A stretch of 64,000 nucleotides of DNA from contig NZ_JAMQCO010000005.1 of assembly GCF_023702225.1 (NCBI RefSeq), positions 248,001 through 312,000 on the forward strand, read 5' to 3'. Of the stretch, positions 1 to 64,000 are shown in pieces; positions within the stretch are counted from its first letter, which is position 1, and the number at the start of each line of letters is the position of its first letter. Origin of the DNA: Aureimonas altamirensis. Lineage in GTDB: Bacteria > Pseudomonadota > Alphaproteobacteria > Rhizobiales > Rhizobiaceae. A program made the translations under genes and the position numbers. The notes under the pieces were generated by a model. The model was given only the letters and a program-made list of their open reading frames with translations. It did no database searches and was not told the origin of the DNA.

Positions 1-865
1 GCACGGTGACATGCTCGACGTTGCGTGCGTCGATGGGCTTCAGCGCCCGCAGCACTTTCAGCTTCTCGTCGCGCAGGGCATTGCCGTCGATGGCGCCCGG
101 CGGCTCAAGCGCCACCAGGCACATCAGCTGCACGATATGGTTCTGCACCATGTCGCGCAGCGCGCCGGCCTTGTCGTAGTAGCCCGCCCGCCCTTCGAGG
201 CCGACCGATTCGGCGACGGTGATCTGTACGTGGTCCACGAAGGCCGAGTTCCACAACGGCTCGTAGAGCATGTTGGCAAAGCGCAGGGCCATCAGGTTCT
301 GCACCGTCTCCTTGCCGAGATAATGATCGATGCGGAAGACCTGATGTTCCTCGAAATGCTCGCCGATGATCCGGTTCAGCTCGCGAGCGGATTCGAGGTC
401 GCGCCCGACCGGCTTTTCGACAACTAGCCGGGTGCGGTCGTTGACGAGGCCGAAGCTGCGGATGCGCATGGCGAAATCGCCGAACAGCGATGGCCCCACG
501 GCAAGGTAGAAGGCGCGGATCCGGCTCGGCGGCGCCTGGTCCAGCAGCGTCTTCAGCTCGTCCCAGCCGCCATCCGCCCGCGCATCGACCTTCAGGTAGA
601 AGAGCCGGCCGATGAAGCGTTCTATGGCGGCCTCGTCATGGTCTTCCGCGGCGACGAAACGGTCGATCGCCTCGCGTGCGAAGGCACGGTATTCCTCGTC
701 CCCGAGCGCCGTCCGCGATGCGCCGATGATCCGGGAATCGGCAGGGAGCTGACCGTCGAGGTCGCGATGGTAAAGGGCAGGCAGAAGCTTGCGTTCCGCC
801 AGGTCGCCGTTGCCCCCGAAAACAACGTAGTCGAAACTCTCTACCGGGATGATATGGCTGGTCAC
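1..865 (-). CDS. zwf: Glucose-6-phosphate 1-dehydrogenase, 3' end cut by window
   Basis: Oxidises glucose-6-phosphate to 6-phosphogluconolactone with NAD(P)+, the entry to the Entner-Doudoroff and pentose phosphate routes. Only the first 288 codons are present; the gene runs off base 1. The start is GTG at 865, preceded by AGGA at 9 nt, and gives the N-terminus MTSHIIPVESFDYVVFG, typical of rhizobial Zwf. Visible are the Rossmann loop GGNGDLA (17-23), EKPVGRDL, and the substrate-binding signature RIDHYLGKE (178-186). Most family members have T or S where N19 stands. The next gene upstream, a GntR regulator, is divergent across a 314-nt AT-rich gap. Usually followed by pgl and edd, which would lie outside the window. 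Confidence 0.97.
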   Translation of the reverse strand, partial: MTSHIIPVESFDYVVFGGNGDLAERKLLPALYHRDLDGQLPADSRIIGASRTALGDEEYRAFAREAIDRFVAAEDHDEAAIERFIGRLFYLKVDARADGGWDELKTLLDQAPPSRIRAFYLAVGPSLFGDFAMRIRSFGLVNDRTRLVVEKPVGRDLESARELNRIIGEHFEEHQVFRIDHYLGKETVQNLMALRFANMLYEPLWNSAFVDHVQITVAESVGLEGRAGYYDKAGALRDMVQNHIVQLMCLVALEPPGAIDGNALRDEKLKVLRALKPIDARNVEHVTV

Positions 866-1179
866 GAATGGGAATCCTGCTGCAATCCTTGAGTCGGTTA
901 TAGGGCGACCCATCGGCGAAGGTAATTCTAATCGATTGAAAATGAAAGATCGCAGCGCCGAATTTCCGAGGCGACGGCCCGGATCTGGCGTTGTGGCGTC
1001 CTGCCGGAATGACGCCGCATACGAAGGTAAAATTGCCGGATCAACATTACTACTGACGGTTATATTTCTATAAACAAATATACACTTAACATTCGTAATT
1101 TATTGAATTGTAAGGACTTTCAACATTTTTTCGACGTGCTATAACGCACGACGGAATTTTACGGCACATAGGGAGTAAA
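866..1179. other. Divergent intergenic region between zwf and the GntR gene
   Basis: No gene is visible in these 314 bases. The half nearer the GntR gene (about 1030-1165) is strikingly AT-rich for this genome and includes runs such as TTATATTTCTATAAAC and TAATTTATTGAATTG. It must contain the promoters of zwf (leftward) and of the GntR-kdsD pair (rightward). An inverted repeat close to the GntR start is listed separately. Confidence 0.7.
1132..1153 (+). promoter_or_regulatory. Inverted repeat upstream of the GntR gene, possible operator
   Basis: CGTGC (1135-1139) and GCACG (1146-1150) form an inverted repeat around TATAAC, and the symmetry continues outward as CG.. and ..CG with one mismatch. 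The repeat ends 30 nt before the regulator's ATG, and its centre could serve as a -10 element. GntR/HutC proteins bind short palindromes and often repress themselves, so an autoregulatory operator is a reasonable inference. No binding data are available. Confidence 0.4.
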
Positions 1180-1893
1180 ATGAGCCTCAAGACTTTCGAT
1201 CTTAGGCCCTTGTATCTGCAGGTCGTTGACGACTTCATAGGTCGAATAGTCTCTGGCGTCTGGCCGGCTGGTCAATTCATAGCCAGCGAGACGGAAATAT
1301 CCCGCGAACTCGGTCTCTCCATCGGCACGGTGCGCCGCGCCTTCGACATTCTCGATCAGTATGGCGTACTCGATCGTTCCCAAGGCAAGGGAACGTTGAT
1401 CCTGGACGCGTCCGGCGAAGAGGCGTCCCGGCGCTTCGTCACCTTCATCGACGGCGCCGGCGAGCGCGTCGCCGGCGAGCTCGAACTGATCGAAGCATCC
1501 ATGTCCAAGGCGGACGCTGCCGTCGCTGCCGACCTGAAGATCGATCCGGGCAGCGATATCCTGACGATGCGGCGGCAGCGCCGGTATGGCGAGCGCATCT
1601 TCCTGACGGAGATCGCGCAGAGCCCGTTCGTGCCGCCGGCCGGCGCACGTGGCAAGGCTGCCCTGATGGAAGCCGCGGAGGGGCGCTGGTTCGCCCACAG
1701 CCTGGCCGTCCGGATGACCGAGACGATCAAGCCGATTCAGGCAGACGCGGATGATGCCCGCTCTTTCGGTGTGCCGGCGGGAGAGGCCCTCCTGGAATTG
1801 ACGCGCATCATCTTCAGTTATGACGGCACGGCGCTGGAACGCCGCGTCGCGCACTGCTATCTGGGGCAGGATCTGTTCTACGAGAACAGCTGA
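1180..1893 (+). CDS. GntR family (HutC subfamily) transcriptional regulator
   Basis: 237-residue transcription factor. Residues about 8-75 form a GntR winged helix (PLYLQVVDDFIGRIVSG, then ETEISRELGLSIGTVRRAF), followed by GKGT of the wing. Residues about 90-235 look like a UTRA ligand-binding domain (RQRRYGERIFLTEIAQSPF, ending in ELTRIIFSYDGTALE). HutC-type regulators usually sense small metabolites, often sugars, amino sugars or histidine breakdown products; the ligand here cannot be told. It lies 19 nt upstream of kdsD on the same strand, so the two are probably co-transcribed and a sugar-phosphate ligand is possible. An inverted repeat sits just upstream of the start. Confidence 0.9.
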   Translation: MSLKTFDLRPLYLQVVDDFIGRIVSGVWPAGQFIASETEISRELGLSIGTVRRAFDILDQYGVLDRSQGKGTLILDASGEEASRRFVTFIDGAGERVAGELELIEASMSKADAAVAADLKIDPGSDILTMRRQRRYGERIFLTEIAQSPFVPPAGARGKAALMEAAEGRWFAHSLAVRMTETIKPIQADADDARSFGVPAGEALLELTRIIFSYDGTALERRVAHCYLGQDLFYENS

Positions 1894-1912
1894 GAGCAGC
1901 CCGGAAGGCCCG

Positions 1913-2902
1913 ATGTCACACGCTGAAGAACGTTCGCTGGCCATCACAGGCTCGGCGCTCCGCAGTCTTTCGGCCGCAAGCGACGGTTTCGATCTCCTGT
2001 CCGCCGATATCCGGAACGGGCCGCTGGGACAGGCCATAGCGGAGGCGGTTGCGCTGATCCGGGCGCGGCCGGGCCGCCTGATCGTCACCGGCGTCGGCAA
2101 GAGCGGGCATATCGCCCGCAAGCTCGCGGCCACGTTCGCCTCTACCGGTACGCCCGCCTACCATCTCCACCCGACCGAGGCGAACCACGGCGATCTCGGC
2201 ATGATCGACAGGACGGATGTCATCATGGCGCTGTCCTGGTCTGGCGAGACCAGCGAACTGGCGCAGACGATCACCTATGCCAAGCGCTTCGAAGTGCCCT
2301 TGATCTCGTTGACTTCGGCCGGCGACAGCACGCTCGCGATGGCGTCGAGCGTTGCGCTCGTCCTGCCCCGCGTGCGGGAGGCATGCCCGCACAACCTTGC
2401 GCCGACGACCTCCACCCTCATGCAACTGGCGATCGGCGACGCCATCGCCGTGGCGCTGATCGAGGACCGCGGCTTCTCTCCGGACGATTTCAAGATATTC
2501 CACCCCGGCGGCAAGCTGGGCGCCCAGTTGCAGACGGTGGGCGACCTCATGCACACGGGGCAGTCGCTGCCGCTGACGGGTCTCGCAGCCGATATCTCGC
2601 AGGCCGTCCGCGTCATGTCGGCCCATGGTTTCGGTGCGGTCGGCATCGTCGATGATGCCGGCAACCTTGCCGGGATGATCACGGACGGCGACCTGCGACG
2701 TCATCTGTCGCCCGACCTCGCCCAGCGCAACGTATCCGCAGTCATGACGCACGGACCGATCGTCGTCGGCGCGTCCACCCTGGCCGCCGAGGCGCTGAAG
2801 CTGATGGAAGCCCGCAAGATCGGGGCTCTCTTCGTCGTGGACGGCATGCGCCCGGTCGGCTTCATCCGCACGCTGGACCTGCTGCGCGCCGGCGTCGCCT
2901 GA
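1913..2902 (+). CDS. kdsD: Arabinose-5-phosphate isomerase (KpsF/GutQ family)
   Basis: Interconverts ribulose-5-phosphate and arabinose-5-phosphate, the first step to the Kdo of lipopolysaccharide. The 329-residue length is standard. An SIS domain covers about residues 35-175 with GVGKSGHIARK (60-70), STGTPAYHLHPTEANHGDLG and SWSGETSEL. Two CBS repeats follow (about 205-262 and 270-325), with the C-terminal HPGGKLGAQL hinge before them. The start at 1913 has AAGG 5 nt upstream; an open frame continues further back but overlaps the GntR gene. Pairing with a GntR regulator rather than with other Kdo genes is unusual, so a role in another sugar-phosphate pathway is not excluded. Confidence 0.93.
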   Translation: MSHAEERSLAITGSALRSLSAASDGFDLLSADIRNGPLGQAIAEAVALIRARPGRLIVTGVGKSGHIARKLAATFASTGTPAYHLHPTEANHGDLGMIDRTDVIMALSWSGETSELAQTITYAKRFEVPLISLTSAGDSTLAMASSVALVLPRVREACPHNLAPTTSTLMQLAIGDAIAVALIEDRGFSPDDFKIFHPGGKLGAQLQTVGDLMHTGQSLPLTGLAADISQAVRVMSAHGFGAVGIVDDAGNLAGMITDGDLRRHLSPDLAQRNVSAVMTHGPIVVGASTLAAEALKLMEARKIGALFVVDGMRPVGFIRTLDLLRAGVA

Positions 2903-2958
2903 AGCGCCGCGCGTACACAAAAAAACCGTCGGCGGTGCAAAGGCGCAAGGTTCGGGAA

Positions 2959-2973
2959 TTAACCGGGTGTTAA
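2959..2973 (+). promoter_or_regulatory. CtrA-type binding site upstream of minC
   Basis: TTAA (2959-2962), seven bases, then TTAA (2970-2973) followed by C, an exact match to the TTAA-N7-TTAA(C) box of the alphaproteobacterial cell-cycle regulator CtrA. It lies 41-55 nt before minC. A further TTAACC half-site is at 3005-3010. CtrA control of minCD has been reported in Sinorhizobium meliloti, which makes the match biologically plausible; direct binding here is inferred. Confidence 0.65.
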
Positions 2974-2990
2974 CCGTGGAGGCGTACACC

Positions 2991-3008
2991 ATGGAAACCA
3001 CTCGTTAA
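2991..3008 (+). other. Five-codon leader ORF in front of minC
   Basis: ATG at 2991 opens a reading frame of five codons (M-E-T-T-R) that stops with TAA at 3006-3008, only 5 nt before the minC ATG. It has a strong Shine-Dalgarno, GGAGG at 2978-2982, at 8 nt spacing. The minC start itself has none. The arrangement suggests that ribosomes load at the leader and re-initiate at minC. It may also simply be a chance ORF within a ribosome-loading site. Confidence 0.35.
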
Positions 3009-3013
3009 CCAAG

Positions 3014-3766
3014 ATGAATGAAACCTTGACCAGTCGCAAAGCAATCCGCCTGCGCGGACGGTCCTTTCTGGCGCTCGTCCTTTCGCCGGAGCTGCCCTTC
3101 GAGGATTGGCTCCACGAACTGGATGACCTTGCCCGGCGCTCCACCGGCTTCTTCCTGAGCCGGCCCATCGTGCTGGACGTCGCCGGCTTGCCGATCACGC
3201 GCGATACCCTGCAGGCGTTGATCGACGAACTGGCCAGGCGCAACGTCAGGATCATGGGCATCGAAGGCGCCAAGCCTTCCCTGCTGGGGCCCGGCATGCC
3301 GCCCGAGATGCGCGGCGGCCGCCCCGCTGCGGACGTCGAGGTGCCGGAAGACAGCGCGGCGCCGGCGGCCGGTGCGAAGCCGCGTGCCGAGCCCGCGCGC
3401 GACACCGCCGCCAGCGTCTATGTCGCGCCGCAGGGAAACTCCACGCTGATCGTCGAGGAGAGCGTGCGCTCGGGCCAGTCGATCATCCATCCCGAGGGGG
3501 ACGTGACCGTACTCGGGTCCGTATCGTCCGGGGCGGAGATCGTTGCCGGCGGCTCCATCCACGTCTACGGCGCGCTTCGCGGACGCGCGCTGGCCGGTTC
3601 CGCCGGCAATCCGAAGGCACGCATCTTCTGCCGCAGGCTCGAGGCCGAGCTGATCGCGATCGACGGCCTCTACAAGACCGCGGAAGACATGGAACAGAAA
3701 CTCCGGGGACAGGCCGTGCAGGTCTGGCTGGACGGAGATGTATTGAAGGCAGCCGTTCTGGCTTGA
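3014..3766 (+). CDS. minC: Septum site-determining protein MinC
   Basis: FtsZ-polymerisation inhibitor that, recruited to the membrane by MinD, blocks division at the poles. 250 residues. The N-terminal FtsZ-inhibitory domain spans about 1-105 (RGRSFLALVLSPELP, DVAGLPITRDTLQALIDEL); an acidic/alanine-rich linker covers about 108-150; the C-terminal beta-helix that dimerises and binds MinD follows (GSVSSGAEIVAGGSIHVYG, ALRGRALAG). In-frame upstream codons meet a stop without another start, so 3014 is fixed, although no Shine-Dalgarno precedes it. First gene of minCDE, 17 nt before minD. A CtrA box and a short leader ORF lie upstream. Confidence 0.97.
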   Translation: MNETLTSRKAIRLRGRSFLALVLSPELPFEDWLHELDDLARRSTGFFLSRPIVLDVAGLPITRDTLQALIDELARRNVRIMGIEGAKPSLLGPGMPPEMRGGRPAADVEVPEDSAAPAAGAKPRAEPARDTAASVYVAPQGNSTLIVEESVRSGQSIIHPEGDVTVLGSVSSGAEIVAGGSIHVYGALRGRALAGSAGNPKARIFCRRLEAELIAIDGLYKTAEDMEQKLRGQAVQVWLDGDVLKAAVLA

Positions 3767-3783
3767 ACGAAAGGACGTCGATA

Positions 3784-4599
3784 ATGGCAAAAGTTCTGGT
3801 AGTGACGTCGGGCAAGGGGGGAGTCGGAAAGACGACCTCGACCGCCGCGCTGGGCGCCGCGCTTGCGCAGGGCGGCCAGAAGGTCGTGGTCGTCGATTTC
3901 GACGTCGGACTTCGCAACCTGGATCTGGTGATGGGCGCCGAACGCCGCGTCGTCTACGATCTCATAAACGTGGTGCAGGGTGACGCCAAGCTGCCCCAGG
4001 CGCTGATCCGCGACAAGCGCGTCGATACGCTGCACCTGCTGCCCGCCTCGCAGACGCGCGACAAGGACAACCTCACCACCGAGGGCGTCGAGCGCGTGAT
4101 GGGCGAGTTGAAGGAGCAGTTCGACTGGGTGATCTGCGACAGCCCGGCCGGCATCGAGCGCGGCGCCACGCTGGCCATGCGCCATGCCGACATCGCGGTC
4201 GTCGTCACCAATCCGGAAGTGTCGTCGGTCCGCGATTCCGACCGCATCATCGGCTTGCTCGACTCCAAGACCGAACGCGCCGAGCGCGGCGAGCGGATCG
4301 AGAAGCACCTGCTGCTCACCCGTTTCGACACGATGCGCGCCGAGCGCGGCGACATGCTCAAGGTCGAGGACGTGCTGGAGATTCTCTCCATTCCGCTGCT
4401 CGGGATCATTCCGGAAAGCGCCGAGGTGCTGCGCGCCTCCAACCTCGGAACGCCCGTCACCCTGTCGGATGCCAACAGCGCCCCGGCGCGCGCCTACATG
4501 GACGCCGCCCGCCGCCTGAACGGCGATGCCGTGCCGATGATCGTGCCGACCGACAAGCGCGGCCTTCTCGGCAAACTCTTCGGCAGGAGGGCGGCATGA
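3784..4599 (+). CDS. minD: Septum site-determining ATPase MinD
   Basis: ParA/MinD-family ATPase that binds the membrane when loaded with ATP, carries MinC, and is released by MinE. 271 residues. The deviant Walker A GKGGVGKT is at 10-17, [14 protein letters not shown] and the Walker B-like [11 protein letters not shown] follow, and the C-terminus [12 protein letters not shown] is the amphipathic membrane-targeting helix. The start MAKVLVV at 3784 has AAGGA at 8 nt; a TTG further upstream in frame lacks family support. Its last bases overlap minE by 4 nt. Confidence 0.98.
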
Positions 4600-4880
4600 A
4601 CCTTTTCAACCTCTTTGCCCGACGCAATACCGCGCCGGCGGCGCGCGAGCGCCTGCAGGTCCTGCTGGCGCACGAGCGGGCGGCGGTGGGCCAGTCGGAC
4701 CTCGTGAACATCCTGCGCGAGGAGATCCTGGCGGTCATCGCCAAGCACGTGTCCATCGACCGCGAGAAGGTCAAGGTTTCGATGGATCGCGGTGACGCCA
4801 TCTCCATGCTGGAGGTGGATATCGAGCTGCCGACGGCCGAGCCGGTCATGGACCGGGAGGTCCGGGCGGCGCACGGCTGA
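4596..4880 (+). CDS. minE: Cell division topological specificity factor MinE
   Basis: Stimulates MinD ATPase and drives Min oscillation or polar gradients. 94 residues, a normal length. N-terminal membrane-binding segment [10 protein letters not shown], then the anti-MinCD helix ([14 protein letters not shown]), then the C-terminal dimerisation domain ([36 protein letters not shown]). ATGA overlap with minD indicates translational coupling. A small ORF follows after 44 nt before the operon terminator. Confidence 0.97.
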
Positions 4881-4924
4881 TCGGCCGGCCAATCCGAGGA
4901 CTTGAAGCGAAAGGAGAGACGACG

Positions 4925-5089
4925 ATGAGCAGAGCCGAACTTCTCGTCCGGTTGCAGAAGGTGCAGGAAACCCCGGAAATGCAGGGTCGCAATATCCGCA
5001 GCATCGCGGCGATCCTGTCCAATGACGCACTCCTCAAACATGTCGAGGTGTGCGAGGAGGCGGTCGAGAAAGCACGCCGAGTCAACTAG
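4925..5089 (+). CDS. Small 54-residue protein at the end of the min operon
   Basis: ATG at 4925 follows a good Shine-Dalgarno (AAAGGAGAG, 4911-4919). The product, beginning MSRAELLVRLQKVQETPEM and ending EEAVEKARRVN, is mostly charged and predicted helical, without a membrane segment or a signal peptide. I do not recognise a family. It sits 44 nt after minE and directly before the terminator at 5101-5127, so it is the fourth gene of the min transcript. The strong ribosome-binding site and position favour a real gene; a role in division is only suggested by location. Confidence 0.7.
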   Translation: MSRAELLVRLQKVQETPEMQGRNIRSIAAILSNDALLKHVEVCEEAVEKARRVN

Positions 5090-5100
5090 AATTGACCTGA

Positions 5101-5127
5101 CCCCGGCCGGTCGAGCCGGGGTTTTTT
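5101..5127 (+). terminator. Rho-independent terminator of the min operon
   Basis: Stem CCCCGGC (5101-5107) / GCCGGGG (5115-5121) with a 7-nt loop, followed directly by TTTTTT (5122-5127). It lies 11 nt after the stop of the 54-residue ORF. Confidence 0.93.
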
Positions 5128-5196
5128 ATACGGGTCGGGCAACCGATGCGGTGGTTTGTCGCTTCCTCTGGTCGGCGAAACAACCGCGGGAAAATC

Positions 5197-6147
5197 ATGC
5201 CAAGCGATACTGTAGCGCGCAAACGACAGGCTTCGGCCGAGATCGCGGTCTTCGCGCCATGGCCGCTTTTCACCATCACCATCGAGAAACTGGCCAGCGG
5301 CGAGGACGAAGTCTATTTCCATGCCGGGGGCCAGGGCGTATGGGCCGCGCGCATGGCCGCCGAACTGGGCGGCAAGGCGCTGCTCGTCGGGCCGGTGGGC
5401 GGCGAGGCGCGCACCCTGATCGAGGCCCTGGTGCGGTCCGAAGGGCTGGACATGCGCGCCGTGCCCATCCGCCACGCCAATGGCGGATACATCAACGACA
5501 GGCGCGGCGGCGAGCGCAAGGAAATCGCCACCGTGCCGCCGCCCCGGCTGGACCGCCACGAGGTGGACGACCTCTATAATGCGGCGCTGGCCGAGGGCAT
5601 ACGCTGCGGCACGATGATCGTGACCGGCGTGCCCGACGGGGAAGTCCTGCCGGTGGAAATCTACACGCGGCTGGCCCGCGACCTGAAGGCCAACGACGTC
5701 GTCTCCGTCGCCGATATCGCGGGCACGGTCCTGGACGCCATCGAGGAGGGCCTGACGCTCATAAAGGTCAGCCACGAGGAACTGCAGGCGGCCGGCCTTG
5801 CCAAGGACGATAGCCGGAAAAGCCTGATGAAGGCCATGGAGGGCCTGCGCAAGAAGGCCGACAATATCGTCGTCTCCTGTGCCGGGGCCGGTGCGCTGGC
5901 CCTCATGCAAGACCGGTTCTGGGAGGCGAAGGCTCCGCAACTGACCCCGCGCGACCACAGCGGCGCCGGCGACTCCATGACGGCCGCCCTTGCCGTCGCA
6001 CTCTCACGCGGGGACGAGCCGGACGCCTGCCTGAAACTGGCGACGGCCGCAGGCGCGATGAACGTGACCCGCCATGGGCGTGGCACCGGCAACCTGCACG
6101 ATATCGAGATCGTCGCGGGGCGGGTGAGGATCGAGGAAATCAAATGA
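5197..6147 (+). CDS. PfkB (ribokinase) family carbohydrate kinase
   Basis: 316-residue sugar or sugar-phosphate kinase. The N-terminal signature GGQGVWAARMAAELGG is close to that of 1-phosphofructokinase/tagatose-6-phosphate kinases, and the C-terminal PfkB motif DHSGAGDSMTAALAVAL carries the catalytic Asp and anion-hole glycines (usual form DTTGAGD). The middle lacks further substrate-specific features I can read. Start 5197 has GGGA at 7 nt; an in-frame ATG at 5146 lies almost on the min terminator and adds an unlikely arginine-rich leader. It overlaps the following phosphatase gene by 4 nt, so kinase and phosphatase are made together. Substrate unknown. Confidence 0.85.
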   Translation: MPSDTVARKRQASAEIAVFAPWPLFTITIEKLASGEDEVYFHAGGQGVWAARMAAELGGKALLVGPVGGEARTLIEALVRSEGLDMRAVPIRHANGGYINDRRGGERKEIATVPPPRLDRHEVDDLYNAALAEGIRCGTMIVTGVPDGEVLPVEIYTRLARDLKANDVVSVADIAGTVLDAIEEGLTLIKVSHEELQAAGLAKDDSRKSLMKAMEGLRKKADNIVVSCAGAGALALMQDRFWEAKAPQLTPRDHSGAGDSMTAALAVALSRGDEPDACLKLATAAGAMNVTRHGRGTGNLHDIEIVAGRVRIEEIK

Positions 6148-6971
6148 GCCGAGCCCAAGACGATCTCCGCGATCTGGAGAGCCTTGCCGTCGAACTGGCG
6201 CAACTGGCCGGCGACCGCATCATCGCCTCCCTCGGTACGGCCCTGGCCGTCAAGTACAAGAAACTCTCCCGCGAGGAAGAGGCCGAGGCGGAGTTCCGCG
6301 ACCCGGTGTCCGAAATCGACAGCGCCGTCGAGGCGGTGCTGCGCGAGCGCCTTGCCGAGCGCTATCCGACGCATGGCATCGTCGGCGAAGAGGAAGGCGG
6401 AGGCGACCTGCCGCCATGCGATTACACCTGGGTGATCGACCCCGTCGACGGAACGGCAAATTTCGTCAACGGCTTTCCCATCTTTGCGGCCTCGATCGGC
6501 CTGGTGCACAAGGGCGACCCCATCGTCGGCGCGGTCTGGTGCTCGACCAGCCACGCGCTGCGGCCGGGGGTCTACCATGCGACCAGCGGCGGCGCCCTGT
6601 TCTTCGACGGGGCTCGCATCGAGGCGGTGGACCGTTCCGCGGTCAAGCGGCGCATCGTGGCCATGCCGAACCTCATGACCGACATGAGCCTCGGCTACGA
6701 GGCGCGGCAGACCGGCTCGGCGGCTGCGGAATGCGCTTTCGTGGCGGCCGGGCTTCTTGCGGGCGCACGGTTCGACTCGCCCAATATATGGGATGTCGCC
6801 GGCGGCGTGCCCCTGGTGCAGGCAACGGGCGGCACCGTGTTGACGCGCCAGGGCGCGGGCCACGACTGGAAGGAATTCCGGCGCTTCGATGCCCCACGCG
6901 GCGTCGTGTGGCGTCAGCCCATGATCATCGGGGGTGGCGAAACCGCCAGCGCATTGGCACTTACGGCCTGA
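6144..6971 (+). CDS. Inositol monophosphatase family protein
   Basis: Mg2+-dependent sugar-phosphate or inositol-phosphate phosphatase, 275 residues. The metal-binding motifs are visible: GEEEG in the N-terminal half, IDPVDGTANFVNGFP (the DPxDGT signature) and the WDVAGGVPLV segment near the C-terminus, which in most members reads WDxAAG. ATGA overlap with the upstream PfkB kinase gives translational coupling. SuhB, HisN-type histidinol phosphatase and CysQ all belong to this superfamily; the context with a kinase does not settle the substrate. Confidence 0.9.
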   Translation: MSRAQDDLRDLESLAVELAQLAGDRIIASLGTALAVKYKKLSREEEAEAEFRDPVSEIDSAVEAVLRERLAERYPTHGIVGEEEGGGDLPPCDYTWVIDPVDGTANFVNGFPIFAASIGLVHKGDPIVGAVWCSTSHALRPGVYHATSGGALFFDGARIEAVDRSAVKRRIVAMPNLMTDMSLGYEARQTGSAAAECAFVAAGLLAGARFDSPNIWDVAGGVPLVQATGGTVLTRQGAGHDWKEFRRFDAPRGVVWRQPMIIGGGETASALALTA

Positions 6972-7070
6972 CGGAAGCGGAATTCTGCGCTTTGTGCGCA
7001 ATAATCATTCCAATGGTAAGGCAAACAGGCTTTATGGGAGGGATCCGAAGCGACCTCCCGTATCATCGAC

Positions 7071-7949
7071 ATGCCCAGCCAGACAGCGTCCACATCCATA
7101 CTCGGCGGCATACTGCTGACCCTGTTTGCCGGCATGATCTTCTCGTCCATGGATGCCGTGGCCAAGAGCCTGACGGGAACGCTGCCCGTCATGCAGGTTG
7201 TGTGGGGGCGCTACGTCTTCCATACGCTTCTGGTCGGCGGCATCCTGACCGCCCGTAGCGGCGGCTTCGGCTATCTCAGGTCGCGTCACCCCGTGCTGCA
7301 GTTCGTCCGGGGCATGTGCCTGCTTTCGTCGACGCTGCTGATGTACATGGCCATCGCGCGCGTGCCGCTGGCCGACGCGACCGCCGTCCTGTTCTTCTCG
7401 CCCGTCTTCGTGACCCTGCTGTCCGTCCTGGTGCTGAAGGAAACGATCGGCATCCATCGCGTCACCGCGGTGGTGGCGGGCTTCGTCGGCGTTCTGCTCG
7501 TGGTGCGTCCGGAACTCGGCCGCACCGATCCATGGCTTCTGCTGCCGCTGGCCGCCGTCGTCAGCAATTCGGTGTACCTGATGATGACGCGCCATCTGGC
7601 GCATGCCGAAAGCCCTGCGGTAACGCAGTTCAACACGACCGCCGCAGGCATGGTCATCATGTGCTTCGTCGTGCTGCCCGCCTGGCAGACGCCGGAACCC
7701 CGGCAATGGGCGCTGATGTTGGTGATGGGTGCGTTCGGCGCCCTGGGCCATACCGTGCTGGTGAAGGCGTTCTCGTTCGCCCCGGCCTCGCTTCTGTCGC
7801 CGTTCCTGTATTCCCAGGTGATGTTCTCGGCGCTGCTCAGCATCTTCTGGTTCGGCGACCCGATGCATCCGCTGACGCTGGCGGGAACGGCTATCCTGAT
7901 CGCCAGCGGACTCTATATCTGGTGGCGCGAGAACCGGAGGCGCCTGTAA
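7071..7949 (+). CDS. DMT superfamily (EamA) transporter
   Basis: 292-residue inner-membrane protein with about ten hydrophobic helices arranged as two EamA repeats (for example ILLTLFAGMIFSSMDAVAKSL at the start and GAFGALGHTVLVKAFSFAPA in the second repeat). Such proteins export or import metabolites, commonly amino acids or nucleotide-sugar precursors, by secondary transport. It is 99 nt downstream of the phosphatase gene and ends before a hairpin that separates it from the convergent SDR gene. Substrate cannot be inferred. Confidence 0.9.
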   Translation: MPSQTASTSILGGILLTLFAGMIFSSMDAVAKSLTGTLPVMQVVWGRYVFHTLLVGGILTARSGGFGYLRSRHPVLQFVRGMCLLSSTLLMYMAIARVPLADATAVLFFSPVFVTLLSVLVLKETIGIHRVTAVVAGFVGVLLVVRPELGRTDPWLLLPLAAVVSNSVYLMMTRHLAHAESPAVTQFNTTAAGMVIMCFVVLPAWQTPEPRQWALMLVMGAFGALGHTVLVKAFSFAPASLLSPFLYSQVMFSALLSIFWFGDPMHPLTLAGTAILIASGLYIWWRENRRRL

Positions 7950-7953
7950 CCAC

Positions 7954-7983
7954 GGCGGGGCGTGGCCGGGGCACGACCCCGCC
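7954..7983. terminator. GC-rich hairpin between convergent genes
   Basis: GGCGGGGCGTG (7954-7964) pairs with CACG (7972-7975) and CCCCGCC (7977-7983), with a single bulged base, around a 7-nt loop. It lies between the stops of the DMT gene and the SDR gene. There is no T-run on either strand, so it may act as a bidirectional barrier or a Rho-assisted terminator rather than a classical one. Confidence 0.45.
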
Positions 7984-7992
7984 CCTGAGGCG

Positions 7993-8724
7993 TCAGGCCG
8001 TCCAGCCGCCGTCGATGACGTGGATCTGGCCGGTCGTGTAGGTGGCGGTCGCCAGGTGCAGCGCCAGGGCCGCGATCTCTTCGGGCTGGCCGATGCGGCC
8101 GATGGGCTGGCGCGCGATGAAGGCGGCGCGGGCGGCCTCATAGTCGCCCCCGGCGCGCAGGCGTTCCTGCAGGGAGGGGGAATCGACCGTGCCGGGGCAT
8201 ATGGCGTTACAGCGGATCCCCTTTCCGACATAGTCGGCCGCGACAGATTTGGTCAGGCCGATTACGGCAGCCTTGGTGACGCTGTAGGCAAAGCGATTCG
8301 GCACCGCCTTCACGCTGGAGGCGACGGACGCCATGTTGATGATGCAGCCATCGCCACGCTCCAGCATGCCCGGCAGGATCGCCTGGATCGTGTGCATCTG
8401 GGCGCGGACGTTCAGGTCGAAGGCGAAGTCCAGATCCTTGTCGGTACATTCCAGGATTGCGCCCGAATGGACGACGCCGGCACAGTTGAAGAGGACGTCG
8501 ATCCGGCCTGCCTCAACCGCGGCGGCCTCCACGGCGCCCGCGTCCAGAACGTCGAGCGTCAGCGTCTCCACGCCGGCGATCGCGGAAAGATCGGCCAATG
8601 CCGCCTCGTTGATGTCGGAGGCGATCACCCGCGCCCCCGCCGCGGCGAACAGTTCCACCGTGGCCCTGCCGATGCCCTGCGCTGCCGCCGTTATGAAGGC
8701 CGTCTTACCCGAAAGGTCGATCAT
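7993..8724 (-). CDS. Short-chain dehydrogenase/reductase, BDH2 (DHRS6)-like
   Basis: 243-residue NAD(P)-dependent oxidoreductase. The nucleotide-binding loop is TAAAQGIG (12-19) instead of the usual TGxxxGIG; the NCAG motif, the SVASS serine and the YSVTK active site are present. The unusual loop and the stretches AAVIGLTKSVAADY and CPGTVDSPSLQER closely recall animal BDH2/DHRS6, described as cytosolic 3-hydroxybutyrate dehydrogenase and later 4-oxo-L-proline reductase; bacterial relatives include sugar-acid dehydrogenases. Start 8724 has AGGAG at 5-6 nt. It is the last gene of a minus-strand group with the kinase and GlcG-like genes, 68 nt downstream of the kinase. Confidence 0.88.
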   Translation of the reverse strand: MIDLSGKTAFITAAAQGIGRATVELFAAAGARVIASDINEAALADLSAIAGVETLTLDVLDAGAVEAAAVEAGRIDVLFNCAGVVHSGAILECTDKDLDFAFDLNVRAQMHTIQAILPGMLERGDGCIINMASVASSVKAVPNRFAYSVTKAAVIGLTKSVAADYVGKGIRCNAICPGTVDSPSLQERLRAGGDYEAARAAFIARQPIGRIGQPEEIAALALHLATATYTTGQIHVIDGGWTA

Positions 8725-8792
8725 GCTCGCTCCTACCCATCTTGATCCGATCGGAGGTTCAATAGGGCGAAGCATGGCGTGAGGGCAAGTGG

Positions 8793-9446
8793 CTAGACCA
8801 ATTCAGGCCCGTCGGTCGACAGCGCGAAATCGGCTTCCATGCTGGAGCCCATCACCAGCCGGACGTTTGGAAGATCGTTGCCCTCCATCTTCGAAACAAG
8901 CGCGGCGTCGTCGTAGTCGAAGCCGAGCCACCGTTGGCGAAGGCGCTCCGTAATGATGTCCAGCGGCGCGGTGACGAATACGGCGATGTCGAAGCGGCTG
9001 CGCAGTTCGCGCCAGCCGTCGGCATCGAGAAGCAGGTAGTTTCCCTCGGTCACGACGATCCGGGCCGAGCCGGGCACGATGTCCGCGCCGGCACGGGCGA
9101 TCTCCAGCGTACGGTCGAAGACGGGCACGGCAATATCGCTCGCGTCATCGGCGCGCAGCCTGTCGAGCATCGCGCGATAGCCGCCGAGATCGAAGGTGTG
9201 CGGAGCGCCCTTGCGCGGGCGGTGTCCGCGTGCGTTCAGTATGGCGTCGTCGAAATGGTAGCCGTCCATCGGAAACAGGGCGGCGATGCCGGGGCTTGCC
9301 GTATTCAACGAGCGTGCCAGGCGGTCCGCGACCGTCGATTTGCCGGCCCCGGGCGGTCCGGCAAGGGCGACGATGATGCGCCGGCCATCCCCGGCCTGCC
9401 GCAGGGCAAGCCGGACGAGGTCCTGGAAGGCGATGTCCGGCGCCAT
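8793..9446 (-). CDS. P-loop nucleoside/pantothenate-kinase-like protein
   Basis: 217 residues with Walker A GPPGAGKST, the MDGYHFDD segment after strand 2 and VTEGNYLLLD, a pattern shared by uridine kinase, PanK type I and the FrcK protein of rhizobial fructose transport operons. The product presumably phosphorylates a small hydroxylated metabolite in the cytoplasm. The ATG at 9446 lies 4 nt after the stop of the GlcG-like gene, indicating an operon; the SDR gene follows. The substrate is unknown, and kinase activity itself is an inference from the fold. Confidence 0.85.
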   Translation of the reverse strand: MAPDIAFQDLVRLALRQAGDGRRIIVALAGPPGAGKSTVADRLARSLNTASPGIAALFPMDGYHFDDAILNARGHRPRKGAPHTFDLGGYRAMLDRLRADDASDIAVPVFDRTLEIARAGADIVPGSARIVVTEGNYLLLDADGWRELRSRFDIAVFVTAPLDIITERLRQRWLGFDYDDAALVSKMEGNDLPNVRLVMGSSMEADFALSTDGPELV

Positions 9447-9450
9447 CGGG

Positions 9451-9876
9451 TCAGCCGGCGTCGGCCGTAAAGCCCGCCGCCTCGATGCCGGCGATGGCGG
9501 CGATCTCGTCATTGTCGGATGTGTCGCCGGTAATGCCGACCGCGCCGACGATCGCGCCATCCTTGCGGATCAGGACGCCGCCCGGCACCGGCACGAGGCT
9601 GCCGCCGGCAAGGCTGTTCATGGCCTGGATGAAAAAGGGCTGCTTCTCCGCCCGGTCGAAAAGGGCGCGGCAACCGACGCCCATCGCGATGCAGCCATTG
9701 GCCTTGCCGATGGCGATGTCGGGGCGCATGCGGGACGTGCCGTCCTGGCGTTCCAGGGCGATCAGGGCGCCGCCGGCATCCAGAACGGCCACGGTCAGCG
9801 GCTTGAACTTGCCTTCGGCTGCCTTGGCAAGGCTGGCCGAGATGATCTTGCGGGCGTGGTCGAGCGTCAGTGTCAT
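9451..9876 (-). CDS. GlcG/HbpS family heme-binding-like protein
   Basis: 141 residues of the DUF336 family: MTLTLDHARKIISAS, VAVLDAGGALIALERQDG, then GGVLIRKDGAIVGAVGITGD. Members include GlcG of glycolate operons and the heme-binding HbpS of Streptomyces, as well as subunits near diol/propanediol and ketoacid genes. No signal peptide. A strong Shine-Dalgarno (AAGGAAGG) precedes ATG 9876. First gene of the minus-strand trio with the P-loop kinase and the SDR. Function not established for this branch. Confidence 0.88.
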   Translation of the reverse strand: MTLTLDHARKIISASLAKAAEGKFKPLTVAVLDAGGALIALERQDGTSRMRPDIAIGKANGCIAMGVGCRALFDRAEKQPFFIQAMNSLAGGSLVPVPGGVLIRKDGAIVGAVGITGDTSDNDEIAAIAGIEAAGFTADAG

Positions 9877-9942
9877 GGGTTTCCTTCCTTGGTGGCCCGG
9901 CTTCTTCTCGAATCGCCGGGCCTTGCATTCGGAAGGGAAGGT

Positions 9943-11223
9943 TTATCCAAACCGTCGCGCGGCATCCAGCGCAAGGCCGAGGCCGACGCTGCCGAAGGCG
10001 TCGGAACGGATGACCTGCGCGTGCGGAAGGGAGGCCGTGGCGGCCGTGCGCACGGCAGGCACTTCCGCGCCGCCGCCGGTCAGGATGACGCTGTCGACCG
10101 CGCTTGCCGCAACGCCCGCGCTTGCCAGGGCCTCGGCAAGGCTGGCTTCGATCCTTCCGACCAGTTCGCGCGTGGCGTCCTCGAAGGCCGTCCGTGAGAC
10201 GGACAGGGCGAAGTCCAGACCGGGTTCGTCTAGGACGATCCGGGTTTCCGGCGCGTCCGTCAGCCGGATCTTGCCGGCCTCGACGGCGCCGGCCAGCCGA
10301 TGTCCGGAGCGATGTTCGACGAGGTGACGAAACCGGTCCAGGCGCTCGGGCTCGGCCGCCGCGCGTTCCAGATCGCGGATGTCCCGCAGCACCTTGGGCG
10401 TGTAGAGCAGGTTGATGCGATGCCACGTCGCCATGTCGTTGAAATACCAGACGGGCAGGCTGCGCTTGCCGTCGGCATACAGGCTGCCCAGGCCGAAATG
10501 CGGCATGACCTGCCGGATGCTCAGCAGCCGGTCGAAATCGGTGCCACCGACATGCACGCCGGTGGAAGCCAGGATATCGGCCGACCGGTCATGCGCGAGG
10601 GCGCGCTCCGGCGACAGGCGAACGACCGAGAAATCGGACGTGCCGCCGCCGACATCGACGATCAGGGCCAGTTCTTCGGCATGCAGCAGAGACTCCCGGT
10701 ACAGCGCGGCGGCGACCGGCTCGAACTGGAACTCGACATGGGCGAAGCCTTCCGCACGCGCCGCGGCGGCCAGTTGCGCCTCTGCCTTGGCGTCGGCGGC
10801 CGGATCGTCGTCGACGAAGTGCACCGGGCGCCCCAGCACAACCTTGTCCGCCTGCACGCCCGCCGCTTCCAGCCGTTCCCGCATGTGGCGCAGGAAACGC
10901 CCGATCAGGTCCTGGAAGCTCTTGCGCTCGCGCCCGACAAGCGTCGTCTCGTTCATGAGCGAGGTGCCGAGAATGCTTTTCAAGGCGCGCATGAAGCGGC
11001 CTTCCGCACCCTCGACATATTCAGATACGGCTTGCCTGCCGAAATAGGTCCGGCCGTCCTCCAGGCTGAAGAACAGCGCCGAGGGGATGGTCAGCGCCTC
11101 GCCCTCGACGGGTAGCAGGCGCGGGGCGCCGCCGCGCGCCGCGATGCCGAGCGTGGAGTTGGTCGTGCCGAAGTCGAGCCCGGCATGGGTGCCGGACGCC
11201 ACGGTGCCGGAGATCGGGGGCAA
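9943..11223 (-). CDS. YegD-type Hsp70 family protein
   Basis: 426-residue Hsp70/actin-fold ATPase lacking the DnaK substrate-binding and lid domains. Visible are phosphate 1 (LDFGTTNSTLGI), the strand RPVHFV, phosphate 2 (VDVGGGTSDFSVV), and the adenosine loop (ILTGGGAEVPAV). YegD proteins are uncharacterised putative chaperones. I place the start at TTG 11223, which has GGAG 8 nt upstream; GTG at 11202 is the alternative and has no ribosome-binding site. The frame stays open back into lepA but that part is out of register with family homology. It begins 14 nt after lepA and is probably co-transcribed. Confidence 0.85.
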   Translation of the reverse strand: MPPISGTVASGTHAGLDFGTTNSTLGIAARGGAPRLLPVEGEALTIPSALFFSLEDGRTYFGRQAVSEYVEGAEGRFMRALKSILGTSLMNETTLVGRERKSFQDLIGRFLRHMRERLEAAGVQADKVVLGRPVHFVDDDPAADAKAEAQLAAAARAEGFAHVEFQFEPVAAALYRESLLHAEELALIVDVGGGTSDFSVVRLSPERALAHDRSADILASTGVHVGGTDFDRLLSIRQVMPHFGLGSLYADGKRSLPVWYFNDMATWHRINLLYTPKVLRDIRDLERAAAEPERLDRFRHLVEHRSGHRLAGAVEAGKIRLTDAPETRIVLDEPGLDFALSVSRTAFEDATRELVGRIEASLAEALASAGVAASAVDSVILTGGGAEVPAVRTAATASLPHAQVIRSDAFGSVGLGLALDAARRFG

Positions 11224-11237
11224 GGGCCAGGCTCCGC

Positions 11238-13049
11238 TCAGCTGTCCATCTTGAGGGCGGCGATGAACGCTTCCTGCGGAATCTCCACCTTGCCGAACTG
11301 CCGCATGCGCTTCTTGCCCTCCTTCTGCTTGTCGAGCAGCTTGCGCTTGCGGGTGGCGTCGCCGCCGTAGCATTTGGCGGTCACGTCCTTGCGGAGGGCG
11401 GAGATTGTCTCGCGGGCGATGACCTTGCCGCCGATGGCGGCCTGGATCGGAATCTTGAACAGATGTTGCGGGATCAGCTCCTTGAGCTTTTCGCACATGG
11501 CGCGTCCGCGCCGCTCGGCCTGGCTGCGGTGGACCAGCATGGACAGGGCGTCGACCGGCTCCGCATTCACGAGGATGCCCATCTTGACGAGGTCGCCCTC
11601 GCGGTAGTCCACCATCTGGTAGTCGAAGGACGCATAGCCCTTGGAGATGGATTTGAGCCGGTCGTAGAAGTCGAAGACGACTTCGTTCAGCGGCAGCTCG
11701 TAGGTGACCATGGCGCGCTTGCCCACATAGGACAGGTCCACCTGGATGCCGCGCCGCTCCTGACAGAGCTGCAGGATGTTGCCGAGGTAATCGTCCGGCG
11801 TCAGGATCGTGGCGCGGATCCACGGCTCTTCGATCGTGTCGATGCGCACGACGTCTGGCATGTCGGCGGGGTTGTGCAACTGGATTTCCGAGCCGTCCGT
11901 CATGCGGATGGTGTAGACCACCGAAGGCGCCGTCGCGATCAGGTCCAGATCGAATTCGCGGCTGAGCCGCTCCTGGATGATCTCCAGATGCAGGAGGCCG
12001 AGAAAGCCGCAACGGAAGCCGAAGCCGAGCGCGGCGGAGGACTCCATCTCGAACGAGAAGGACGCATCGTTGAGGCGCAGCTTGCCCATGGCGGCGCGCA
12101 GATCGTCGAAGTCGGCGGCATCGACGGGAAACAGGCCGCAGAACACTACCGGCTGGGCCGGCTGGAAGCCGGGCAGCATCTCGGCCGTGGGGCGCTTGTC
12201 CTCGGTGATCGTATCGCCGACGCGGGTATCGGCCACTTCCTTGATGGAGGCGGTGATGAAGCCGATCTCGCCGGGGCCGAGCGCGTCGACGGAGACCATC
12301 TTGGGGGTGAAGACGCCGACCCGGTCCACCGGATATTTCGCGTCGGTGCCCATCATGCGGATGGTCTGGCCCTTCTTCATCTCGCCGTCGATGACGCGCA
12401 CCAGCACGACCACGCCGAGATAGGCGTCGTACCAGCTATCGACCAGCATGGCCTTCAGGGGCGCGGAGCGGTCGCCCGTCTTGGGGGACGGCAGCCGCGT
12501 CACGATGGCTTCCAGCACCTCGTCGATGCCGAGGCCAGACTTGGCCGAGATCATCACCGCGTCCGAGGCGTCGAGGCCGATGACCTCCTCGATCTGCTCC
12601 TTCACGCGGTCGGGCTCGGCGGCAGGAAGGTCGATCTTGTTGAGGACGGGCACGATCTCTAGGTCGGCGTCGAGCGCCAGATAGACGTTGGCAAGCGTCT
12701 GCGCTTCAACGCCCTGCGCCGCATCGACCACCAGCAGCGCACCCTCGCAGGCCGAGAGCGAGCGCGAGACTTCGTAGGCGAAGTCGACATGGCCCGGCGT
12801 GTCGATGAGGTTCAGCACGTACATCTGCCCGTCGCGAGCCGTGTAATGCAGGCGCACCGTCTGCGCCTTGATGGTGATGCCGCGCTCCCGCTCGATGTCC
12901 ATCGAATCGAGCACCTGATCCTTCATCTCGCGCGTATCGAGGCCGCCCGTCATCTGGATGAGGCGGTCGGCCAGCGTGGACTTTCCATGGTCGATATGGG
13001 CGACGATGGAAAAGTTGCGGATACGGTCGAGGGCGGTCTTGGTGCTCAT
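11238..13049 (-). CDS. lepA: Elongation factor 4 (LepA), ribosome back-translocase
   Basis: Translational GTPase acting on stalled or initiating ribosomes. About 603 residues. G motifs: AHIDHGKST (G1), DTPGHVDF (G3), LNKIDLP (G4) and SAKSG (G5). The LepA-specific C-terminal domain ends with [16 protein letters not shown] and contains the [15 protein letters not shown] segment. Start 13049 ([13 protein letters not shown]) is preferred; an ATG three codons upstream at 13058 is equally possible. Followed at 14 nt by the YegD-type gene. Confidence 0.98.
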
Positions 13050-13111
13050 GGCCCGCATATATTCAATCCGGGGCCAAACAGAAACTGCTTTTTACGGACG
13101 GGCGGGCCGTG

Positions 13112-14023
13112 TCACGCGGCGGCGAGGGAAGCCTGCCACGGCGCCGGCGGCTCGTATTCGGGAACGACGTCGACCGCGTGGCGCGCAGCCTGCGCGCCGG
13201 TGGTGGTGACGACGCCGGCAACGGGCGCGACATCGGCATAGTCGCGGCCGAAGGCCACGGCGACATGACCCTCGCCTGCCAGGCAGCCATTGGTCGGGTC
13301 GAAGCCGACCCAGCCGAGTTCGGGCCCGAGCCACGCCTCGATCCAGGCGTGCATCGCGTCCGCCCCCTCGATGCGCGGCTGGCCGGGCGGCGGATCCGTC
13401 CGAAGGAAGCCCGAAACGTAGGCCGCCGGAATGCCGACCTGCCGAAGGCCCGCGATCATCAGGTGGGCGAAGTCCTGACAGACGCCGCGCCGGCTGGACA
13501 GGGTTTGCGCCGGCGTCGTGGACAGCGACGAAAAGCCCGGCTGGTAGGCGAACTCGCCGGCGATCCGCCGCGCGACGGCAAGGACGCCGAGGCCGGGCGA
13601 CAGGCCCGACAGGCTTTCGGACACGAAGACGCCGGCTTCCGGCAGGGGTGAAACCATGCGGCTGGCGGGTAGCTGGAATATGGGGCTCTGGCCGTTTTCG
13701 GCGCGGCATTGCCGCGCAAGGTCCGCCAGGGGCGCAAGCGCCGGCCCGTGGGAAAGATCGGGCTCCACGCGCCGGACTTCGACGCGCGCCCGCATCTCGA
13801 CCGACAGTGCGCCATGCGGCTGGTTCATCAGGAGGTGCTGCGTGCGGTTGCCGAAAAAGCAGAGCTCCTCGATGGTCTCGTCCGTTTTCGGCACGATATC
13901 GAGCGACAGGGCATGGACCGCCTGCCCACGGTCGTTGCGCGGCGCGACGCGCAGGAGATGGCGGGCGCTGCGAACGGGCAGGGCATAGTCGTAGCCGATG
14001 CGAAGGCGAATATCGTAGCGCAT
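13112..14023 (-). CDS. Transglutaminase-like cysteine peptidase
   Basis: 303 residues: an N-terminal bacterial transglutaminase-associated beta domain (about 1-90) and a C-terminal transglutaminase core with C182 (RRGVCQDFAH), H225 (MHAWIEAW) and D242 (GFDPTNG), so the catalytic triad is complete. No signal peptide; cytoplasmic. Starts 4 nt after the stop of the ATP-grasp/alpha-E gene and closes a three-gene cluster. Comparative genomics has linked such clusters to ATP-grasp-dependent peptide ligation or amide-bond chemistry, but the substrate is unknown. Start MRYDIRLRIGYDY chosen by family pattern. Confidence 0.9.
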   Translation of the reverse strand: MRYDIRLRIGYDYALPVRSARHLLRVAPRNDRGQAVHALSLDIVPKTDETIEELCFFGNRTQHLLMNQPHGALSVEMRARVEVRRVEPDLSHGPALAPLADLARQCRAENGQSPIFQLPASRMVSPLPEAGVFVSESLSGLSPGLGVLAVARRIAGEFAYQPGFSSLSTTPAQTLSSRRGVCQDFAHLMIAGLRQVGIPAAYVSGFLRTDPPPGQPRIEGADAMHAWIEAWLGPELGWVGFDPTNGCLAGEGHVAVAFGRDYADVAPVAGVVTTTGAQAARHAVDVVPEYEPPAPWQASLAAA

Positions 14024-14027
14024 GGGC

Positions 14028-16256
14028 TTATTCCACCGTGCTTCCGCCATAGGCGGACGGACGTGTCGCGACCGGCGCGAAGTACCGTTCGGACAAAAGC
14101 TCCGAGATGTCGCGCATGTCCTGCGCGACGCGCTTCAGGAAGGCGGCGTCGACCTCGCGCGGGTCCGCCGTGCGCAGGCGGACGGCCAGCCGGGCGATGC
14201 GCCGGCCGGGCTGCGTCAGCGGCTCGCCCGCCTGGAAGCCGGGCAGCGCGTGAATGATGGTGTCGAGCTCTTCGGCAAGGGCCGTCACCGAACGCGGGTT
14301 GAGCGGATCGAGTACGGCGAGGTCCAGCACGGCGTGCCGCCAGAGTTCCACGGAGTAGCGACGGCGATAGGTGAGGCGGCTGTCGGCCAGCTCGAGAATG
14401 GCATCCAGCGCTTCGTCGCCGAGATCGGGCGCGACCAGATCCGCCACCGACTCGCAGAATGCGATGCCCCTTTCGATCCGCCGCCCGCATTGCAGGAACC
14501 GCCAGCCGTTCAGCCGGTACATGTTCTCGTCGACGAGGCCGGTGAAACCCGACAACCGCCCGAGAATGCCGTTGGCGACGGCGGCAGCCTCGACGTGGGT
14601 GGCGGGCCGGGCCTTTGCCAGAAGCGGGGGAATCTCGGAGAGTACGCGCCAGCCGTCCGGCGAAAACCGGTCGCGGATGCGGGCCGCGATGTCGCAGGCC
14701 ATGCCGGCCAGCCCGGCGAGGCCAGGCAGAGGGTCTCCGGCATCCAGGCCGAAACGCATGAGGGCGCCGCGCAGGGCGCCGTCGACCTCGGCCATGGGGG
14801 CCGCATCCGCCAGCCGCCCCTGATGCGTGCGCATGATGCGGCTGGCCTGCTCCAGCCGCTCCACCTGCCGCCCCAGCCAGAATAGATTGTCCGCCGCGCG
14901 CGCCGGCAGCGCCCCGGGCAGCCGTCGCGAAAAGGCCGTATCGCGCGACAGCAGGGTCAGATCCGACCGGGGGCCGTCCGACAGGACCCAGACATCCACA
15001 GACCGGCCGCCGGCGCGGATGGCGGCGCCGGGCAGGGCATTTTCCGCCACGCGGGCGAAGCCGCCCGGCATGACATGCCATCGCTCGCGGCCCCGTGCCA
15101 GAAACACGCGCAGCGTCACCGGCCGCGGCGACAGCGCACCGGCGGACAGGACCGGCGCCGTGGACGGCGTGGACTGCCGTTCCGCCGGCCGCAAGATCAG
15201 CGTTTCGCCGATCAGCCGCTCTGCGAGCGTATCCATGAATGGCGCGAGCGACGGGTCTTCGAGGAAGCCGGAGCCCAGTGCATTGACCATCAGGAGATTG
15301 CCGGCGCGGACGGCGCGCGACAATCCGGGCGTGCCGATGCGGCTTTCCCCGTTCAACTCGACCGGATCGGCGAAATCGGCGTCGAGCCTTCGCCACAGGA
15401 CCGCCAGGGGCCGGTCGCCCTCCACGCTGCGCACGAAGACCCGGTCGTCCCTGACCGTCAGGTCGCCGCCTTCGACGAGCTGAAAGCCGAGATAGCGCGC
15501 AAGATAGGCATGCTCGTACGAGGTCTCGCTCATCAGGCCGGGGCTGAGAATGCCGATCGACTCGCCACGAAGGGCCGCGTTGCGGGCATGAAGTGCATCG
15601 CGAAACGCCTGGAAGAAGCCGGCCAGCCGGCGCACCTGCCCGTCCCGGAGGAGCTCGGGGAAGGCCCTGGCGGTGGCGACCCGGTTTTCGAGGGCGAAAC
15701 CCGCTCCGGACGGCGCTTGCGCCCGGTCGTCGAGGATGCGCCAGACGCCGTCCCCGCTGCGCATCAGGTCCATGGCGACGAAGCCGAGGAGGGGAAGGCC
15801 GTTACGGGCCTGATCGGCCAGCGGGTGCAGGAATTCCGGATTGGCGGCCAGTACCGCACCGGGCAGGAGGCCTTCCGCAACGATGGTGCGGTCGCCGTAG
15901 ACGTCGGCCAGCAGGCGTTCCAGAAAGCGCACCCGCTGGATCAGCGCAGCCTCGAGCCCGTGCCATTCGGCGGCGTCGATGACCAGCGGCAGGAAGGCCA
16001 GCGGCCAGGCATGCTCGGCCCCCGTCGCCCCTGCGCCCTCCGCCGTATCGCGATAGTAGACGCCGGCCTCGCGCAGATATTGCTCTGCCTGGCCCTGACG
16101 CCGCGCCTGCTCCGCATCGGGCATGGCCGTCAGCGCATCGACGAGGGCGCGGTAGTGCGGCCGCACCAGACCGTCGCCGCCGATCATCTCGTCGATGCCG
16201 GCCGGGCGGTAGGTCTGCGGTGCGGCGCGCTGCAAGGGCTGGCCGTCAGAAGGCAA
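14028..16256 (-). CDS. Fused circularly permuted ATP-grasp / alpha-E protein, apparently shortened
   Basis: 742 residues. Residues 1-430 match the circularly permuted type 2 ATP-grasp family (DUF404/DUF407): [20 protein letters not shown] (235-254), [29 protein letters not shown] (318-330), then [22 protein letters not shown] (378-399) and WVLSDGP. Residues about 450-742 are the helical alpha-E domain (DUF403), starting [15 protein letters not shown]. Between [10 protein letters not shown] (348-357) and STAPV (365-369) only seven residues remain, whereas relatives I know carry a segment of about 65 or more with WWCG and a LVIKPAF-type lysine motif. The gene overlaps the DUF2126 gene by 11 nt and is followed at 4 nt by the second transglutaminase. 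Confidence 0.88.
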
Positions 16257-19200
16257 GGTGGGCCGGACGCCGCAGGTCGAGCGTCATGGGGAAGGAGGGG
16301 TCGGGCAGCTCCCGCGCCGGTTGGTACCGGCCCGGCGTATGACCGATATCCTCGAAGCGGGCCAGCCGTCGCGCCTCCGCCTCATACGCGTTGACGGGGA
16401 AGGATTCGTAATTGCGGCCGCCCGGATGGGCGACGTGATAGACGCAGCCGCCCAGCGAGCGGCCCGACCAGCGATCGTAGATATCGAAGGTCAGCGGCGC
16501 CTGGGCGGGGAGGGTGGGATGCAGGCCGCTGGCTGGCTGCCAGGCCTTGAAGCGCACCCCGGCCACGGCCTCGCCGGCCGTGCCCGTCGGCGTCAGCGGC
16601 ACGAAACGTCCGTTGCATGTTACAGAATGACGCGCCGGGTCGAATCCGGAAAGCTTCACCTGCAACCGCTCCACCGAAGAGTCCACGAATCGGACGGTGC
16701 CGCCGATGGCGCCCGTTTCACCCATGACGTGCCATGGCTCGAGCGCCTGCCGCAATTCCAGCGCCACGCCCTGCCGCTCGATGCGGCCGCAGAACGGAAA
16801 GCGGAATTCGTGCTGGGCCTCGAACCATTCCGGCCGGACCGGATAGCCGGCGCGCTCGAGATCGCCGAGGACGGACCGGAGGTCCTGCCAGATGAAGGCC
16901 GGCAGCATGAACCTGTCGTGCAGGCTCGTGCCCCAACGGGTGCATGGCCCGTCCTGCGGCTCCTTCCAGAACCAGGCGATCAGCGCGCGCACCAGCAGCT
17001 GCTGGGCCAGCGACATCTTCGGGTCCGGCGGCATCTCGAATCCGCGAAATTCCACGAGACCGAGGCGTCCGGTGGGTCCGTCGGGCGAAAACAGTTTGTC
17101 GATGCAGATTTCCGAACGATGGGTATTGCCCGTCACGTCGGTCAGGAGGTTGCGGAAGAGTCGGTCCACGAGCCATGGCGGCGGCGCCGTCCCGGCGCCC
17201 GGAGCCGGCACGTTGGCCATGGCGATCTCCAGCTCGTAGAGGCTGTCGTGCCGCGCTTCGTCGATGCGGGGGGCCTGGCTGGTGGGGCCGATGAACAGGC
17301 CCGAGAACAGATAGGACAGCGCCGGATGGCGTTGCCAGTACAGTACGAGCGACTTCAGGACATCGGGCCGGCGCAGGAACGGGCTGTCGAGCGGCGTCGC
17401 GCCGCCGACCACGACATGGTTGCCGCCGCCGGTGCCGACATGCCGCCCGTCCACCATGAACTTGTCCGTGCCGAGGCGCGACTGGCGCGCATCCTCGTAG
17501 ACGCCCGTGGTGATCGACACGGCCTCGCGCCAGCTCGCGGCGGGATGGACGTTGACTTCGATGACGCCGGGATCGGGGGCGACGCGGATGACGTTGATGC
17601 GCGGATCGAAGGGCGGCTGGTAGCCCTCTATGCGGACCGGCATGGACAATGTTTCGGCGGCATCCTCGATGGCTGCGAGGAGGTCCAGATACTCCTCCAC
17701 CGTGGCGACCGGCGGCATGAAGACGCAGAGCTTGCCGTCCTTGGGCTCGATCGACAGCGCCGTGCGGACGGAGCCGGCGATCTCGTCCACCGGCGCCGGG
17801 GCGAGGGCCTGCGGCGGTGCCGCTGTATCGATGCGCGGCTGGGGCCGGCCGAAACTGGCCGGTTCGGGCAGCGCCGGGAAGGGCTGCATCGGATCGGCCG
17901 GGTTGACGTAGGGGTATGAAGCCGGCGGGATATGCGACAGGGCCGACAGCGGCAGGCGATAGCCGACGGAACTGTCCCCCGGCACCAGAAACAGCTTGCC
18001 GCGCCGGGTCTGCCACTTTTCCGATATCCAGCGCCGGCCGCCGGGCCGGTCCGCCGCCTGCCACGACTGTATGGGCAGTACCATGCCGGACGGCTGGTGA
18101 AGCCCCCTGTCGAAGACGCGCGCCAGCCGGGCGCGCTCCTCCGGATCCTCCAGCCTGGAGTTCGACGGATCGACATTGTCCGGCAGGCGCGCCTCGCGCA
18201 CCAGCCAGTAGGATGGATCCTCGAAGGCCGGCTCGGCATTGGCGGGGTCGACGCCCAGTGTCTGCGCAACCGTTCGCAGCAAGGTCTGCGCCGCTTCTAT
18301 GGTGGCCGCCCCGCTGTGCGCGTCCTCCGCGATCAGGCCGGGATTCTTCCAGATCGGCCTGCCGTCCTTGCGCCAGTAAAGGGAGTAGGTCCAGCGCGGC
18401 AAGGTTTCGCCGGGATACCATTTGCCTTGGCCGAAATGCAGGAATCCGCCATCCGCGAAGCGCGTGCGAAGGCGGCGGATGAGGTCGTCGGCAAGGCCCT
18501 GCTTGGCCGGCCCGGTGGCCTCCGCGTTCCACTCCGGCGTCTCGAAATCGTCGATGGACACAAAAGTGGGCTCGCCGCCCATGGTCAGCCGCACGTCGGC
18601 GGCGGCAAGATCGGCGTCGATGGCCTCGCCCAGTGCATCGAGCGCCTGCCAGCTTTCGTCCGGGAAGGGGTAGGAGACGCGGGGACGCTCGGCGATGCGC
18701 CGCACCGTCATGTCGAAGTGAAACGTGACTTCGGCATAGTCCACCGCACCCGAAATCGGCGCGGCCGACCGGAAATGCGGCGTGGCGGCCAGCGGGATGT
18801 GGCTTTCTCCCGTCAGGAGGCCCGATGTCGGGTCGAGGCCGATCCAGCCGGCACCGGGAACATACACCTCCGTCCAGGCATGCAGGTCGGTGAAATCGTG
18901 GTCGGTTCCGGCCGGTCCGTCGAGGGCGACGATGTCCGGCTTCAACTGGATCAGATAGCCGGAGACGAAGCGGGCGGCGAGGCCGAGGTGACGGAAAGTC
19001 TGGACCAGAAGCCAGGCGGAGTCGCGGCAGGAGCCCGACTTGCGCGCCAGCGTCTCTTCCGGGGTCTGGACGCCGGGCTCCATGCGGATCACATAGTCGA
19101 CTGCCTGTTCGACCCGGCGGTTCAGCGCCACGAGAAAGTCGATCGTGGGGACGGGTGTCGTGTCGATGCCGGAAAGGAATGTCTGGAGAAGCGGCCCTGC

Positions 19201-19566
19201 CGGGTCGTGGGCCAGATAGGGCTTCAGTTCCTCGTGCAGTTCTTCGGAGTAGGGGAACGGCGCCTTTTCCGCGCTGTCTTCGATGAAGAAGTCGAAGGGG
19301 TTGTAGACCGACATGTCGGCGACGAGGTCCACCTCGATCCGGAACTCGGTTGCCTTTTCCGGAAAGACGAGCCGGGCAAGATAGTTGCCGAAGGGGTCCT
19401 GTTGCCAGTTGATGAAATGGTTCGCCGGGGTGATCTTCAACGCATAGGAGGGAACTTTCGTGCGCGAATGCGGAGCCGGACGCAGCCGGATCGTTTGCGG
19501 AGCAAGCTGGACCGGACGGTCATAGCGGTAATGCGTGACATGGTTCAGTGCGGCAAGAATCGACAT
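16246..19566 (-). CDS. Transglutaminase-like protein with C-terminal DUF2126
   Basis: 1106 residues. N-terminal transglutaminase module with C180 ([11 protein letters not shown]), H229 ([14 protein letters not shown]) and D245 (GLDPTSG); the rest is DUF2126, including [38 protein letters not shown] and [14 protein letters not shown]. Cytoplasmic, no signal peptide. The start [17 protein letters not shown] fits the family; an open frame running a further 1.3 kb upstream covers the divergent metallopeptidase gene and is spurious. First gene of the cluster with the ATP-grasp/alpha-E and second transglutaminase genes. The chemistry is unproven, with amide-bond formation or cleavage on a peptide substrate most likely. 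Confidence 0.93.
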
Positions 19567-19746
19567 GGGTTCGGTACGCGCCTTCGACCTGCTGGTTCCG
19601 AAAATATTGTCGAACCATAGCCGAACCGTTCCCGGCCACAAGCGTTTGCATTGCAGCATGGCAAAGCGCCATGGAACCGAACGCCCGCCCGCACATTCCT
19701 GACCGCCGATCAACCCTCCGCCGATTTTTCGAAGGTGCCTCTCGCC

Positions 19747-20877
19747 ATGAAGCTCTTCTCCTGCCCCTCCTGCGATCAGGTGATCTTCTTTGCCAACACG
19801 GTCTGCGAACGCTGCGGACACGCTCTGGGCTACGAACCCCTGACGAACCGCATGCTCGCGCTCGAGCCCGACGGCCAGTACTTCGTGTCGGTCGGCCGCC
19901 GCGCCAAGGGCGATCACTGGAAGTACTGCGACAACTACCGCTACGGCGTCTGCAACTGGCTGCTGCCCTCCGACAGCCCGGAGACGCTGTCCATCGCGTC
20001 CCGCTTCAACCTGACGGTGCCGGACCTGTCCGATCCCGGCAACGTCGCCCTGTGGCAGAAGATGGAGTTCGCAAAGCAGCGGTTGTTCTATTCGCTGTTG
20101 CGCCTGAAGCTGCCCCTGATGACCCGTGACGAGGATCCGGAAGGGCTCGGCTTCGACTTCCTGACGCACGACCCGGAGACCGGCGGCAACGTCATGACCG
20201 GGCATGACCGCGGCCTGATCACCATCGCCCTGGCGGAGGCCGACGATGCCGAGCGCGAGAAGCGGCGCGAGGACATGGGCGAGCCCTATCGCACGCTGCT
20301 CGGCCATTTCCGCCACGAGATCGGCCATTGGTACTGGGACCGGCTGGTGCGCGACGGCAACGCCCTCGATGCCTGCCGCGCCGTCTTCGGCGACGATTCG
20401 CAGGATTACGGGCAGGCCTTGCAGAATCATTACGCCAACGGGCCGCAGCCGAACTGGCAAGAGAATTTCGTATCCTCCTATGCCGGCGCCCATCCGTGGG
20501 AAGATTTCGCCGAGACCTGGGCGCATTACCTGCATATCGTCGATACGCTGGAGACGGGCGGTGCGCTGGGCATGACGCTGTCGCCCAGGCTCGACCGCGA
20601 CGGCATCCTGACGACGGAGCTGGATTTCGACATCTATGGCTCCGACACGACCATGGACCAGATCGCCGAGGCCTGGTTGGCCCTGTCGGCCGCGATCAAC
20701 GCCTTGAATCGCTCCATGGGCCTGAACGATCCCTATCCTTTCGTTCTGTCGCCCGTCGTCATCGGGAAACTCGGCTTTATCCATGATCTCGTGCATGGCC
20801 GCATCGGCACGGCGGCGCGGGCAGGGCTTTCCGAAGAACTTGTCGAAAGCCAGCAGCCCGAAACGGCAGCCGGGTAA
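19747..20877 (+). CDS. Putative zinc-binding metallopeptidase with zinc-ribbon N-terminus
   Basis: 376 residues. An N-terminal CPSC (6-9) and CERCG (20-24) pair forms a rubredoxin/zinc-ribbon-like knuckle; the peptidase motif HEIGHWYWD has H190, E191 and H194, and [13 protein letters not shown] may give the third ligand. No signal peptide. This family commonly neighbours the transglutaminase/ATP-grasp/alpha-E cluster, which here is divergent across 180 nt, so a role in the same system is likely. It is also only 13 nt upstream of treZ and may share its transcript. ATG 19747 has AAGGTG at 9 nt. Confidence 0.88.
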
Positions 20878-20890
20878 AAGGGGACAATCC

Positions 20891-22774
20891 ATGGCCGAGG
20901 GCGGACAGATCGCAACGCGCTTTTCCTTCGAGACGAGTTGGGGAGCGCGCCCGATGAACGATGGCGCATTGTTCCAGCTCTGGGCGCCGCATGCCGGGTC
21001 GGTCGAGCTTGCCGCGGGCGAGGGCGACGATACGGCATTCCACCCGATGCAGATGGATGCCGATGGCTGGTGGCGTTTGACGACGGATGCGGTGCCGGTC
21101 GGCGGCGCCTACGGATTCCGCGTCGACGGGGGCAAGCCCGTTCCGGATCCGGCGTCGCGCGAGCAGGCTTTCGACGTGCACAGCCGGTCCCGGCTGGTGG
21201 ATCCGCACGGCTACGAATGGCGGTGCCCGGCATGGCGGGGCCGGCCATGGCACGAGACGGTCTTCTACGAGATGCATGTCGGCACCTTTACGTCCGAAGG
21301 CACCTTCGACGGCGCCATCGCGAGGCTCGACCATCTGAAGGCCACGGGCATCACGGCCATCGAGCTGTTGCCCGTGGCCGAGTTCGGCGGCCGGCGCGGT
21401 TGGGGCTATGACGGCGTCCTGCTGTACTGTCCGCACGGAGTCTATGGCGGCCATCGCGGCCTCAAGCGCTTCGTCGATGCGGCGCACGAGCGTGGACTGA
21501 TGGTGTTCCTGGACGTCGTCTACAATCATTTCGGGCCGGACGGAAACTACATCCCGTCCTACCTGCCGGACTTCTTTCATTCGGAAACGCATACGCCATG
21601 GGGTCCGGCCATCGCCTATGACGAGCCGGCCGTCCGCGATTTCATGATCGAGAACGCGCTGTACTGGCTCGAGGAATACAGGATCGACGGCCTGCGCCTG
21701 GATGCGATCGACTCCATCCACGACACGACCGACAAGCCGCTCGTGGAAGAGCTGGCCGAGCGTGTCCGCGCTGCCTTTCCGGACCGCCACGTCCACCTGA
21801 CCAGCGAGGACGAACGCAACATCACGCGGTTCGTCGAGCGCGGCCCGGACGGATCGATAAAATTCGTTTCCGGCGAGTGGAACGACGATTTCCACCATGC
21901 CGCGCATGTGCTGGCAACGAACGATCGCGAAGGCTACTACATCGATTACGAGTTCGAATCGGTGGAGCAGCTCGCGACGGCGCTGGCCACGGGCTTCATT
22001 TACCAGGGGGAACATTCCCCCCATCGGGACCACGATGTCGGGGAGGCGTCCGACCACCTGCCGCCGACCGCCTTCGTGAACTTTCTCCAGAACCACGACC
22101 AGATCGGCAACCGCGCCTTCGGCGACCGGCTCCGCTCGCTCAGTTCGGCGCGGGCCTTCGACTGCCTGCAGGCGATCCTGTTGCTGGGGCCGCAGATACC
22201 GCTGATGTTCCAGGGTGACGAGTTCGGCGATTGCCACTCCTTCTGCTTCTTCACCGATTTCGACGGAGAACTCGGCGCAGCCGTATCGCGTGGACGCAAG
22301 GCCGAGTTTGCCAAGTTCTCGGCATTCGAGGACCCGCATGCGCAGGAGGTCTTCCCCGACCCCAACGCGGAATCGACGTTCCTGACCTCTCGCCTGGACT
22401 GGTCGTTGACGGAACGCCCGGTCAACCGGCGCAGGCTCCAGGTAACGCAGGAGCTTCTGGAAGCGCGGCGCGACCACCTTATGCCCCTTCTGGCCGACGC
22501 ACCCGGCGGCGTGGGGAAGGCGCTGGTCGACGGACGGGCGATGATCGTTTCCTGGGAGCTTGCGCCGGGCCGTTTCTACCACTGTTTCGCCAATTTGGAC
22601 GATGATCCGTGGGAGATCGGCGAAGATTTCGATCCCCGCCTCCTGGATGGATCGACGGAGGTCTTCTCGAATCATGGCAAGACGTTCGAGGAATTGCGGG
22701 GAGGGCGGATGCGCGGCTACAGCGTCGCCTTTATGCTCGGTCGGCATGACGTGATCGAGGGGCTGGCCGAATGA
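20891..22774 (+). CDS. treZ: Malto-oligosyltrehalose trehalohydrolase
   Basis: Releases trehalose from maltooligosyltrehalose made by TreY. 627 residues: N-terminal E-set/CBM48-like domain (about 15-110), then a GH13 barrel with [14 protein letters not shown], the nucleophile Asp in [11 protein letters not shown], the acid Glu in TSEDERN and [16 protein letters not shown]. Start ATG 20891 has a GGGGA ribosome-binding site 6 nt upstream. ATGA overlap with malQ. The gene is 13 nt after the metallopeptidase. Cytoplasmic. Confidence 0.95.
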
Positions 22775-24615
22775 CCGATGATCTGGTGTCTCTTGCGAGA
22801 AGCCACGGAATACAGACGCACTATACATCGGAGACCGGAGACGACAGGAGCTTGAGCGAGGGAGCCATCCGCTCCCTCCTGACCGTCATGGGCCTGGACC
22901 CGGATGAGGCGCAGCCGGGGAGTTTCGAAGCCGCCCGCCACGCACCAGACCTCGCCTGCGTGGCGCCGCAAGGCGACCCTTGCTGGGGCATCACCTGCCA
23001 GCTCTACAGCCTGCGGTCCTCCCGCACGGTCGGGCTGGGCGACTTCGAGGATCTCGCGCGGCTGGCCGAGATCGCCGGCAGGGCCGGGGCGGCGTTCCTG
23101 GGCGTCAACCCGCTGCATGCGCTGTTCTTCGCCAACCCTGGACACTACAGCCCGTATTCGCCATCGACCCGGCGTTTCCTGAACCCGTTCTATATCGCGG
23201 TGGATGCGCTGCCGGGCGGGGTCGAGGCGACGGCAGAGCTTGCGGCGGAAGATCCCTCGCTGTTCGATGGCCTCGACGGCGACCTGATCGACTATCCGCG
23301 CGCCGGGCGTGCGCGCGCCGCGGTGCTGCGGCGCATTTTCGACCGCGGCGAGGCCGCGGACGCCGGCGCATTGGACGAATTTCGCACACGGCATGGGGAC
23401 GCCATCGAGAAATTCGCCCTGTTCGAGGCGCTGTCCATGCACTTCGCCGCGGGCGGCGGCAGCGCGGGATGGCATGGATGGCCGGAGGCCTTCCGCCATC
23501 CGGAGCACGACGCGGTACGCGCCTTCGCGGCCGAACACGCCGCGGACATCCTGTTCCATATCTGGCTGCAGCAGACGGCCGAAACGCAGCTTCGCAACGC
23601 GCAGAAGCGGGCGCTGGCGGCGGGCATGAGCATCGGGCTCTATCTCGATTTCGCGGTCGGCGTATCTCCGGACGGAGCGGAGACATGGGCCGACCCGGAC
23701 GTGACGATGCCGGATGCGCGTGTGGGTTCGCCGCCGGACATGTTCAATGCCTCCGGCCAGGACTGGGGGCTGGCGCCGTTGTCGCCGGAGGCGCTGGCCA
23801 AACGCAGCTACAGGCCGCTGGCCGAAGCCTACGACGCCCTGATGAAGAACGCCGGCGCGGTCCGCATCGACCATGTCATGGGGCTGGCCCGCCTGTGGTG
23901 GATCGCGCGCGGCCACGACGCGCGCGACGGCGGCTATGTCCGCTACCCGCTGGGCGACATGGTGGACGTGGCGGCCAGGGCATCGCGCGCCAATGGATGC
24001 ATCGTCATCGGCGAGGATCTCGGCACCGTTCCGGAAGGGTTCCGGCCCGTCATGCAGGCGGCCAACATCCTGTCCTATCGGGTGCTCTATTTCGAAAAGC
24101 GCATGTGGGAAGGCTTCATCCCGCCGGCCCGGTATCCTGTCGGCTCGCTGGCTTGCATCTCGACGCACGATCTGGCGACGCTGGCCGGCTGGTGGGCCGC
24201 AAGCGACATCGCCTTGCGTGCCGATACAGGGCGCCAGGACGAGGAATCGACCCGGCGCGACCGAGCCGAGCGGGACGACGACCGCCGCGCCCTCCTGCAC
24301 GCGCTCAGGCTGGAAGGGCTGTTGCCCGGAGATTTCGTGGGGCCGCTCGATACCGGCTCGGCGCTGCCTGACACGTTGCCGCTTGACCTTGCGCTGGCGA
24401 TCCATCGCTTCGCCGCGCGGACGCGCTCGCATCTCTTCGCCGTGCAACTCGACGACATGGTGATGGCCCTGCGCCAGCCCAACCTGCCCGGCACCACGGA
24501 CGCCTATCCCAACTGGCGCATTCGCGGCGACGTCCCCCTCGAAGCCCTCGAGGACCATCCGACATTCAAGGTCATGGCTGCCGCCATGCGCGAGGAAAGG
24601 CCACGACACACATGA
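22771..24615 (+). CDS. malQ: 4-alpha-glucanotransferase (amylomaltase)
   Basis: GH77 enzyme that transfers glucan segments between maltooligosaccharides. 614 residues, with the E. coli-type N-terminal extension. Family landmarks: GVNPLHALFF, YSPYSPSTRRFLNPFYI, the nucleophile Asp in VRIDHVMGLARLWWI, the acid Glu in IGEDLGTVP, and STHDLATLAGWW. It overlaps treZ and treY by 4 nt each. In this setting it probably lengthens short maltooligosaccharides so that TreY can keep using them. Confidence 0.95.
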   Translation: MTDDLVSLARSHGIQTHYTSETGDDRSLSEGAIRSLLTVMGLDPDEAQPGSFEAARHAPDLACVAPQGDPCWGITCQLYSLRSSRTVGLGDFEDLARLAEIAGRAGAAFLGVNPLHALFFANPGHYSPYSPSTRRFLNPFYIAVDALPGGVEATAELAAEDPSLFDGLDGDLIDYPRAGRARAAVLRRIFDRGEAADAGALDEFRTRHGDAIEKFALFEALSMHFAAGGGSAGWHGWPEAFRHPEHDAVRAFAAEHAADILFHIWLQQTAETQLRNAQKRALAAGMSIGLYLDFAVGVSPDGAETWADPDVTMPDARVGSPPDMFNASGQDWGLAPLSPEALAKRSYRPLAEAYDALMKNAGAVRIDHVMGLARLWWIARGHDARDGGYVRYPLGDMVDVAARASRANGCIVIGEDLGTVPEGFRPVMQAANILSYRVLYFEKRMWEGFIPPARYPVGSLACISTHDLATLAGWWAASDIALRADTGRQDEESTRRDRAERDDDRRALLHALRLEGLLPGDFVGPLDTGSALPDTLPLDLALAIHRFAARTRSHLFAVQLDDMVMALRQPNLPGTTDAYPNWRIRGDVPLEALEDHPTFKVMAAAMREERPRHT

Positions 24616-27308
24616 CGAGCCGCACGCTGACCGCGACCTATCGGCTGCAATTTCGCAACGGCGTCGGCTTCGACGCCGCCCGCGATCTGGTGCCCTACCT
24701 TGCCGAGCTGGGGGTAAGCCATTTCTACGCTTCGCCGGTGTTCGAAGCGTCGCCCGGCTCGACGCACGGCTATGACGTGGTCGACTACAACCGCTTCGAG
24801 CCGGACCTCGGCGGCGATGCGGGCTTCGACGCACTGTCCGACGCGCTGCGGGAAGCGGGCCTCGGCCTTATCCTGGATTTCGTGCCAAACCATATGGGCG
24901 TTTCCCCGGCGAACGGCTGGTGGGAAGACGTGTTGCGCTGGGGGTCGGAGAGCCGCCATGCGGGCACGTTCGACATCTCCTGGGAGGCGGAGAAGATCCT
25001 GATCCCCGTTCTGGGCCAGCCCTACGGGGAAGCGCTCGAAAACGGGGATCTTGCGGTCGTGCTTGATGTGGGCCGCCGTGAACTGAGGTTCTCGGCCTCC
25101 GGCTACGAATTGCCGGTCGACCCGCGCACCTTCCCCGATATTTTCGGCTTTCTCGATCATCCCCAGCGCGAGCCGTTGATCCGCCTGTTTGCGGGCGCCG
25201 AACCCGCCGATGGCGACGACCTGACCGAGCGCCTTGGCGAACTCCTCGACGAGCCCGGCTTTCTCGCCGCCTTCGAGCAGGCAGTCGCCAGCACGAACGC
25301 CGACAAGGCGGCGCTGCACGCCCTGCATGAGCGCCAGCATTGGCGGCTGGCCTGGTGGCGTCTCGCCCGCGAGAAGCTCTCCTATCGGCGCTTCTTCGAG
25401 ATCGCCGATCTCATCGGCGTCCGGCAGGAGGTGCGTCGCGTCTTCCGCGAGAGCCACCGCACGATCCTGCGGCTGGCGCGCGAGGGGCGTCTCGACGGCA
25501 TCCGCATCGACCATGTCGACGGCGTCGCCGATCCGAAGGGCTATCTCGGCGATCTGCGATCGGCTCTCGACCGGGCCGGAGCGGACGAGGCCGTCATCCA
25601 TGTCGAGAAGATCCTGACCGGCCCGGAGCGCATCCGGCGTAGCTGGAACGTCGAGGGAACCACCGGCTACGAGTTCATCTCGGCCATTTCCGGCCTTTAT
25701 GTCGATGCCGCCCGCGAAGCGGAGATGACGCAAGCCTACGATGCCTTCGTCGGCGGCGAGGCGACCCTGGAAGCGCAGGTGCACAAGCAGAAGCGCTACA
25801 TCTTCAGCCACAACCTGGCCGGGGAGTTGTCGGTGCTGACCGACATAGCCCTTTCTGTCGCCCGGCTGGGCCTGGCGACGCGCGATTTCGGCTCCGATAC
25901 GCTGCAGCGGGCGATCCTCGAGATCGCGACGGCGCTACCGGTCTATCGGACCTATTCCGGCATCGACGGCATCCCCGCCGAGGATGTCGAGATCATCGAC
26001 GGCGCGGTCGCCTGGGTCCAGGCGGCCCGCAAGGTGGAAGCGGACGAGCCGGTCGCCTTCGTCGGCCGGCTCCTGAAGCTCGACTTCGAAGACGGCGCGG
26101 CCATGGCCGGCGCGCTCGACTTCACCCGCCGCTTCCAGCAGACGACCGGCGCGGTGATGGCGAAGGCCGTCGAGGATACCGTCTTCTATCGCTGGAACCG
26201 GTTGATCGCCTTGAACGAAGTCGGTGGAGAGCCCGACCATTACGGGGCCGATGTCGACACCTTCCACGAGGCGATGCGGATTCGGCTGGAAGACCAGCCG
26301 GAGGGGCTCCTGGCCTTGTCGACGCATGACACCAAGCGGGGCGAGGACGCGCGGGCGAGAATCTATACGATCAGCCAGGCCCCCGACATATGGGCCGACA
26401 TCGTTCGGCAGGCGGCACAGGCGCTGGCGCCGTTCCGCGTGACGCTCGACGACGGTGGCCTGTCGCCGGACCCGGCGACCGAATGGGGGTTCTATCAGTC
26501 GCTGCTTGGGGTGCTGCCAGCCGACTTCGACCCCTTCGACGCGGCTGCCCGCGACGACATCCGCCAGCGGATGCGCGCCTTCATGGAAAAGGCCGTGCGG
26601 GAGGCCAAGCAATTTACAAGCTGGACCGCGCCGAACGAGCCATACGAAGAGGCATTGCATGCCTTCGTGGATGCCGCTTTCGAGCCGGCATTCCTTGAAA
26701 CCTTCTGGCAGCGGGTACAGCCTTTCGTCGTGGCCGGCGCGTTGACGAGCCTGTCCCAGACACTGATCCGGCTGGGCGCGCCGGGCGTGCCGGACATTTA
26801 TCAAGGTACGGAATTCTACGACTACAGCCTCGTCGACCCCGACAATCGCCGGCTCGTCGATTTCGATGCGCGCCGCGCGGCGCTGCGGGGGGGCGAACCG
26901 GTCGGCGTTGCGGCAGCGCATTGGCGCGACGGTTGCGTCAAGGCGCGGCTGACGGCGGTCGGGCTGGCGGTGCGTGCGTCTCGACCCGGCCTCTTCACCG
27001 TCGGCGATTATCTTCCCCTGAAGGTGGAGGGTGCGGCAGCATCGCAATTCGTGGCCTTTGCCCGGTCGAGCGGCGACGATGCCGCGATCATCGTCGCGCC
27101 GCGCCTTTGCCTGACGCTGATGGGGGGGCGTTCCGACCTTTCCGGCATCGCGCTCGGAGATACGCGCGTGATCCTGCCGGCGGCGTTGGCCGGGCGGCGG
27201 ATGGTCGACGCCGTCACGGGCGATCCGGTGACCGCCACGACAGAGATGCCGCTTGCGGATCTGTTCGACGGCCTGCCGCTGGCCTTCCTGAGCATGCCAC
27301 GCGGGTGA
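24612..27308 (+). CDS. treY: Malto-oligosyltrehalose synthase
   Basis: Converts the reducing-end alpha-1,4 bond of maltodextrins to an alpha,alpha-1,1 bond. 898 residues, within the usual size. GH13 landmarks: TATYRLQFRNGVGFDAARDL, FYASPVFEASPGSTHGYDVV, ILDFVPNHMGV, the nucleophile in GIRIDHVDGVADP, and STHDTKRGEDARARI. The gene is translationally coupled to malQ. A treX/glgX debranching enzyme, often found nearby, is absent from the window. Confidence 0.96.
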   Translation: MTSRTLTATYRLQFRNGVGFDAARDLVPYLAELGVSHFYASPVFEASPGSTHGYDVVDYNRFEPDLGGDAGFDALSDALREAGLGLILDFVPNHMGVSPANGWWEDVLRWGSESRHAGTFDISWEAEKILIPVLGQPYGEALENGDLAVVLDVGRRELRFSASGYELPVDPRTFPDIFGFLDHPQREPLIRLFAGAEPADGDDLTERLGELLDEPGFLAAFEQAVASTNADKAALHALHERQHWRLAWWRLAREKLSYRRFFEIADLIGVRQEVRRVFRESHRTILRLAREGRLDGIRIDHVDGVADPKGYLGDLRSALDRAGADEAVIHVEKILTGPERIRRSWNVEGTTGYEFISAISGLYVDAAREAEMTQAYDAFVGGEATLEAQVHKQKRYIFSHNLAGELSVLTDIALSVARLGLATRDFGSDTLQRAILEIATALPVYRTYSGIDGIPAEDVEIIDGAVAWVQAARKVEADEPVAFVGRLLKLDFEDGAAMAGALDFTRRFQQTTGAVMAKAVEDTVFYRWNRLIALNEVGGEPDHYGADVDTFHEAMRIRLEDQPEGLLALSTHDTKRGEDARARIYTISQAPDIWADIVRQAAQALAPFRVTLDDGGLSPDPATEWGFYQSLLGVLPADFDPFDAAARDDIRQRMRAFMEKAVREAKQFTSWTAPNEPYEEALHAFVDAAFEPAFLETFWQRVQPFVVAGALTSLSQTLIRLGAPGVPDIYQGTEFYDYSLVDPDNRRLVDFDARRAALRGGEPVGVAAAHWRDGCVKARLTAVGLAVRASRPGLFTVGDYLPLKVEGAAASQFVAFARSSGDDAAIIVAPRLCLTLMGGRSDLSGIALGDTRVILPAALAGRRMVDAVTGDPVTATTEMPLADLFDGLPLAFLSMPRG

Positions 27309-27418
27309 ACGCCCGTTCGCGGAATCCTACTTGCAATCTCGCGTGATCGACCCTCAATCTTGCGCTGCAACAAAAACAGCCATGTCGGCTCGCATATGTG
27401 CAGTGGAGGGGACATTCC

Positions 27419-30400
27419 GTGACGATAGCCAAGATCCTGGTCGCCAACCGGTCCGAAATCGCCATCCGGGTATTTCGGGCAGCCAACGAACTGGGCTTGA
27501 AGACCGTGGCCGTGTGGGCGGAGGAGGACAAGTATGCGCTCCATCGCTTCAAGGCCGACGAATCCTATCAGATCGGCCGTGGCCCGCATCTGACGCGCGA
27601 TCTCGGCCCCATCGAAAGCTATCTCTCGATCGAGGAGATCATCCGCGTCGCCCGCATTTCGGGCGCCGATGCGATCCATCCCGGATATGGCCTCCTGTCG
27701 GAAAGTCCGGAATTTGCCGACGCCTGCGCCGAAGCCGGCATAACCTTCATCGGCCCGCGTCCGGACACGATGCGCCGGCTCGGAAACAAGGTGGCCGCGC
27801 GAAATCTGGCCATCGGGGTGGGCGTACCGGTGGTGCCGGCGACGGACCCTTTGCCCGACGACATGGAGGAGGTGCGCCGACTGGCGGCCGGAATCGGCTA
27901 CCCGGTCATGCTGAAGGCATCATGGGGCGGCGGCGGGCGCGGCATGCGCGCCATCCGGGCGGAAGCGGACCTCGAGCGCGAGGTCATGGAGGGCAAGCGC
28001 GAGGCGCGGGCCGCCTTCGGCAAGGACGAAGTCTATCTCGAGAAGCTGGTCGAGCGCGCCCGTCACGTGGAAGTGCAGGTTCTCGGCGATACGCACGGCA
28101 ATGTGGTGGACCTGTTCGAACGCGACTGCTCGATCCAGCGGCGCAACCAGAAGGTGGTCGAACGGGCGCCGGCCCCCTATCTCTCCGATCCGCAGCGCCG
28201 CGAACTGGCGGCCCATGCCCGCAAGATCGCCGAGGCCACCGATTATGTCGGGGCGGGCACGGTGGAATTCCTGATGGATGCCGATACCGGCGCCTTCTAC
28301 TTCATCGAGGTGAATCCGCGCATCCAGGTCGAGCATACGGTGACGGAGGAAGTCACCGGCATCGATATCGTGAAGGCGCAGATCCATATCCTGGACGGTC
28401 ACGCCATCGGCACGCCGGAATCCGGCGTTCCGGCGCAGGCCGATATCAAGCTGAACGGCCACGCACTGCAGTGCCGCATCACGACGGAGGATCCGGAACA
28501 CAATTTCATTCCGGATTACGGCCGCATCACCGCCTATCGCGGCGCAACGGGCTTCGGCATACGGCTCGACGGCGGCACCGCCTATTCCGGCGCGGTGATC
28601 ACCCGGTTCTACGATCCGCTGCTCGAGAAGGTCACGGCCTGGGCGCCGACGGCCGAGGAGGCTATCGCGCGGATGGACCGCGCCCTGCGGGAATTTCGGA
28701 TCCGTGGCGTCGCCACCAACCTCACCTTCCTGGAAGCGATCATCGGCCACCCGCAATTTCGCGACAACAGCTATACGACCCGTTTCATCGATACGACGCC
28801 CGACCTGTTCCGGCAGGTGCGCCGGCGCGACCGCGCGACCAAGCTTCTGACCTATCTGGCCGATGTCACGGTGAACGGCCACCCGGAAACGCGCGGACGG
28901 CCGCGGCCGGCCGCGGATCTGCGCCGTCCGCAGGCGCCCTTGTTCGACGCACAGATCGCGCCCGGCACGCGCCAGAAGCTGGATGAACTGGGTCCGCGCG
29001 GCTTTGCCGACTGGATGCTGGCCCAGAAGCGCGTGTTGATGACCGACACGACCATGCGCGACGGCCACCAGTCCCTCCTGGCCACCCGCATGCGCACCTT
29101 CGACATCGCCGCGGTGGCCGATTCCTATGCACGGGGCCTGCCGCAACTGCTCAGCCTGGAATGCTGGGGCGGTGCGACCTTCGACGTTTCCATGCGCTTC
29201 CTGACGGAAGACCCCTGGGAGCGGCTGGCGCTGATCCGCCAGCGCGCGCCCAACATCCTGTTGCAGATGCTGCTGCGCGGCTCCAACGGGGTCGGCTATA
29301 CCAACTATCCCGACAATGTGGTGAAGCGCTTCGTAGCGGAGGCGGCGCGTGGCGGCATCGACCTGTTCCGCGTGTTCGACTGCCTCAACTGGGTCGAGAA
29401 CATGCGCGTATCGATGGACGCCGTGCTGGAGGCGGACAAGCTCTGCGAGGGTGCGCTTTGCTATACGGCGGACCTGTTCGACGAAACCCGCCCGACCTAC
29501 AGCCTGAAATATTATGTCGACCTGGCGAAGGAACTGGAGAGCGCCGGCGCGCATATCCTCGGCGTCAAGGATATGGCCGGCCTGCTCAAACCGGCGGCGG
29601 CGCGTGCGTTGTTCCGGGCCCTGAAGGACGAGATCTCGATCCCCATCCATTTCCATACGCATGATACGTCGGGTATTGCGGCGGCCACCGTGCTGGCCGC
29701 GATCGAAAGCGGCGTCGACGCGGTGGATGCGGCGATGGATGCGCTGTCCGGCAATACGTCCCAGCCGTGCCTGGGCTCCATCGTCGCGGCGCTGGAAGGC
29801 AGCGAGCGCGACCCTGGCCTGTCGCAGGAGGCGATCCGGCGCATCTCCTTCTATTGGGAGGCGGTGCGTGGGCAATATGCCGCCTTCGAAAGCGACCTGA
29901 AGGGACCGGCTTCGGAGGTGTATCTCCACGAGATGCCGGGAGGACAGTTCACCAACCTCAAGGAGCAGGCGCGCTCGCTCGGGCTCGATACGCGCTGGCA
30001 CCAGGTGGCGCAAACCTATGCGGACGTGAACCGGATGTTCGGCGATATCGTCAAGGTGACGCCTTCGTCCAAGGTCGTCGGCGACATGGCCCTGATGATG
30101 GTGTCGCAGGACCTGACCGTCGCCGAGGTGCAGGACCCGGCCAGGGAGATCGCCTTTCCGGAATCGGTCGTCTCGATGCTCAGGGGCGATCTCGGCCAGC
30201 CGCCGGCCGGCTGGCCCGAGGCGCTGCAGAAAAAAGCCCTCAAGGGCGATACGCCGATCACCGTGCGGCCCGGCGCGCTGATCGCCGCCGCCGACCTCGA
30301 TGCGGAGCGGCGGGCCGTGGAGGAGAGGCTGGGAGCCGAAATCGACGACCAGGCATTCGCAAGCTACCTGATGTACCCCAAGGTCTTTACCGACTTCGCC

Positions 30401-30874
30401 CTTGCAGCCGACAGGTACGGGCCGGTGTCCGCACTGCCGACCCTGAATTATTTCTACGGGATCGCGCAGGAGGAGGAGATCCTCATAGACCTGGAGCGCG
30501 GCAAGACGCTCGTCCTGCGCTGCCTCGGCATCGGCGATACGGACGAGAAGGGCATGCGCACCGTCTTCTTCGAATTGAACGGCCAGCCGCGGCGCATCAA
30601 GGTTCCGGATCGTTCGCGCGCCGATTCCGTGATCGCGCGCGCCAAGGTGGACCCGACCAACGCCAACCAGATCGGCGCGCCGATGCCGGGTGTCGTCTCC
30701 ACGCTGTCGGTCTCTCCGGGCCAGAGCGTCAAGGCGGGCGACGTGCTCCTGTCCATCGAGGCCATGAAGATGGAGACCGCGCTCCACGCCGAACGCGACG
30801 GGGTCATCGAATCCGTCAACGTCAAGGCGGGAGACCAGATCGACGCCAAGGATCTCCTGGTCAGTTTCGCCTGA
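27419..30874 (+). CDS. pyc: Pyruvate carboxylase
   Basis: Biotin- and ATP-dependent carboxylation of pyruvate to oxaloacetate, the main anaplerotic step. 1151 residues. The biotin carboxylase/ATP-grasp part covers about 1-455 (KASWGGGGRGMR, FIEVNPRIQVEHTVTEE); the carboxyltransferase barrel about 535-830 (TTMRDGHQSLLATRMR, LLRGSNGVGYTNYPDN); the biotinyl domain ends the protein with EAMKMET and biotin lysine K1117. GTG 27419 has GGAGGGG at 7 nt; a GTG seven codons earlier lacks a site. It converges on the DUF3309 gene, 13 nt away. Confidence 0.98.
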   Translation: MTIAKILVANRSEIAIRVFRAANELGLKTVAVWAEEDKYALHRFKADESYQIGRGPHLTRDLGPIESYLSIEEIIRVARISGADAIHPGYGLLSESPEFADACAEAGITFIGPRPDTMRRLGNKVAARNLAIGVGVPVVPATDPLPDDMEEVRRLAAGIGYPVMLKASWGGGGRGMRAIRAEADLEREVMEGKREARAAFGKDEVYLEKLVERARHVEVQVLGDTHGNVVDLFERDCSIQRRNQKVVERAPAPYLSDPQRRELAAHARKIAEATDYVGAGTVEFLMDADTGAFYFIEVNPRIQVEHTVTEEVTGIDIVKAQIHILDGHAIGTPESGVPAQADIKLNGHALQCRITTEDPEHNFIPDYGRITAYRGATGFGIRLDGGTAYSGAVITRFYDPLLEKVTAWAPTAEEAIARMDRALREFRIRGVATNLTFLEAIIGHPQFRDNSYTTRFIDTTPDLFRQVRRRDRATKLLTYLADVTVNGHPETRGRPRPAADLRRPQAPLFDAQIAPGTRQKLDELGPRGFADWMLAQKRVLMTDTTMRDGHQSLLATRMRTFDIAAVADSYARGLPQLLSLECWGGATFDVSMRFLTEDPWERLALIRQRAPNILLQMLLRGSNGVGYTNYPDNVVKRFVAEAARGGIDLFRVFDCLNWVENMRVSMDAVLEADKLCEGALCYTADLFDETRPTYSLKYYVDLAKELESAGAHILGVKDMAGLLKPAAARALFRALKDEISIPIHFHTHDTSGIAAATVLAAIESGVDAVDAAMDALSGNTSQPCLGSIVAALEGSERDPGLSQEAIRRISFYWEAVRGQYAAFESDLKGPASEVYLHEMPGGQFTNLKEQARSLGLDTRWHQVAQTYADVNRMFGDIVKVTPSSKVVGDMALMMVSQDLTVAEVQDPAREIAFPESVVSMLRGDLGQPPAGWPEALQKKALKGDTPITVRPGALIAAADLDAERRAVEERLGAEIDDQAFASYLMYPKVFTDFALAADRYGPVSALPTLNYFYGIAQEEEILIDLERGKTLVLRCLGIGDTDEKGMRTVFFELNGQPRRIKVPDRSRADSVIARAKVDPTNANQIGAPMPGVVSTLSVSPGQSVKAGDVLLSIEAMKMETALHAERDGVIESVNVKAGDQIDAKDLLVSFA

Positions 30875-30887
30875 AGCCGGAAACGAT

Positions 30888-31046
30888 CTAGATGCGGCCG
30901 AGCAGCAGCAGGATGAGGACGACGATCAGAACGAAGCCCAGAATGCCGCTCGGCCCGTATCCCCAGCTTCTCGAATAACCCCAGCTTGGAAACGCGCCGA
31001 TCAGAAGCAGCACGAGAATGATGATGAGGATCGTTCCGAGGGACAT
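30888..31046 (-). CDS. DUF3309 family small membrane protein
   Basis: 52 residues: one hydrophobic helix (MSLGTILIIILVLLLIGAF), a glycine/serine/tyrosine/tryptophan hinge (PSWGYSRSWGYGPSG) and a second helix (ILGFVLIVVLILLLLGRI). The layout and hinge are diagnostic of DUF3309, small proteins common in Alphaproteobacteria and of unknown function, probably in the inner membrane. GGAG precedes ATG 31046. A second 52-residue membrane protein lies 80 nt upstream on the same strand. Confidence 0.9.
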   Translation of the reverse strand: MSLGTILIIILVLLLIGAFPSWGYSRSWGYGPSGILGFVLIVVLILLLLGRI

Positions 31047-31126
31047 GGCGCGCAGCTCCGCGAACTCTGGGTCTTCCATAAAGGTAGCGGGAAGGCCGCC
31101 GGTTCCATCGCTGCCGCCGGTCACGA

Positions 31127-31285
31127 TCAGATGATCTGCGTTACCCAGGCCAGCACGGCGATCGTCAGGACGATGCCGGCCACGATGGCCGGCCGCGGGC
31201 TGAGATCGCGCGACCATGGCCAGACGGGCCACGACGCGATGAAAAGCAGGAGAGCGGCAAGATTGACGATGGCGCCGAAGGACAT
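31127..31285 (-). CDS. Small two-helix membrane protein, hypothetical
   Basis: 52 residues: an N-terminal hydrophobic helix ([19 protein letters not shown]), a polar turn with RDLSPRP and a second helix ([20 protein letters not shown]). GGAAG precedes ATG 31285. I do not recognise the family. The same length and hairpin topology as the adjacent DUF3309 protein suggests the two are expressed together, possibly as stress- or envelope-related membrane hairpins. Confidence 0.65.
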
Positions 31286-31404
31286 GGCTGGCTTCCGATT
31301 GCATGACATCCGGGCAGGGCGAGGCAGCGATGCCGCATGCCATTTTCCCGCCCGGTGAAGCCCTATATGGTGTGCACGACCAGAGGCAAGCCCGGACGCC
31401 ATCG

Positions 31405-32661
31405 ATGACCATGATGCAGGATATTATCGCAGACCCGTTGCCACGCCGGCCCACGGTGGGCGTCGACGTGGGCGGCGTACGCGTCGGCGGCGGTGCGCCC
31501 GTGGTCGTGCAGTCGATGACGAACACCGATACCGCGGATGTCGATGCGACGGTCAGGCAGGTGGCGCAGCTTGCCGGCGCCGGCTCGGAGATCGTCCGCA
31601 TCACCGTGGACAGGCCGGAATCGGCCGCGGCGGTGCCGCGTATCCGCGAGCGCCTGGAAAGGCTCGGCCTCGATGTGCCGCTGGTGGGCGACTTCCATTA
31701 TATCGGGCACAAGCTGCTGGCCGATCATCCCGATTGCGCGGCCGCGCTGGCGAAGTATCGCATCAATCCCGGCAATGTCGGCTTCAAGGACAAGAAGGAC
31801 CGGCAGTTCGTCGATATCGTGGAGATGGCGATCCGGCATGGCAAGCCCGTGCGTATCGGCGTCAACTGGGGCTCCCTCGACCAGGAGCTGCTGACCCGCC
31901 TGATGGACGAGAACAACCGCCAGCCGACGCCGCGTCCCGCCCGGGCCGTCATGCGGGAAGCCATCATACAGTCGGCCCTGCATTCGGCGGCGCTGGCCGA
32001 GGAGACGGGACTGCCGCGCGAGCGCATCATCCTGTCGGCCAAGGTGTCGAACGTCCAGGATCTGATCGCCGTCTATCGCGACCTGTCGCGGCGCACCGAC
32101 CACGCCATCCATCTCGGACTGACGGAGGCCGGCATGGGCTCGAAAGGCATCGTCGCCTCGTCCGCGGCGATGGGCATCCTGCTGCAGGAGGGCATCGGCG
32201 ATACGATCCGGGTGTCGCTGACCCCGGAGCCGGGAGGCGACCGGACCCGGGAAGTGCAGGTGGCGCAGGAAATCCTGCAGACCATGGGCTTCCGCCAGTT
32301 CATTCCCATCGTCGCGGCCTGTCCGGGCTGCGGGCGCACCACCTCGACCCTGTTCCAGGAACTGGCCGAGACGATCCAGTCCGACATCCGCGCCGCCATG
32401 CCGGAATGGCGCGACCGCTATCCCGGGGTGGAGAGCCTGTCGGTTGCGGTGATGGGCTGCATCGTCAACGGCCCCGGCGAATCCAAGCATGCGGATATCG
32501 GCATCTCGTTGCCCGGCACGGCCGAAGTGCCCTCCGCGCCCGTCTACATAGAGGGGCAGAAGGTGGCCACGCTGCGCGGCGCGCATATCGCGGAAGAATT
32601 CCGCGTCATGGTGGCCGATTACATCGAGCGGCGCTTCGGCAGGCCAGCCGCGGCACAATAG
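31405..32661 (+). CDS. ispG: 4-hydroxy-3-methylbut-2-enyl diphosphate synthase
   Basis: Penultimate step of the MEP isoprenoid pathway, a reductive [4Fe-4S] enzyme. 418 residues, proteobacterial two-domain type. Landmarks: [41 protein letters not shown], and the cluster ligands in ACPGCGRTT and [15 protein letters not shown]. Start 31405 (MTMMQD) is chosen; ATGs at 31411 and 31414 are alternatives. Followed after 12 nt by the lytic transglycosylase gene. Confidence 0.97.
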
Positions 32662-32673
32662 GGGGCCGGTCCG

Positions 32674-33531
32674 TTGCGGTGGCTTCGTCTCCTGCCGGTT
32701 GCCGCCATGTCGTGGGCGATCGGCGCCATGGGCGCGGTCGCCGGCGAGACGGCGGAGGCGGATTCCCCCGTCGGCGCGATCTGCGACCTCATCGCCCTCA
32801 ACGCCGCCGACGCGGGCATGTCGCCGGACTTCTTCGCCCGGCTGATCTGGAAGGAAAGCCGTTTCGATGCCGGGGCGATTTCGCCGGTCGGGGCGCGCGG
32901 CATCGCGCAATTCATGCCCTATACGGCCGCGGAGCGCGGCCTCGAAGATCCATTCGACCCGAAGCAGGCGATCCCGCATTCCGCCAGCTACCTTCGTGAC
33001 CTGAAGGGCGAACTCGGCTCGTGGGGTCTGGCCGCGGCCGCCTATAATGGCGGCATCAACCGGGTGAAGCGGTGGATGCGGACCGGCGGGCGGCTTCCCT
33101 TCGAGACGGAGGACTATGTCCTGTCGATTACCGCCTATCCCGCAACCTGGTTTCGGGAAGAGGTGGGGCGCGATTTCGAGGCGAGGCCCCTGGACGCCGA
33201 CCTGTCCTTCGACGAATCGTGCCGGCGGCTGCCGATCATGGAGACGCGCTCCGTCTTCGCGCTGGCGGAAAGCGCCCCGATGCGGCCATGGGGGGTGCAG
33301 GTGGCCGGCCATGTCAACGAGGCCATCGCGCTCCGCATCTATCGGCGGCTGCAGGATGCGCACCCATCCGTCCTCGGCGGCGTCGATCCGATCCTGATGC
33401 GTGCCCGCCCGGCGTCCGGTCCACGTCGCATCACGGCGGTGCGCGTCGGTGCCGACAGCCGGGCGGAGGCCAATGCCATCTGCACCCGGCTGCGTGGGGA
33501 CGGCGGCGCCTGCATCGTGCTGCGCAATTAG
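32674..33531 (+). CDS. Lytic transglycosylase with SLT domain
   Basis: 285 residues, exported. N-terminal signal peptide to about residue 24 (RLLPVAAMSWAIGAMGAVAG). SLT/GEWL domain: catalytic Glu in IWKESRFDAGAISPVGARG, then AQFMPYTAAERG and AAAAYNGGINRVKRW. The C-terminal region (RRITAVRVGADSRAEANAIC, ending CIVLRN) resembles a SPOR-type peptidoglycan-binding repeat. The TTG start at 32674 gives a complete signal peptide and has GGGGG upstream; ATG 32707 would cut it. Cleaves murein glycan strands in the periplasm. Confidence 0.88.
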   Translation: MRWLRLLPVAAMSWAIGAMGAVAGETAEADSPVGAICDLIALNAADAGMSPDFFARLIWKESRFDAGAISPVGARGIAQFMPYTAAERGLEDPFDPKQAIPHSASYLRDLKGELGSWGLAAAAYNGGINRVKRWMRTGGRLPFETEDYVLSITAYPATWFREEVGRDFEARPLDADLSFDESCRRLPIMETRSVFALAESAPMRPWGVQVAGHVNEAIALRIYRRLQDAHPSVLGGVDPILMRARPASGPRRITAVRVGADSRAEANAICTRLRGDGGACIVLRN

Positions 33532-33549
33532 GGTGGTTCCTTTACCGCT

Positions 33550-34461
33550 TCAGCGGTCGCGCCCGGCGATGAAGCGGGCGGCCTCGCGCAAGGTGGCTCC
33601 CCTCTCAGCGAAGGGAGACAGGAGCTCTTCCGCCTCCGACACGAGGTCCGACAGGCGATCGCGCGTCCATTGCAGCCCATGCAACGCCGGCAGTGTCTTC
33701 TTGCCCCTATCCCTGTCCTTGCCGGCGGCCTTGCCGAGGGTCGTCGCATCGGCCGTCTCGTCCAGAAGGTCGTCGGCAAGCTGGAAGGCCAGTCCGATCA
33801 CCTCCCCGAACCGGCGCAGCCGTGCGCGTTCGTCCTGCGATGCATCCATCAGCACGGCGCCGGCTTCGCAGGCGAAGGCGATCAACGCGCCCGTCTTCAT
33901 CGCCTGCATGCGGGCGATGGAAGTTTCATCCAGCGTATCGGTCTCGGCCATGAGGTCGAGCATCTGCCCGCCCGCCATGCCAGCCGCACCGGCGTCGCGT
34001 GAGAGGAGCGAAACGAGGGACAGCCGCGCCGCCGGGGACAGTTCGTCCGCCGAAGCGACGAGCCCGAAGGCGAGCGTCAGAAGGCTGTCGCCCGCAAGGA
34101 TGGCCGTCGCCTCGTCGAAAGCCTTGTGCACCGTCGGACGGCCGCGCCTCACATCATCGTCATCCATGGCTGGCAGGTCGTCATGGATGAGCGAATAGCA
34201 GTGGATGCATTCCAGCGCGGCGGCAACCTGTACCGCGCCGGCCGGCGGAGCGCCGAAAAGGGCAGCCGATTCGAGGGTGAGGAAGGGGCGGAGCCGCTTG
34301 CCGCCGCCGAGCGCGCCATGGCGCATGGCATCCGCAAGCCGGGCCGGCATGCCCGCCAGAAGCGGCGCGGATGTGGACAATGCCTCGTCCAGCGCGCTCT
34401 CCACCGCTGCGGCAGTCGCGGCAAGCCTGTCGGAGAATGCCGGGGAATAGGAGCTTGTCAC
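33550..34461 (-). CDS. ispA: Polyprenyl synthetase, probably farnesyl/geranylgeranyl diphosphate synthase
   Basis: Condenses IPP with allylic diphosphates. 303 residues. The first aspartate-rich motif is in LIHDDLPAMDDDDVRRGRPT, the second in FQLADDLLDETAD; the spacing fits the IspA type. GGGKRLRPFL and MKTGALIAFA are also present. The start is GTG 34461 (VTSSYSPAFSDRL) with AGGA 9 nt upstream; the open frame beyond it crosses the divergent mtgA region. Converges on the transglycosylase gene, 18 nt away. Confidence 0.93.
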   Translation of the reverse strand: MTSSYSPAFSDRLAATAAAVESALDEALSTSAPLLAGMPARLADAMRHGALGGGKRLRPFLTLESAALFGAPPAGAVQVAAALECIHCYSLIHDDLPAMDDDDVRRGRPTVHKAFDEATAILAGDSLLTLAFGLVASADELSPAARLSLVSLLSRDAGAAGMAGGQMLDLMAETDTLDETSIARMQAMKTGALIAFACEAGAVLMDASQDERARLRRFGEVIGLAFQLADDLLDETADATTLGKAAGKDRDRGKKTLPALHGLQWTRDRLSDLVSEAEELLSPFAERGATLREAARFIAGRDR

Positions 34462-34570
34462 GAGGCGTGTTCCTGACCATGCTTGTGCGGGAACTCTCCG
34501 TGTGCCGGACTGGCCGTCGGCGGGCAAGGCCTTTACGCTGCGGCGCCGTGCCGCCGGGCGATGTGGTGAC

Positions 34571-35317
34571 ATGAGCGAACTGAATCTCGAGGCTGAACCG
34601 GAAAGGAAGCCAGAAGTGCGGAAGCGAACGTTCGGCGGGCGGCTGAAGCGATTCGCGGCGCTGCTCATCCTGGCGGTCGTGGCGCTGCCGCTGGTGCTGG
34701 TGCCGATTTATGCGCTGCCGTCGACGCGGCCCGTATCGACCCTGATGCTTTCGGAGCACTTCACCTTCCAGCCCTATGACAGGCAGTGGGTTCCGCTGGA
34801 GGACATCGCACCCGTCCTCGTGCGCTCGGTGATGATGTCGGAGGACGGCCAGTTCTGCGCCCATGGAGGCGTCGACTGGGCCGAGTTCGCCGGGGTCATG
34901 GACCAGGCCTTCAGCGGCGACGGGCCCAGCCGTGGCGCTTCCACCATACCGATGCAGACGGTGAAGAACCTGTTCCTGTGGAACGGCCGATCCTATGTGC
35001 GCAAAGGGCTGGAATTGCCCCTCGCCATGTATGCGGACACGATGTGGACCAAGCGCCGCATGATGGAAATCTATCTCAACGTCGCCGAATGGGGGCCGGG
35101 CGTCTACGGCATCGAGGCCGCATCGCGCTATTACTACAACCGGCCCGCTTCCGAACTGTCCGGCCGGCAGGCGGCGCTTCTGGCGGTCACCCTGCCGTCG
35201 CCCCTCTCGCGCGATCCGGCGCAACCCAGCGCAGGGCTGGCGCGGATGGCGGACCGCATCCAGGCGCGCGCCCGGGCGGCAGGAGATTACACGCAATGCC
35301 TGGAGCTCGGCCGCTGA
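34571..35317 (+). CDS. mtgA: Monofunctional biosynthetic peptidoglycan transglycosylase
   Basis: GT51 glycosyltransferase polymerising lipid II. 248 residues with one N-terminal membrane anchor ([20 protein letters not shown], about 24-43). Motifs: [16 protein letters not shown] with the catalytic Glu, [29 protein letters not shown], and [20 protein letters not shown]. In the second motif PMQ replaces the more common TMQ/SQQ. Divergent from ispA and upstream of rpmF, an order familiar in rhizobia. Confidence 0.95.
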
Positions 35318-35534
35318 TGTCGCGAAGCGGGCAGGGGGACTTTTCTTTCGCCGCCGCTTTTGGTATTGGGCTGTCACGATTTCCCCGATGCAGGTGAATA
35401 CGTGGGATTGCTTATGGGCGATCTACGGTCGGCTGCAACGTGGACGGTGCCGGAGCCGATCGAGCCCGACGCCGATGGCGACAACAAGACAGACAAGCGA
35501 TGGGGCCGGAGCCGTCATCGCGACGGAGCACGAC

Positions 35535-35714
35535 ATGGCCGTACCCAAAAGAAAGACGACGCCTTCCAAGCGCGGCATGCGCCGCTCGGCCGATGCGCTG
35601 AGCGCGCCGACCTACGTCACGGACAAGAACTCGGGCGAGCTGCGCCGTCCGCACCACATCGACCTGAAGACGGGCGTCTATCGCGGCCGCCAGGTTCTGA
35701 AGGCGCAGGACTGA
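35535..35714 (+). CDS. rpmF: Large ribosomal subunit protein bL32
   Basis: 59-residue ribosomal protein, beginning [18 protein letters not shown] and ending [11 protein letters not shown]; the zinc-free form, since no cysteine pairs are present. GGAG at 7 nt before ATG 35535. The 217 nt upstream contain no gene I can support. A 10-bp hairpin follows. Confidence 0.97.
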
Positions 35715-35760
35715 GTTTTCCAGCGGGGTCGTTGTGCGGCCCTGAAAGTCGGATATGACG

Positions 35761-35788
35761 AGAAGGCCGGTGCTTGCGCCGGCCTTCT
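35761..35788. terminator. Hairpin between rpmF and phaR
   Basis: Perfect 10-bp stem AGAAGGCCGG (35761-35770) / CCGGCCTTCT (35779-35788) with an 8-nt loop, lying between convergent rpmF and phaR. No long T-run follows on either strand, so it may work as a bidirectional, Rho-assisted end. Confidence 0.6.
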
Positions 35789-35809
35789 TGCGTTGCGGCG
35801 GGACGGGTG

Positions 35810-36418
35810 TCAGGTCTTGCGGGAGTCCAGCGCCTCGATACGCTTCTGCATGTCGGCAAGCTCCTGCCGCATGGCCGCTAGATCCTCCGCGGGGGATGCG
35901 CCGCCGCCTGTCTTTCCCGCTGCGCGGGCAGCGCCGTTCTGTGCCGGTTGGCCCTCGGTCATCGCATTCGCGATAAAGGGGTTGAAGACGCTCATGGCCT
36001 GGCGGAACAATTCCGTGTTGCGGCGCACCTGATCCTCGATCAGCCGCGTCGTCTGCGCGACCGCCTCCGCCGGGTTGGTGCGGAAGCGCTCCTGCTCGTG
36101 CGAGAACGCCGTCATCGACTGTTCCAGATAGGCCGGTATCACCATCTGCATCTGGTCGCCGTAAAAGCGTATGAGCTGGCGCAGGAAGGTGATCGGCATC
36201 AGGTTCTGGCCGTTCTTGTTTTCCTGCTCGAAGATGATCTGCGTCAGGACGGAGTGGGTGATGTCTTCGCCGGTCTTGGCGTCCTGGACGACGAAGTCCT
36301 CGTTGCCCTTCACCATGGCGGCCAGGTTTTCCAGCGTCACGTACATGCTGGTGCCGGTGTTGTAGAGGCGCCTGTTTGCGTATTTCTTGATGACCGTCGT
36401 TTCGTTCCTGCGAGCCAT
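35810..36418 (-). CDS. phaR: Polyhydroxyalkanoate synthesis repressor PhaR
   Basis: DNA- and PHB-binding repressor that ties phasin and PHB gene expression to granule formation. 202 residues. The N-terminal PHB/PHA accumulation regulator DNA-binding domain is clear (VIKKYANRRLYNTGTSMYVT), followed by the PHB_acc repeat region (FGDQMQM-like FYGDQMQMVIPAYLEQSM) and a C-terminal coiled coil (EDLAAMRQELADMQKRIEAL). Start 36418 has GGGAGAG upstream. Divergent from phaA across 220 nt, where its own operators may lie. Confidence 0.95.
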   Translation of the reverse strand: MARRNETTVIKKYANRRLYNTGTSMYVTLENLAAMVKGNEDFVVQDAKTGEDITHSVLTQIIFEQENKNGQNLMPITFLRQLIRFYGDQMQMVIPAYLEQSMTAFSHEQERFRTNPAEAVAQTTRLIEDQVRRNTELFRQAMSVFNPFIANAMTEGQPAQNGAARAAGKTGGGASPAEDLAAMRQELADMQKRIEALDSRKT

Positions 36419-36638
36419 AGTCTCTCTCCCGAGCATTGCGCCTCCGCGATGCGGCTTCGCCTCTGCGGGCGAATGCTGCACTGCCTAAAAGAACATACCG
36501 CCCATGACGCGGCAATCCAAACCTTTGTCATGCGGCCATGCTCTTTTGTACCGCGGCGTCCCTTCACAAATTCCCGCGTCCGGGTTTTGATGGGCGCGAA
36601 GGGCAGGCTCGATCTGCCTCCAAGGAGGAAGTTTCATC

Positions 36639-37823
36639 ATGAGTGCCGCTCAATCCATCGTCATCGTCGGCGCCGCCCGCACGCCGGTCGGCTCGTTCAA
36701 CGGCGCCTTCGCCAACGTCCCGGCGCATGAACTGGGCGCCGCCGCGATCGGTGGCGCGCTCGCCCGCGCCGGCGTGGACGCGGCGGAGGTGGACGAGGTG
36801 ATCCTGGGCCAGATCCTACAGGCGGGCGAGGGACAGAACCCGGCCCGACAGGCGGCGATGAAGGCCGGCTGCCCGAAGGAGACGACCGCCTGGGCGCTGA
36901 ACCAGCTATGCGGCTCCGGCCTGCGCGCCGTGGCGCTGGGCATGCAGCAGATCGCCCTGGGCGACGCCCGCATCATCGTGGCCGGAGGGCAGGAATCCAT
37001 GTCCATGGCGCCGCACGCGGCGCATTTGCGCGGCGGCCAGAAGATGGGCGACCTGAAGCTGGTGGACACGATGCTGAAGGATGGCCTTATCGACGCCTTC
37101 CACGGCTATCACATGGGCATCACCGCCGAGAACGTCGCCCGCCAGTGGCAGATCACGCGTGACGAGCAGGACGGCTTTGCCGTGGCCTCGCAGAACAAGG
37201 CCGAGAAGGCGCAGGGCGAAGGCCGCTTCCGCGACGAGATCGTGCCCTTTACGGTGGCGGGCCGAAAGGGCGACACGGTCGTGGAGGACGACGAGTATAT
37301 CAAGCCGGGTACGACGTTGGACAAGGTGCAGAAGCTGCGGCCGGCCTTCGACAAGGAAGGGTCCGTCACGGCGGCCAACGCCTCCGGTATCAACGATGGC
37401 GCGGCGGCGCTGGTGCTGATGTCCGAGGAAGAGGCGTCACGCCGCGGACTGTCGCCGATGGCGCGCATCGTGTCGTGGGCGACGGCCGGCGTGGACCCGG
37501 CGCTGATGGGCTCCGGCCCGATCCCGGCATCGCGCCGGGCGCTGGAAAAGGCCGGATGGTCGATCGAGGATCTCGACCTCGTCGAGGCCAACGAGGCCTT
37601 TGCGGCACAGGCCTGCGCAGTCAACAAGGACCTCGGCTGGAACCCGGACATCGTCAACGTCAATGGCGGCGCCATCGCCATCGGGCATCCGGTCGGCGCT
37701 TCCGGTGCGCGGATCGCCAACACGCTGCTGTTCGAGATGCGTCGGCGGGGCGCGCGCAAGGGCCTGGCCACACTTTGTATCGGCGGCGGCATGGGCATCG
37801 CCATGTGTTTCGAAGCCATGTGA
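36639..37823 (+). CDS. phaA: Acetyl-CoA C-acetyltransferase (beta-ketothiolase)
   Basis: Condenses two acetyl-CoA to acetoacetyl-CoA for PHB. 394 residues. Acyl-acceptor Cys89 region [11 protein letters not shown], catalytic His in [11 protein letters not shown] and the second Cys in CIGGGMG. Strong Shine-Dalgarno AAGGAGGAA at 36622-36630. phaB follows after 54 nt; the synthase phaC is not in the window. Confidence 0.97.
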
Positions 37824-37877
37824 GAAAAAGAATCGTCCGGCAGCAAGGCCGGCGGCGTCGAGTGGGAGGACATGCGC

Positions 37878-38603
37878 ATGCAAAGGACGGCAATCGTAAC
37901 CGGTGGCACGCGCGGTATCGGCGCCGCCATCGCCAGGGCGCTTTCGGCGGCGGGCTACAAGGTCGCGGCCAATTACTGCGGCAACGAGGCGGTGGCCGAG
38001 CGCTTCACGGCGGACACGGGAATCGCCACTTTCAAGTGGGACGTATCCGACTACGACTCCTGCGGGCGGGGCATCGCAGCCGTCACGGAAGCGATGGGCC
38101 CGCCGGACATCCTCGTCAACAATGCCGGCATCACGCGCGACGCGATGTTCCACAAGATGACGCCGCAACAGTGGAACGAGGTGGTCGCCACCAATTTGAC
38201 GGGCCTGTTCAACATGAGCCGCCTTGTCTGGGAGGGTATGCGCGAGCGGGAATTCGGCCGTATCGTCAACATTTCGTCGATCAACGGCCAGAAGGGCCAG
38301 ATGGGGCAGGTCAACTACTCGGCTGCCAAGGCCGGCGATATCGGCTTCACCAAGGCGCTAGCCCAGGAAGGCGCCCGCAAGGGCATCACGGTCAACGCCA
38401 TCTGCCCCGGCTATATCGACACCGACATGATGTCGACGATCTCGCAGGATGTCATGCAGAAGCATATCCTTCCGCAAATTCCCGTCGGGCGGCTGGGACA
38501 GGCGGACGAGATCGCCCGCACCGTGCTCTTCCTGGTGGACGAGGATGCCGGCTTCGTCACCGGCTCCACCGTTACGGTGAATGGCGGCCAGTATTTCGCC
38601 TGA
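37878..38603 (+). CDS. phaB: Acetoacetyl-CoA reductase (NADPH)
   Basis: Reduces acetoacetyl-CoA to (R)-3-hydroxybutyryl-CoA. 241 residues, the usual length. TGGTRGIGAAIA at the N-terminus, NNAGITRDAMFHKM, SSINGQKGQMGQVNYSAAK with Ser-Tyr-Lys, and the ending VTVNGGQYFA are typical of PhbB. ATG 37878 is preferred over ATG 37872 because GGAGG sits only about 2 nt from the latter. Confidence 0.95.
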   Translation: MQRTAIVTGGTRGIGAAIARALSAAGYKVAANYCGNEAVAERFTADTGIATFKWDVSDYDSCGRGIAAVTEAMGPPDILVNNAGITRDAMFHKMTPQQWNEVVATNLTGLFNMSRLVWEGMREREFGRIVNISSINGQKGQMGQVNYSAAKAGDIGFTKALAQEGARKGITVNAICPGYIDTDMMSTISQDVMQKHILPQIPVGRLGQADEIARTVLFLVDEDAGFVTGSTVTVNGGQYFA

Positions 38604-38637
38604 GCGCCATCAGGCGCCGCTTCGTCCGCGGCACCCT

Positions 38638-38919
38638 TTATCGAACGGCTTCACCCGTGGCCGGACCCGGTACGGATACGAGGACGTAGCGCTGGCGGCG
38701 GCCGATGATCATCAGCGGTACGCTGGCGAAGGACAGGATGAGCGCGGCGGCGGCAAAAAGCCCGATGAGCGGATTGTCCTCCATCGCCGTCGTGTAGAAC
38801 AACTGGTACGTCTCATACAGGAAGATCGGCGGGCAGAAGGTAAACAGCAAGGCGCCCGCATAGCCATGGGTGCGGAAACGTGTCGTCACCAACGTTTCGT
38901 TGTGGCCGGAAATGGTCAT
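38638..38919 (-). CDS. Small membrane protein, hypothetical
   Basis: 93 residues with two hydrophobic helices (YAGALLFTFCPPIFLYETYQ and LIGLFAAAALILSFASVPLM), a cytoplasmic RRQRY cluster after the second and a polar N-terminus (MTISGHNETLVTTRF). GAGAGGAC precedes ATG 38919. No family recognised. Convergent with phaB; the lipoprotein gene begins 106 nt away on the other strand. Confidence 0.7.
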   Translation of the reverse strand: MTISGHNETLVTTRFRTHGYAGALLFTFCPPIFLYETYQLFYTTAMEDNPLIGLFAAAALILSFASVPLMIIGRRQRYVLVSVPGPATGEAVR

Positions 38920-39025
38920 CTGTCCTCTCGCCTTGTCCTTCGGATCGACAATTTTCCGACCTAAACCTTGCGCCAGCCAATCGAACCCGGCAAGGCGCCG
39001 GACATGGGACAGCGGAGAAACCTCC

Positions 39026-39298
39026 ATGCGCACCTTATCGACAGTCTCAATAGCCGCCCTGCTGCTTTCGGGATGTACCATGGCCGGCGGCGCGACGGCC
39101 TTTCGCGGCGATATCGTCGCCTATGACGACGCCCCCGTGTCGCGCTGCGACAATTATGCACGCCAGACCTATTACAACGCGCTGGAAGACTATTCCGACG
39201 ACGGGGGCAGCCTGTCGTCCCGCCTCATGACGCGGCAGACCGCCGAGCGTGCCGCGGACCGCGCCTATGAGCGGTGCCGCCAGGGCCGGCTGAACTGA
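39026..39298 (+). CDS. Small lipoprotein, hypothetical
   Basis: 90 residues. Signal peptide MRTLSTVSIAALLLSGC with lipobox LLSGC (lipidated Cys17), followed by a short polar domain with two further cysteines (SRCDNYARQ and YERCRQGRL) that could form a disulfide. Probably an envelope lipoprotein. GGAGA at 9 nt before ATG. No family recognised. Confidence 0.75.
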   Translation: MRTLSTVSIAALLLSGCTMAGGATAFRGDIVAYDDAPVSRCDNYARQTYYNALEDYSDDGGSLSSRLMTRQTAERAADRAYERCRQGRLN

Positions 39299-39302
39299 GG
39301 CG

Positions 39303-40031
39303 TCAGCGCATCAGGAGCCCGATGAGCGGCGGCAGGATGACCGATGTCGTGAGCGCGTTCAGGCCCATCGCGATGCCGGCGAAGGCTCCGGCCAGGGAGT
39401 CGACGGTAAAGGCGCGGGCCGTGCCGATGCCGTGCGAAGCCAGCCCGACGGCGAAGCCGCGCGCGGCATAATTGCGGATGCGCAAGGCGTTCATCATCGG
39501 TGTGACGATCAGCGCGCCGATGATCCCCGTCAGGATGCACATGGCGGCCGTCAGCGCCGGCTGGCCGCCGATGGCCTGCGAGATACCCATGGCGACGGGC
39601 GCGGTCGCCGATTTCGGCGCGAGCGACAGGATGGCGACGTCCGGCAGGCGCAGCCACCGCGCCATCAGGACGGTGACGGCGATGGCCGTCGCCGAACCGA
39701 TGACCAACGCGGCCAGCAAGGGGACGAAATTGTCCATGATGACACGCCGTGCGCGGTAGAGCGGGATGGCGAGGGCGACGGTTGCCGGCCCCAGCAGAAA
39801 ATGAACGAACTGCGCACCGTCGAAATAGCTTCGGTACGGCGTGCCAGTCATGGCAAGCAGCGCCGCGACGATGAGGATGGCGATCAACACCGGGTTGGCT
39901 GCGGGATTGCGGCCGGTGCGGATGGCGATCTCGTCGGCGACCAGCCAGGCCAGCAGCGTCACCGTTAGCCAGAGCAGCGGGGATGTGGAGAGGTAGGCCC
40001 ATAGCTCGAAGGGCGTCGGCGTGCCGGTCAT
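39303..40031 (-). CDS. lrgB: LrgB family protein
   Basis: 242-residue multi-helix inner-membrane protein with the family motifs LLGPATVALAIPLY, LAPKSATAPVAMGI and ASHGIGTARAF. LrgB and its partner LrgA were described as murein-hydrolase regulators (holin/antiholin-like); the plant homologue PLGG1 is a glycolate/glycerate transporter, and some bacterial pairs move pyruvate or related acids. The gene overlaps lrgA by 4 nt. Confidence 0.93.
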   Translation of the reverse strand: MTGTPTPFELWAYLSTSPLLWLTVTLLAWLVADEIAIRTGRNPAANPVLIAILIVAALLAMTGTPYRSYFDGAQFVHFLLGPATVALAIPLYRARRVIMDNFVPLLAALVIGSATAIAVTVLMARWLRLPDVAILSLAPKSATAPVAMGISQAIGGQPALTAAMCILTGIIGALIVTPMMNALRIRNYAARGFAVGLASHGIGTARAFTVDSLAGAFAGIAMGLNALTTSVILPPLIGLLMR

Positions 40032-40411
40032 GTGTCGCCGCCGCCCTTCACCAGCCGGTGCACCCACAGGAAGGTGACCACCGTCACCAGCAGCGTCACG
40101 ACCACCGAAACGATGAGGATTGCGGCGAAGGCCGCCGCGTTGCCGGCTAGAAGGCCGAGATGGTCCACGAGGCCGACGCCTGCGGGTACGAACAGAAGCC
40201 CCAGCATGCCGAGAATCTTGTCGGCCACGCCGCCGAGCGCGCCCTCAGGCCGCGCGTCGAGCACGGCGCCGCCGCGTCTGCCCACCGCCAGAAGCAGGGC
40301 GAACAGGATCAGCAACCCGATGACGGGACCGGGTACGGGCAGGGCGAAGCCCCGCGCGACGGCTTCGCCGGCAAGTTGGCATGCGAGTATGAGGGCGATG
40401 GGTTTCAGCAT
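40028..40411 (-). CDS. lrgA: CidA/LrgA family protein
   Basis: 127-residue membrane protein with about four helices: LALILACQLAGEAVAR-like start (MLKPIALILACQLAGEA), LPVPGPVIGLLILF, LLFVPAGVGLVDH and a final hydrophobic segment before WVHRLVKGGGD. Partner of LrgB, overlapping by 4 nt. Start placed at ATG 40411 (GGGAG at 11 nt); a TTG at 40441 would add ten residues. The LysR gene lies 54 nt upstream on the same strand. Confidence 0.88.
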   Translation of the reverse strand: MLKPIALILACQLAGEAVARGFALPVPGPVIGLLILFALLLAVGRRGGAVLDARPEGALGGVADKILGMLGLLFVPAGVGLVDHLGLLAGNAAAFAAILIVSVVVTLLVTVVTFLWVHRLVKGGGDT

Positions 40412-40465
40412 CTGGGCGAGGGCTCCCGGGAAACGCTCCAAGCGATGGCGGCAGGCGATGGAAGC

Positions 40466-41386
40466 TCAGCCGGAGAGGATCGGGCGCGCCATGAACATGT
40501 CCTCGAAGGCTGCGGCCTCCCGCCGGATGAAGTCGCGGACGACGCGGATGCGAGGCGCATCCGCCAGGTCTTCACGGCACGATAGCCAGTATTCGCGCTC
40601 GATATGCAACTCCTGCGGCAGTACCGGCGCCAGTTGCGGATAACCGCGCGCGATGAAATAGGGCAGGATGGTCATGCCATAGCCCGCCAGCCCCGCCGCG
40701 AGTTGGGCGATGATGCTGGAACTCTGATAGCCGGCGCGTTTGCCGGGCAGGATATCGCGCAGATAATCCAGCCCCGGCGCGAAGATCATGTCGTCGATAT
40801 AACCGGCAAGGGGATGCTCCATCGCGTCGGCGCGGCTGCGGATGGGCGGATGCGATTCGAGATAGGATCGGCTGGCATAGACGAGCAGGCGATAGCGCGC
40901 GATCTTCTCCACCTGATAGGGCCCGGAGGCCGGCGGATGCAGGGCGACGGAGATGTCGGCCTCGCGCCGCGACAGGGACAGGATCTGCTGCAGCGTCATG
41001 AACTCGACCAGAAGACCGGGATTGCGCGCGGCGAAGTCCGGCAGGCGCGACGACAGGAAGAAACTGCCGAACCCCTCTGGCGTCGAAAGACGGATGACGC
41101 CACGCAGGGCCGCCTTCTCGCCCGAGATGGTTTCGTGCAGCCCGTCCGCGGTCTGCTCCATCGCCTGCGCGTGGGCGACGAGGCGCTCTCCGACGCCGGT
41201 CAGCGTATAGCCGCGCGGCGAGCGCTCGAAGAGGCGAAGCGACAGGGATTGCTCGAGCCTGTCGATCCGCCGCGACACGGTGACGTGGTTGCTCCGCAGG
41301 CGACGCGCCGCCGACGAGAGCTGGCCTGTCTGCGCAACCGCCAGAAAATACCGCAGATCGTCCCAATCGAAACCGGCCCCGGCCAT
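40466..41386 (-). CDS. LysR family transcriptional regulator
   Basis: 306 residues. N-terminal HTH (DDLRYFLAVAQTGQLSSAARR, then SNHVTVSRRIDRLEQSL), followed by a LysR substrate domain (VIRLSTPEGFGSFFLSSRLP). Start MAGAGFDWDD at 41386 follows family pattern; ATG 41449 would extend into the shared promoter. It is divergent from the importer operon across 280 nt that contain a repeat array, and co-directional with lrgAB, so it may control either. The effector is unknown. Confidence 0.9.
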   Translation of the reverse strand: MAGAGFDWDDLRYFLAVAQTGQLSSAARRLRSNHVTVSRRIDRLEQSLSLRLFERSPRGYTLTGVGERLVAHAQAMEQTADGLHETISGEKAALRGVIRLSTPEGFGSFFLSSRLPDFAARNPGLLVEFMTLQQILSLSRREADISVALHPPASGPYQVEKIARYRLLVYASRSYLESHPPIRSRADAMEHPLAGYIDDMIFAPGLDYLRDILPGKRAGYQSSSIIAQLAAGLAGYGMTILPYFIARGYPQLAPVLPQELHIEREYWLSCREDLADAPRIRVVRDFIRREAAAFEDMFMARPILSG

Positions 41387-41399
41387 GCAACCACGCTTT

Positions 41400-41439
41400 C
41401 GTACAATTGCCTGTACGAAACCGTACATTTCCTGTGCGG
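41400..41439. promoter_or_regulatory. Alternating CGTACA/TGTACG repeats, probable LysR operator
   Basis: CGTACA (41400-41405), six bases, TGTACG (41412-41417), four bases, CGTACA (41422-41427), five bases, TGTGCG (41433-41438). TGTACG-AAAC-CGTACA is a perfect inverted repeat. The array begins 14 nt upstream of the LysR start and lies about 230 nt from the importer's first gene, where LysR proteins usually bind. Confidence 0.55.
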
Positions 41440-41666
41440 AAAATTCCATATGCGACGCAGCATGCCGATGCTAGCCTTTGGAACAGAGGTTGTGGCCGGT
41501 TCATCGCAGGAAACGGAGCCGCCCAATTCTCAGCCCGATCGCGACACAGAGCGCGGCGGGCGCCGGGAGGATGACGTATCGTGGCGCTCGACGCCGCGCC
41601 GCGGCCTTGGCCGCGACACTGCATCTCCCGTGGACCTGAGATCGTGGCACCCGGGAGGCTTCCTCA

Positions 41667-42872
41667 ATGAACAAACTGTCCGTCCTCACTGCAGCCCTGC
41701 TGGCAGCCGTCGCCATGCCGGCGATGGCGCAGATATCCGACGATGTCGTCAAGATCGGCATCCTCAACGACCAGTCCGGCGTCTATGCCGATTTCGGCGG
41801 CCGCTGGTCCTACGAGGCGGCCCTGATGGCTGTGGAAGATTTCGGCGGAACCGTGAACGGCGCCAAGATCGAGGTGATCACCGCCGATCACCAGAACAAG
41901 CCGGACGTCGCCTCCAACATCGCCCGCCAGTGGTACGATACGGAGAATGTCGACACCATCATGGAACTGACGACATCCTCGGTGGCGCTTGCCGTGCAGG
42001 GCCTGTCCAAGGAAAAGAAGAAGATCACCATGGCGACCGGGCCGGCCACGACGGCGCTGACCGGCGAGCAGTGCAGCCCCTATGGCTTCCATTGGGCCTA
42101 CGACACGCATGCATTGGCGGTCGGCACCGGCGGCGCCCTGGTGGAACAGGGCGGCGATACCTGGTTTTTCCTGACGGCGGACTACGCCTTCGGTTATTCG
42201 CTGGAAGAGCAGACGACGAAATTCGTCACCGAACACGGCGGCCAGGTGCTCGGCTCGGTCCGCCATCCGCTGTCGAACACCGACTATTCCTCCTTCCTGC
42301 TGCAGGCGCAGGCATCCGGCGCCAAGGTGATCGGCATGGCCAATGCCGGCCTGGATACGGCCAACACCGTCAAGCAGGCATCGGAATTCGGCATCGTGCA
42401 GGGCGGCCAGAAACTGGCTGCGCTGCTGTTCACGCTGGCGGAGGTGCATGGCCTCGGCTTGCAGGCGGCACAGGGGATCACCCTGACCGAAGGCTTCTAC
42501 TGGGACCGTGACGACGAGAGCCGCGAATTCTCGCAACGCTTCTTCGAGCGCACGCAGCGCATGCCGAACATGGTGCAGGCCGGCACCTACTCCACCGTTA
42601 CCCAGTATCTGAAGGCCATCGAGAAGGCCGGCACCGACGAGACGGAAGCAGTCGCCAAAGCGCTGCACGAAATGCCGGTGGACGACGTGTTCGGGCGCGG
42701 CGGCAAGGTTTTGCCCAATGGGCGCATGGTCTACGACATGTACCTGATGGAAGTGAAGTCGCCGGAGGAAAGCACCAAGCCGTGGGATTACTACAAGGTG
42801 CTTGCAACCATCCCCGGAGACCAGGCCTACCTGTCCGCAGAGGAAAGCGGCTGCCCGCTCGTGACGCAGTAA
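41667..42872 (+). CDS. ABC transporter substrate-binding protein (branched-chain amino acid type)
   Basis: 401 residues, periplasmic. Signal peptide 1-21 (KLSVLTAALLAAVAMPAMA), then a type I periplasmic-binding fold: VVKIGILNDQSGVYADFGG, EVITADHQNKPDVASNIARQ, and TDYSSFLLQAQASGAKVIG. Shine-Dalgarno GGGAGG at 8 nt. First gene of a seven-gene run with two ATPases, two permeases and two dehydrogenases. The Leu/Ile/Val-type fold is also used for amides, urea and aromatic acids, so specificity is open. Confidence 0.93.
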   Translation: MNKLSVLTAALLAAVAMPAMAQISDDVVKIGILNDQSGVYADFGGRWSYEAALMAVEDFGGTVNGAKIEVITADHQNKPDVASNIARQWYDTENVDTIMELTTSSVALAVQGLSKEKKKITMATGPATTALTGEQCSPYGFHWAYDTHALAVGTGGALVEQGGDTWFFLTADYAFGYSLEEQTTKFVTEHGGQVLGSVRHPLSNTDYSSFLLQAQASGAKVIGMANAGLDTANTVKQASEFGIVQGGQKLAALLFTLAEVHGLGLQAAQGITLTEGFYWDRDDESREFSQRFFERTQRMPNMVQAGTYSTVTQYLKAIEKAGTDETEAVAKALHEMPVDDVFGRGGKVLPNGRMVYDMYLMEVKSPEESTKPWDYYKVLATIPGDQAYLSAEESGCPLVTQ

Positions 42873-42878
42873 AGCGAC

Positions 42879-43685
42879 ATGGGGGCGCCGATGATTCGCG
42901 AGCGGGACACGACCGATGCGGCAGAGACCGGCGAGGCAGGAGCGGTGCTCCTGTCCTGCCGCGGGCTGCGCCGTGACTTCGGAGGGTTCACCGCCGTCAA
43001 CAATGTCGATCTCGATGTGCGGCACGGGCAGGTCCATGCCCTGATCGGCCCCAACGGCGCCGGCAAGACGACGGTCTTCAACCTCCTGACCAAGTTCCTG
43101 CAGCCGACCAGGGGGCAGATCACCTTCGACGGCCAGGACATCACGCGTGCCTCGCCCTCCTCCGTGGCGCGCAAGGGGCTTGTCCGCTCCTTCCAGATCT
43201 CGGCCACCTTTCCTCACCTGACGGTTCTCGAAAACGTCCGGGTGGCGCTGCAGCGGCCGCGCGGCCTGGCTACACAGTTCTGGCGGCCGGTGTCTGCCCT
43301 CGACGTGTTGAACGCGCGGGCGCTCGAACTTCTCGAAGAAGTGGGATTGGCGGAAGCGCGAAACGCGCTGGCTGCCGATCTCTCCTACGGGCGCAAGCGC
43401 GTTCTGGAGATCGCCACGACCCTGGCGCTCGACCCGAAGGTCCTGCTGCTCGACGAACCGATGGCCGGCATGGGGCAGGAGGATATCGGAACGGTATCGG
43501 AGCTCATCCGGCGCGTCGGGCGGGAACGCGCCGTGCTGATGGTGGAGCATAATCTGAAGGTGGTCGCCAATCTGTGCCAGCGGATCACCGTGCTCCAGCG
43601 CGGCGAAATCCTGGCGGCCGGAGATTACCGGACGGTCTCCGGCGATCCGCGCGTTCGAAGCGCCTATATGGGAACACAGGAATGA
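42879..43685 (+). CDS. ABC transporter ATP-binding protein, LivG type
   Basis: 268 residues. Walker A GPNGAGKTTVFN, Q-loop at RSFQISATFPHLTV, signature LSYGRKRVLE (a variant of LSGGQ, usual in LivG), Walker B LLLDEPMAGMG and H-loop MVEHNL. Six nt after the binding protein and overlapping the LivF gene by 4 nt. ATG 42891 is an alternative start; neither has a strong ribosome-binding site. Confidence 0.95.
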   Translation: MGAPMIRERDTTDAAETGEAGAVLLSCRGLRRDFGGFTAVNNVDLDVRHGQVHALIGPNGAGKTTVFNLLTKFLQPTRGQITFDGQDITRASPSSVARKGLVRSFQISATFPHLTVLENVRVALQRPRGLATQFWRPVSALDVLNARALELLEEVGLAEARNALAADLSYGRKRVLEIATTLALDPKVLLLDEPMAGMGQEDIGTVSELIRRVGRERAVLMVEHNLKVVANLCQRITVLQRGEILAAGDYRTVSGDPRVRSAYMGTQE

Positions 43686-44422
43686 GCCACGCCGCCACCT
43701 CCCATCGATCGACCGATGCAGGGCATGCCCTCCTTTCGGTGCGCGGCCTGAATGCCTGGTACGGCGAAAGCCATGCGCTGCACGGGGTGGACCTCGACAT
43801 CGCCAGCGGCGAGACGATCACGCTGATCGGCCGCAACGGCGTCGGAAAGACCACCACCCTGCGCGCCATCATGGGCATAATCCCCAAACGCACCGGCGCC
43901 ATCCGCTTCGACGGGCGCGACATGATGCCCGTGCCGCTGCATCGCACCGCCCATCACGGCATCGGCTTCGTGCCGGAAGAGCGCGGCATCTTCGCCTCGT
44001 TGACAGTCGAGGAGAACCTCACCTTGCCCCCGGTCGTCGGCAAGGGCGGCATGAGCCTCGACGAGATCTACGATCTCTTCCCGAACCTGCATGAGCGGCG
44101 CGGCTCGGGCGGCACGAAGCTGTCGGGTGGCGAGCAGCAGATGCTGGCCATCGCGCGCATCCTGCGGTCCGGCGTGCGCCTTCTCCTGCTGGACGAGCCC
44201 ACCGAAGGGCTGGCTCCGGTGATCGTGGAGCGGATCGGCGAAATCCTGATCGAACTGAAGAAGCGCGGGCTGACCGTCCTGCTGGTGGAGCAGAACTTTC
44301 GCTTCGCGGCGCGCGTCGCCGACCGCTTCTACCTGATGGACCACGGCACGGTGGTGGACAGTTTCGCCACGCGGGATCTTGCCCATCACCAGCAACGCCT
44401 GAACGAAGTGCTGGGAGTCTGA
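43682..44422 (+). CDS. ABC transporter ATP-binding protein, LivF type
   Basis: 246 residues. Walker A GRNGVGKTTTLR, LSGGEQQMLAIARIL signature, Walker B LLLLDEPTEGLAP (the LivF form) and H-loop LVEQNFRFA. ATGA overlap with the LivG gene. Second ATPase of the importer. Confidence 0.95.
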   Translation: MSHAATSHRSTDAGHALLSVRGLNAWYGESHALHGVDLDIASGETITLIGRNGVGKTTTLRAIMGIIPKRTGAIRFDGRDMMPVPLHRTAHHGIGFVPEERGIFASLTVEENLTLPPVVGKGGMSLDEIYDLFPNLHERRGSGGTKLSGGEQQMLAIARILRSGVRLLLLDEPTEGLAPVIVERIGEILIELKKRGLTVLLVEQNFRFAARVADRFYLMDHGTVVDSFATRDLAHHQQRLNEVLGV

Positions 44423-44426
44423 GCGC

Positions 44427-45311
44427 ATGACCATGATCTTCGGCGTGCCCGTCCAGGCCCTCATGGGGCAATTGCTTGTCGGGCTCATCAACGGCTCCTT
44501 CTATGCCATGCTCAGCCTCGGCCTCGCCGTCATCTTCGGCCTGCTGCGCATCATCAACTTCGCCCATGGCGCGCAATACATGCTGGGCGCTTTCGCCGGC
44601 TATCTCCTGCTGGCCTATGGCGGCATCGGCTTCTGGCCTTCGCTCATCCTGGCGCCCTTGATCGTCGGGCTGACCGGAGCGCTCATCGAAAGGCTCGCCC
44701 TGTCGCGTCTGTACGACCTCGACCACCTCTACGGGCTGCTGTTCACCTTCGGCCTCGCGCTCGTGCTCGAAGGAACGTTCCGCTACTATTTCGGGGCGTC
44801 CGGGCAGCCTTACGCGCCGCCGCCGCAACTGGCGGGCGGCACCAACCTCGGCTTCATGTTCCTGCCCAACTATCGCGGCTTCATCGTCGTCGCCTCGCTG
44901 ATCGTATGCCTGGCGACATGGCTTCTGATCGAGAAGACCAAGCTGGGCGCCTATCTGCGCGCGGCGACCGAGAACCCGACCCTGGTGCGCGCCTTCGGCA
45001 TCAACGTGCCGCTGCTCTTGACCTTCACCTACGGGCTCGGCGCGGCGCTGGCCGGGCTGACCGGCATTCTCGCCGCGCCCGTCTATCAGGTCAGCCCGCT
45101 GATGGGCTCCAACATCATCATCATCGTCTTCGCCGTCGTCGTCGTCGGCGGCATGGGGTCGATCGGCGGGGCCATCGTAACCGGTTATCTGCTCGGCCTC
45201 TGCGAAGGGCTGACGAAAGTCTTCTATCCGGAGGCGTCCAACATCGTCATCTTCGTCATCATGGCGCTGGTGCTGCTGGTGCGGCCCGCCGGCCTGTTCG
45301 GGAGGGCCTGA
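44427..45311 (+). CDS. ABC transporter permease, LivH type
   Basis: 294-residue integral membrane protein, about eight helices. LINGSFYAMLSLGLAVIFGL, RIINFAHGAQYMLGAF and VVVVGGMGSIGGAIVTGYLLG are the LivH landmarks; the last includes the ATPase-contacting loop. GGGAG upstream of ATG. Confidence 0.95.
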   Translation: MTMIFGVPVQALMGQLLVGLINGSFYAMLSLGLAVIFGLLRIINFAHGAQYMLGAFAGYLLLAYGGIGFWPSLILAPLIVGLTGALIERLALSRLYDLDHLYGLLFTFGLALVLEGTFRYYFGASGQPYAPPPQLAGGTNLGFMFLPNYRGFIVVASLIVCLATWLLIEKTKLGAYLRAATENPTLVRAFGINVPLLLTFTYGLGAALAGLTGILAAPVYQVSPLMGSNIIIIVFAVVVVGGMGSIGGAIVTGYLLGLCEGLTKVFYPEASNIVIFVIMALVLLVRPAGLFGRA

Positions 45312-45313
45312 CA

Positions 45314-46303
45314 ATGGCAAACGCAACTTACGGCGTGGCCGCCGTCGAACGCCGGGGCATGGCGCCGGCGCGGCTGGCGCTGTTGGCCATCGCCATCGGA
45401 GCCCTCATCCTCGCGCCGATGGGCTTCTACCCCGTTTTCCTGATGAAGCTCCTGTGCTTCGCGCTGTTCGCATCGGCGTTCAACCTGCTGCTCGGCTATA
45501 CCGGCCTCCTGTCCTTCGGGCATGCGGCCTTCTTCGGCGGGGCCGCCTATTTCACCGCCCATGCGGTGAAGGTCTGGGGCCTGTCGCCCGAACTCGGCAT
45601 CCTGGTCGGCATGGCAGGCGCCGCCGTACTCGGCCTCGTCATGGGCTTTCTGGCGATCCGCAGGCAGGGCATCTACTTCGCCATGGTGACGCTGGCGCTG
45701 GCGCAGATGTTCTTCTTCTTCTGCCTGCAGGCGCCCTTCACCCACGGAGAGGACGGCATCCAGGCGGTGCCGAGGGGCATGCTGTTCGGCTTCATCGATC
45801 TCGGTCAGAGCCTCAACATGTACTATTTCGTGCTTGCGGCCTTCCTGATCGGCATGTTCGCCATCCACCGCATCGTGCATTCGCCCTTCGGCATGATCAT
45901 GAAGTCGATCCGCGAAAACGAGAGCCGCGCCATCTCGCTCGGCTACTCGGTCAATTCCTACAAGCTCGCGGCCTTCGTGATGTCCGCGACGCTGGCCGGG
46001 CTGGCGGGCTCCGTCAAGGCGCTGGTCTTCCAGTTCGCGACCCTGACGGACGTCGCCTGGCAGATGTCCGGCGAAGTCATCCTGATGACGCTGCTCGGGG
46101 GCATCGGCACCATGCTCGGCCCGTTCTTCGGCGCGGCCATCGTGGTGACCCTGCAGAACTATCTGGCCACCTCGGCCTTTCCCGTCACCATCATTACCGG
46201 CCTGATCTTCATGATATGCGTGCTGGTGTTCCGGCGCGGCATCGTAGGCGAGTTCCAGAACTCCAGATTCGGCCGGCGCCTCATGGAGCGTCTCGGCGCC
46301 TGA
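45314..46303 (+). CDS. ABC transporter permease, LivM type
   Basis: 329 residues. LLGYTGLLSFGHAAFFGGAA, FMAIRRQGIYFAMVTLALAQ-like (FLAIRRQGIYFAMVTLALAQ), IRENESRAISLGYSVNSYKL and LLGGIGTMLGPFFGAA are typical. GGAGG before ATG 45314, 2 nt after the LivH stop. The C-terminus lacks an ATPase fusion. Confidence 0.95.
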   Translation: MANATYGVAAVERRGMAPARLALLAIAIGALILAPMGFYPVFLMKLLCFALFASAFNLLLGYTGLLSFGHAAFFGGAAYFTAHAVKVWGLSPELGILVGMAGAAVLGLVMGFLAIRRQGIYFAMVTLALAQMFFFFCLQAPFTHGEDGIQAVPRGMLFGFIDLGQSLNMYYFVLAAFLIGMFAIHRIVHSPFGMIMKSIRENESRAISLGYSVNSYKLAAFVMSATLAGLAGSVKALVFQFATLTDVAWQMSGEVILMTLLGGIGTMLGPFFGAAIVVTLQNYLATSAFPVTIITGLIFMICVLVFRRGIVGEFQNSRFGRRLMERLGA

Positions 46304-46307
46304 TCTC

Positions 46308-47897
46308 ATGTCCGATACATTCGATTACATCGTGGTCGGCGGCGGTACCGCCGGCTGCACGCTCGCCAACCGCCTCTCCGCCGGCACGCGCAGCGTGCTG
46401 TTGCTTGAGGCGGGCGGCCGCGACAATTATGCCTGGATCCACATTCCGGTCGGCTACCTGTATTGCATCGGCAATCCGCGCACGGACTGGTGCTTCTCCA
46501 CGGACGCGGAAGCCGGGTTGAACGGCCGCACCCTCGGCTATCCCCGCGGCAAGGTACTGGGCGGCTGCTCGTCCATCAACGGCATGATCTACATGCGCGG
46601 CCAGGCCCGCGACTACGATTTATGGCGCCAGATGGGTTGCGACGGCTGGTCGTGGGACGACGTGCTGCCATTGTTCCGCGCGAGCGAGGATTATTATGCC
46701 GGGGCCGACGCCATGCACGGAGCCGGCGGCGAATGGCGCGTCGAAACCGCCCGGCTGCATTGGGATATCCTCGACGCCTTCCGCGAGGCGGCCGCGCAAT
46801 ACGGCATCCCGAAGATCGAGGATTTCAACCGAGGCGACAATGAAGGTTCGTCCTACTTCAAGGTCAACCAGAAGCGCGGCGTGCGCTGGAATACCGTCAA
46901 GGCCTTCCTGAAGCCGGCCGCGAAGCGGCCGAACCTGTCGGTCCGGACGGGAGCACAGGTGCGCCGCCTTTTGATCGAGGACGGCCGCGTCACCGGCGTC
47001 GAGTACGAGACGGGCGGCGCGGTGCTGCGTGCGGCCTGCCGTGCCGAGGTGGTGCTGAGCGCGGGGGCCATCGGCTCGCCGCATATCCTGGAGCTGTCGG
47101 GGATCGGCGGCGGCCGCGTGCTGGCGCAGGCGGGCGTGGAAACCGTGGTCGACAGGCCGGCCGTCGGCGAAAACCTGCAGGACCACCTGCAACTGCGCTG
47201 CGCCTACAAGGTGTCGGGCATCCGCACGCTGAACGAGCGTGCGTCCACCATGGCCGGCAAGATGATGATCGGGCTGGAGTACGCCCTGTCGCGGTCGGGC
47301 CCGATGTCCATGGCGCCCAGCCAGCTTGGCGTCTTCACCCGTTCGGACCCTGCCTTCGAGACCGCCAACCTGCAATATCACGTGCAGCCTCTCAGCCTTG
47401 AGAAGTTCGGCGAGAACGTTCATTCCTTTCCGGCCTTCACGGCCAGTGTCTGCAACCTGCGGCCCGAAAGCCGCGGCAGCGTGCATGTGCGTTCGCCGGA
47501 CCACCGGGTGCAGCCGGCGATCCGCCCCAATTACCTGTCTGCCGAGGCGGACAGGCGCGTGGCTGCCGATTCCATTCGGATCACCCGCGCCATCGTCGGT
47601 CAGCCGGCGCTGGCACGGTACAGCCCGCAGGAGTTCAAGCCCGGGCCGTCCTTCGAGACCCAGGAAGAGCTGGAACGCGCCGCCGGTGACATCGGCACCA
47701 CCATCTTCCACCCTGTCGGAACCTGCAGGATGGGCAGCGATCAGGACTCGGTCGTGGATCCGCGGCTTCGCGTCCGCGGCGTCGGCGGCCTGCGCGTGGC
47801 CGACGCCTCGATCATGCCGACGATCACATCCGGCAATACCAACTCGCCCACGGTCATGATCGCCGAAAAGGCGGCGCGCATGATCCTGATGGAATAG
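46308..47897 (+). CDS. GMC family oxidoreductase, choline/alcohol dehydrogenase type
   Basis: 529-residue FAD enzyme. FAD-binding DYIVVGGGTAGCTLANRL at the N-terminus, GMC signature 1 (PRGKVLGGCSSINGMIYMRG), signature 2 (SAGAIGSPHILELSGIG) and the active-site His in FHPVGTCRMG with the Asn in TSGNTNSPTVM. Oxidises a primary alcohol. Four nt after the LivM stop, so part of the importer operon; the imported compound or a derivative is the likely substrate. Confidence 0.93.
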   Translation: MSDTFDYIVVGGGTAGCTLANRLSAGTRSVLLLEAGGRDNYAWIHIPVGYLYCIGNPRTDWCFSTDAEAGLNGRTLGYPRGKVLGGCSSINGMIYMRGQARDYDLWRQMGCDGWSWDDVLPLFRASEDYYAGADAMHGAGGEWRVETARLHWDILDAFREAAAQYGIPKIEDFNRGDNEGSSYFKVNQKRGVRWNTVKAFLKPAAKRPNLSVRTGAQVRRLLIEDGRVTGVEYETGGAVLRAACRAEVVLSAGAIGSPHILELSGIGGGRVLAQAGVETVVDRPAVGENLQDHLQLRCAYKVSGIRTLNERASTMAGKMMIGLEYALSRSGPMSMAPSQLGVFTRSDPAFETANLQYHVQPLSLEKFGENVHSFPAFTASVCNLRPESRGSVHVRSPDHRVQPAIRPNYLSAEADRRVAADSIRITRAIVGQPALARYSPQEFKPGPSFETQEELERAAGDIGTTIFHPVGTCRMGSDQDSVVDPRLRVRGVGGLRVADASIMPTITSGNTNSPTVMIAEKAARMILME

Positions 47898-47907
47898 GAG
47901 ACAGGGA

Positions 47908-48789
47908 ATGACCATGCGGATCGCCTTCGTCGGCCTCGGCAATATGGGGCTGCCCATGGCCCTCAACCTGAAGGCGGCCGGCCATGCGGTCACCGGCTTC
48001 GACCTTGCGGAAGGCGCGCGCGCCGCCGCGCAGGCGGCCGGGCTTTCCCTGGCCGCAGGGCTTGCCGATGCCGTGGCCGATGCGGGCGCCGTCATCACCA
48101 TGCTCCCGGCAGGCCGCCATGTCACCGGGGTCTGGGCGGACCTGACGTCGCTTGCAGCGCCGGGCACGCTGCTGGTCGATTGCTCGACCATCGATGTCGG
48201 CAGCGCGCGCGAGGCGCATGCGATGGCCGGCGCTGCCGGCATGCCTTCGCTGGATGCGCCGGTATCCGGCGGCACGGTCGGCGCGGAGGCGGCGACGCTG
48301 ACCCTGATGTGCGGCGGGTCCGATCAGGCGTTCTCGGCCGCGCATCCTGTCCTGGCGTGCATGGGCAAGCGGATCGTTCATTGCGGCGCGGCCGGGGCAG
48401 GGCAGGCGGCGAAGATCTGCAACAACATGATCCTCGGCATTTCGATGATCGGTGTCGCGGAAGCCTTCGTGCTGGCCGAAAAGCTGGGCCTGTCGCATCA
48501 GGCGCTGTTCGACGTGGCCTCCACGTCTTCCGGCCAATGCTGGTCCCTGACCACCTATTGCCCCGTACCCGGGCCGGTGCCCGGATCGCCGGCCAACCGC
48601 GAATACCGTCCGGGCTTCGCGGCCGCGCTCATGCTCAAGGATCTCGGACTGGCGCGGGAGGCCGCGGAAGCATCGGGATCGGCCACGCCTCTGGGCCGGC
48701 ACGCCCAGGAAATATACGAGGCGTTCGAGGCGGCCGGCGGCGGCGGAGAAGATTTCTCGGCCGTGATCAAGTATCTTCGGAACAGGTGA
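47908..48789 (+). CDS. mmsB: 3-hydroxyisobutyrate dehydrogenase family (beta-hydroxyacid dehydrogenase)
   Basis: 293 residues, NAD(P)-dependent. FVGLGNMGLPMALNLKAAG dinucleotide loop, substrate motif DAPVSGGTVGAEAATL, catalytic Lys in GAGQAAKICNNMILG, and the HIBADH-specific STSSGQCWSLTTYCPVPG. AGGAGACAGGG ribosome-binding site. Last gene of the importer cluster; together with the GMC enzyme it could oxidise a branched alcohol or hydroxyacid. It could also serve valine breakdown. Confidence 0.88.
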   Translation: MTMRIAFVGLGNMGLPMALNLKAAGHAVTGFDLAEGARAAAQAAGLSLAAGLADAVADAGAVITMLPAGRHVTGVWADLTSLAAPGTLLVDCSTIDVGSAREAHAMAGAAGMPSLDAPVSGGTVGAEAATLTLMCGGSDQAFSAAHPVLACMGKRIVHCGAAGAGQAAKICNNMILGISMIGVAEAFVLAEKLGLSHQALFDVASTSSGQCWSLTTYCPVPGPVPGSPANREYRPGFAAALMLKDLGLAREAAEASGSATPLGRHAQEIYEAFEAAGGGGEDFSAVIKYLRNR

Positions 48790-48793
48790 TGGA

Positions 48794-49024
48794 TCAGGCG
48801 GATGGGCGCTCCGTCAGCACGTAGCCCTCCGAAACCAGTTCCGTCACGTTGAGTGACGGACGACGGTAACCGAACTCGCGGCGCTCGTCGTCGCTGAGGA
48901 CGATCTCCCAGATGGATCCGCGATGATGACCGTGATAGCGGCCTGCCGGCAGCACGCGACGACGCACCATGACTTCGTCGGGGACGATGAAGGTCTCGAC
49001 CGTATTCGGGGTAATGCTGCCCAT
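48794..49024 (-). CDS. Hypothetical protein, 76 residues
   Basis: Begins MGSITPNTVETFIVPDEVMV and continues with RRRVLPAGRYHGHHRGSIWE; soluble, basic and histidine-rich in the middle, with a C-terminal SLNVTELVSEGYVL. GGAGG lies 8 nt before ATG 49024; ATG 49057 gives eleven more residues without a ribosome-binding site. No family recognised. Stop is 4 nt from the convergent mmsB-type gene. Confidence 0.65.
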   Translation of the reverse strand: MGSITPNTVETFIVPDEVMVRRRVLPAGRYHGHHRGSIWEIVLSDDERREFGYRRPSLNVTELVSEGYVLTERPSA

Positions 49025-49096
49025 GATGATCGCCTCCACGATTAACGCACTTTTCATGATTTAGGCGATAATGCGGCAAATGGGAGTCTCGTTCCG

Positions 49097-49252
49097 TCAC
49101 CTGCGTCGTTGTGGCAGGGCTGCCAGGATGCTTGCGCGCTCGGCGTCGCTCATGCTGCCCCAACGGGCGATCTCGTCGATCGTGCGCAGGCATGCGGTGC
49201 ACTGGCCAATTCGTTTGTCGAATGTGCAGATCTTCAGGCAGGGGCTTTCCAT
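49097..49252 (-). CDS. DUF1289 family small cysteine protein
   Basis: 51 residues starting MESPCLKICTFDKRIGQCTA, with the four-cysteine pattern C-x3-C-x8-C-x2-C and the DEIARWGSMSDAER tail of DUF1289. The cysteines probably bind zinc or an iron-sulfur cluster. An in-frame TTG at 49288 overlaps the end of the GGDEF gene and could be used with translational coupling. Confidence 0.85.
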   Translation of the reverse strand: MESPCLKICTFDKRIGQCTACLRTIDEIARWGSMSDAERASILAALPQRRR

Positions 49253-49274
49253 GGCTATCGGCGTAGCGCCTGGT

Positions 49275-50687
49275 TTACGCCGGGACAAGCTCGGACATCA
49301 CCCTGTTGCGCCCGCCCTTCTTGGCTGAGTAGAGAAGCCTGTCGGCCTTCTGCAGCGCGTCGGACAGGCTGTGTCCATCCGGCCCCGCCGAACTGATGCC
49401 GATGCTGACCGTAATGCCGAACGGGCGTGCCTCGCGCGTTTCGATCGACATCAGGGATATCGCCTCCCGCAACCTTTCCGCAAACAGGAAGGCCTCGCGG
49501 GTCCTCGTGTTCGGGAGAACGAGGGCAAACTCTTCGCCGCCCATGCGGCCGAACTGGTCGCCCGCGCGCAACGCCCTGCGCACCGCTCCGGCAAAATCCC
49601 GCAAGGCGGCATCGCCGGCCGCATGGCCGTAGGTATCGTTGATGAGCTTGAAGCGGTCGACATCGAGCACCAGCACGGCGCAGCGTGCGTCCGCGGCGGC
49701 GTTGCGAGCTCGGCGCAGAAATTCCGAACGGGAAAGCGCCCCGGTCAGGAAGTCCGTTGCCAGCGCCTTCTGCAACTGCCGCACAAGGACAAGACGGCTC
49801 GAGCTGATGGACGATACGGCGAGGGGACCGAGGATCAGCAGGGTCAACGCGAACCGAAGCGAAATGATATTGCAAGCGTTTTCCAGATCGACGCGCATAT
49901 CGACCAGCCCGGATGCGATCGCGACATTGGCCAGCACCAGATACAGGAGAAGGACGATCGTATTGGTGAAGAGCGGCAGCGAGATCGCGAACCACAGCAA
50001 TGCGGGAAGCGGGAAGAAAACGGCTGCCGGGCCACCGATCACGACACCGAATATGCAGCACAGGCCGAGCGTGAGCGTCGGGCCCGCCAGCCGCCGCAGG
50101 GATGTTCCGTCGGCGCCATGCTGCCTGAGGGCACGACGCCAGCGATGGGGAAACGTCGCGATGAAGGGCAGGATGGCGACGTAGCTCGTCATCTCGGCCG
50201 AAAGCCATTCTGCAAAGGCGACGATCACCGCGTCGCCGAAAAGCACGTTGCACGCCAGTGCGCCAGCGGCCGCCGTCATCATGGCAGGGACGCACGCCGC
50301 CGCCGCCAGCTTGATGACGGAATTGGGGCGCCGCAAGCGGAACTCCTGAGGCGAAAACTGGCGAAACACCAAGACACCGGCGGCGACGCCGCCAAGATTG
50401 GCCATATTCAGCAACAGCGTGGCGTTCATCGTGCTTCCGGTCCCAATGTCTGCCGCTCCGTAGCCGGCAACCACCGCAAGCCAGTCCAGTGGATGTCCGA
50501 GACTGCGATGGCGGGTAAACAGGCCGACGACGATGGCATTGGCGGGCCAGAATGTGGCCAGAAGGCCGGCGGGGCGAGACGTTATGCCGGCAAGGCACGC
50601 GATGAAAACGATTACGAATATCAGGACAATGCGAACGGCCCGCTTGCGGGAGGCTTCTGTCGTCATGGCTTTCCAGCTTTCACGCAT
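49275..50687 (-). CDS. Membrane diguanylate cyclase, MASE1-like sensor plus GGDEF
   Basis: 470 residues. About eight membrane helices in residues 15-300 resemble MASE1 (ITSRPAGLLATFWPANAIVVG). The GGDEF domain has DVDRFKLINDTYGHAAGD and the active-site GGEEF at 383-387; RAGD at 374-377 is a product-inhibition I-site in the standard position. It should make cyclic di-GMP from two GTP, with feedback control, in response to an unknown signal. Start 50687 or, seven codons later, 50666. Immediately followed by the DUF1289 gene. Confidence 0.92.
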   Translation of the reverse strand: MRESWKAMTTEASRKRAVRIVLIFVIVFIACLAGITSRPAGLLATFWPANAIVVGLFTRHRSLGHPLDWLAVVAGYGAADIGTGSTMNATLLLNMANLGGVAAGVLVFRQFSPQEFRLRRPNSVIKLAAAACVPAMMTAAAGALACNVLFGDAVIVAFAEWLSAEMTSYVAILPFIATFPHRWRRALRQHGADGTSLRRLAGPTLTLGLCCIFGVVIGGPAAVFFPLPALLWFAISLPLFTNTIVLLLYLVLANVAIASGLVDMRVDLENACNIISLRFALTLLILGPLAVSSISSSRLVLVRQLQKALATDFLTGALSRSEFLRRARNAAADARCAVLVLDVDRFKLINDTYGHAAGDAALRDFAGAVRRALRAGDQFGRMGGEEFALVLPNTRTREAFLFAERLREAISLMSIETREARPFGITVSIGISSAGPDGHSLSDALQKADRLLYSAKKGGRNRVMSELVPA

Positions 50688-50909
50688 GAATACGCGCCAT
50701 CGGGAGTCGGACCCGGATACGGCGGCTGCAGAGTTGGACGTGACATATCCAGAGTATTGTATGCGTGCAATCTAAGGATGCATTCCTAAAGCATGACTAC
50801 TCCTTTTTGGTAATGTTTCCGCAAGAGGTTCCGGCTGCCATCCCGGCCCGTACAGGGGAAATGTCATTCTTGATCGACGAGAAAAGGCCCCAGGGCCGGA
50901 GGAGTTCAG

Positions 50910-52046
50910 GTGCCATCGATGGGAATGGAAGAATGGGTTGCCGCCGGCCGCGCGATCGCGCGGGGCCACCTGTCGCGCCACGGCAAGGAGGCACGCTTCA
51001 CCAACACCTTCGAAAGTCGGCTGGCCGAGACGACCGGCGCCCGGCACGCGCTTGCGGTATCCTCGGGTACGGCCGCACTCATTTCGGCGCTTGTCGGCGC
51101 CGGGATCGGGCCGGGTGACGAGGTTCTCGTTCCCGCCTATACCTGGATGGCCACGGCAGCGGCCGTCGTGATCGTCGGGGCGGTGCCGATCTTCGTCGAT
51201 ATCGACGAAACGCTCACCATAGACCCCTACGATATCGAGCGGAAGATCACGCCCTATACGCGGGCCATCATGCCCGTTCACATGGGCAATGCGCCATGCG
51301 ACATGGATGCGATCATGGCGATCGCCAGCAGGCACGATCTGCTCGTCATCGAGGATGCCTGCCAAGCAGTCGGCGTCGGATACAAGGGCCGACATCTCGG
51401 CGCCATCGGCGATCTCGGCGCCTTCAGCTTCAACAAGATGAAGAACATGAATATCGGCGAAGGCGGCGCCGTCCTGACGGGCAACAGCCGATATTTCGCC
51501 AGGGCTCGGGGCTACCACGACCTCGGCGACCTGATCCGCGACCACGAGGAACCGCTCGGCGAGCCAGCCCTCATCGGCGTCAACTTCAAGGTCACCGAAA
51601 TCCAGACCGCGATGCTGGCGGTGCAACTGAAGAAGGTTGGGCCGATGCTGGAGCGCATGCGCAAGCGCCGCGCCATGATGGCCGATATCCTGTCCGGCAG
51701 CTCCGAATTCCGCGTGACGCCGCATAATGATGCAGACAGCGCGGTCAGCCTGACGCTTTTGGCCCCGACGAAGGAAGCTGCCGTCGAGTTGCAGCAGCGG
51801 CGCGGCGTCTGGAACCGCCTGCGCGACAGCTCGAAGCACGTCTATACCAACTGGGAGCCCATCCTTGCGCAGCGTACGTCACATCCCAGGCTGAACCCAT
51901 GGGCATGGGCGAACCGGGAAATCCGATACGACCGGGACATGTGTTCCCGGACGCTGGACATACTCGATCGCACCTGCGTGGTGAATCTGGGGATGAAATA
52001 CCCGTCCGCTCTCATGCGCCGTGTTGCGATGGGTATCGTCAGGTAA
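50910..52046 (+). CDS. DegT/DnrJ/EryC1/StrS family PLP aminotransferase
   Basis: 378 residues. SSGTAALISAL near residue 51, VPAYTWMATAAAV, the PLP-ring Asp149 in VIEDACQAVG and the Schiff-base Lys178 in FSFNKMKNMNIGEGG. These enzymes transaminate keto-sugars or keto-cyclitols, with glutamate or glutamine as donor, in lipopolysaccharide and aminocyclitol pathways. GTG start with GGAGGAG at 5 nt. The 3' end overlaps a GMC dehydrogenase gene by 8 nt, convergently. No other sugar-biosynthesis genes are nearby. Confidence 0.9.
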   Translation: MPSMGMEEWVAAGRAIARGHLSRHGKEARFTNTFESRLAETTGARHALAVSSGTAALISALVGAGIGPGDEVLVPAYTWMATAAAVVIVGAVPIFVDIDETLTIDPYDIERKITPYTRAIMPVHMGNAPCDMDAIMAIASRHDLLVIEDACQAVGVGYKGRHLGAIGDLGAFSFNKMKNMNIGEGGAVLTGNSRYFARARGYHDLGDLIRDHEEPLGEPALIGVNFKVTEIQTAMLAVQLKKVGPMLERMRKRRAMMADILSGSSEFRVTPHNDADSAVSLTLLAPTKEAAVELQQRRGVWNRLRDSSKHVYTNWEPILAQRTSHPRLNPWAWANREIRYDRDMCSRTLDILDRTCVVNLGMKYPSALMRRVAMGIVR

Positions 52047-53706
52047 GTTCCGCAACCCGTGGGCGCTCAGGCGCGCCTTCCCGCCGAAGCCGCCGGCCGG
52101 ACGCGTGTGCGGCGGCCCGTGCGGAGAGGGCCATGATCGTCAGCGTCGGGTTCTGTATGCCGAGCGACGGCAGCGCGGCCGCATCGGTGACGTAGAGCCC
52201 CTTGACGTCCCAGCACTCGCCGTTGGCATCGACGACCGACGTGGAGGGGTCGGAGCCCATGCGCGCCGTGCCGCATTCATGGATGCCGGTACCCGGTGGG
52301 GCGATCTCCTTGCTGAGATATTCGACGTCGATGCCGAGCACCTTCGCCGCTTCCGCCACGCTTTCCAGCATGCACCGGGCGATTGCGCGGTCGGCATCGC
52401 CATAGCGGCAGTCGATGGTGAGGATGGGCACGCCGAACCTGTCCTTGCGGGACGACAGACGCACGCGGTTCTCCGCGCGAGGAAGCATCGGGGCAAAGCC
52501 GACGATGTCGATCCGGGCGCGATCGTCACCGATCGGCTGGCGATGCAGTTGCATCCCGAAAGCGCTTTCCAGCAGTCCGCCCGTCTCCGGGTCTTCCGCC
52601 TGCGCCATTGCCGGCACGTAGATGCAGCGACCATGCTCGACCGTTGCCGACGCCGCGTCGTCGTCCTTTCGCGCATCGACGTAGCCGGCGCAACTGGCGA
52701 CGGCGTGGTCCATGACGAAACGTCCGAGGGCATCGGAATGCATGCCGATGCCCTCCCGGTTCGAGGGATCGCGCGACATCAGCAGGATGCGCGTGGATTC
52801 GAATGCCGAAGCGCACAGGAAGACGATCGGCGCTTCCGCAGACTTGCGCGTGCCGCTGCGGCGATCGATCCAGTCGACGCCGGTCACGTTCCCGCCGCGG
52901 TCCTTGCGCACGCGATCGACGATTGCGCCGGTGGCCAGGGTAAGACGGCCGCTTTCGGCAGCCATCGCGACCCAGTTCGGCGGAGGCGCGTAGCGGCCGA
53001 GAACAGGATGCAGTTCCGGCGACCGGTCGCGGAGCGCGGAGATCATCGCCGCCTCGTCCGGCCGTGGCGCAACGATGGTGTGGATAAGGCTGTCCGGCAC
53101 GAAAGCGGAGCTGTCGTTGCCGCCCCGCAGGCGCAGCTTCTGTTCGAGCTCGGCATAAAAGGGCTCGAGTTCGGAAAGGTCCAGCGGCCATGCAGGCCGC
53201 CCGTGGCGGTCGCCTCCCAGATCGGCCTCCGCCATGCGATAATATTGCCGCCCATGGCCCGGCACCGTCATCCTGCCGCCGAGCTGGCGAGACCGAAACC
53301 AGTTGAACTGGGTACCCGGCGCCGTTTCGTACGGGCAGTCGCGATCGTCGACCAGAGATCCGGGAGACAGTTTCCATGCGAAACATCGGGACTGAACCGG
53401 CTGCCGGACTTTGCCGAAGGCCGACAGGGCCTTCATGCCGAGTGCGTTCAGGACGGGGGGAATGGCTCGTTGGCGCAAGCCGTTTGTGATCGATGCGACA
53501 AGTCGTGCCGATGGCGCGTTGACGCCGGCCAGCGGAGAGGTGGGCTCCCAGCCGGCCTCCAGCACCAGGACGCGCAGCCCGGCATGCGTCAACTCGTGGC
53601 AAGCCACCCCGCCGGCCGCCCCGCTGCCCACGACGATGGCGTCGTACGGTGAGCCCTGCCGACTGTTGAAGATGTCGTGCGAAAGATTATCGGCATGTAA
53701 AAGCAT
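52039..53706 (-). CDS. GMC family FAD-dependent oxidoreductase
   Basis: 555 residues. YDAIVVGSGAAGGVACHEL FAD loop about 20 residues in; SRQLGGRMTVPGHGRQYYRM; C-terminal HECGTARMGSDPSTSVVD and QNPTLTIMALS. This arrangement belongs to the gluconate/fructose dehydrogenase and aminoglycoside 6'-dehydrogenase side of the family rather than the choline dehydrogenase side. ATG 53706 has a weak ribosome-binding site; the frame continues 114 nt upstream through AT-rich sequence. Converges on the aminotransferase gene. Confidence 0.88.
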   Translation of the reverse strand: MLLHADNLSHDIFNSRQGSPYDAIVVGSGAAGGVACHELTHAGLRVLVLEAGWEPTSPLAGVNAPSARLVASITNGLRQRAIPPVLNALGMKALSAFGKVRQPVQSRCFAWKLSPGSLVDDRDCPYETAPGTQFNWFRSRQLGGRMTVPGHGRQYYRMAEADLGGDRHGRPAWPLDLSELEPFYAELEQKLRLRGGNDSSAFVPDSLIHTIVAPRPDEAAMISALRDRSPELHPVLGRYAPPPNWVAMAAESGRLTLATGAIVDRVRKDRGGNVTGVDWIDRRSGTRKSAEAPIVFLCASAFESTRILLMSRDPSNREGIGMHSDALGRFVMDHAVASCAGYVDARKDDDAASATVEHGRCIYVPAMAQAEDPETGGLLESAFGMQLHRQPIGDDRARIDIVGFAPMLPRAENRVRLSSRKDRFGVPILTIDCRYGDADRAIARCMLESVAEAAKVLGIDVEYLSKEIAPPGTGIHECGTARMGSDPSTSVVDANGECWDVKGLYVTDAAALPSLGIQNPTLTIMALSARAAAHASGRRLRREGAPERPRVAELT

Positions 53707-53969
53707 CGCGTGGATCAAATCATCTTTGCCAATTCGACACAGAAACCGTATCCACGTGCCAATCGATATTCTATAACTCAATTTTATAGAGCCATAGACC
53801 GATAGGCTTAAACTACCCACCGATCGAGGTATTGTTTATGGCTGTGGGTTGATCGCAACCGATCGGGCAAAGCTCCTGCACAACAGGCACAAGACAGTCT
53901 GATATGGAGACATAAGGATGTCCTTATATGTCCCTTGACTTTCGCAGACGCATGGAGGAAATTGCCCCT
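53707..53969. other. AT-rich intergenic region upstream of the B12 riboswitch
   Basis: 263 bases without a gene. The part near the GMC gene is AT-rich (TTCTATAACTCAATTTTATA, about 53768-53787). Near its end CTTGACT (53934-53940) with GAAATTG (53958-53964) 17 nt later could be a promoter for the riboswitch transcript. A palindrome at 53909-53932 is listed separately. Confidence 0.5.
53909..53932. promoter_or_regulatory. Palindrome upstream of the mesXD promoter
   Basis: ATAAGGA (53912-53918), TG, TCCTTAT (53921-53927) form a perfect inverted repeat, extended on both sides by GAC and GTC with a 2-nt offset. It lies just upstream of the proposed -35 element. A repressor or activator site is possible; which protein would bind is unknown. 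Confidence 0.4.
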
Positions 53970-54160
53970 GCCTAGGTTCCCCGGCCGTTGCCTGCAACAT
54001 GCCGGGGCTAAGAGGGAAGTCGGTGCTCCGTATGTCTCGGAAAAGCCGGCGCTGCCCCCGCAACTGTAAGCGGCGAGCCAATGTCCAGCATTGTCACTGG
54101 GAGAAATTCCGGGAAGACGGACAGCGGCGCCGACCCGCGAGCCAGGAGACCTGCCTGAGC
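53970..54160 (+). promoter_or_regulatory. Cobalamin (B12) riboswitch
   Basis: The conserved pieces occur in the right order: AGGTTCC (53974-53980), GAGGGAAGTCGGTG (54012-54025), the core GCTGCCCCCGCAACTGTAAG (54051-54070), CACTGGGAG, GGGAAGACGG (54111-54120), and the B12 box GAGCCAGGAGACCTGCC (54139-54155). This is the class I adenosylcobalamin aptamer. It leads the mesX-mesD operon; ligand binding is expected to turn the operon off when B12, and so MetH activity, is available. Confidence 0.95.
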
Positions 54161-54243
54161 ACGATTACGTCCACGGGCGGGGTGTCCCGGTGTGCCGTAG
54201 CGAAGCTGCAGCGATGCGGCCGATATCGCTATGTGTGTGCTGA

Positions 54244-54265
54244 CCCATGCCCCCAAACCATGGGG
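54244..54265 (+). promoter_or_regulatory. Hairpin sequestering the mesX ribosome-binding site
   Basis: CCCATG (54244-54249) can pair with CATGGG (54259-54264) over a 9-nt loop. The GGGG at 54262-54265, 7 nt before the mesX ATG, is the only Shine-Dalgarno-like run and falls in this stem. It is the likely expression platform of the B12 riboswitch, acting on translation initiation. Confidence 0.5.
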
Positions 54266-54272
54266 CCATCAC

Positions 54273-55256
54273 ATGTCTCGGATTGAAAATCCGCTCGCTA
54301 CATTCATGATCAGGAGCACGCGTTTCGACGAGGATTACTGCCCGTCGGAGAATACGCGCATCACGACGAACTTCGCCAATCTGGCGCGAGGCGAGACGCG
54401 GCAGCAGAACCTGCGAAACGCCCTTGCGATGATCGACAATCGCTTCAATGCACTGGCGCATTGGGACAACCCGACAGGCGATCGATACAGCGTCGAACTC
54501 GACATTATCTCCGTCGAGATGAGCATTGCGGCAAATGCTCTGCCGCTGATCGAAATGCTTAAGACGACGGTCCTCGACCGCAAAACCGACACGCGCATCG
54601 ATGGCATCGTCGGGAACAATTTTTCGTCCTATGTCCGCGACTACGACTTCAGCGTCGTGCTGCCGGAGTATAACAGGGATCGGCCCAAATTCGGCGTTCC
54701 AGCGGATTTTGGTGACTTGCACGGCAAGCTGTTCAAGAGCTTTCTACGTTCCGAAGCCTACCTGTCGCATTTCAGCAAGCCGCCGGTCATCTGCATCAGC
54801 GCCTCGACGAGCAAGACCTATCGCAGGACAGAACTCCACCATCCCATCATGGGCGTCGAATATCGGCAGGACGAGGCGTCCTCGACCGATGCCTATTTTG
54901 CCAAGATGGGAATGGCGGTCCGCTACTTCATGCCCGCCGGCAGCGTCGCGCCGCTGGCCTTTTACTTCATCGGCGACCTCTTGGCCGATTACTCCAATCT
55001 GGAACTGATCGGCACGATCAGTACGATGGAGACCTTCCAGAGAATTTACCGCCCCGAGATCTACAATGCCAATTCGGCAGCCAGCGCCATCTATCGGCCC
55101 AGCCTGAAGCATGCCGACTATTCGCTGACCCGCATCGTCTACGATCGCGAAGAGCGTAGCCGGCTGGCCGTGGAACAGGGCAAGTTCGCGGAAGAGCATT
55201 TCATCAAGCCGTACCGGACCCTGCTCGCGCAATGGTCCGCAAAAGCCGCAGCATGA
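54273..55256 (+). CDS. mesX: MesX (DUF1852), partner of methionine synthase MesD
   Basis: 327 residues of DUF1852, with NTRITTNFANLARGE near the start and NALAHWDNPTGDRYSVELDI following. No signal peptide or membrane segment. In aerobic bacteria this family has been shown genetically to be required by the core methionine synthase MesD, together with oxygen; its chemistry is not visible from sequence. Start 54273 fits the family; an in-frame ATG at 54231 adds fourteen unrelated residues. Transcribed under a B12 riboswitch, with mesD 26 nt downstream. Confidence 0.93.
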   Translation: MSRIENPLATFMIRSTRFDEDYCPSENTRITTNFANLARGETRQQNLRNALAMIDNRFNALAHWDNPTGDRYSVELDIISVEMSIAANALPLIEMLKTTVLDRKTDTRIDGIVGNNFSSYVRDYDFSVVLPEYNRDRPKFGVPADFGDLHGKLFKSFLRSEAYLSHFSKPPVICISASTSKTYRRTELHHPIMGVEYRQDEASSTDAYFAKMGMAVRYFMPAGSVAPLAFYFIGDLLADYSNLELIGTISTMETFQRIYRPEIYNANSAASAIYRPSLKHADYSLTRIVYDREERSRLAVEQGKFAEEHFIKPYRTLLAQWSAKAAA

Positions 55257-55282
55257 CCTCCAGGATTACAAGGCCCTACACC

Positions 55283-56311
55283 ATGACAAGACTGCTTCAG
55301 ACATCGACCGCCGGCAGCCTGCCCAAGCCTTCCTGGCTGGCCCAGCCCGAAAAGCTCTGGTCACCCTGGAAGCTGGAGGGCGACGCGCTGATCGAGGGCA
55401 AGCGGGATGCACTGCGGGTGACCCTGGCCGACCAAAGCCTGGCCGGCATCGATATCGTCAGCGATGGCGAGCAGACGCGCCAGCATTTCGTGACCACTTT
55501 CATCGAGCATCTCGACGGCGTCGATTTCGAAAAGCGCGAAACGGTCCGCATCCGCAATCGCTATGATGCCAGCGTGCCGACCGTTGTCGGCGCGGTATCT
55601 CGCCCCAGATCGGTCTTTGTCGACGACGCCAAGTTCCTGCGCCAGCAGACCAGCCAGGCGATCAAATGGGCCCTGCCGGGGCCGATGACCATGATCGATA
55701 CACTCTACGACGGCCACTACAGGAGCCGCGAAAAGCTGGCCTGGGAATTTGCCAGGATCCTCAATGAAGAGGCCAGGGAGCTTGAGGCCGCCGGCGTCGA
55801 CATCGTCCAGTTCGACGAACCGGCCTTCAATGTCTTCTTCGACGAAGTGAACGACTGGGGCATTGCCGCGCTGGAACGAGCAGCCGAAGGCCTCAAGTGC
55901 CAGACGGCAGTCCATATCTGCTACGGCTATGGCATCAAGGCCAATACGGACTGGAAGAAGACGCTGGGCCAGGAGTGGCGCCAGTATGAAAACGCCTTCC
56001 CCAAGCTGCGGAAGTCGAGCATCGACATGGTCTCGCTCGAATGCCAGAACTCGCATGTCCCCATGGACCTGATCGAGCTCATCCGCGGGAAGAAGGTGAT
56101 GGTCGGGGCGATCGACGTCGCCTCCAACACTGTGGAAACGCCCGAACAGGTTGCCGATACTCTGCGCAAGGCGCTGCAGTTCGTCGATGCCGAGGATCTC
56201 TATCCCTGCACCAATTGCGGAATGGCGCCGCTGTCCCGGCAGGTCGCATCCGGCAAGCTTCGGGCGCTGGCCGCGGGCGCCGACATCGTCCGCAAGGAAC
56301 TGACGGTTTAG
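55283..56311 (+). CDS. mesD: Core methionine synthase MesD (MetE catalytic domain only)
   Basis: 342 residues, equal to the C-terminal catalytic half of cobalamin-independent MetE (about 750 residues) with no N-terminal folate-binding domain. Zinc/homocysteine ligands are conserved: H211 and C213 (VHICYGYG), E253 (SLECQNSH) and C312 (TNCGMAPLS). MesD proteins make methionine from homocysteine without methyl-folate or B12 but need MesX and oxygen. Start MTRLLQTSTAGSLPKP with AAGG at 9 nt. Paired with mesX and under a B12 riboswitch, which fits a backup for B12-dependent MetH. Confidence 0.92.
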   Translation: MTRLLQTSTAGSLPKPSWLAQPEKLWSPWKLEGDALIEGKRDALRVTLADQSLAGIDIVSDGEQTRQHFVTTFIEHLDGVDFEKRETVRIRNRYDASVPTVVGAVSRPRSVFVDDAKFLRQQTSQAIKWALPGPMTMIDTLYDGHYRSREKLAWEFARILNEEARELEAAGVDIVQFDEPAFNVFFDEVNDWGIAALERAAEGLKCQTAVHICYGYGIKANTDWKKTLGQEWRQYENAFPKLRKSSIDMVSLECQNSHVPMDLIELIRGKKVMVGAIDVASNTVETPEQVADTLRKALQFVDAEDLYPCTNCGMAPLSRQVASGKLRALAAGADIVRKELTV

Positions 56312-56357
56312 CGGCCATCAGATAGGGAGGCTGGGCCGTCTGCGACGCCAGGCGGGC

Positions 56358-56375
56358 AAAAGAGAGCGCTTCTCT
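56358..56375 (-). terminator. Weak terminator-like hairpin after tRNA-Arg
   Basis: On the minus strand AGAGA and TCTCT form a 5-bp stem around AGCGC, followed by TTT. It lies about 34 nt past the tRNA 3' end and could end its transcript. Short stem, so uncertain. Confidence 0.35.
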
Positions 56376-56408
56376 GGTCCTGTTGCGCTTCGTGCTCAGA
56401 GAGGGCGT

Positions 56409-56485
56409 TGGTGATCCCAGTTGGATTCGAACCAACGACCCCCAGATTAGGAATCTGGTGCTCTATCCTGCTGAGCTATGGGACC
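56409..56485 (-). tRNA. tRNA-Arg (anticodon CCT)
   Basis: Minus-strand cloverleaf starting GGTCCCATAGCTCAGCAGG. Acceptor GGTCCCA pairs with TGGGATC; the D arm is AGCTC..GAGC; the anticodon stem CCAGA/TCTGG encloses TTCCTAA with anticodon CCT at its centre; the T arm has GGTTCGAATCC. The discriminator A is followed by an encoded CCA (56409-56411). Reads AGG codons. No integrase or duplicated 3' end is seen beside it. Confidence 0.95.
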
Positions 56486-56547
56486 AGCCGGCGCGGACAA
56501 TAGGCGAAGAGCGGCCGGCCGCAAAGATGGAAAATGTCCAGGCCGGA

Positions 56548-57183
56548 CTATTCGTGCCCACTGAAGACGGCAAAGGCGCGGCCCGCCTCGATCTCGATCT
56601 CGACCGGCCCGAGAGCCTCGTTGGACTGGGTGAGGAGCGAGTCGAAGGGAAGCTCGATGCGGGTGAGCGGCCATTTGGCCCCGCGTATGGTAAGCCCCGA
56701 AAGGGCCGAGAACTTGCAGATCGAGAATTGCGTGCCGCGCTGCGCTTCGTGGCGCAGGGTGCGGCCGGGCACCAGAGGGAAGACATGCTCCCGCCCGTCG
56801 AAGAGCCACAGTTTCTCGAACCGGTCCGCCATGGCGACCGCGAGGTTGAGGTTGGAAAAGGTGTGATCGGTCCGTGCGCCGCCAAGGGCTCCGACGACGA
56901 GCAGGTCTTCGGCGCCCAGTTCCGCCGCCATGCGCAGTGCGGTTTCTCCGTCCGTCTCGCCCTTGTCGCGCGGAAGGCCATGGCGCGGCACGAGCGGGTA
57001 GGCCTCCAGGATGGCCGGATCGACCGAATCGAAATCGCCGACGATCAGTTCCGGCGTCACGCCCAGCGCGGCCGCGTGCCGCGAGCCGCCATCCGCCGCG
57101 ATGATGCGTCGGCCGGCAATTGCCGCACCCAAGGCCGCGCCGGCACTGATATCGCCTGCAAGCAATAGGGCGAATGAAGTCAC
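56548..57183 (-). CDS. thiN: Thiamine pyrophosphokinase
   Basis: Transfers pyrophosphate from ATP to thiamine, giving the cofactor directly from salvaged vitamin. 211 residues. Landmarks: IIAADGGSRHAAALG, VGDFDSVDP, DKGETDGETAL (the DxxxTD active-site motif) and GALGGARTDHTFSNL. GTG 57183 has GGAG at 7 nt; another GTG at 57213 has none. Divergent from the TPP riboswitch and thiBPQ, which supply the substrate. Confidence 0.93.
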   Translation of the reverse strand: MTSFALLLAGDISAGAALGAAIAGRRIIAADGGSRHAAALGVTPELIVGDFDSVDPAILEAYPLVPRHGLPRDKGETDGETALRMAAELGAEDLLVVGALGGARTDHTFSNLNLAVAMADRFEKLWLFDGREHVFPLVPGRTLRHEAQRGTQFSICKFSALSGLTIRGAKWPLTRIELPFDSLLTQSNEALGPVEIEIEAGRAFAVFSGHE

Positions 57184-57235
57184 GGCGGCGCTCCCTTGCG
57201 CTTGCGCCCGCACGGGCAGGCGTTAGAATGGTGTC

Positions 57236-57325
57236 CACTCACGGGGTGCCCCATCCAGGGGCTGAGAGGCAAGAGCCAACCCGACGAACCTGATCCGGCT
57301 CGTACCGGCGGAGGGATGGGAGACG
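57236..57325 (+). promoter_or_regulatory. TPP riboswitch (THI element)
   Basis: ACGGGGTGCCCC (57241-57252), GGGGCTGAGA, ACCCGACGAACCTGATC and CCGGCGGAGGGA are the universally conserved TPP-aptamer pieces in correct order. It lies about 50 nt before thiB. A GC-rich hairpin (AGGCGG 57334-57339 / CCGCCT 57343-57348, with wider alternative pairing to 57359) occupies the space to thiB, which has no obvious Shine-Dalgarno, and may form the switch. Confidence 0.95.
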
Positions 57326-57375
57326 GTCGCCGGAGGCGGTCGCCGCCTGCGCCTTCCGGCTACCATGGATGCCTC

Positions 57376-58395
57376 ATGCGCACGTTGCTGCTGTCCACCC
57401 TCGTTTTCACGGCCCTGTCTTCCGCCCCCCTGTCACAAGCTTTCGCTCAGGAAGCCGAAAAGCCGGTCCTGACAGTCTATACCTATGACAGCTTCGTGCC
57501 GGACTGGGGCCCGGGCCCGCGCATCGAGACGGGGTTCGAAGCGATGTGCGGCTGCGACCTGCGCTTCGTCGGGCTCGACGACGGCGTCGGCATCCTCAAT
57601 CGCCTTCGGCTCGAAGGCGAGGGCACCGAGGCGGATGTGGCCCTGGGAATGACGACGGATCTTATCCCGGAACTGCGCGAGACGGGCCTGTTCGCGCCGA
57701 CGGGAATCGACCTGTCGAAACTGGAACTGCCCATCGCCTACGACGATGCCGATTTCGTGCCGTTCGACTATGCGCCGCTGGCCTTCGTCTACGACAGCGA
57801 AACGGTTTCGACTGTGCCGGACAGCTTCGATGCCTTGATCGCCGGCCCGGCCGACGAGAAGATCGTCCTCATGGATCCGCGCACGTCGACGCCCGGCCTG
57901 GGCCTGCTTTTGTGGATGAAGGCCGTCTACGGCGACGCCGCGGCGGAAAAATGGAAGGCGCTGAGCCCCCGCATCCTGACGGTGACGCCGGGATGGAGCG
58001 AGGCGTACGGGCTGTTTACCACCGGCGAGGCGCCGATCGTCCTGTCCTATACGACGTCGCCGGCCTACCACATGGTGGAGGAGGGAACGGAGCGATACAA
58101 GGCGGCCCGTTTTTCGGAAGGCCAGTACATGCAGGTCGAGATCGCCGGGGTTCTGCGGACCTCCGATCACCCGGACCTTGCCAAGGCTTTCCTGGAATAT
58201 CTGGTGTCGCCGGAAGTCCAGTCCTTCATCCCGGTGACGAACTGGACACTGCCGGTCGTGTCGCCATCGCAGCCTTTGCCGGAGGCCTTCGACAAGCTCG
58301 TGTCGCCGGCTAGGGCGCTGACGATCGATCCCGAGGAGGTCGCGGCCAACCGGCAGGCCTGGACGCAGGAATGGCTGCAGGCGATTGGCCGCTGA
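57376..58395 (+). CDS. thiB: Thiamine ABC transporter substrate-binding protein
   Basis: 339 residues, periplasmic. Signal peptide about 1-24 ending SQAFAQ, then VLTVYTYDSFVPDWGPGPRI, FEAMCGCDLRFVGLDDG, and FVPFDYAPLAFVYD, all typical of ThiB. Binds thiamine and its phosphates. It stands after a TPP riboswitch, with thiP 13 nt downstream. The ATG overlaps no other strong start; an ATG at 57365 is out of frame. Confidence 0.95.
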   Translation: MRTLLLSTLVFTALSSAPLSQAFAQEAEKPVLTVYTYDSFVPDWGPGPRIETGFEAMCGCDLRFVGLDDGVGILNRLRLEGEGTEADVALGMTTDLIPELRETGLFAPTGIDLSKLELPIAYDDADFVPFDYAPLAFVYDSETVSTVPDSFDALIAGPADEKIVLMDPRTSTPGLGLLLWMKAVYGDAAAEKWKALSPRILTVTPGWSEAYGLFTTGEAPIVLSYTTSPAYHMVEEGTERYKAARFSEGQYMQVEIAGVLRTSDHPDLAKAFLEYLVSPEVQSFIPVTNWTLPVVSPSQPLPEAFDKLVSPARALTIDPEEVAANRQAWTQEWLQAIGR

Positions 58396-58408
58396 CGCCG
58401 TCTCGCGC

Positions 58409-59983
58409 ATGAAGCCGAGCGGCAAGCGGCTGCTTGCCGGGGCGCTCGGCCTTGCCTTCATCGCGCTCGTCCTGCTTGCGCCGTTTCTAGCCCTACCGCT
58501 GGCCACCGGGGCACGGCCGGCCCTGGCGCTGGTCGCGGCCGACCCATATGTCCACGGCGTGCTGCGCTTCACCCTGGTGCAAGCCGGGCTTTCCGCGCTT
58601 CTGTCGGCGCTCTTCGCGTTGCCTCTGGCCCTGGCGATGCACCGTCGCGCCTTTCCCGGACGGCAGCTCATCCTGCGCATCATGCTGCTGCCGCAGGCTC
58701 TGCCCACCCTCGTCGCGGCGCTCGGCATCCTCGCCGTCTTCGGCCGCTCGGGCCTCCTGTCGTCGGCGCTGGCGGCGGCCGGCATCGGCCGGCTGGATAT
58801 CTACGGCCTGACCGGCATCCTCATCGCGCATGTGTTTTTCAACATGCCGCTGGCCACACGGCTGATGCTTGCGGCCCTGTCGGCCATTCCGGCGGAAAGC
58901 TGGAAGCTGGCGGGGCAATTGTCGATGGGGCGTCGGGCCACCTTCCGGCTGGTCGAATGGCCGGCTATCCGCGCCACCCTTCCGGGAACTCTGACGCTCG
59001 TCTTCATGCTGTGCGTCACAAGCTTCGCCATCGTGCTGGTGCTGGGCGGTGGCCCGGCGGCCACGACGCTGGAAGTGGCCATCTACCAGGCTCTCCGCTA
59101 CGATTTCGACCCGGCCCGGGTCATGGCCTTGTCGCTGATGCAGATCGTGGTCGTATCCGTCGTGCTTGCGATCTCGTCCATCCTCGGCCGATCGGACGCC
59201 GGCATCGCCTCGCTCGGGGGGCGGTCGCGCCGCTACGACACCGACGGTCCCGCCGCCCGCGTTGCCGATACCGCCCTGATCGTTGCGGGCCTCGCCTTTA
59301 TCCTGGCGCCGTTCTGCGCCATTCTCTGCAGCGGTCTCGCTTCGGATCTTGCCGGGCTCGTGATGCAGCCTGCCGTGCACAGGGCCCTCCTGACCAGCCT
59401 TGCGATCGCCTTTTCGGCCACGGCCATGGGCCTTGCCCTTTCGCTGGCCCTCGCCCTCGGCCGGCAGGGCAGGCGAAGCGGCCTTATCGACTATGCGGGC
59501 AGCATCGTGCTGGTGGTTCCGCCGATCGTGGTCGGTGCGGGGTGGTTCCTGATCCTGCGGGAGTTCGCCGCGGTCGCATCGCTGGCGCCGCTGGTCGTGG
59601 TTACCGCGAACGCGGTCATGGCCGTACCCTTCATGCTCCGTGTCCTGACGCCGGCCATGGACCGCGCCGAGATGCAGCGCGCCCGAATCGCCGCGCATCT
59701 GGGCATTCGCGGATGGGCCTACTGGCGGCTGGTGCTCTGGCCGGCGCTCCGGCGTCCGCTGGGGTTGGCGCTGGCCTTCGGATTGTCCCTCTCGCTGGGC
59801 GATCTCGGCGTTGTCGCGCTGTTCGGCAGCCAGGACCTGGTGACGCTGCCCTATCTGCTGCTGCAGCGCATGGGCAGCTATCGTACCGCGGACGCGGCCG
59901 GCATCGCCCTGATCCTGGCCGCTACCTGCCTGACCTTGATGTGGCTCGCCGAACGCGGCGCGCAAACCGACAGGACGCCATGA
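58409..59983 (+). CDS. thiP: Thiamine ABC transporter permease
   Basis: 524 residues with two tandem permease halves (about 50-260 and 310-510), each with an EAA-type loop: LAGQLSMGRRATFRLVEWP in the first and IAAHLGIRGWAYWRLVLWP in the second. About twelve helices, inner membrane. Start ATG 58409; TTG 58385 would overlap thiB. ATGA overlap with thiQ. Confidence 0.95.
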   Translation: MKPSGKRLLAGALGLAFIALVLLAPFLALPLATGARPALALVAADPYVHGVLRFTLVQAGLSALLSALFALPLALAMHRRAFPGRQLILRIMLLPQALPTLVAALGILAVFGRSGLLSSALAAAGIGRLDIYGLTGILIAHVFFNMPLATRLMLAALSAIPAESWKLAGQLSMGRRATFRLVEWPAIRATLPGTLTLVFMLCVTSFAIVLVLGGGPAATTLEVAIYQALRYDFDPARVMALSLMQIVVVSVVLAISSILGRSDAGIASLGGRSRRYDTDGPAARVADTALIVAGLAFILAPFCAILCSGLASDLAGLVMQPAVHRALLTSLAIAFSATAMGLALSLALALGRQGRRSGLIDYAGSIVLVVPPIVVGAGWFLILREFAAVASLAPLVVVTANAVMAVPFMLRVLTPAMDRAEMQRARIAAHLGIRGWAYWRLVLWPALRRPLGLALAFGLSLSLGDLGVVALFGSQDLVTLPYLLLQRMGSYRTADAAGIALILAATCLTLMWLAERGAQTDRTP

Positions 59984-60693
59984 CAGCACAGCCAGCCCTC
60001 GTACTCGACGACGTGACCTTCGCCCATGAGGGCCTGACGCTCCGCTTCGATCTGAGCGTGGCCGCCGGTGAATGGCTGGCCATCATCGGGCCCAGCGGCG
60101 CCGGCAAGTCGACGCTGCTGGACATCGTGGCGGGCTTTCTGCAACCGGACCGGGGCCGGGTCCTGTTCGGCGGACGCGACATGACGTCGGCAGCCCCCGC
60201 CGACCGGCCGGTGAGTTTCGTCTTCCAGGAGAACAACCTGTTCCCCAACCTGACGGCCGAAGCCAACGTGCTGCTCGGCCTGACGACGGCGGTACGCGCA
60301 AGCCCGGCGGAGAAGCAATCCGCGCAGGCCGCGCTCGACGATGTCGGTCTGTCCGGCTTCGGCAAGCGGCTGCCGGCCGCCATGTCGGGCGGCGAGCGGC
60401 AGCGCGTGGCGCTGGCACGCGCGATGGTGCGTCGAAGACCGCTGCTTCTGCTGGACGAGCCGCTCGCCGCCCTTGGGCCGGCGATGCGGCAGGACGTTCT
60501 GGCGCTGATGGCGCGTCTTCGGCATGAGGCCGGGCTGACGATCCTCATGGTAACGCACCAGCCGGAGGATGCCGTCGGCCATGCCGACCGCATCGCCTAT
60601 GTGGAAGGCGGGCGCATCGCGGCCATCGGTACGACGGCCCGGATGCTGGGCCCTCCGCCCGATCCTGCCCTGGCGGGATATCTTGCCGGGTGA
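59980..60693 (+). CDS. thiQ: Thiamine ABC transporter ATP-binding protein
   Basis: 237 residues. Walker A GPSGAGKSTLLD, Q-loop VFQENNLFPNLT, signature MSGGERQRVALARAM, Walker B LLLLDEPLAALGPAMRQ (close to the ThiQ consensus) and H-loop VTHQPEDA. Third gene of thiBPQ, translationally coupled to thiP. Confidence 0.96.
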   Translation: MTAQPALVLDDVTFAHEGLTLRFDLSVAAGEWLAIIGPSGAGKSTLLDIVAGFLQPDRGRVLFGGRDMTSAAPADRPVSFVFQENNLFPNLTAEANVLLGLTTAVRASPAEKQSAQAALDDVGLSGFGKRLPAAMSGGERQRVALARAMVRRRPLLLLDEPLAALGPAMRQDVLALMARLRHEAGLTILMVTHQPEDAVGHADRIAYVEGGRIAAIGTTARMLGPPPDPALAGYLAG

Positions 60694-60861
60694 CGGCTGG
60701 CGCAGTCGCTTGCGCGACCCCATATTTCCGTCGGATTTGCCGGGCAATCGGCTATCGACGGTTATTCGCGCACCTGTTGCGCCTCGGTGCTTTCGCAGGG
60801 GCGGTTGGGCACGCTACCAATGCAGCGGAATCTTGTGCCGCGACGAGGGGTTAAGGGAATC

Positions 60862-62409
60862 ATGACGGCCACCATGTCGGTTCGACGGGGCGATCCTGCC
60901 GGCCTGCGCGACAGGCGCGCCGGCTGGCGCGTGCTGGCCTGTCTTTCGGCGGGGCTGGCGCTGTCGGGCTGCACGTCGCTTGGCGCGAGCATGGAGGACA
61001 TGGCTTCCGGCGCGTCGGGCCAGACAGGTTTCCTGCCGGCACAGCAGCGGCAGCCGATCAGTTTCGAAAGCGCGCAATCCACCGATCCGCAATCCTCTAT
61101 CGGGCGGTCGCAGCATCCACGTATCCTGGCTGCCTATGGCGGGGCCTATTCGGACCCGAAGCTGGAGCGGGCGCTTGCCGCCATCGTCGGGCGCCTTGCG
61201 GCCTATTCCGACGATCCGACGCGCGTCTACTCGATCACGGTGCTGAACTCGCCGAACATCAATGCCTTTGCCTTGCCGGGTGGTTATCTCTACGTGACGC
61301 GCGGCCTTCTGGCGCTTGCCAACGATTCGGCGGAAGTCGCCGCCGTGCTGGCCCACGAGATGGGGCACGTGTCGGCCAACCATGGTATCAAGCGGCAGGA
61401 GCGGGAGCAGGCAGCGGAACTGGCCGGGCGCGTCGTCAGCGAAGTCCTGTCCAGTCCGCAGGCCGGGCAGGCCGCGCTGGCGAAGGGCCAGTTGAGCCTG
61501 GCCAGCTTCTCGCGCAACCAGGAGCTCGAAGCGGATGCGCTCGGCATCCGCCATGTCGGGCGGGCCGGTTACGACCCGTATGCAGCCGCCCGCTTCCTGG
61601 AGGCGATGGAATCCTTCAGTCGTTTCCGCAACGCCTTCCAGGCGAGCAATCCGGAACTGGACTTCCTCGCATCCCATCCAGCCTCGGCCCAGCGCATCGA
61701 TTTCGCACGCCGGCATGCCGCCGAGTTCGGCGGACCGGGAACCGGCGTTGCGGACAGGGACCGCTATCTGTCCGGCATCGACGGCATGCTGTTCGGGGAT
61801 ACGGCCGCGGAAGGCTACGTGCGCGAACGCAATTTCTTCCACCCCGGTCTCGGCATATCGTTCAGCGTGCCGCGGGACTTCGTCATCGACAACACGGCTG
61901 AGGCGGTGCTGGCGACAGGGCCGGGGGACACCGCCATCCGTTTCGACGGCGTGGCGGTATCCGAGCGCACGCCGCTGGAAGAGTATGTGCGCAGCGGGTG
62001 GATCGGCGGCCTCGACCAGAATTCGGTCCGGCCGATCCGCGTCAACGGCCTGGAGGCGGTCAATGCCAGGGCCCAAGGGGGCGCCTATGCCTTCGACATC
62101 ACCGTCATCCGCGTCGGCGGGCAGGTTTACCGCTTCCTGACGGCGATGCCGGCGGCATCGTCGAGCCGGCTGGAGCCGATCGCACGGGAGATATCGCAAA
62201 GCTTCCGCATGATGACGGCAGAGGAGCGCCAGGGCCTGAAGCCGTTGCGCATTCGCGTGGTCACGGCAGGCATCGGCGATACGGAAGCATCGATCGCCGC
62301 GCGGATGCAGGGGGTAGACCGCAAGGTGGAGCTGTTCCGGCTGCTGAACGGCCTTCGCGACGCCGGCGGCGTGCGGACCGGCTCGCGCTACAAGATCATT
62401 TCCGAGTAA
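60862..62409 (+). CDS. M48 family metalloprotease lipoprotein
   Basis: 515 residues. Lipoprotein signal with lipobox LALSGC (near residue 40), catalytic zinc motif HEMGHVSANHG, downstream ELEADALGIRHVGRAGYD with the third ligand Glu, and an interior ASHPASAQRI. BepA/LoiP-type M48 proteases act in outer-membrane protein quality control. The C-terminal half (about 320-515) has an additional domain that ends with RKVELFRLLNGL and RYKIISE, as in alphaproteobacterial members. ATG 60862 or 60874. Confidence 0.9.
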   Translation: MTATMSVRRGDPAGLRDRRAGWRVLACLSAGLALSGCTSLGASMEDMASGASGQTGFLPAQQRQPISFESAQSTDPQSSIGRSQHPRILAAYGGAYSDPKLERALAAIVGRLAAYSDDPTRVYSITVLNSPNINAFALPGGYLYVTRGLLALANDSAEVAAVLAHEMGHVSANHGIKRQEREQAAELAGRVVSEVLSSPQAGQAALAKGQLSLASFSRNQELEADALGIRHVGRAGYDPYAAARFLEAMESFSRFRNAFQASNPELDFLASHPASAQRIDFARRHAAEFGGPGTGVADRDRYLSGIDGMLFGDTAAEGYVRERNFFHPGLGISFSVPRDFVIDNTAEAVLATGPGDTAIRFDGVAVSERTPLEEYVRSGWIGGLDQNSVRPIRVNGLEAVNARAQGGAYAFDITVIRVGGQVYRFLTAMPAASSSRLEPIAREISQSFRMMTAEERQGLKPLRIRVVTAGIGDTEASIAARMQGVDRKVELFRLLNGLRDAGGVRTGSRYKIISE

Positions 62410-62411
62410 AA

Positions 62412-62444
62412 GCATAAAAAGGGCGGCGTCCGCAGACACCGCCC
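62412..62444 (-). terminator. Rho-independent terminator of rpoH
   Basis: On the minus strand GGGCGGTGTC and GACGCCGCCC form a 10-bp stem with one G-T pair and a TGCG loop (62421-62444), followed by TTTTTATGCTTTT. It is 25 nt after the rpoH stop. Confidence 0.88.
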
Positions 62445-62468
62445 AATCGGTCGAGCGCTTCAGGCGAT

Positions 62469-63335
62469 TCAGCTTACATAGGCTGCCTGATCGGGGTTGC
62501 GCGCCAGAAGCGCCGCCCGCAGCTTCTCCAGCGCGCGCGTTTCGATCTGACGTACGCGTTCCTTGGAGATTCCGAGCTCGCTTCCGAGCGCCTCGAGCGT
62601 TGCCCCGTCGTCCTGCAGCCGGCGTTCCCGGATGATGCGCAGTTCCCGGTCCGACAACACATCGAGCGCGTCCGTCAGCCAGATCACGCGGCGCTCATCG
62701 TCGATGGAACTGGATACCATCTCGTCGGGAAGGGGAGCGTCGGACACCAGGAAATCCTGTCGATCCGCGCTGCCGGACTCGTCTTCCATCAGGGGCGCAT
62801 TCAGCGACGAATCCGGACCTGACAGGCGGCTGTCCATCAGCGCCACGTCGCCGACTGACACGTTCAGCGCCTGCGCGATCTCCCGGTACATCTCGCTCGA
62901 GGCGAGACTCTCGGACCCCTGGCTGAGGCGTGCGCGAAGCCGACGAAGATTGAAGAAGAGGGCCTTCTGCGCGGAAGACGTGCCACCGCGGACGATGGAC
63001 CAGTTGCGCAGGATATAATCCTGTATGGAAGCCCGGATCCACCAAGTGGCATAGGTGGAGAAGCGCACTTCCCGCTCCGGCTCGAAACGCGCAGCCGCCT
63101 CCAAAAGACCGACATGCCCCTCCTGGATGAGATCGTTCATCGACAGGCCGAAATGGCGGAACTTCGCTGCCATCGAAATCACCAGACGCATGTGTGCGGC
63201 CGTCATCCGGTGAAGCGCATCCTGGTCTTTGAGATCCTTCCAACGGACTGCGAGCTCGTATTCCTCGTCCCGCTGAAGATAGGGCGCGGCCATTGCCGCC
63301 CGGATCATTACGCGGCCTGCGGACTGGGATTTCAT
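62469..63335 (-). CDS. rpoH2: RNA polymerase sigma-32 factor, RpoH2 type
   Basis: 288 residues. Region 2: MRLVISMAAKFRHFGLSMND, QEGHVGLLEAAARFEPEREV and FSTYATWWIRASIQDYILRN; the RpoH box QKALFFNLRRLRARL; region 4.2 ends GISKERVRQIETRALEKLR. The N-terminus MIRAAMAAPYLQRDEE is that of RpoH2 rather than RpoH1 of rhizobia. Start 63335 has AAAGG upstream. A promoter-like GGAAC-N18-TT element upstream would put it under the general stress ECF sigma factor. Confidence 0.95.
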   Translation of the reverse strand: MKSQSAGRVMIRAAMAAPYLQRDEEYELAVRWKDLKDQDALHRMTAAHMRLVISMAAKFRHFGLSMNDLIQEGHVGLLEAAARFEPEREVRFSTYATWWIRASIQDYILRNWSIVRGGTSSAQKALFFNLRRLRARLSQGSESLASSEMYREIAQALNVSVGDVALMDSRLSGPDSSLNAPLMEDESGSADRQDFLVSDAPLPDEMVSSSIDDERRVIWLTDALDVLSDRELRIIRERRLQDDGATLEALGSELGISKERVRQIETRALEKLRAALLARNPDQAAYVS

Positions 63336-63415
63336 CTTGGAGCCTTTCGCTGAAATCTGACAGTACGTGTCGCGCGAGGCTCGAAACCCATCCCCATCGC
63401 CCCACGCACAGGAAC

Positions 63416-63440
63416 AATCCCGCACGCAACCGTTGGTTCC
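63416..63440 (-). promoter_or_regulatory. EcfG/RpoE2-type promoter of rpoH2
   Basis: Reading the minus strand, GGAAC (63440-63436), 18 bases, then TT (63417-63416). This equals the GGAAC-N18-19-TT consensus reported for RpoE2 in Sinorhizobium meliloti, where rpoH2 is a known target. It would give a leader of about 75 nt to the rpoH2 ATG. Confidence 0.55.
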
Positions 63441-63560
63441 CGGAAGGTGGATTTTTTTCCGAAATAGATCGCCGGAGCGCCGCGGCAAGGGAAGGGGGTG
63501 GTCATAATGGTCGCAGGGCGCACTCGACCATTGACAAAGGAGGGCAAGAGAAAGTGAAGG

Positions 63561-63592
63561 CAAAGAAAAAGCCGGCGCGACGGCCGGCTTTT
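63561..63592 (-). terminator. Rho-independent terminator of the CarD-family gene
   Basis: Minus-strand stem AAAAGCCGGC / GCCGGCTTTT (63583-63592 with 63567-63576) with a 6-nt loop, continued by TTCTTTG. It is 23 nt beyond the stop at 63616. Confidence 0.9.
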
Positions 63593-63615
63593 CAAGGGAA
63601 TCGAAAGCCTGTGGA

Positions 63616-64000
63616 TCAAGCGGCCTCGTCGGCCTCGATTTCGTCTTCGTCGTTCTCGGCGACCTTGGCGCGAGCCGGCCGCTTGTTGAGATTGATCTCG
63701 ATCAGGCGCACGGCTTCCGTCTCGGAAACCTCGTTGACGGCGGCCAGCTCGCGTGCCATGCGGCCGAGGGCAGCTTCATAGAGCTGACGTTCCGAATAGG
63801 ACTGCTCGGGCTGGCTGTCGGCGCGATACAGATCGCGGACCACCTCGGCGATGGAAATCAGATCGCCGGAATTGATCTTCGCATCGTATTCCTGGGCGCG
63901 GCGGCTCCACATCGTGCGCTTGACGCGCGCACGGCCCTGCACGACCTTCAGCGCCCTGTCGACGAAATCCGTCTCGGACAGCTTGCGCATGCCGACGGAC
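63616..64000 (-). CDS. CarD/CdnL family transcription regulator, 5' end cut by window
   Basis: The last 128 codons are visible. MRKLSETDFVDRALKVVQGR, RTMWSRRAQEYDAKINSGDL and VVRDLYRADSQPEQSYSERQ are the C-terminal helical domain of CarD/CdnL, which stabilises the sigma-70 open complex at rRNA and other promoters; the N-terminal RNA-polymerase-binding Tudor domain lies beyond base 64000. The ATG at 63990 is internal. An acidic tail (ENDEDEIEADEAA) ends the protein. Confidence 0.93.
   Translation of the reverse strand, partial: SVGMRKLSETDFVDRALKVVQGRARVKRTMWSRRAQEYDAKINSGDLISIAEVVRDLYRADSQPEQSYSERQLYEAALGRMARELAAVNEVSETEAVRLIEINLNKRPARAKVAENDEDEIEADEAA

Follow-up and report, generated by a model that had tools for sequence, protein, structure and literature searches.

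The window analysed here, a stretch of 64,000 nucleotides from Aureimonas altamirensis, carries on its forward strand a cobalamin riboswitch, an expression platform, and the two genes mesX and mesD (Table 1). The two genes are separated by 26 bases, and the gap between the end of the riboswitch and the start of mesX is 100 bases; a full-length riboswitch in this position counts in favour of the interpretation given below. Further downstream, a TPP riboswitch (57232-57333, +) is followed by thiB, a thiP-type permease gene, and an ATP-binding-protein-like frame extending to 60693 (+), by its look an ordinary thiamine uptake operon.

Table 1. Features of the mesXD locus (window coordinates)
Feature	Position	Strand	Description
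Cobalamin riboswitch aptamer (RF00174)	53957..54172	+	130.8 bits, full length
Expression platform	54173..54272	+	fold, coordinates, conservation in relatives
mesX (DUF1852)	54273..55256	+	327 aa; PF08908 587 bits
mesD, folate-independent methionine synthase	55283..56311	+	342 aa; PF01717 116 bits, NF006589 686 bits

Proteins and leader of the locus

The initial annotation had placed a DUF1852 gene behind a cobalamin riboswitch, followed by a MetE homologue that lacks the folate-binding half, and the searches bear out each of these assignments. The first gene matches PF08908, the DUF1852 family that Pfam currently calls MesX. Its product is highly conserved, with a mean column identity of 77% over 29 sequences, and the profile of these sequences retrieved no solved relative up to E = 1. 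For the second gene product, PF01717 is the only Pfam domain listed. This protein also exceeds the curated cut-off (392 bits) of the methionine synthase model NF006589, which in our reading is the model that corresponds to MesD, and an adjoining mesX gene, which is required of a MesD, lies directly upstream.

The zinc ligands proposed previously (H211, C213, E253, and C312) are correctly numbered and align with the matching residues of MetE chains. The best solved relative of MesD is 3rpd_A (650 bits over residues 4-340), the crystal structure of a MesD from another organism, which according to Price et al. (PMC7857596) contains selenomethionine. The residues S12, E63, and D178 of our protein are each numbered 10 lower than Ser22, Glu73, and Asp188 of 3RPD, respectively, and by this uniform shift may be equated with the homocysteine-binding residues named for that structure. 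The retention of both the zinc and the homocysteine residues counts for the best explanation.

As for the riboswitch, the element itself was correctly recognized in the initial annotation, but its boundary was not: the annotated start, 53970, lies 13 bases inside the actual one. The Rfam match covers model positions 1-189 of 189 (E 1.3e-32) and scores well over the gathering score of 31.5 bits. In the computed fold, the platform can form a hairpin between GCCCC (54249-54253) and GGGGC (54262-54266), which covers the likely Shine-Dalgarno sequence GGGG (54262-54265); the last base of this sequence is seven bases 5' of the mesX ATG. Among 27 direct-type loci, that is, those in which the riboswitch faces mesX, this hairpin was found by pattern in 20, which again counts for the best explanation, and as a compensated-pair variant (GCCTC/GAGGT) in L055. 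It was not seen in six (L029, L116, L074, L149, L150, and L151), three of which belong to the genus of the window, and this counts against. So does the folding energy of the platform, which is ordinary for its composition (z -0.72, with 46 of 200 shuffles as good); that of aptamer and platform together is likewise not unusual (z -1.13). No promoter was identified upstream of mesXD, which is also counted against, the one promoter-like site being inside mesX, and no terminator-like site was found between 53700 and 54400.

Three further candidates in the leader were considered and rejected. The stretch behind the aptamer, which reads ACGTCCACGGGCGGGGTGTCC in many loci, looked strikingly conserved and might be taken for a tandem or second riboswitch, but it is not specific to mesX: close variants also occur 3' of the genome's own nrdA riboswitch and of metR-type and other riboswitches of relatives. 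The stretch is a general part of the platform. A leader peptide was dropped for the window, where the frames near the hairpin vary, as judged by eye, between species. Control by MetR was dropped as well, because no MetR-like box with at most one mismatch occurs around 53701-54330. Separately, all four Devosia loci inspected (L062, L066, L069, and L077) have a frame of 40-42 codons between riboswitch and mesX. It begins at the ATG that follows the riboswitch and closes before the mesX start, which suggests a leader frame or translational coupling there.

Methionine and B12 genes in the genome and its relatives

The assembly searched comprises 4.33 Mb in 41 contigs and is 98.7% complete. It contains one full copy of MetH (1737 bits) and one copy of MetF. 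MesD is the only match to PF01717, and hence the only MetE-type protein found, while PF08267, the folate half, has no match anywhere in the genome. The genome search for metH, metE, and B12 synthesis genes that the initial annotation had proposed returned one MetH, no MetE, and a B12 cluster. In this cluster, CobW, CbtA, CobQ, a CbiE/CbiT fusion, CobM, CobB, and CobD exceed their cut-offs. Three members remain below: CobN, present as a fragment where the examined stretch ends (437 bits, the best hit by a clear margin), a precorrin-6A reductase (214 vs 231), and a sirohydrochlorin-chelatase-like protein (69 vs 120). Judging from these matches, the genome encodes a B12 synthesis cluster, so mesXD would not be a simple replacement for missing B12 genes.

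RF00174 has five matches in the genome. Besides mesXD, they precede a class I nrdA with nrdB downstream, the genes of a TonB receptor and a periplasmic binding protein (in our reading BtuB and BtuF), and cbtA-cobW-cobN; this company counts for the best explanation. The B12-dependent nrdJ is present elsewhere in the genome, beside the riboswitch-preceded, B12-independent class I nrdAB. Two B12-free isozymes, one for methionine and one for deoxyribonucleotides, thus each stand behind a B12 riboswitch, which forms a consistent pattern. Sun et al. 2013 (PMC3766115) already recognized, as a category, isozymes of B12-dependent enzymes that stand behind cobalamin riboswitches, and the same general principle applies here, also for nrdAB. 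The isozyme here, however, is MesXD, and the main text of that paper, supplements apart, contains none of the terms metE, PF08908, and 'methionine synthase'.

Within the genus, mesX is present in 7 of 21 genomes, and in all seven loci (L024, L057, and L147-L151) the riboswitch faces mesX, which is counted for the best explanation. The small number of RF00174 matches in 4.33 Mb, together with this unvarying placement, argues against chance. The marker cobQ occurs in 20 of the 21 genomes, including every one with mesX. Full MetE is found in two genomes, both other than the mesX bearers; one of them is the only genome without cobQ, and the other has cobQ. Note that the mesX locus of one genome of the genus (G510, L057) is identical over 3,966 bases to that of Aureimonas altamirensis DSM 21988 (L096). 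A separate observation concerns L149, L150, and L151, which form a divergent MesX branch in the genus, with 62-64% identity to the window's MesX; these loci keep mesD and have a weaker riboswitch (102-108 bits), and the GCCCC/GGGG hairpin was not seen in them.

The family sample has mesX in 13 of 297 genomes, with the riboswitch facing mesX in eight of these loci, divergent in three, and not found in two. The phylum sample has it in 25 of 299 genomes, and a riboswitch was shown in 2 of the 25 loci.

Regulatory layouts among related loci

To survey the layouts, the best 80 named loci of 551 relatives were all scanned with Rfam. These loci are related, and the counts are therefore not counts of independent events; for example, L116 and L123 come from one contig, L127 and L053 share the same upstream sequence, and L096 equals L057. 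A riboswitch faces mesX in 17 of the best 80 loci (direct layout), and in seven (L063, L064, L067, L068, L070, L072, and L073) the riboswitch is upstream of mesX but faces away from it, on the other strand (divergent layout). For the other 56, the Rfam scan gave no riboswitch before mesX; in L099, L104, and L106, which are among them, a riboswitch lies in another part of the locus. Going by the names of their records, we read all 24 loci with a direct or divergent riboswitch as alphaproteobacterial. L076, L084, L092, and L106 were also counted as alphaproteobacterial and have no riboswitch before mesX, L084 being so assigned because of its position in the tree, although the name of its record says otherwise. 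That record is titled Bacillus subtilis and its mesXD locus groups with Pseudochrobactrum; it is probably mislabelled or a mixed assembly. The tree of the loci is a quick one in which 43 of 109 inner branches are open, and for this reason it was not used for counting changes of wiring.

Behind the divergent riboswitch, a thioesterase gene and a LysR-type gene are found in six of the seven loci, and in L073 the LysR-type gene occurs without the thioesterase; Pfam was run for L063 and L073, and the check for a metR-like gene in this position covered these seven loci, not L047, L048, and L058, which also have a divergent riboswitch. The LysR-type cluster is present in 38 of the best 80 loci, and its distribution follows the layout: 0 of 17 direct loci, 7 of 7 divergent loci, and 31 of 56 others. 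In all three proteins tried, the best NCBIfam match is MetR (NF011950), with 193, 197, and 227 bits. None of them reaches the cut-off of 382 bits, and we therefore call these proteins MetR-like only.

The stretch between -350 and -20 of mesX was scanned for the MetR box ATGAA-N5-TTCAT. At one mismatch or fewer, the box is present in none of the 17 direct loci, in 5 of the 7 divergent loci, and in 19 of the 56 others, as compared with a mean of 0.3 and a maximum of 2 of the 80 loci for 19 control motifs composed of the same letters. Allowing two mismatches, the numbers become 0, 7, and 28, a count made without control motifs. In a scan of a wider stretch, one direct locus (L074) gave a match, which lies 16 bases 3' of the start assigned to mesX.

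We infer that the metR-like product activates mesXD. We further consider it somewhat more probable than not that, in the Alphaproteobacteria, MesXD is controlled by B12 in two alternative ways: either through a riboswitch on mesXD itself, with neither a MetR box nor a metR-like neighbour, or through a riboswitch before a divergent operon with a metR-like gene, the product of which would activate mesXD via the MetR box. If this is true, B12 acts indirectly in the second layout, by way of an activator whose gene is under RNA control, and its signal is joined to the homocysteine signal of MetR.

The closest precedent is the MetR regulon of Leyn et al. 2014 (PMC4239095), among whose well-conserved members is PF08908-metE2; there, too, this pair of genes is under a control related to methionine. 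Their MetR box recurs in many of our loci without a direct riboswitch; unlike that regulon, the loci with a direct riboswitch have neither the box nor a metR-like neighbour. Moreover, in that paper MetR orthologues are reported for only one alphaproteobacterial lineage, the Rhodobacterales, whereas here a B12 riboswitch precedes a metR-like operon in seven Rhizobiales loci. A literature search that covered main texts, and few of the subscription journals, brought up no paper in which a cobalamin riboswitch is connected with mesXD or with a metR next to it, so that such a link may be in print elsewhere.

Two other features of the surveyed loci may be recorded. In 26 of the best 80 loci (e.g. 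L131, 3348-3941), none of them among the 28 counted as alphaproteobacterial, mesX is immediately preceded by a gene of one cluster; the member tested, from L131, is an NADPH-dependent FMN reductase (PF03358). In L108, L110, and L112, a MetE-sized frame at about 6359-8666 (+), just 3' of mesXD, clusters with MesD and is possibly a full metE beside its substitute.

Proposed role of mesXD

The system to which the locus belongs was described by Price et al. 2021 (PMC7857596). In their experiments, mesD and mesX rescued E. coli metE and metF mutants jointly, not singly, and only with oxygen; the rescuing homologues from S. koreensis supplied methionine enough for growth. MesD required MesX and oxygen but neither methyl-folate nor B12, and the methyl donor was left open. 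These experiments count for the best explanation. As here, their MesD resembles MetE in the catalytic half only, lies next to a DUF1852 gene, has the same zinc and homocysteine residues, and co-occurs with MetH. A difference concerns the putative flavin reductase that they often found near mesD and mesX: none was seen here beside mesXD, and the genome's four flavin reductases of the PF01613 family are all on other contigs, which we count against the best explanation. The word riboswitch is absent from the main text of that paper.

Taken as a whole, the locus represents a known system in well-preserved form, with a kind of control that is to be expected. We are confident in the explanation that mesXD is a spare for MetH, free of both B12 and methyl-folate, that is kept off under cobalamin by the riboswitch. 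The pair would provide an oxygen-dependent route from homocysteine to methionine and would be held in reserve for the B12-dependent MetH. The riboswitch at the 5' end of the message would sense the cobalamin of the cell; with cobalamin bound, the message would fold so as to hide the mesX Shine-Dalgarno sequence, keeping mesXD off while MetH works, and at low cobalamin the pair would be translated. Observed directly are the parts, the residues, the gene inventory of the genome, and the conservation of the riboswitch and the hairpin, whereas ligand binding, this direction of switching, translation as the step controlled, and the activity of mesXD in A. altamirensis are presumed. The idea of a B12-free substitute for MetH, put forward in the initial annotation, gains support from the presence of MetH, the failure to find a MetE, and the parallel of nrdAB and nrdJ.

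When the spare is needed is a further question. Because B12 synthesis is encoded and all seven mesX-bearing genomes of the genus have cobQ, it more likely serves conditions of low cobalt or B12, or of MetH failure, than a lack of B12 genes. The same two facts fit a narrower proposal, which concerns the role of mesXD and not its parts, namely that mesXD chiefly protects against a failure of MetH itself, e.g. when N2O poisons the Co(I) cofactor of that enzyme, and not chiefly against B12 shortage. The N2O tolerance of a Rhizobium and an Acinetobacter has indeed been credited to MesD homologues (2026 mBio, PMC13059711). However, the riboswitch should sense free cobalamin, which may be unchanged when MetH is poisoned, so that mesXD might stay off at just that moment; we regard this proposal as possible but rather doubtful.

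With regard to the step controlled, the spare for MetH is likely governed at translation, as predicted from the hairpin over the Shine-Dalgarno sequence in most direct-type loci and from the want of a terminator-like site in the leader; both points speak against control of transcription, by termination or by Rho, which we hold to be improbable. What favours transcriptional control is the strong effect of B12 in two strains of A. baumannii, in which the transcript of the DUF1852 gene fell by log2 8.33 and 8.07 (2026 mBio, PMC12892962); this repression by B12 is at the same time counted for the best explanation. The word riboswitch is absent from the main text of that paper, so that the Acinetobacter repression is not tied to one, which we count against the best explanation. 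Finally, it is very improbable that mesXD methylates homocysteine only marginally and makes mainly some other product: in favour of this, Price et al. assign MesX neither a chemistry nor a methyl donor, and it has no solved relative, but MesD keeps its catalytic and homocysteine residues and the S. koreensis homologues sustain growth of E. coli.

What is added here to the known system is a B12-capable host in which no MetE was found, a matching switch on nrdAB, and two alternative layouts in relatives. A poorly understood, oxygen-dependent methionine route is thereby connected with a B12 sensor that can be read out, in bacteria whose genomes carry B12 synthesis genes, and the conditions under which the route is needed, whether shortage of cobalt or B12 or poisoning of MetH, accordingly become testable with reporters. 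The layouts also make a clear case of a single control logic that some species entrust to an RNA switch and others, apparently, to an activator whose gene is itself under such a switch.
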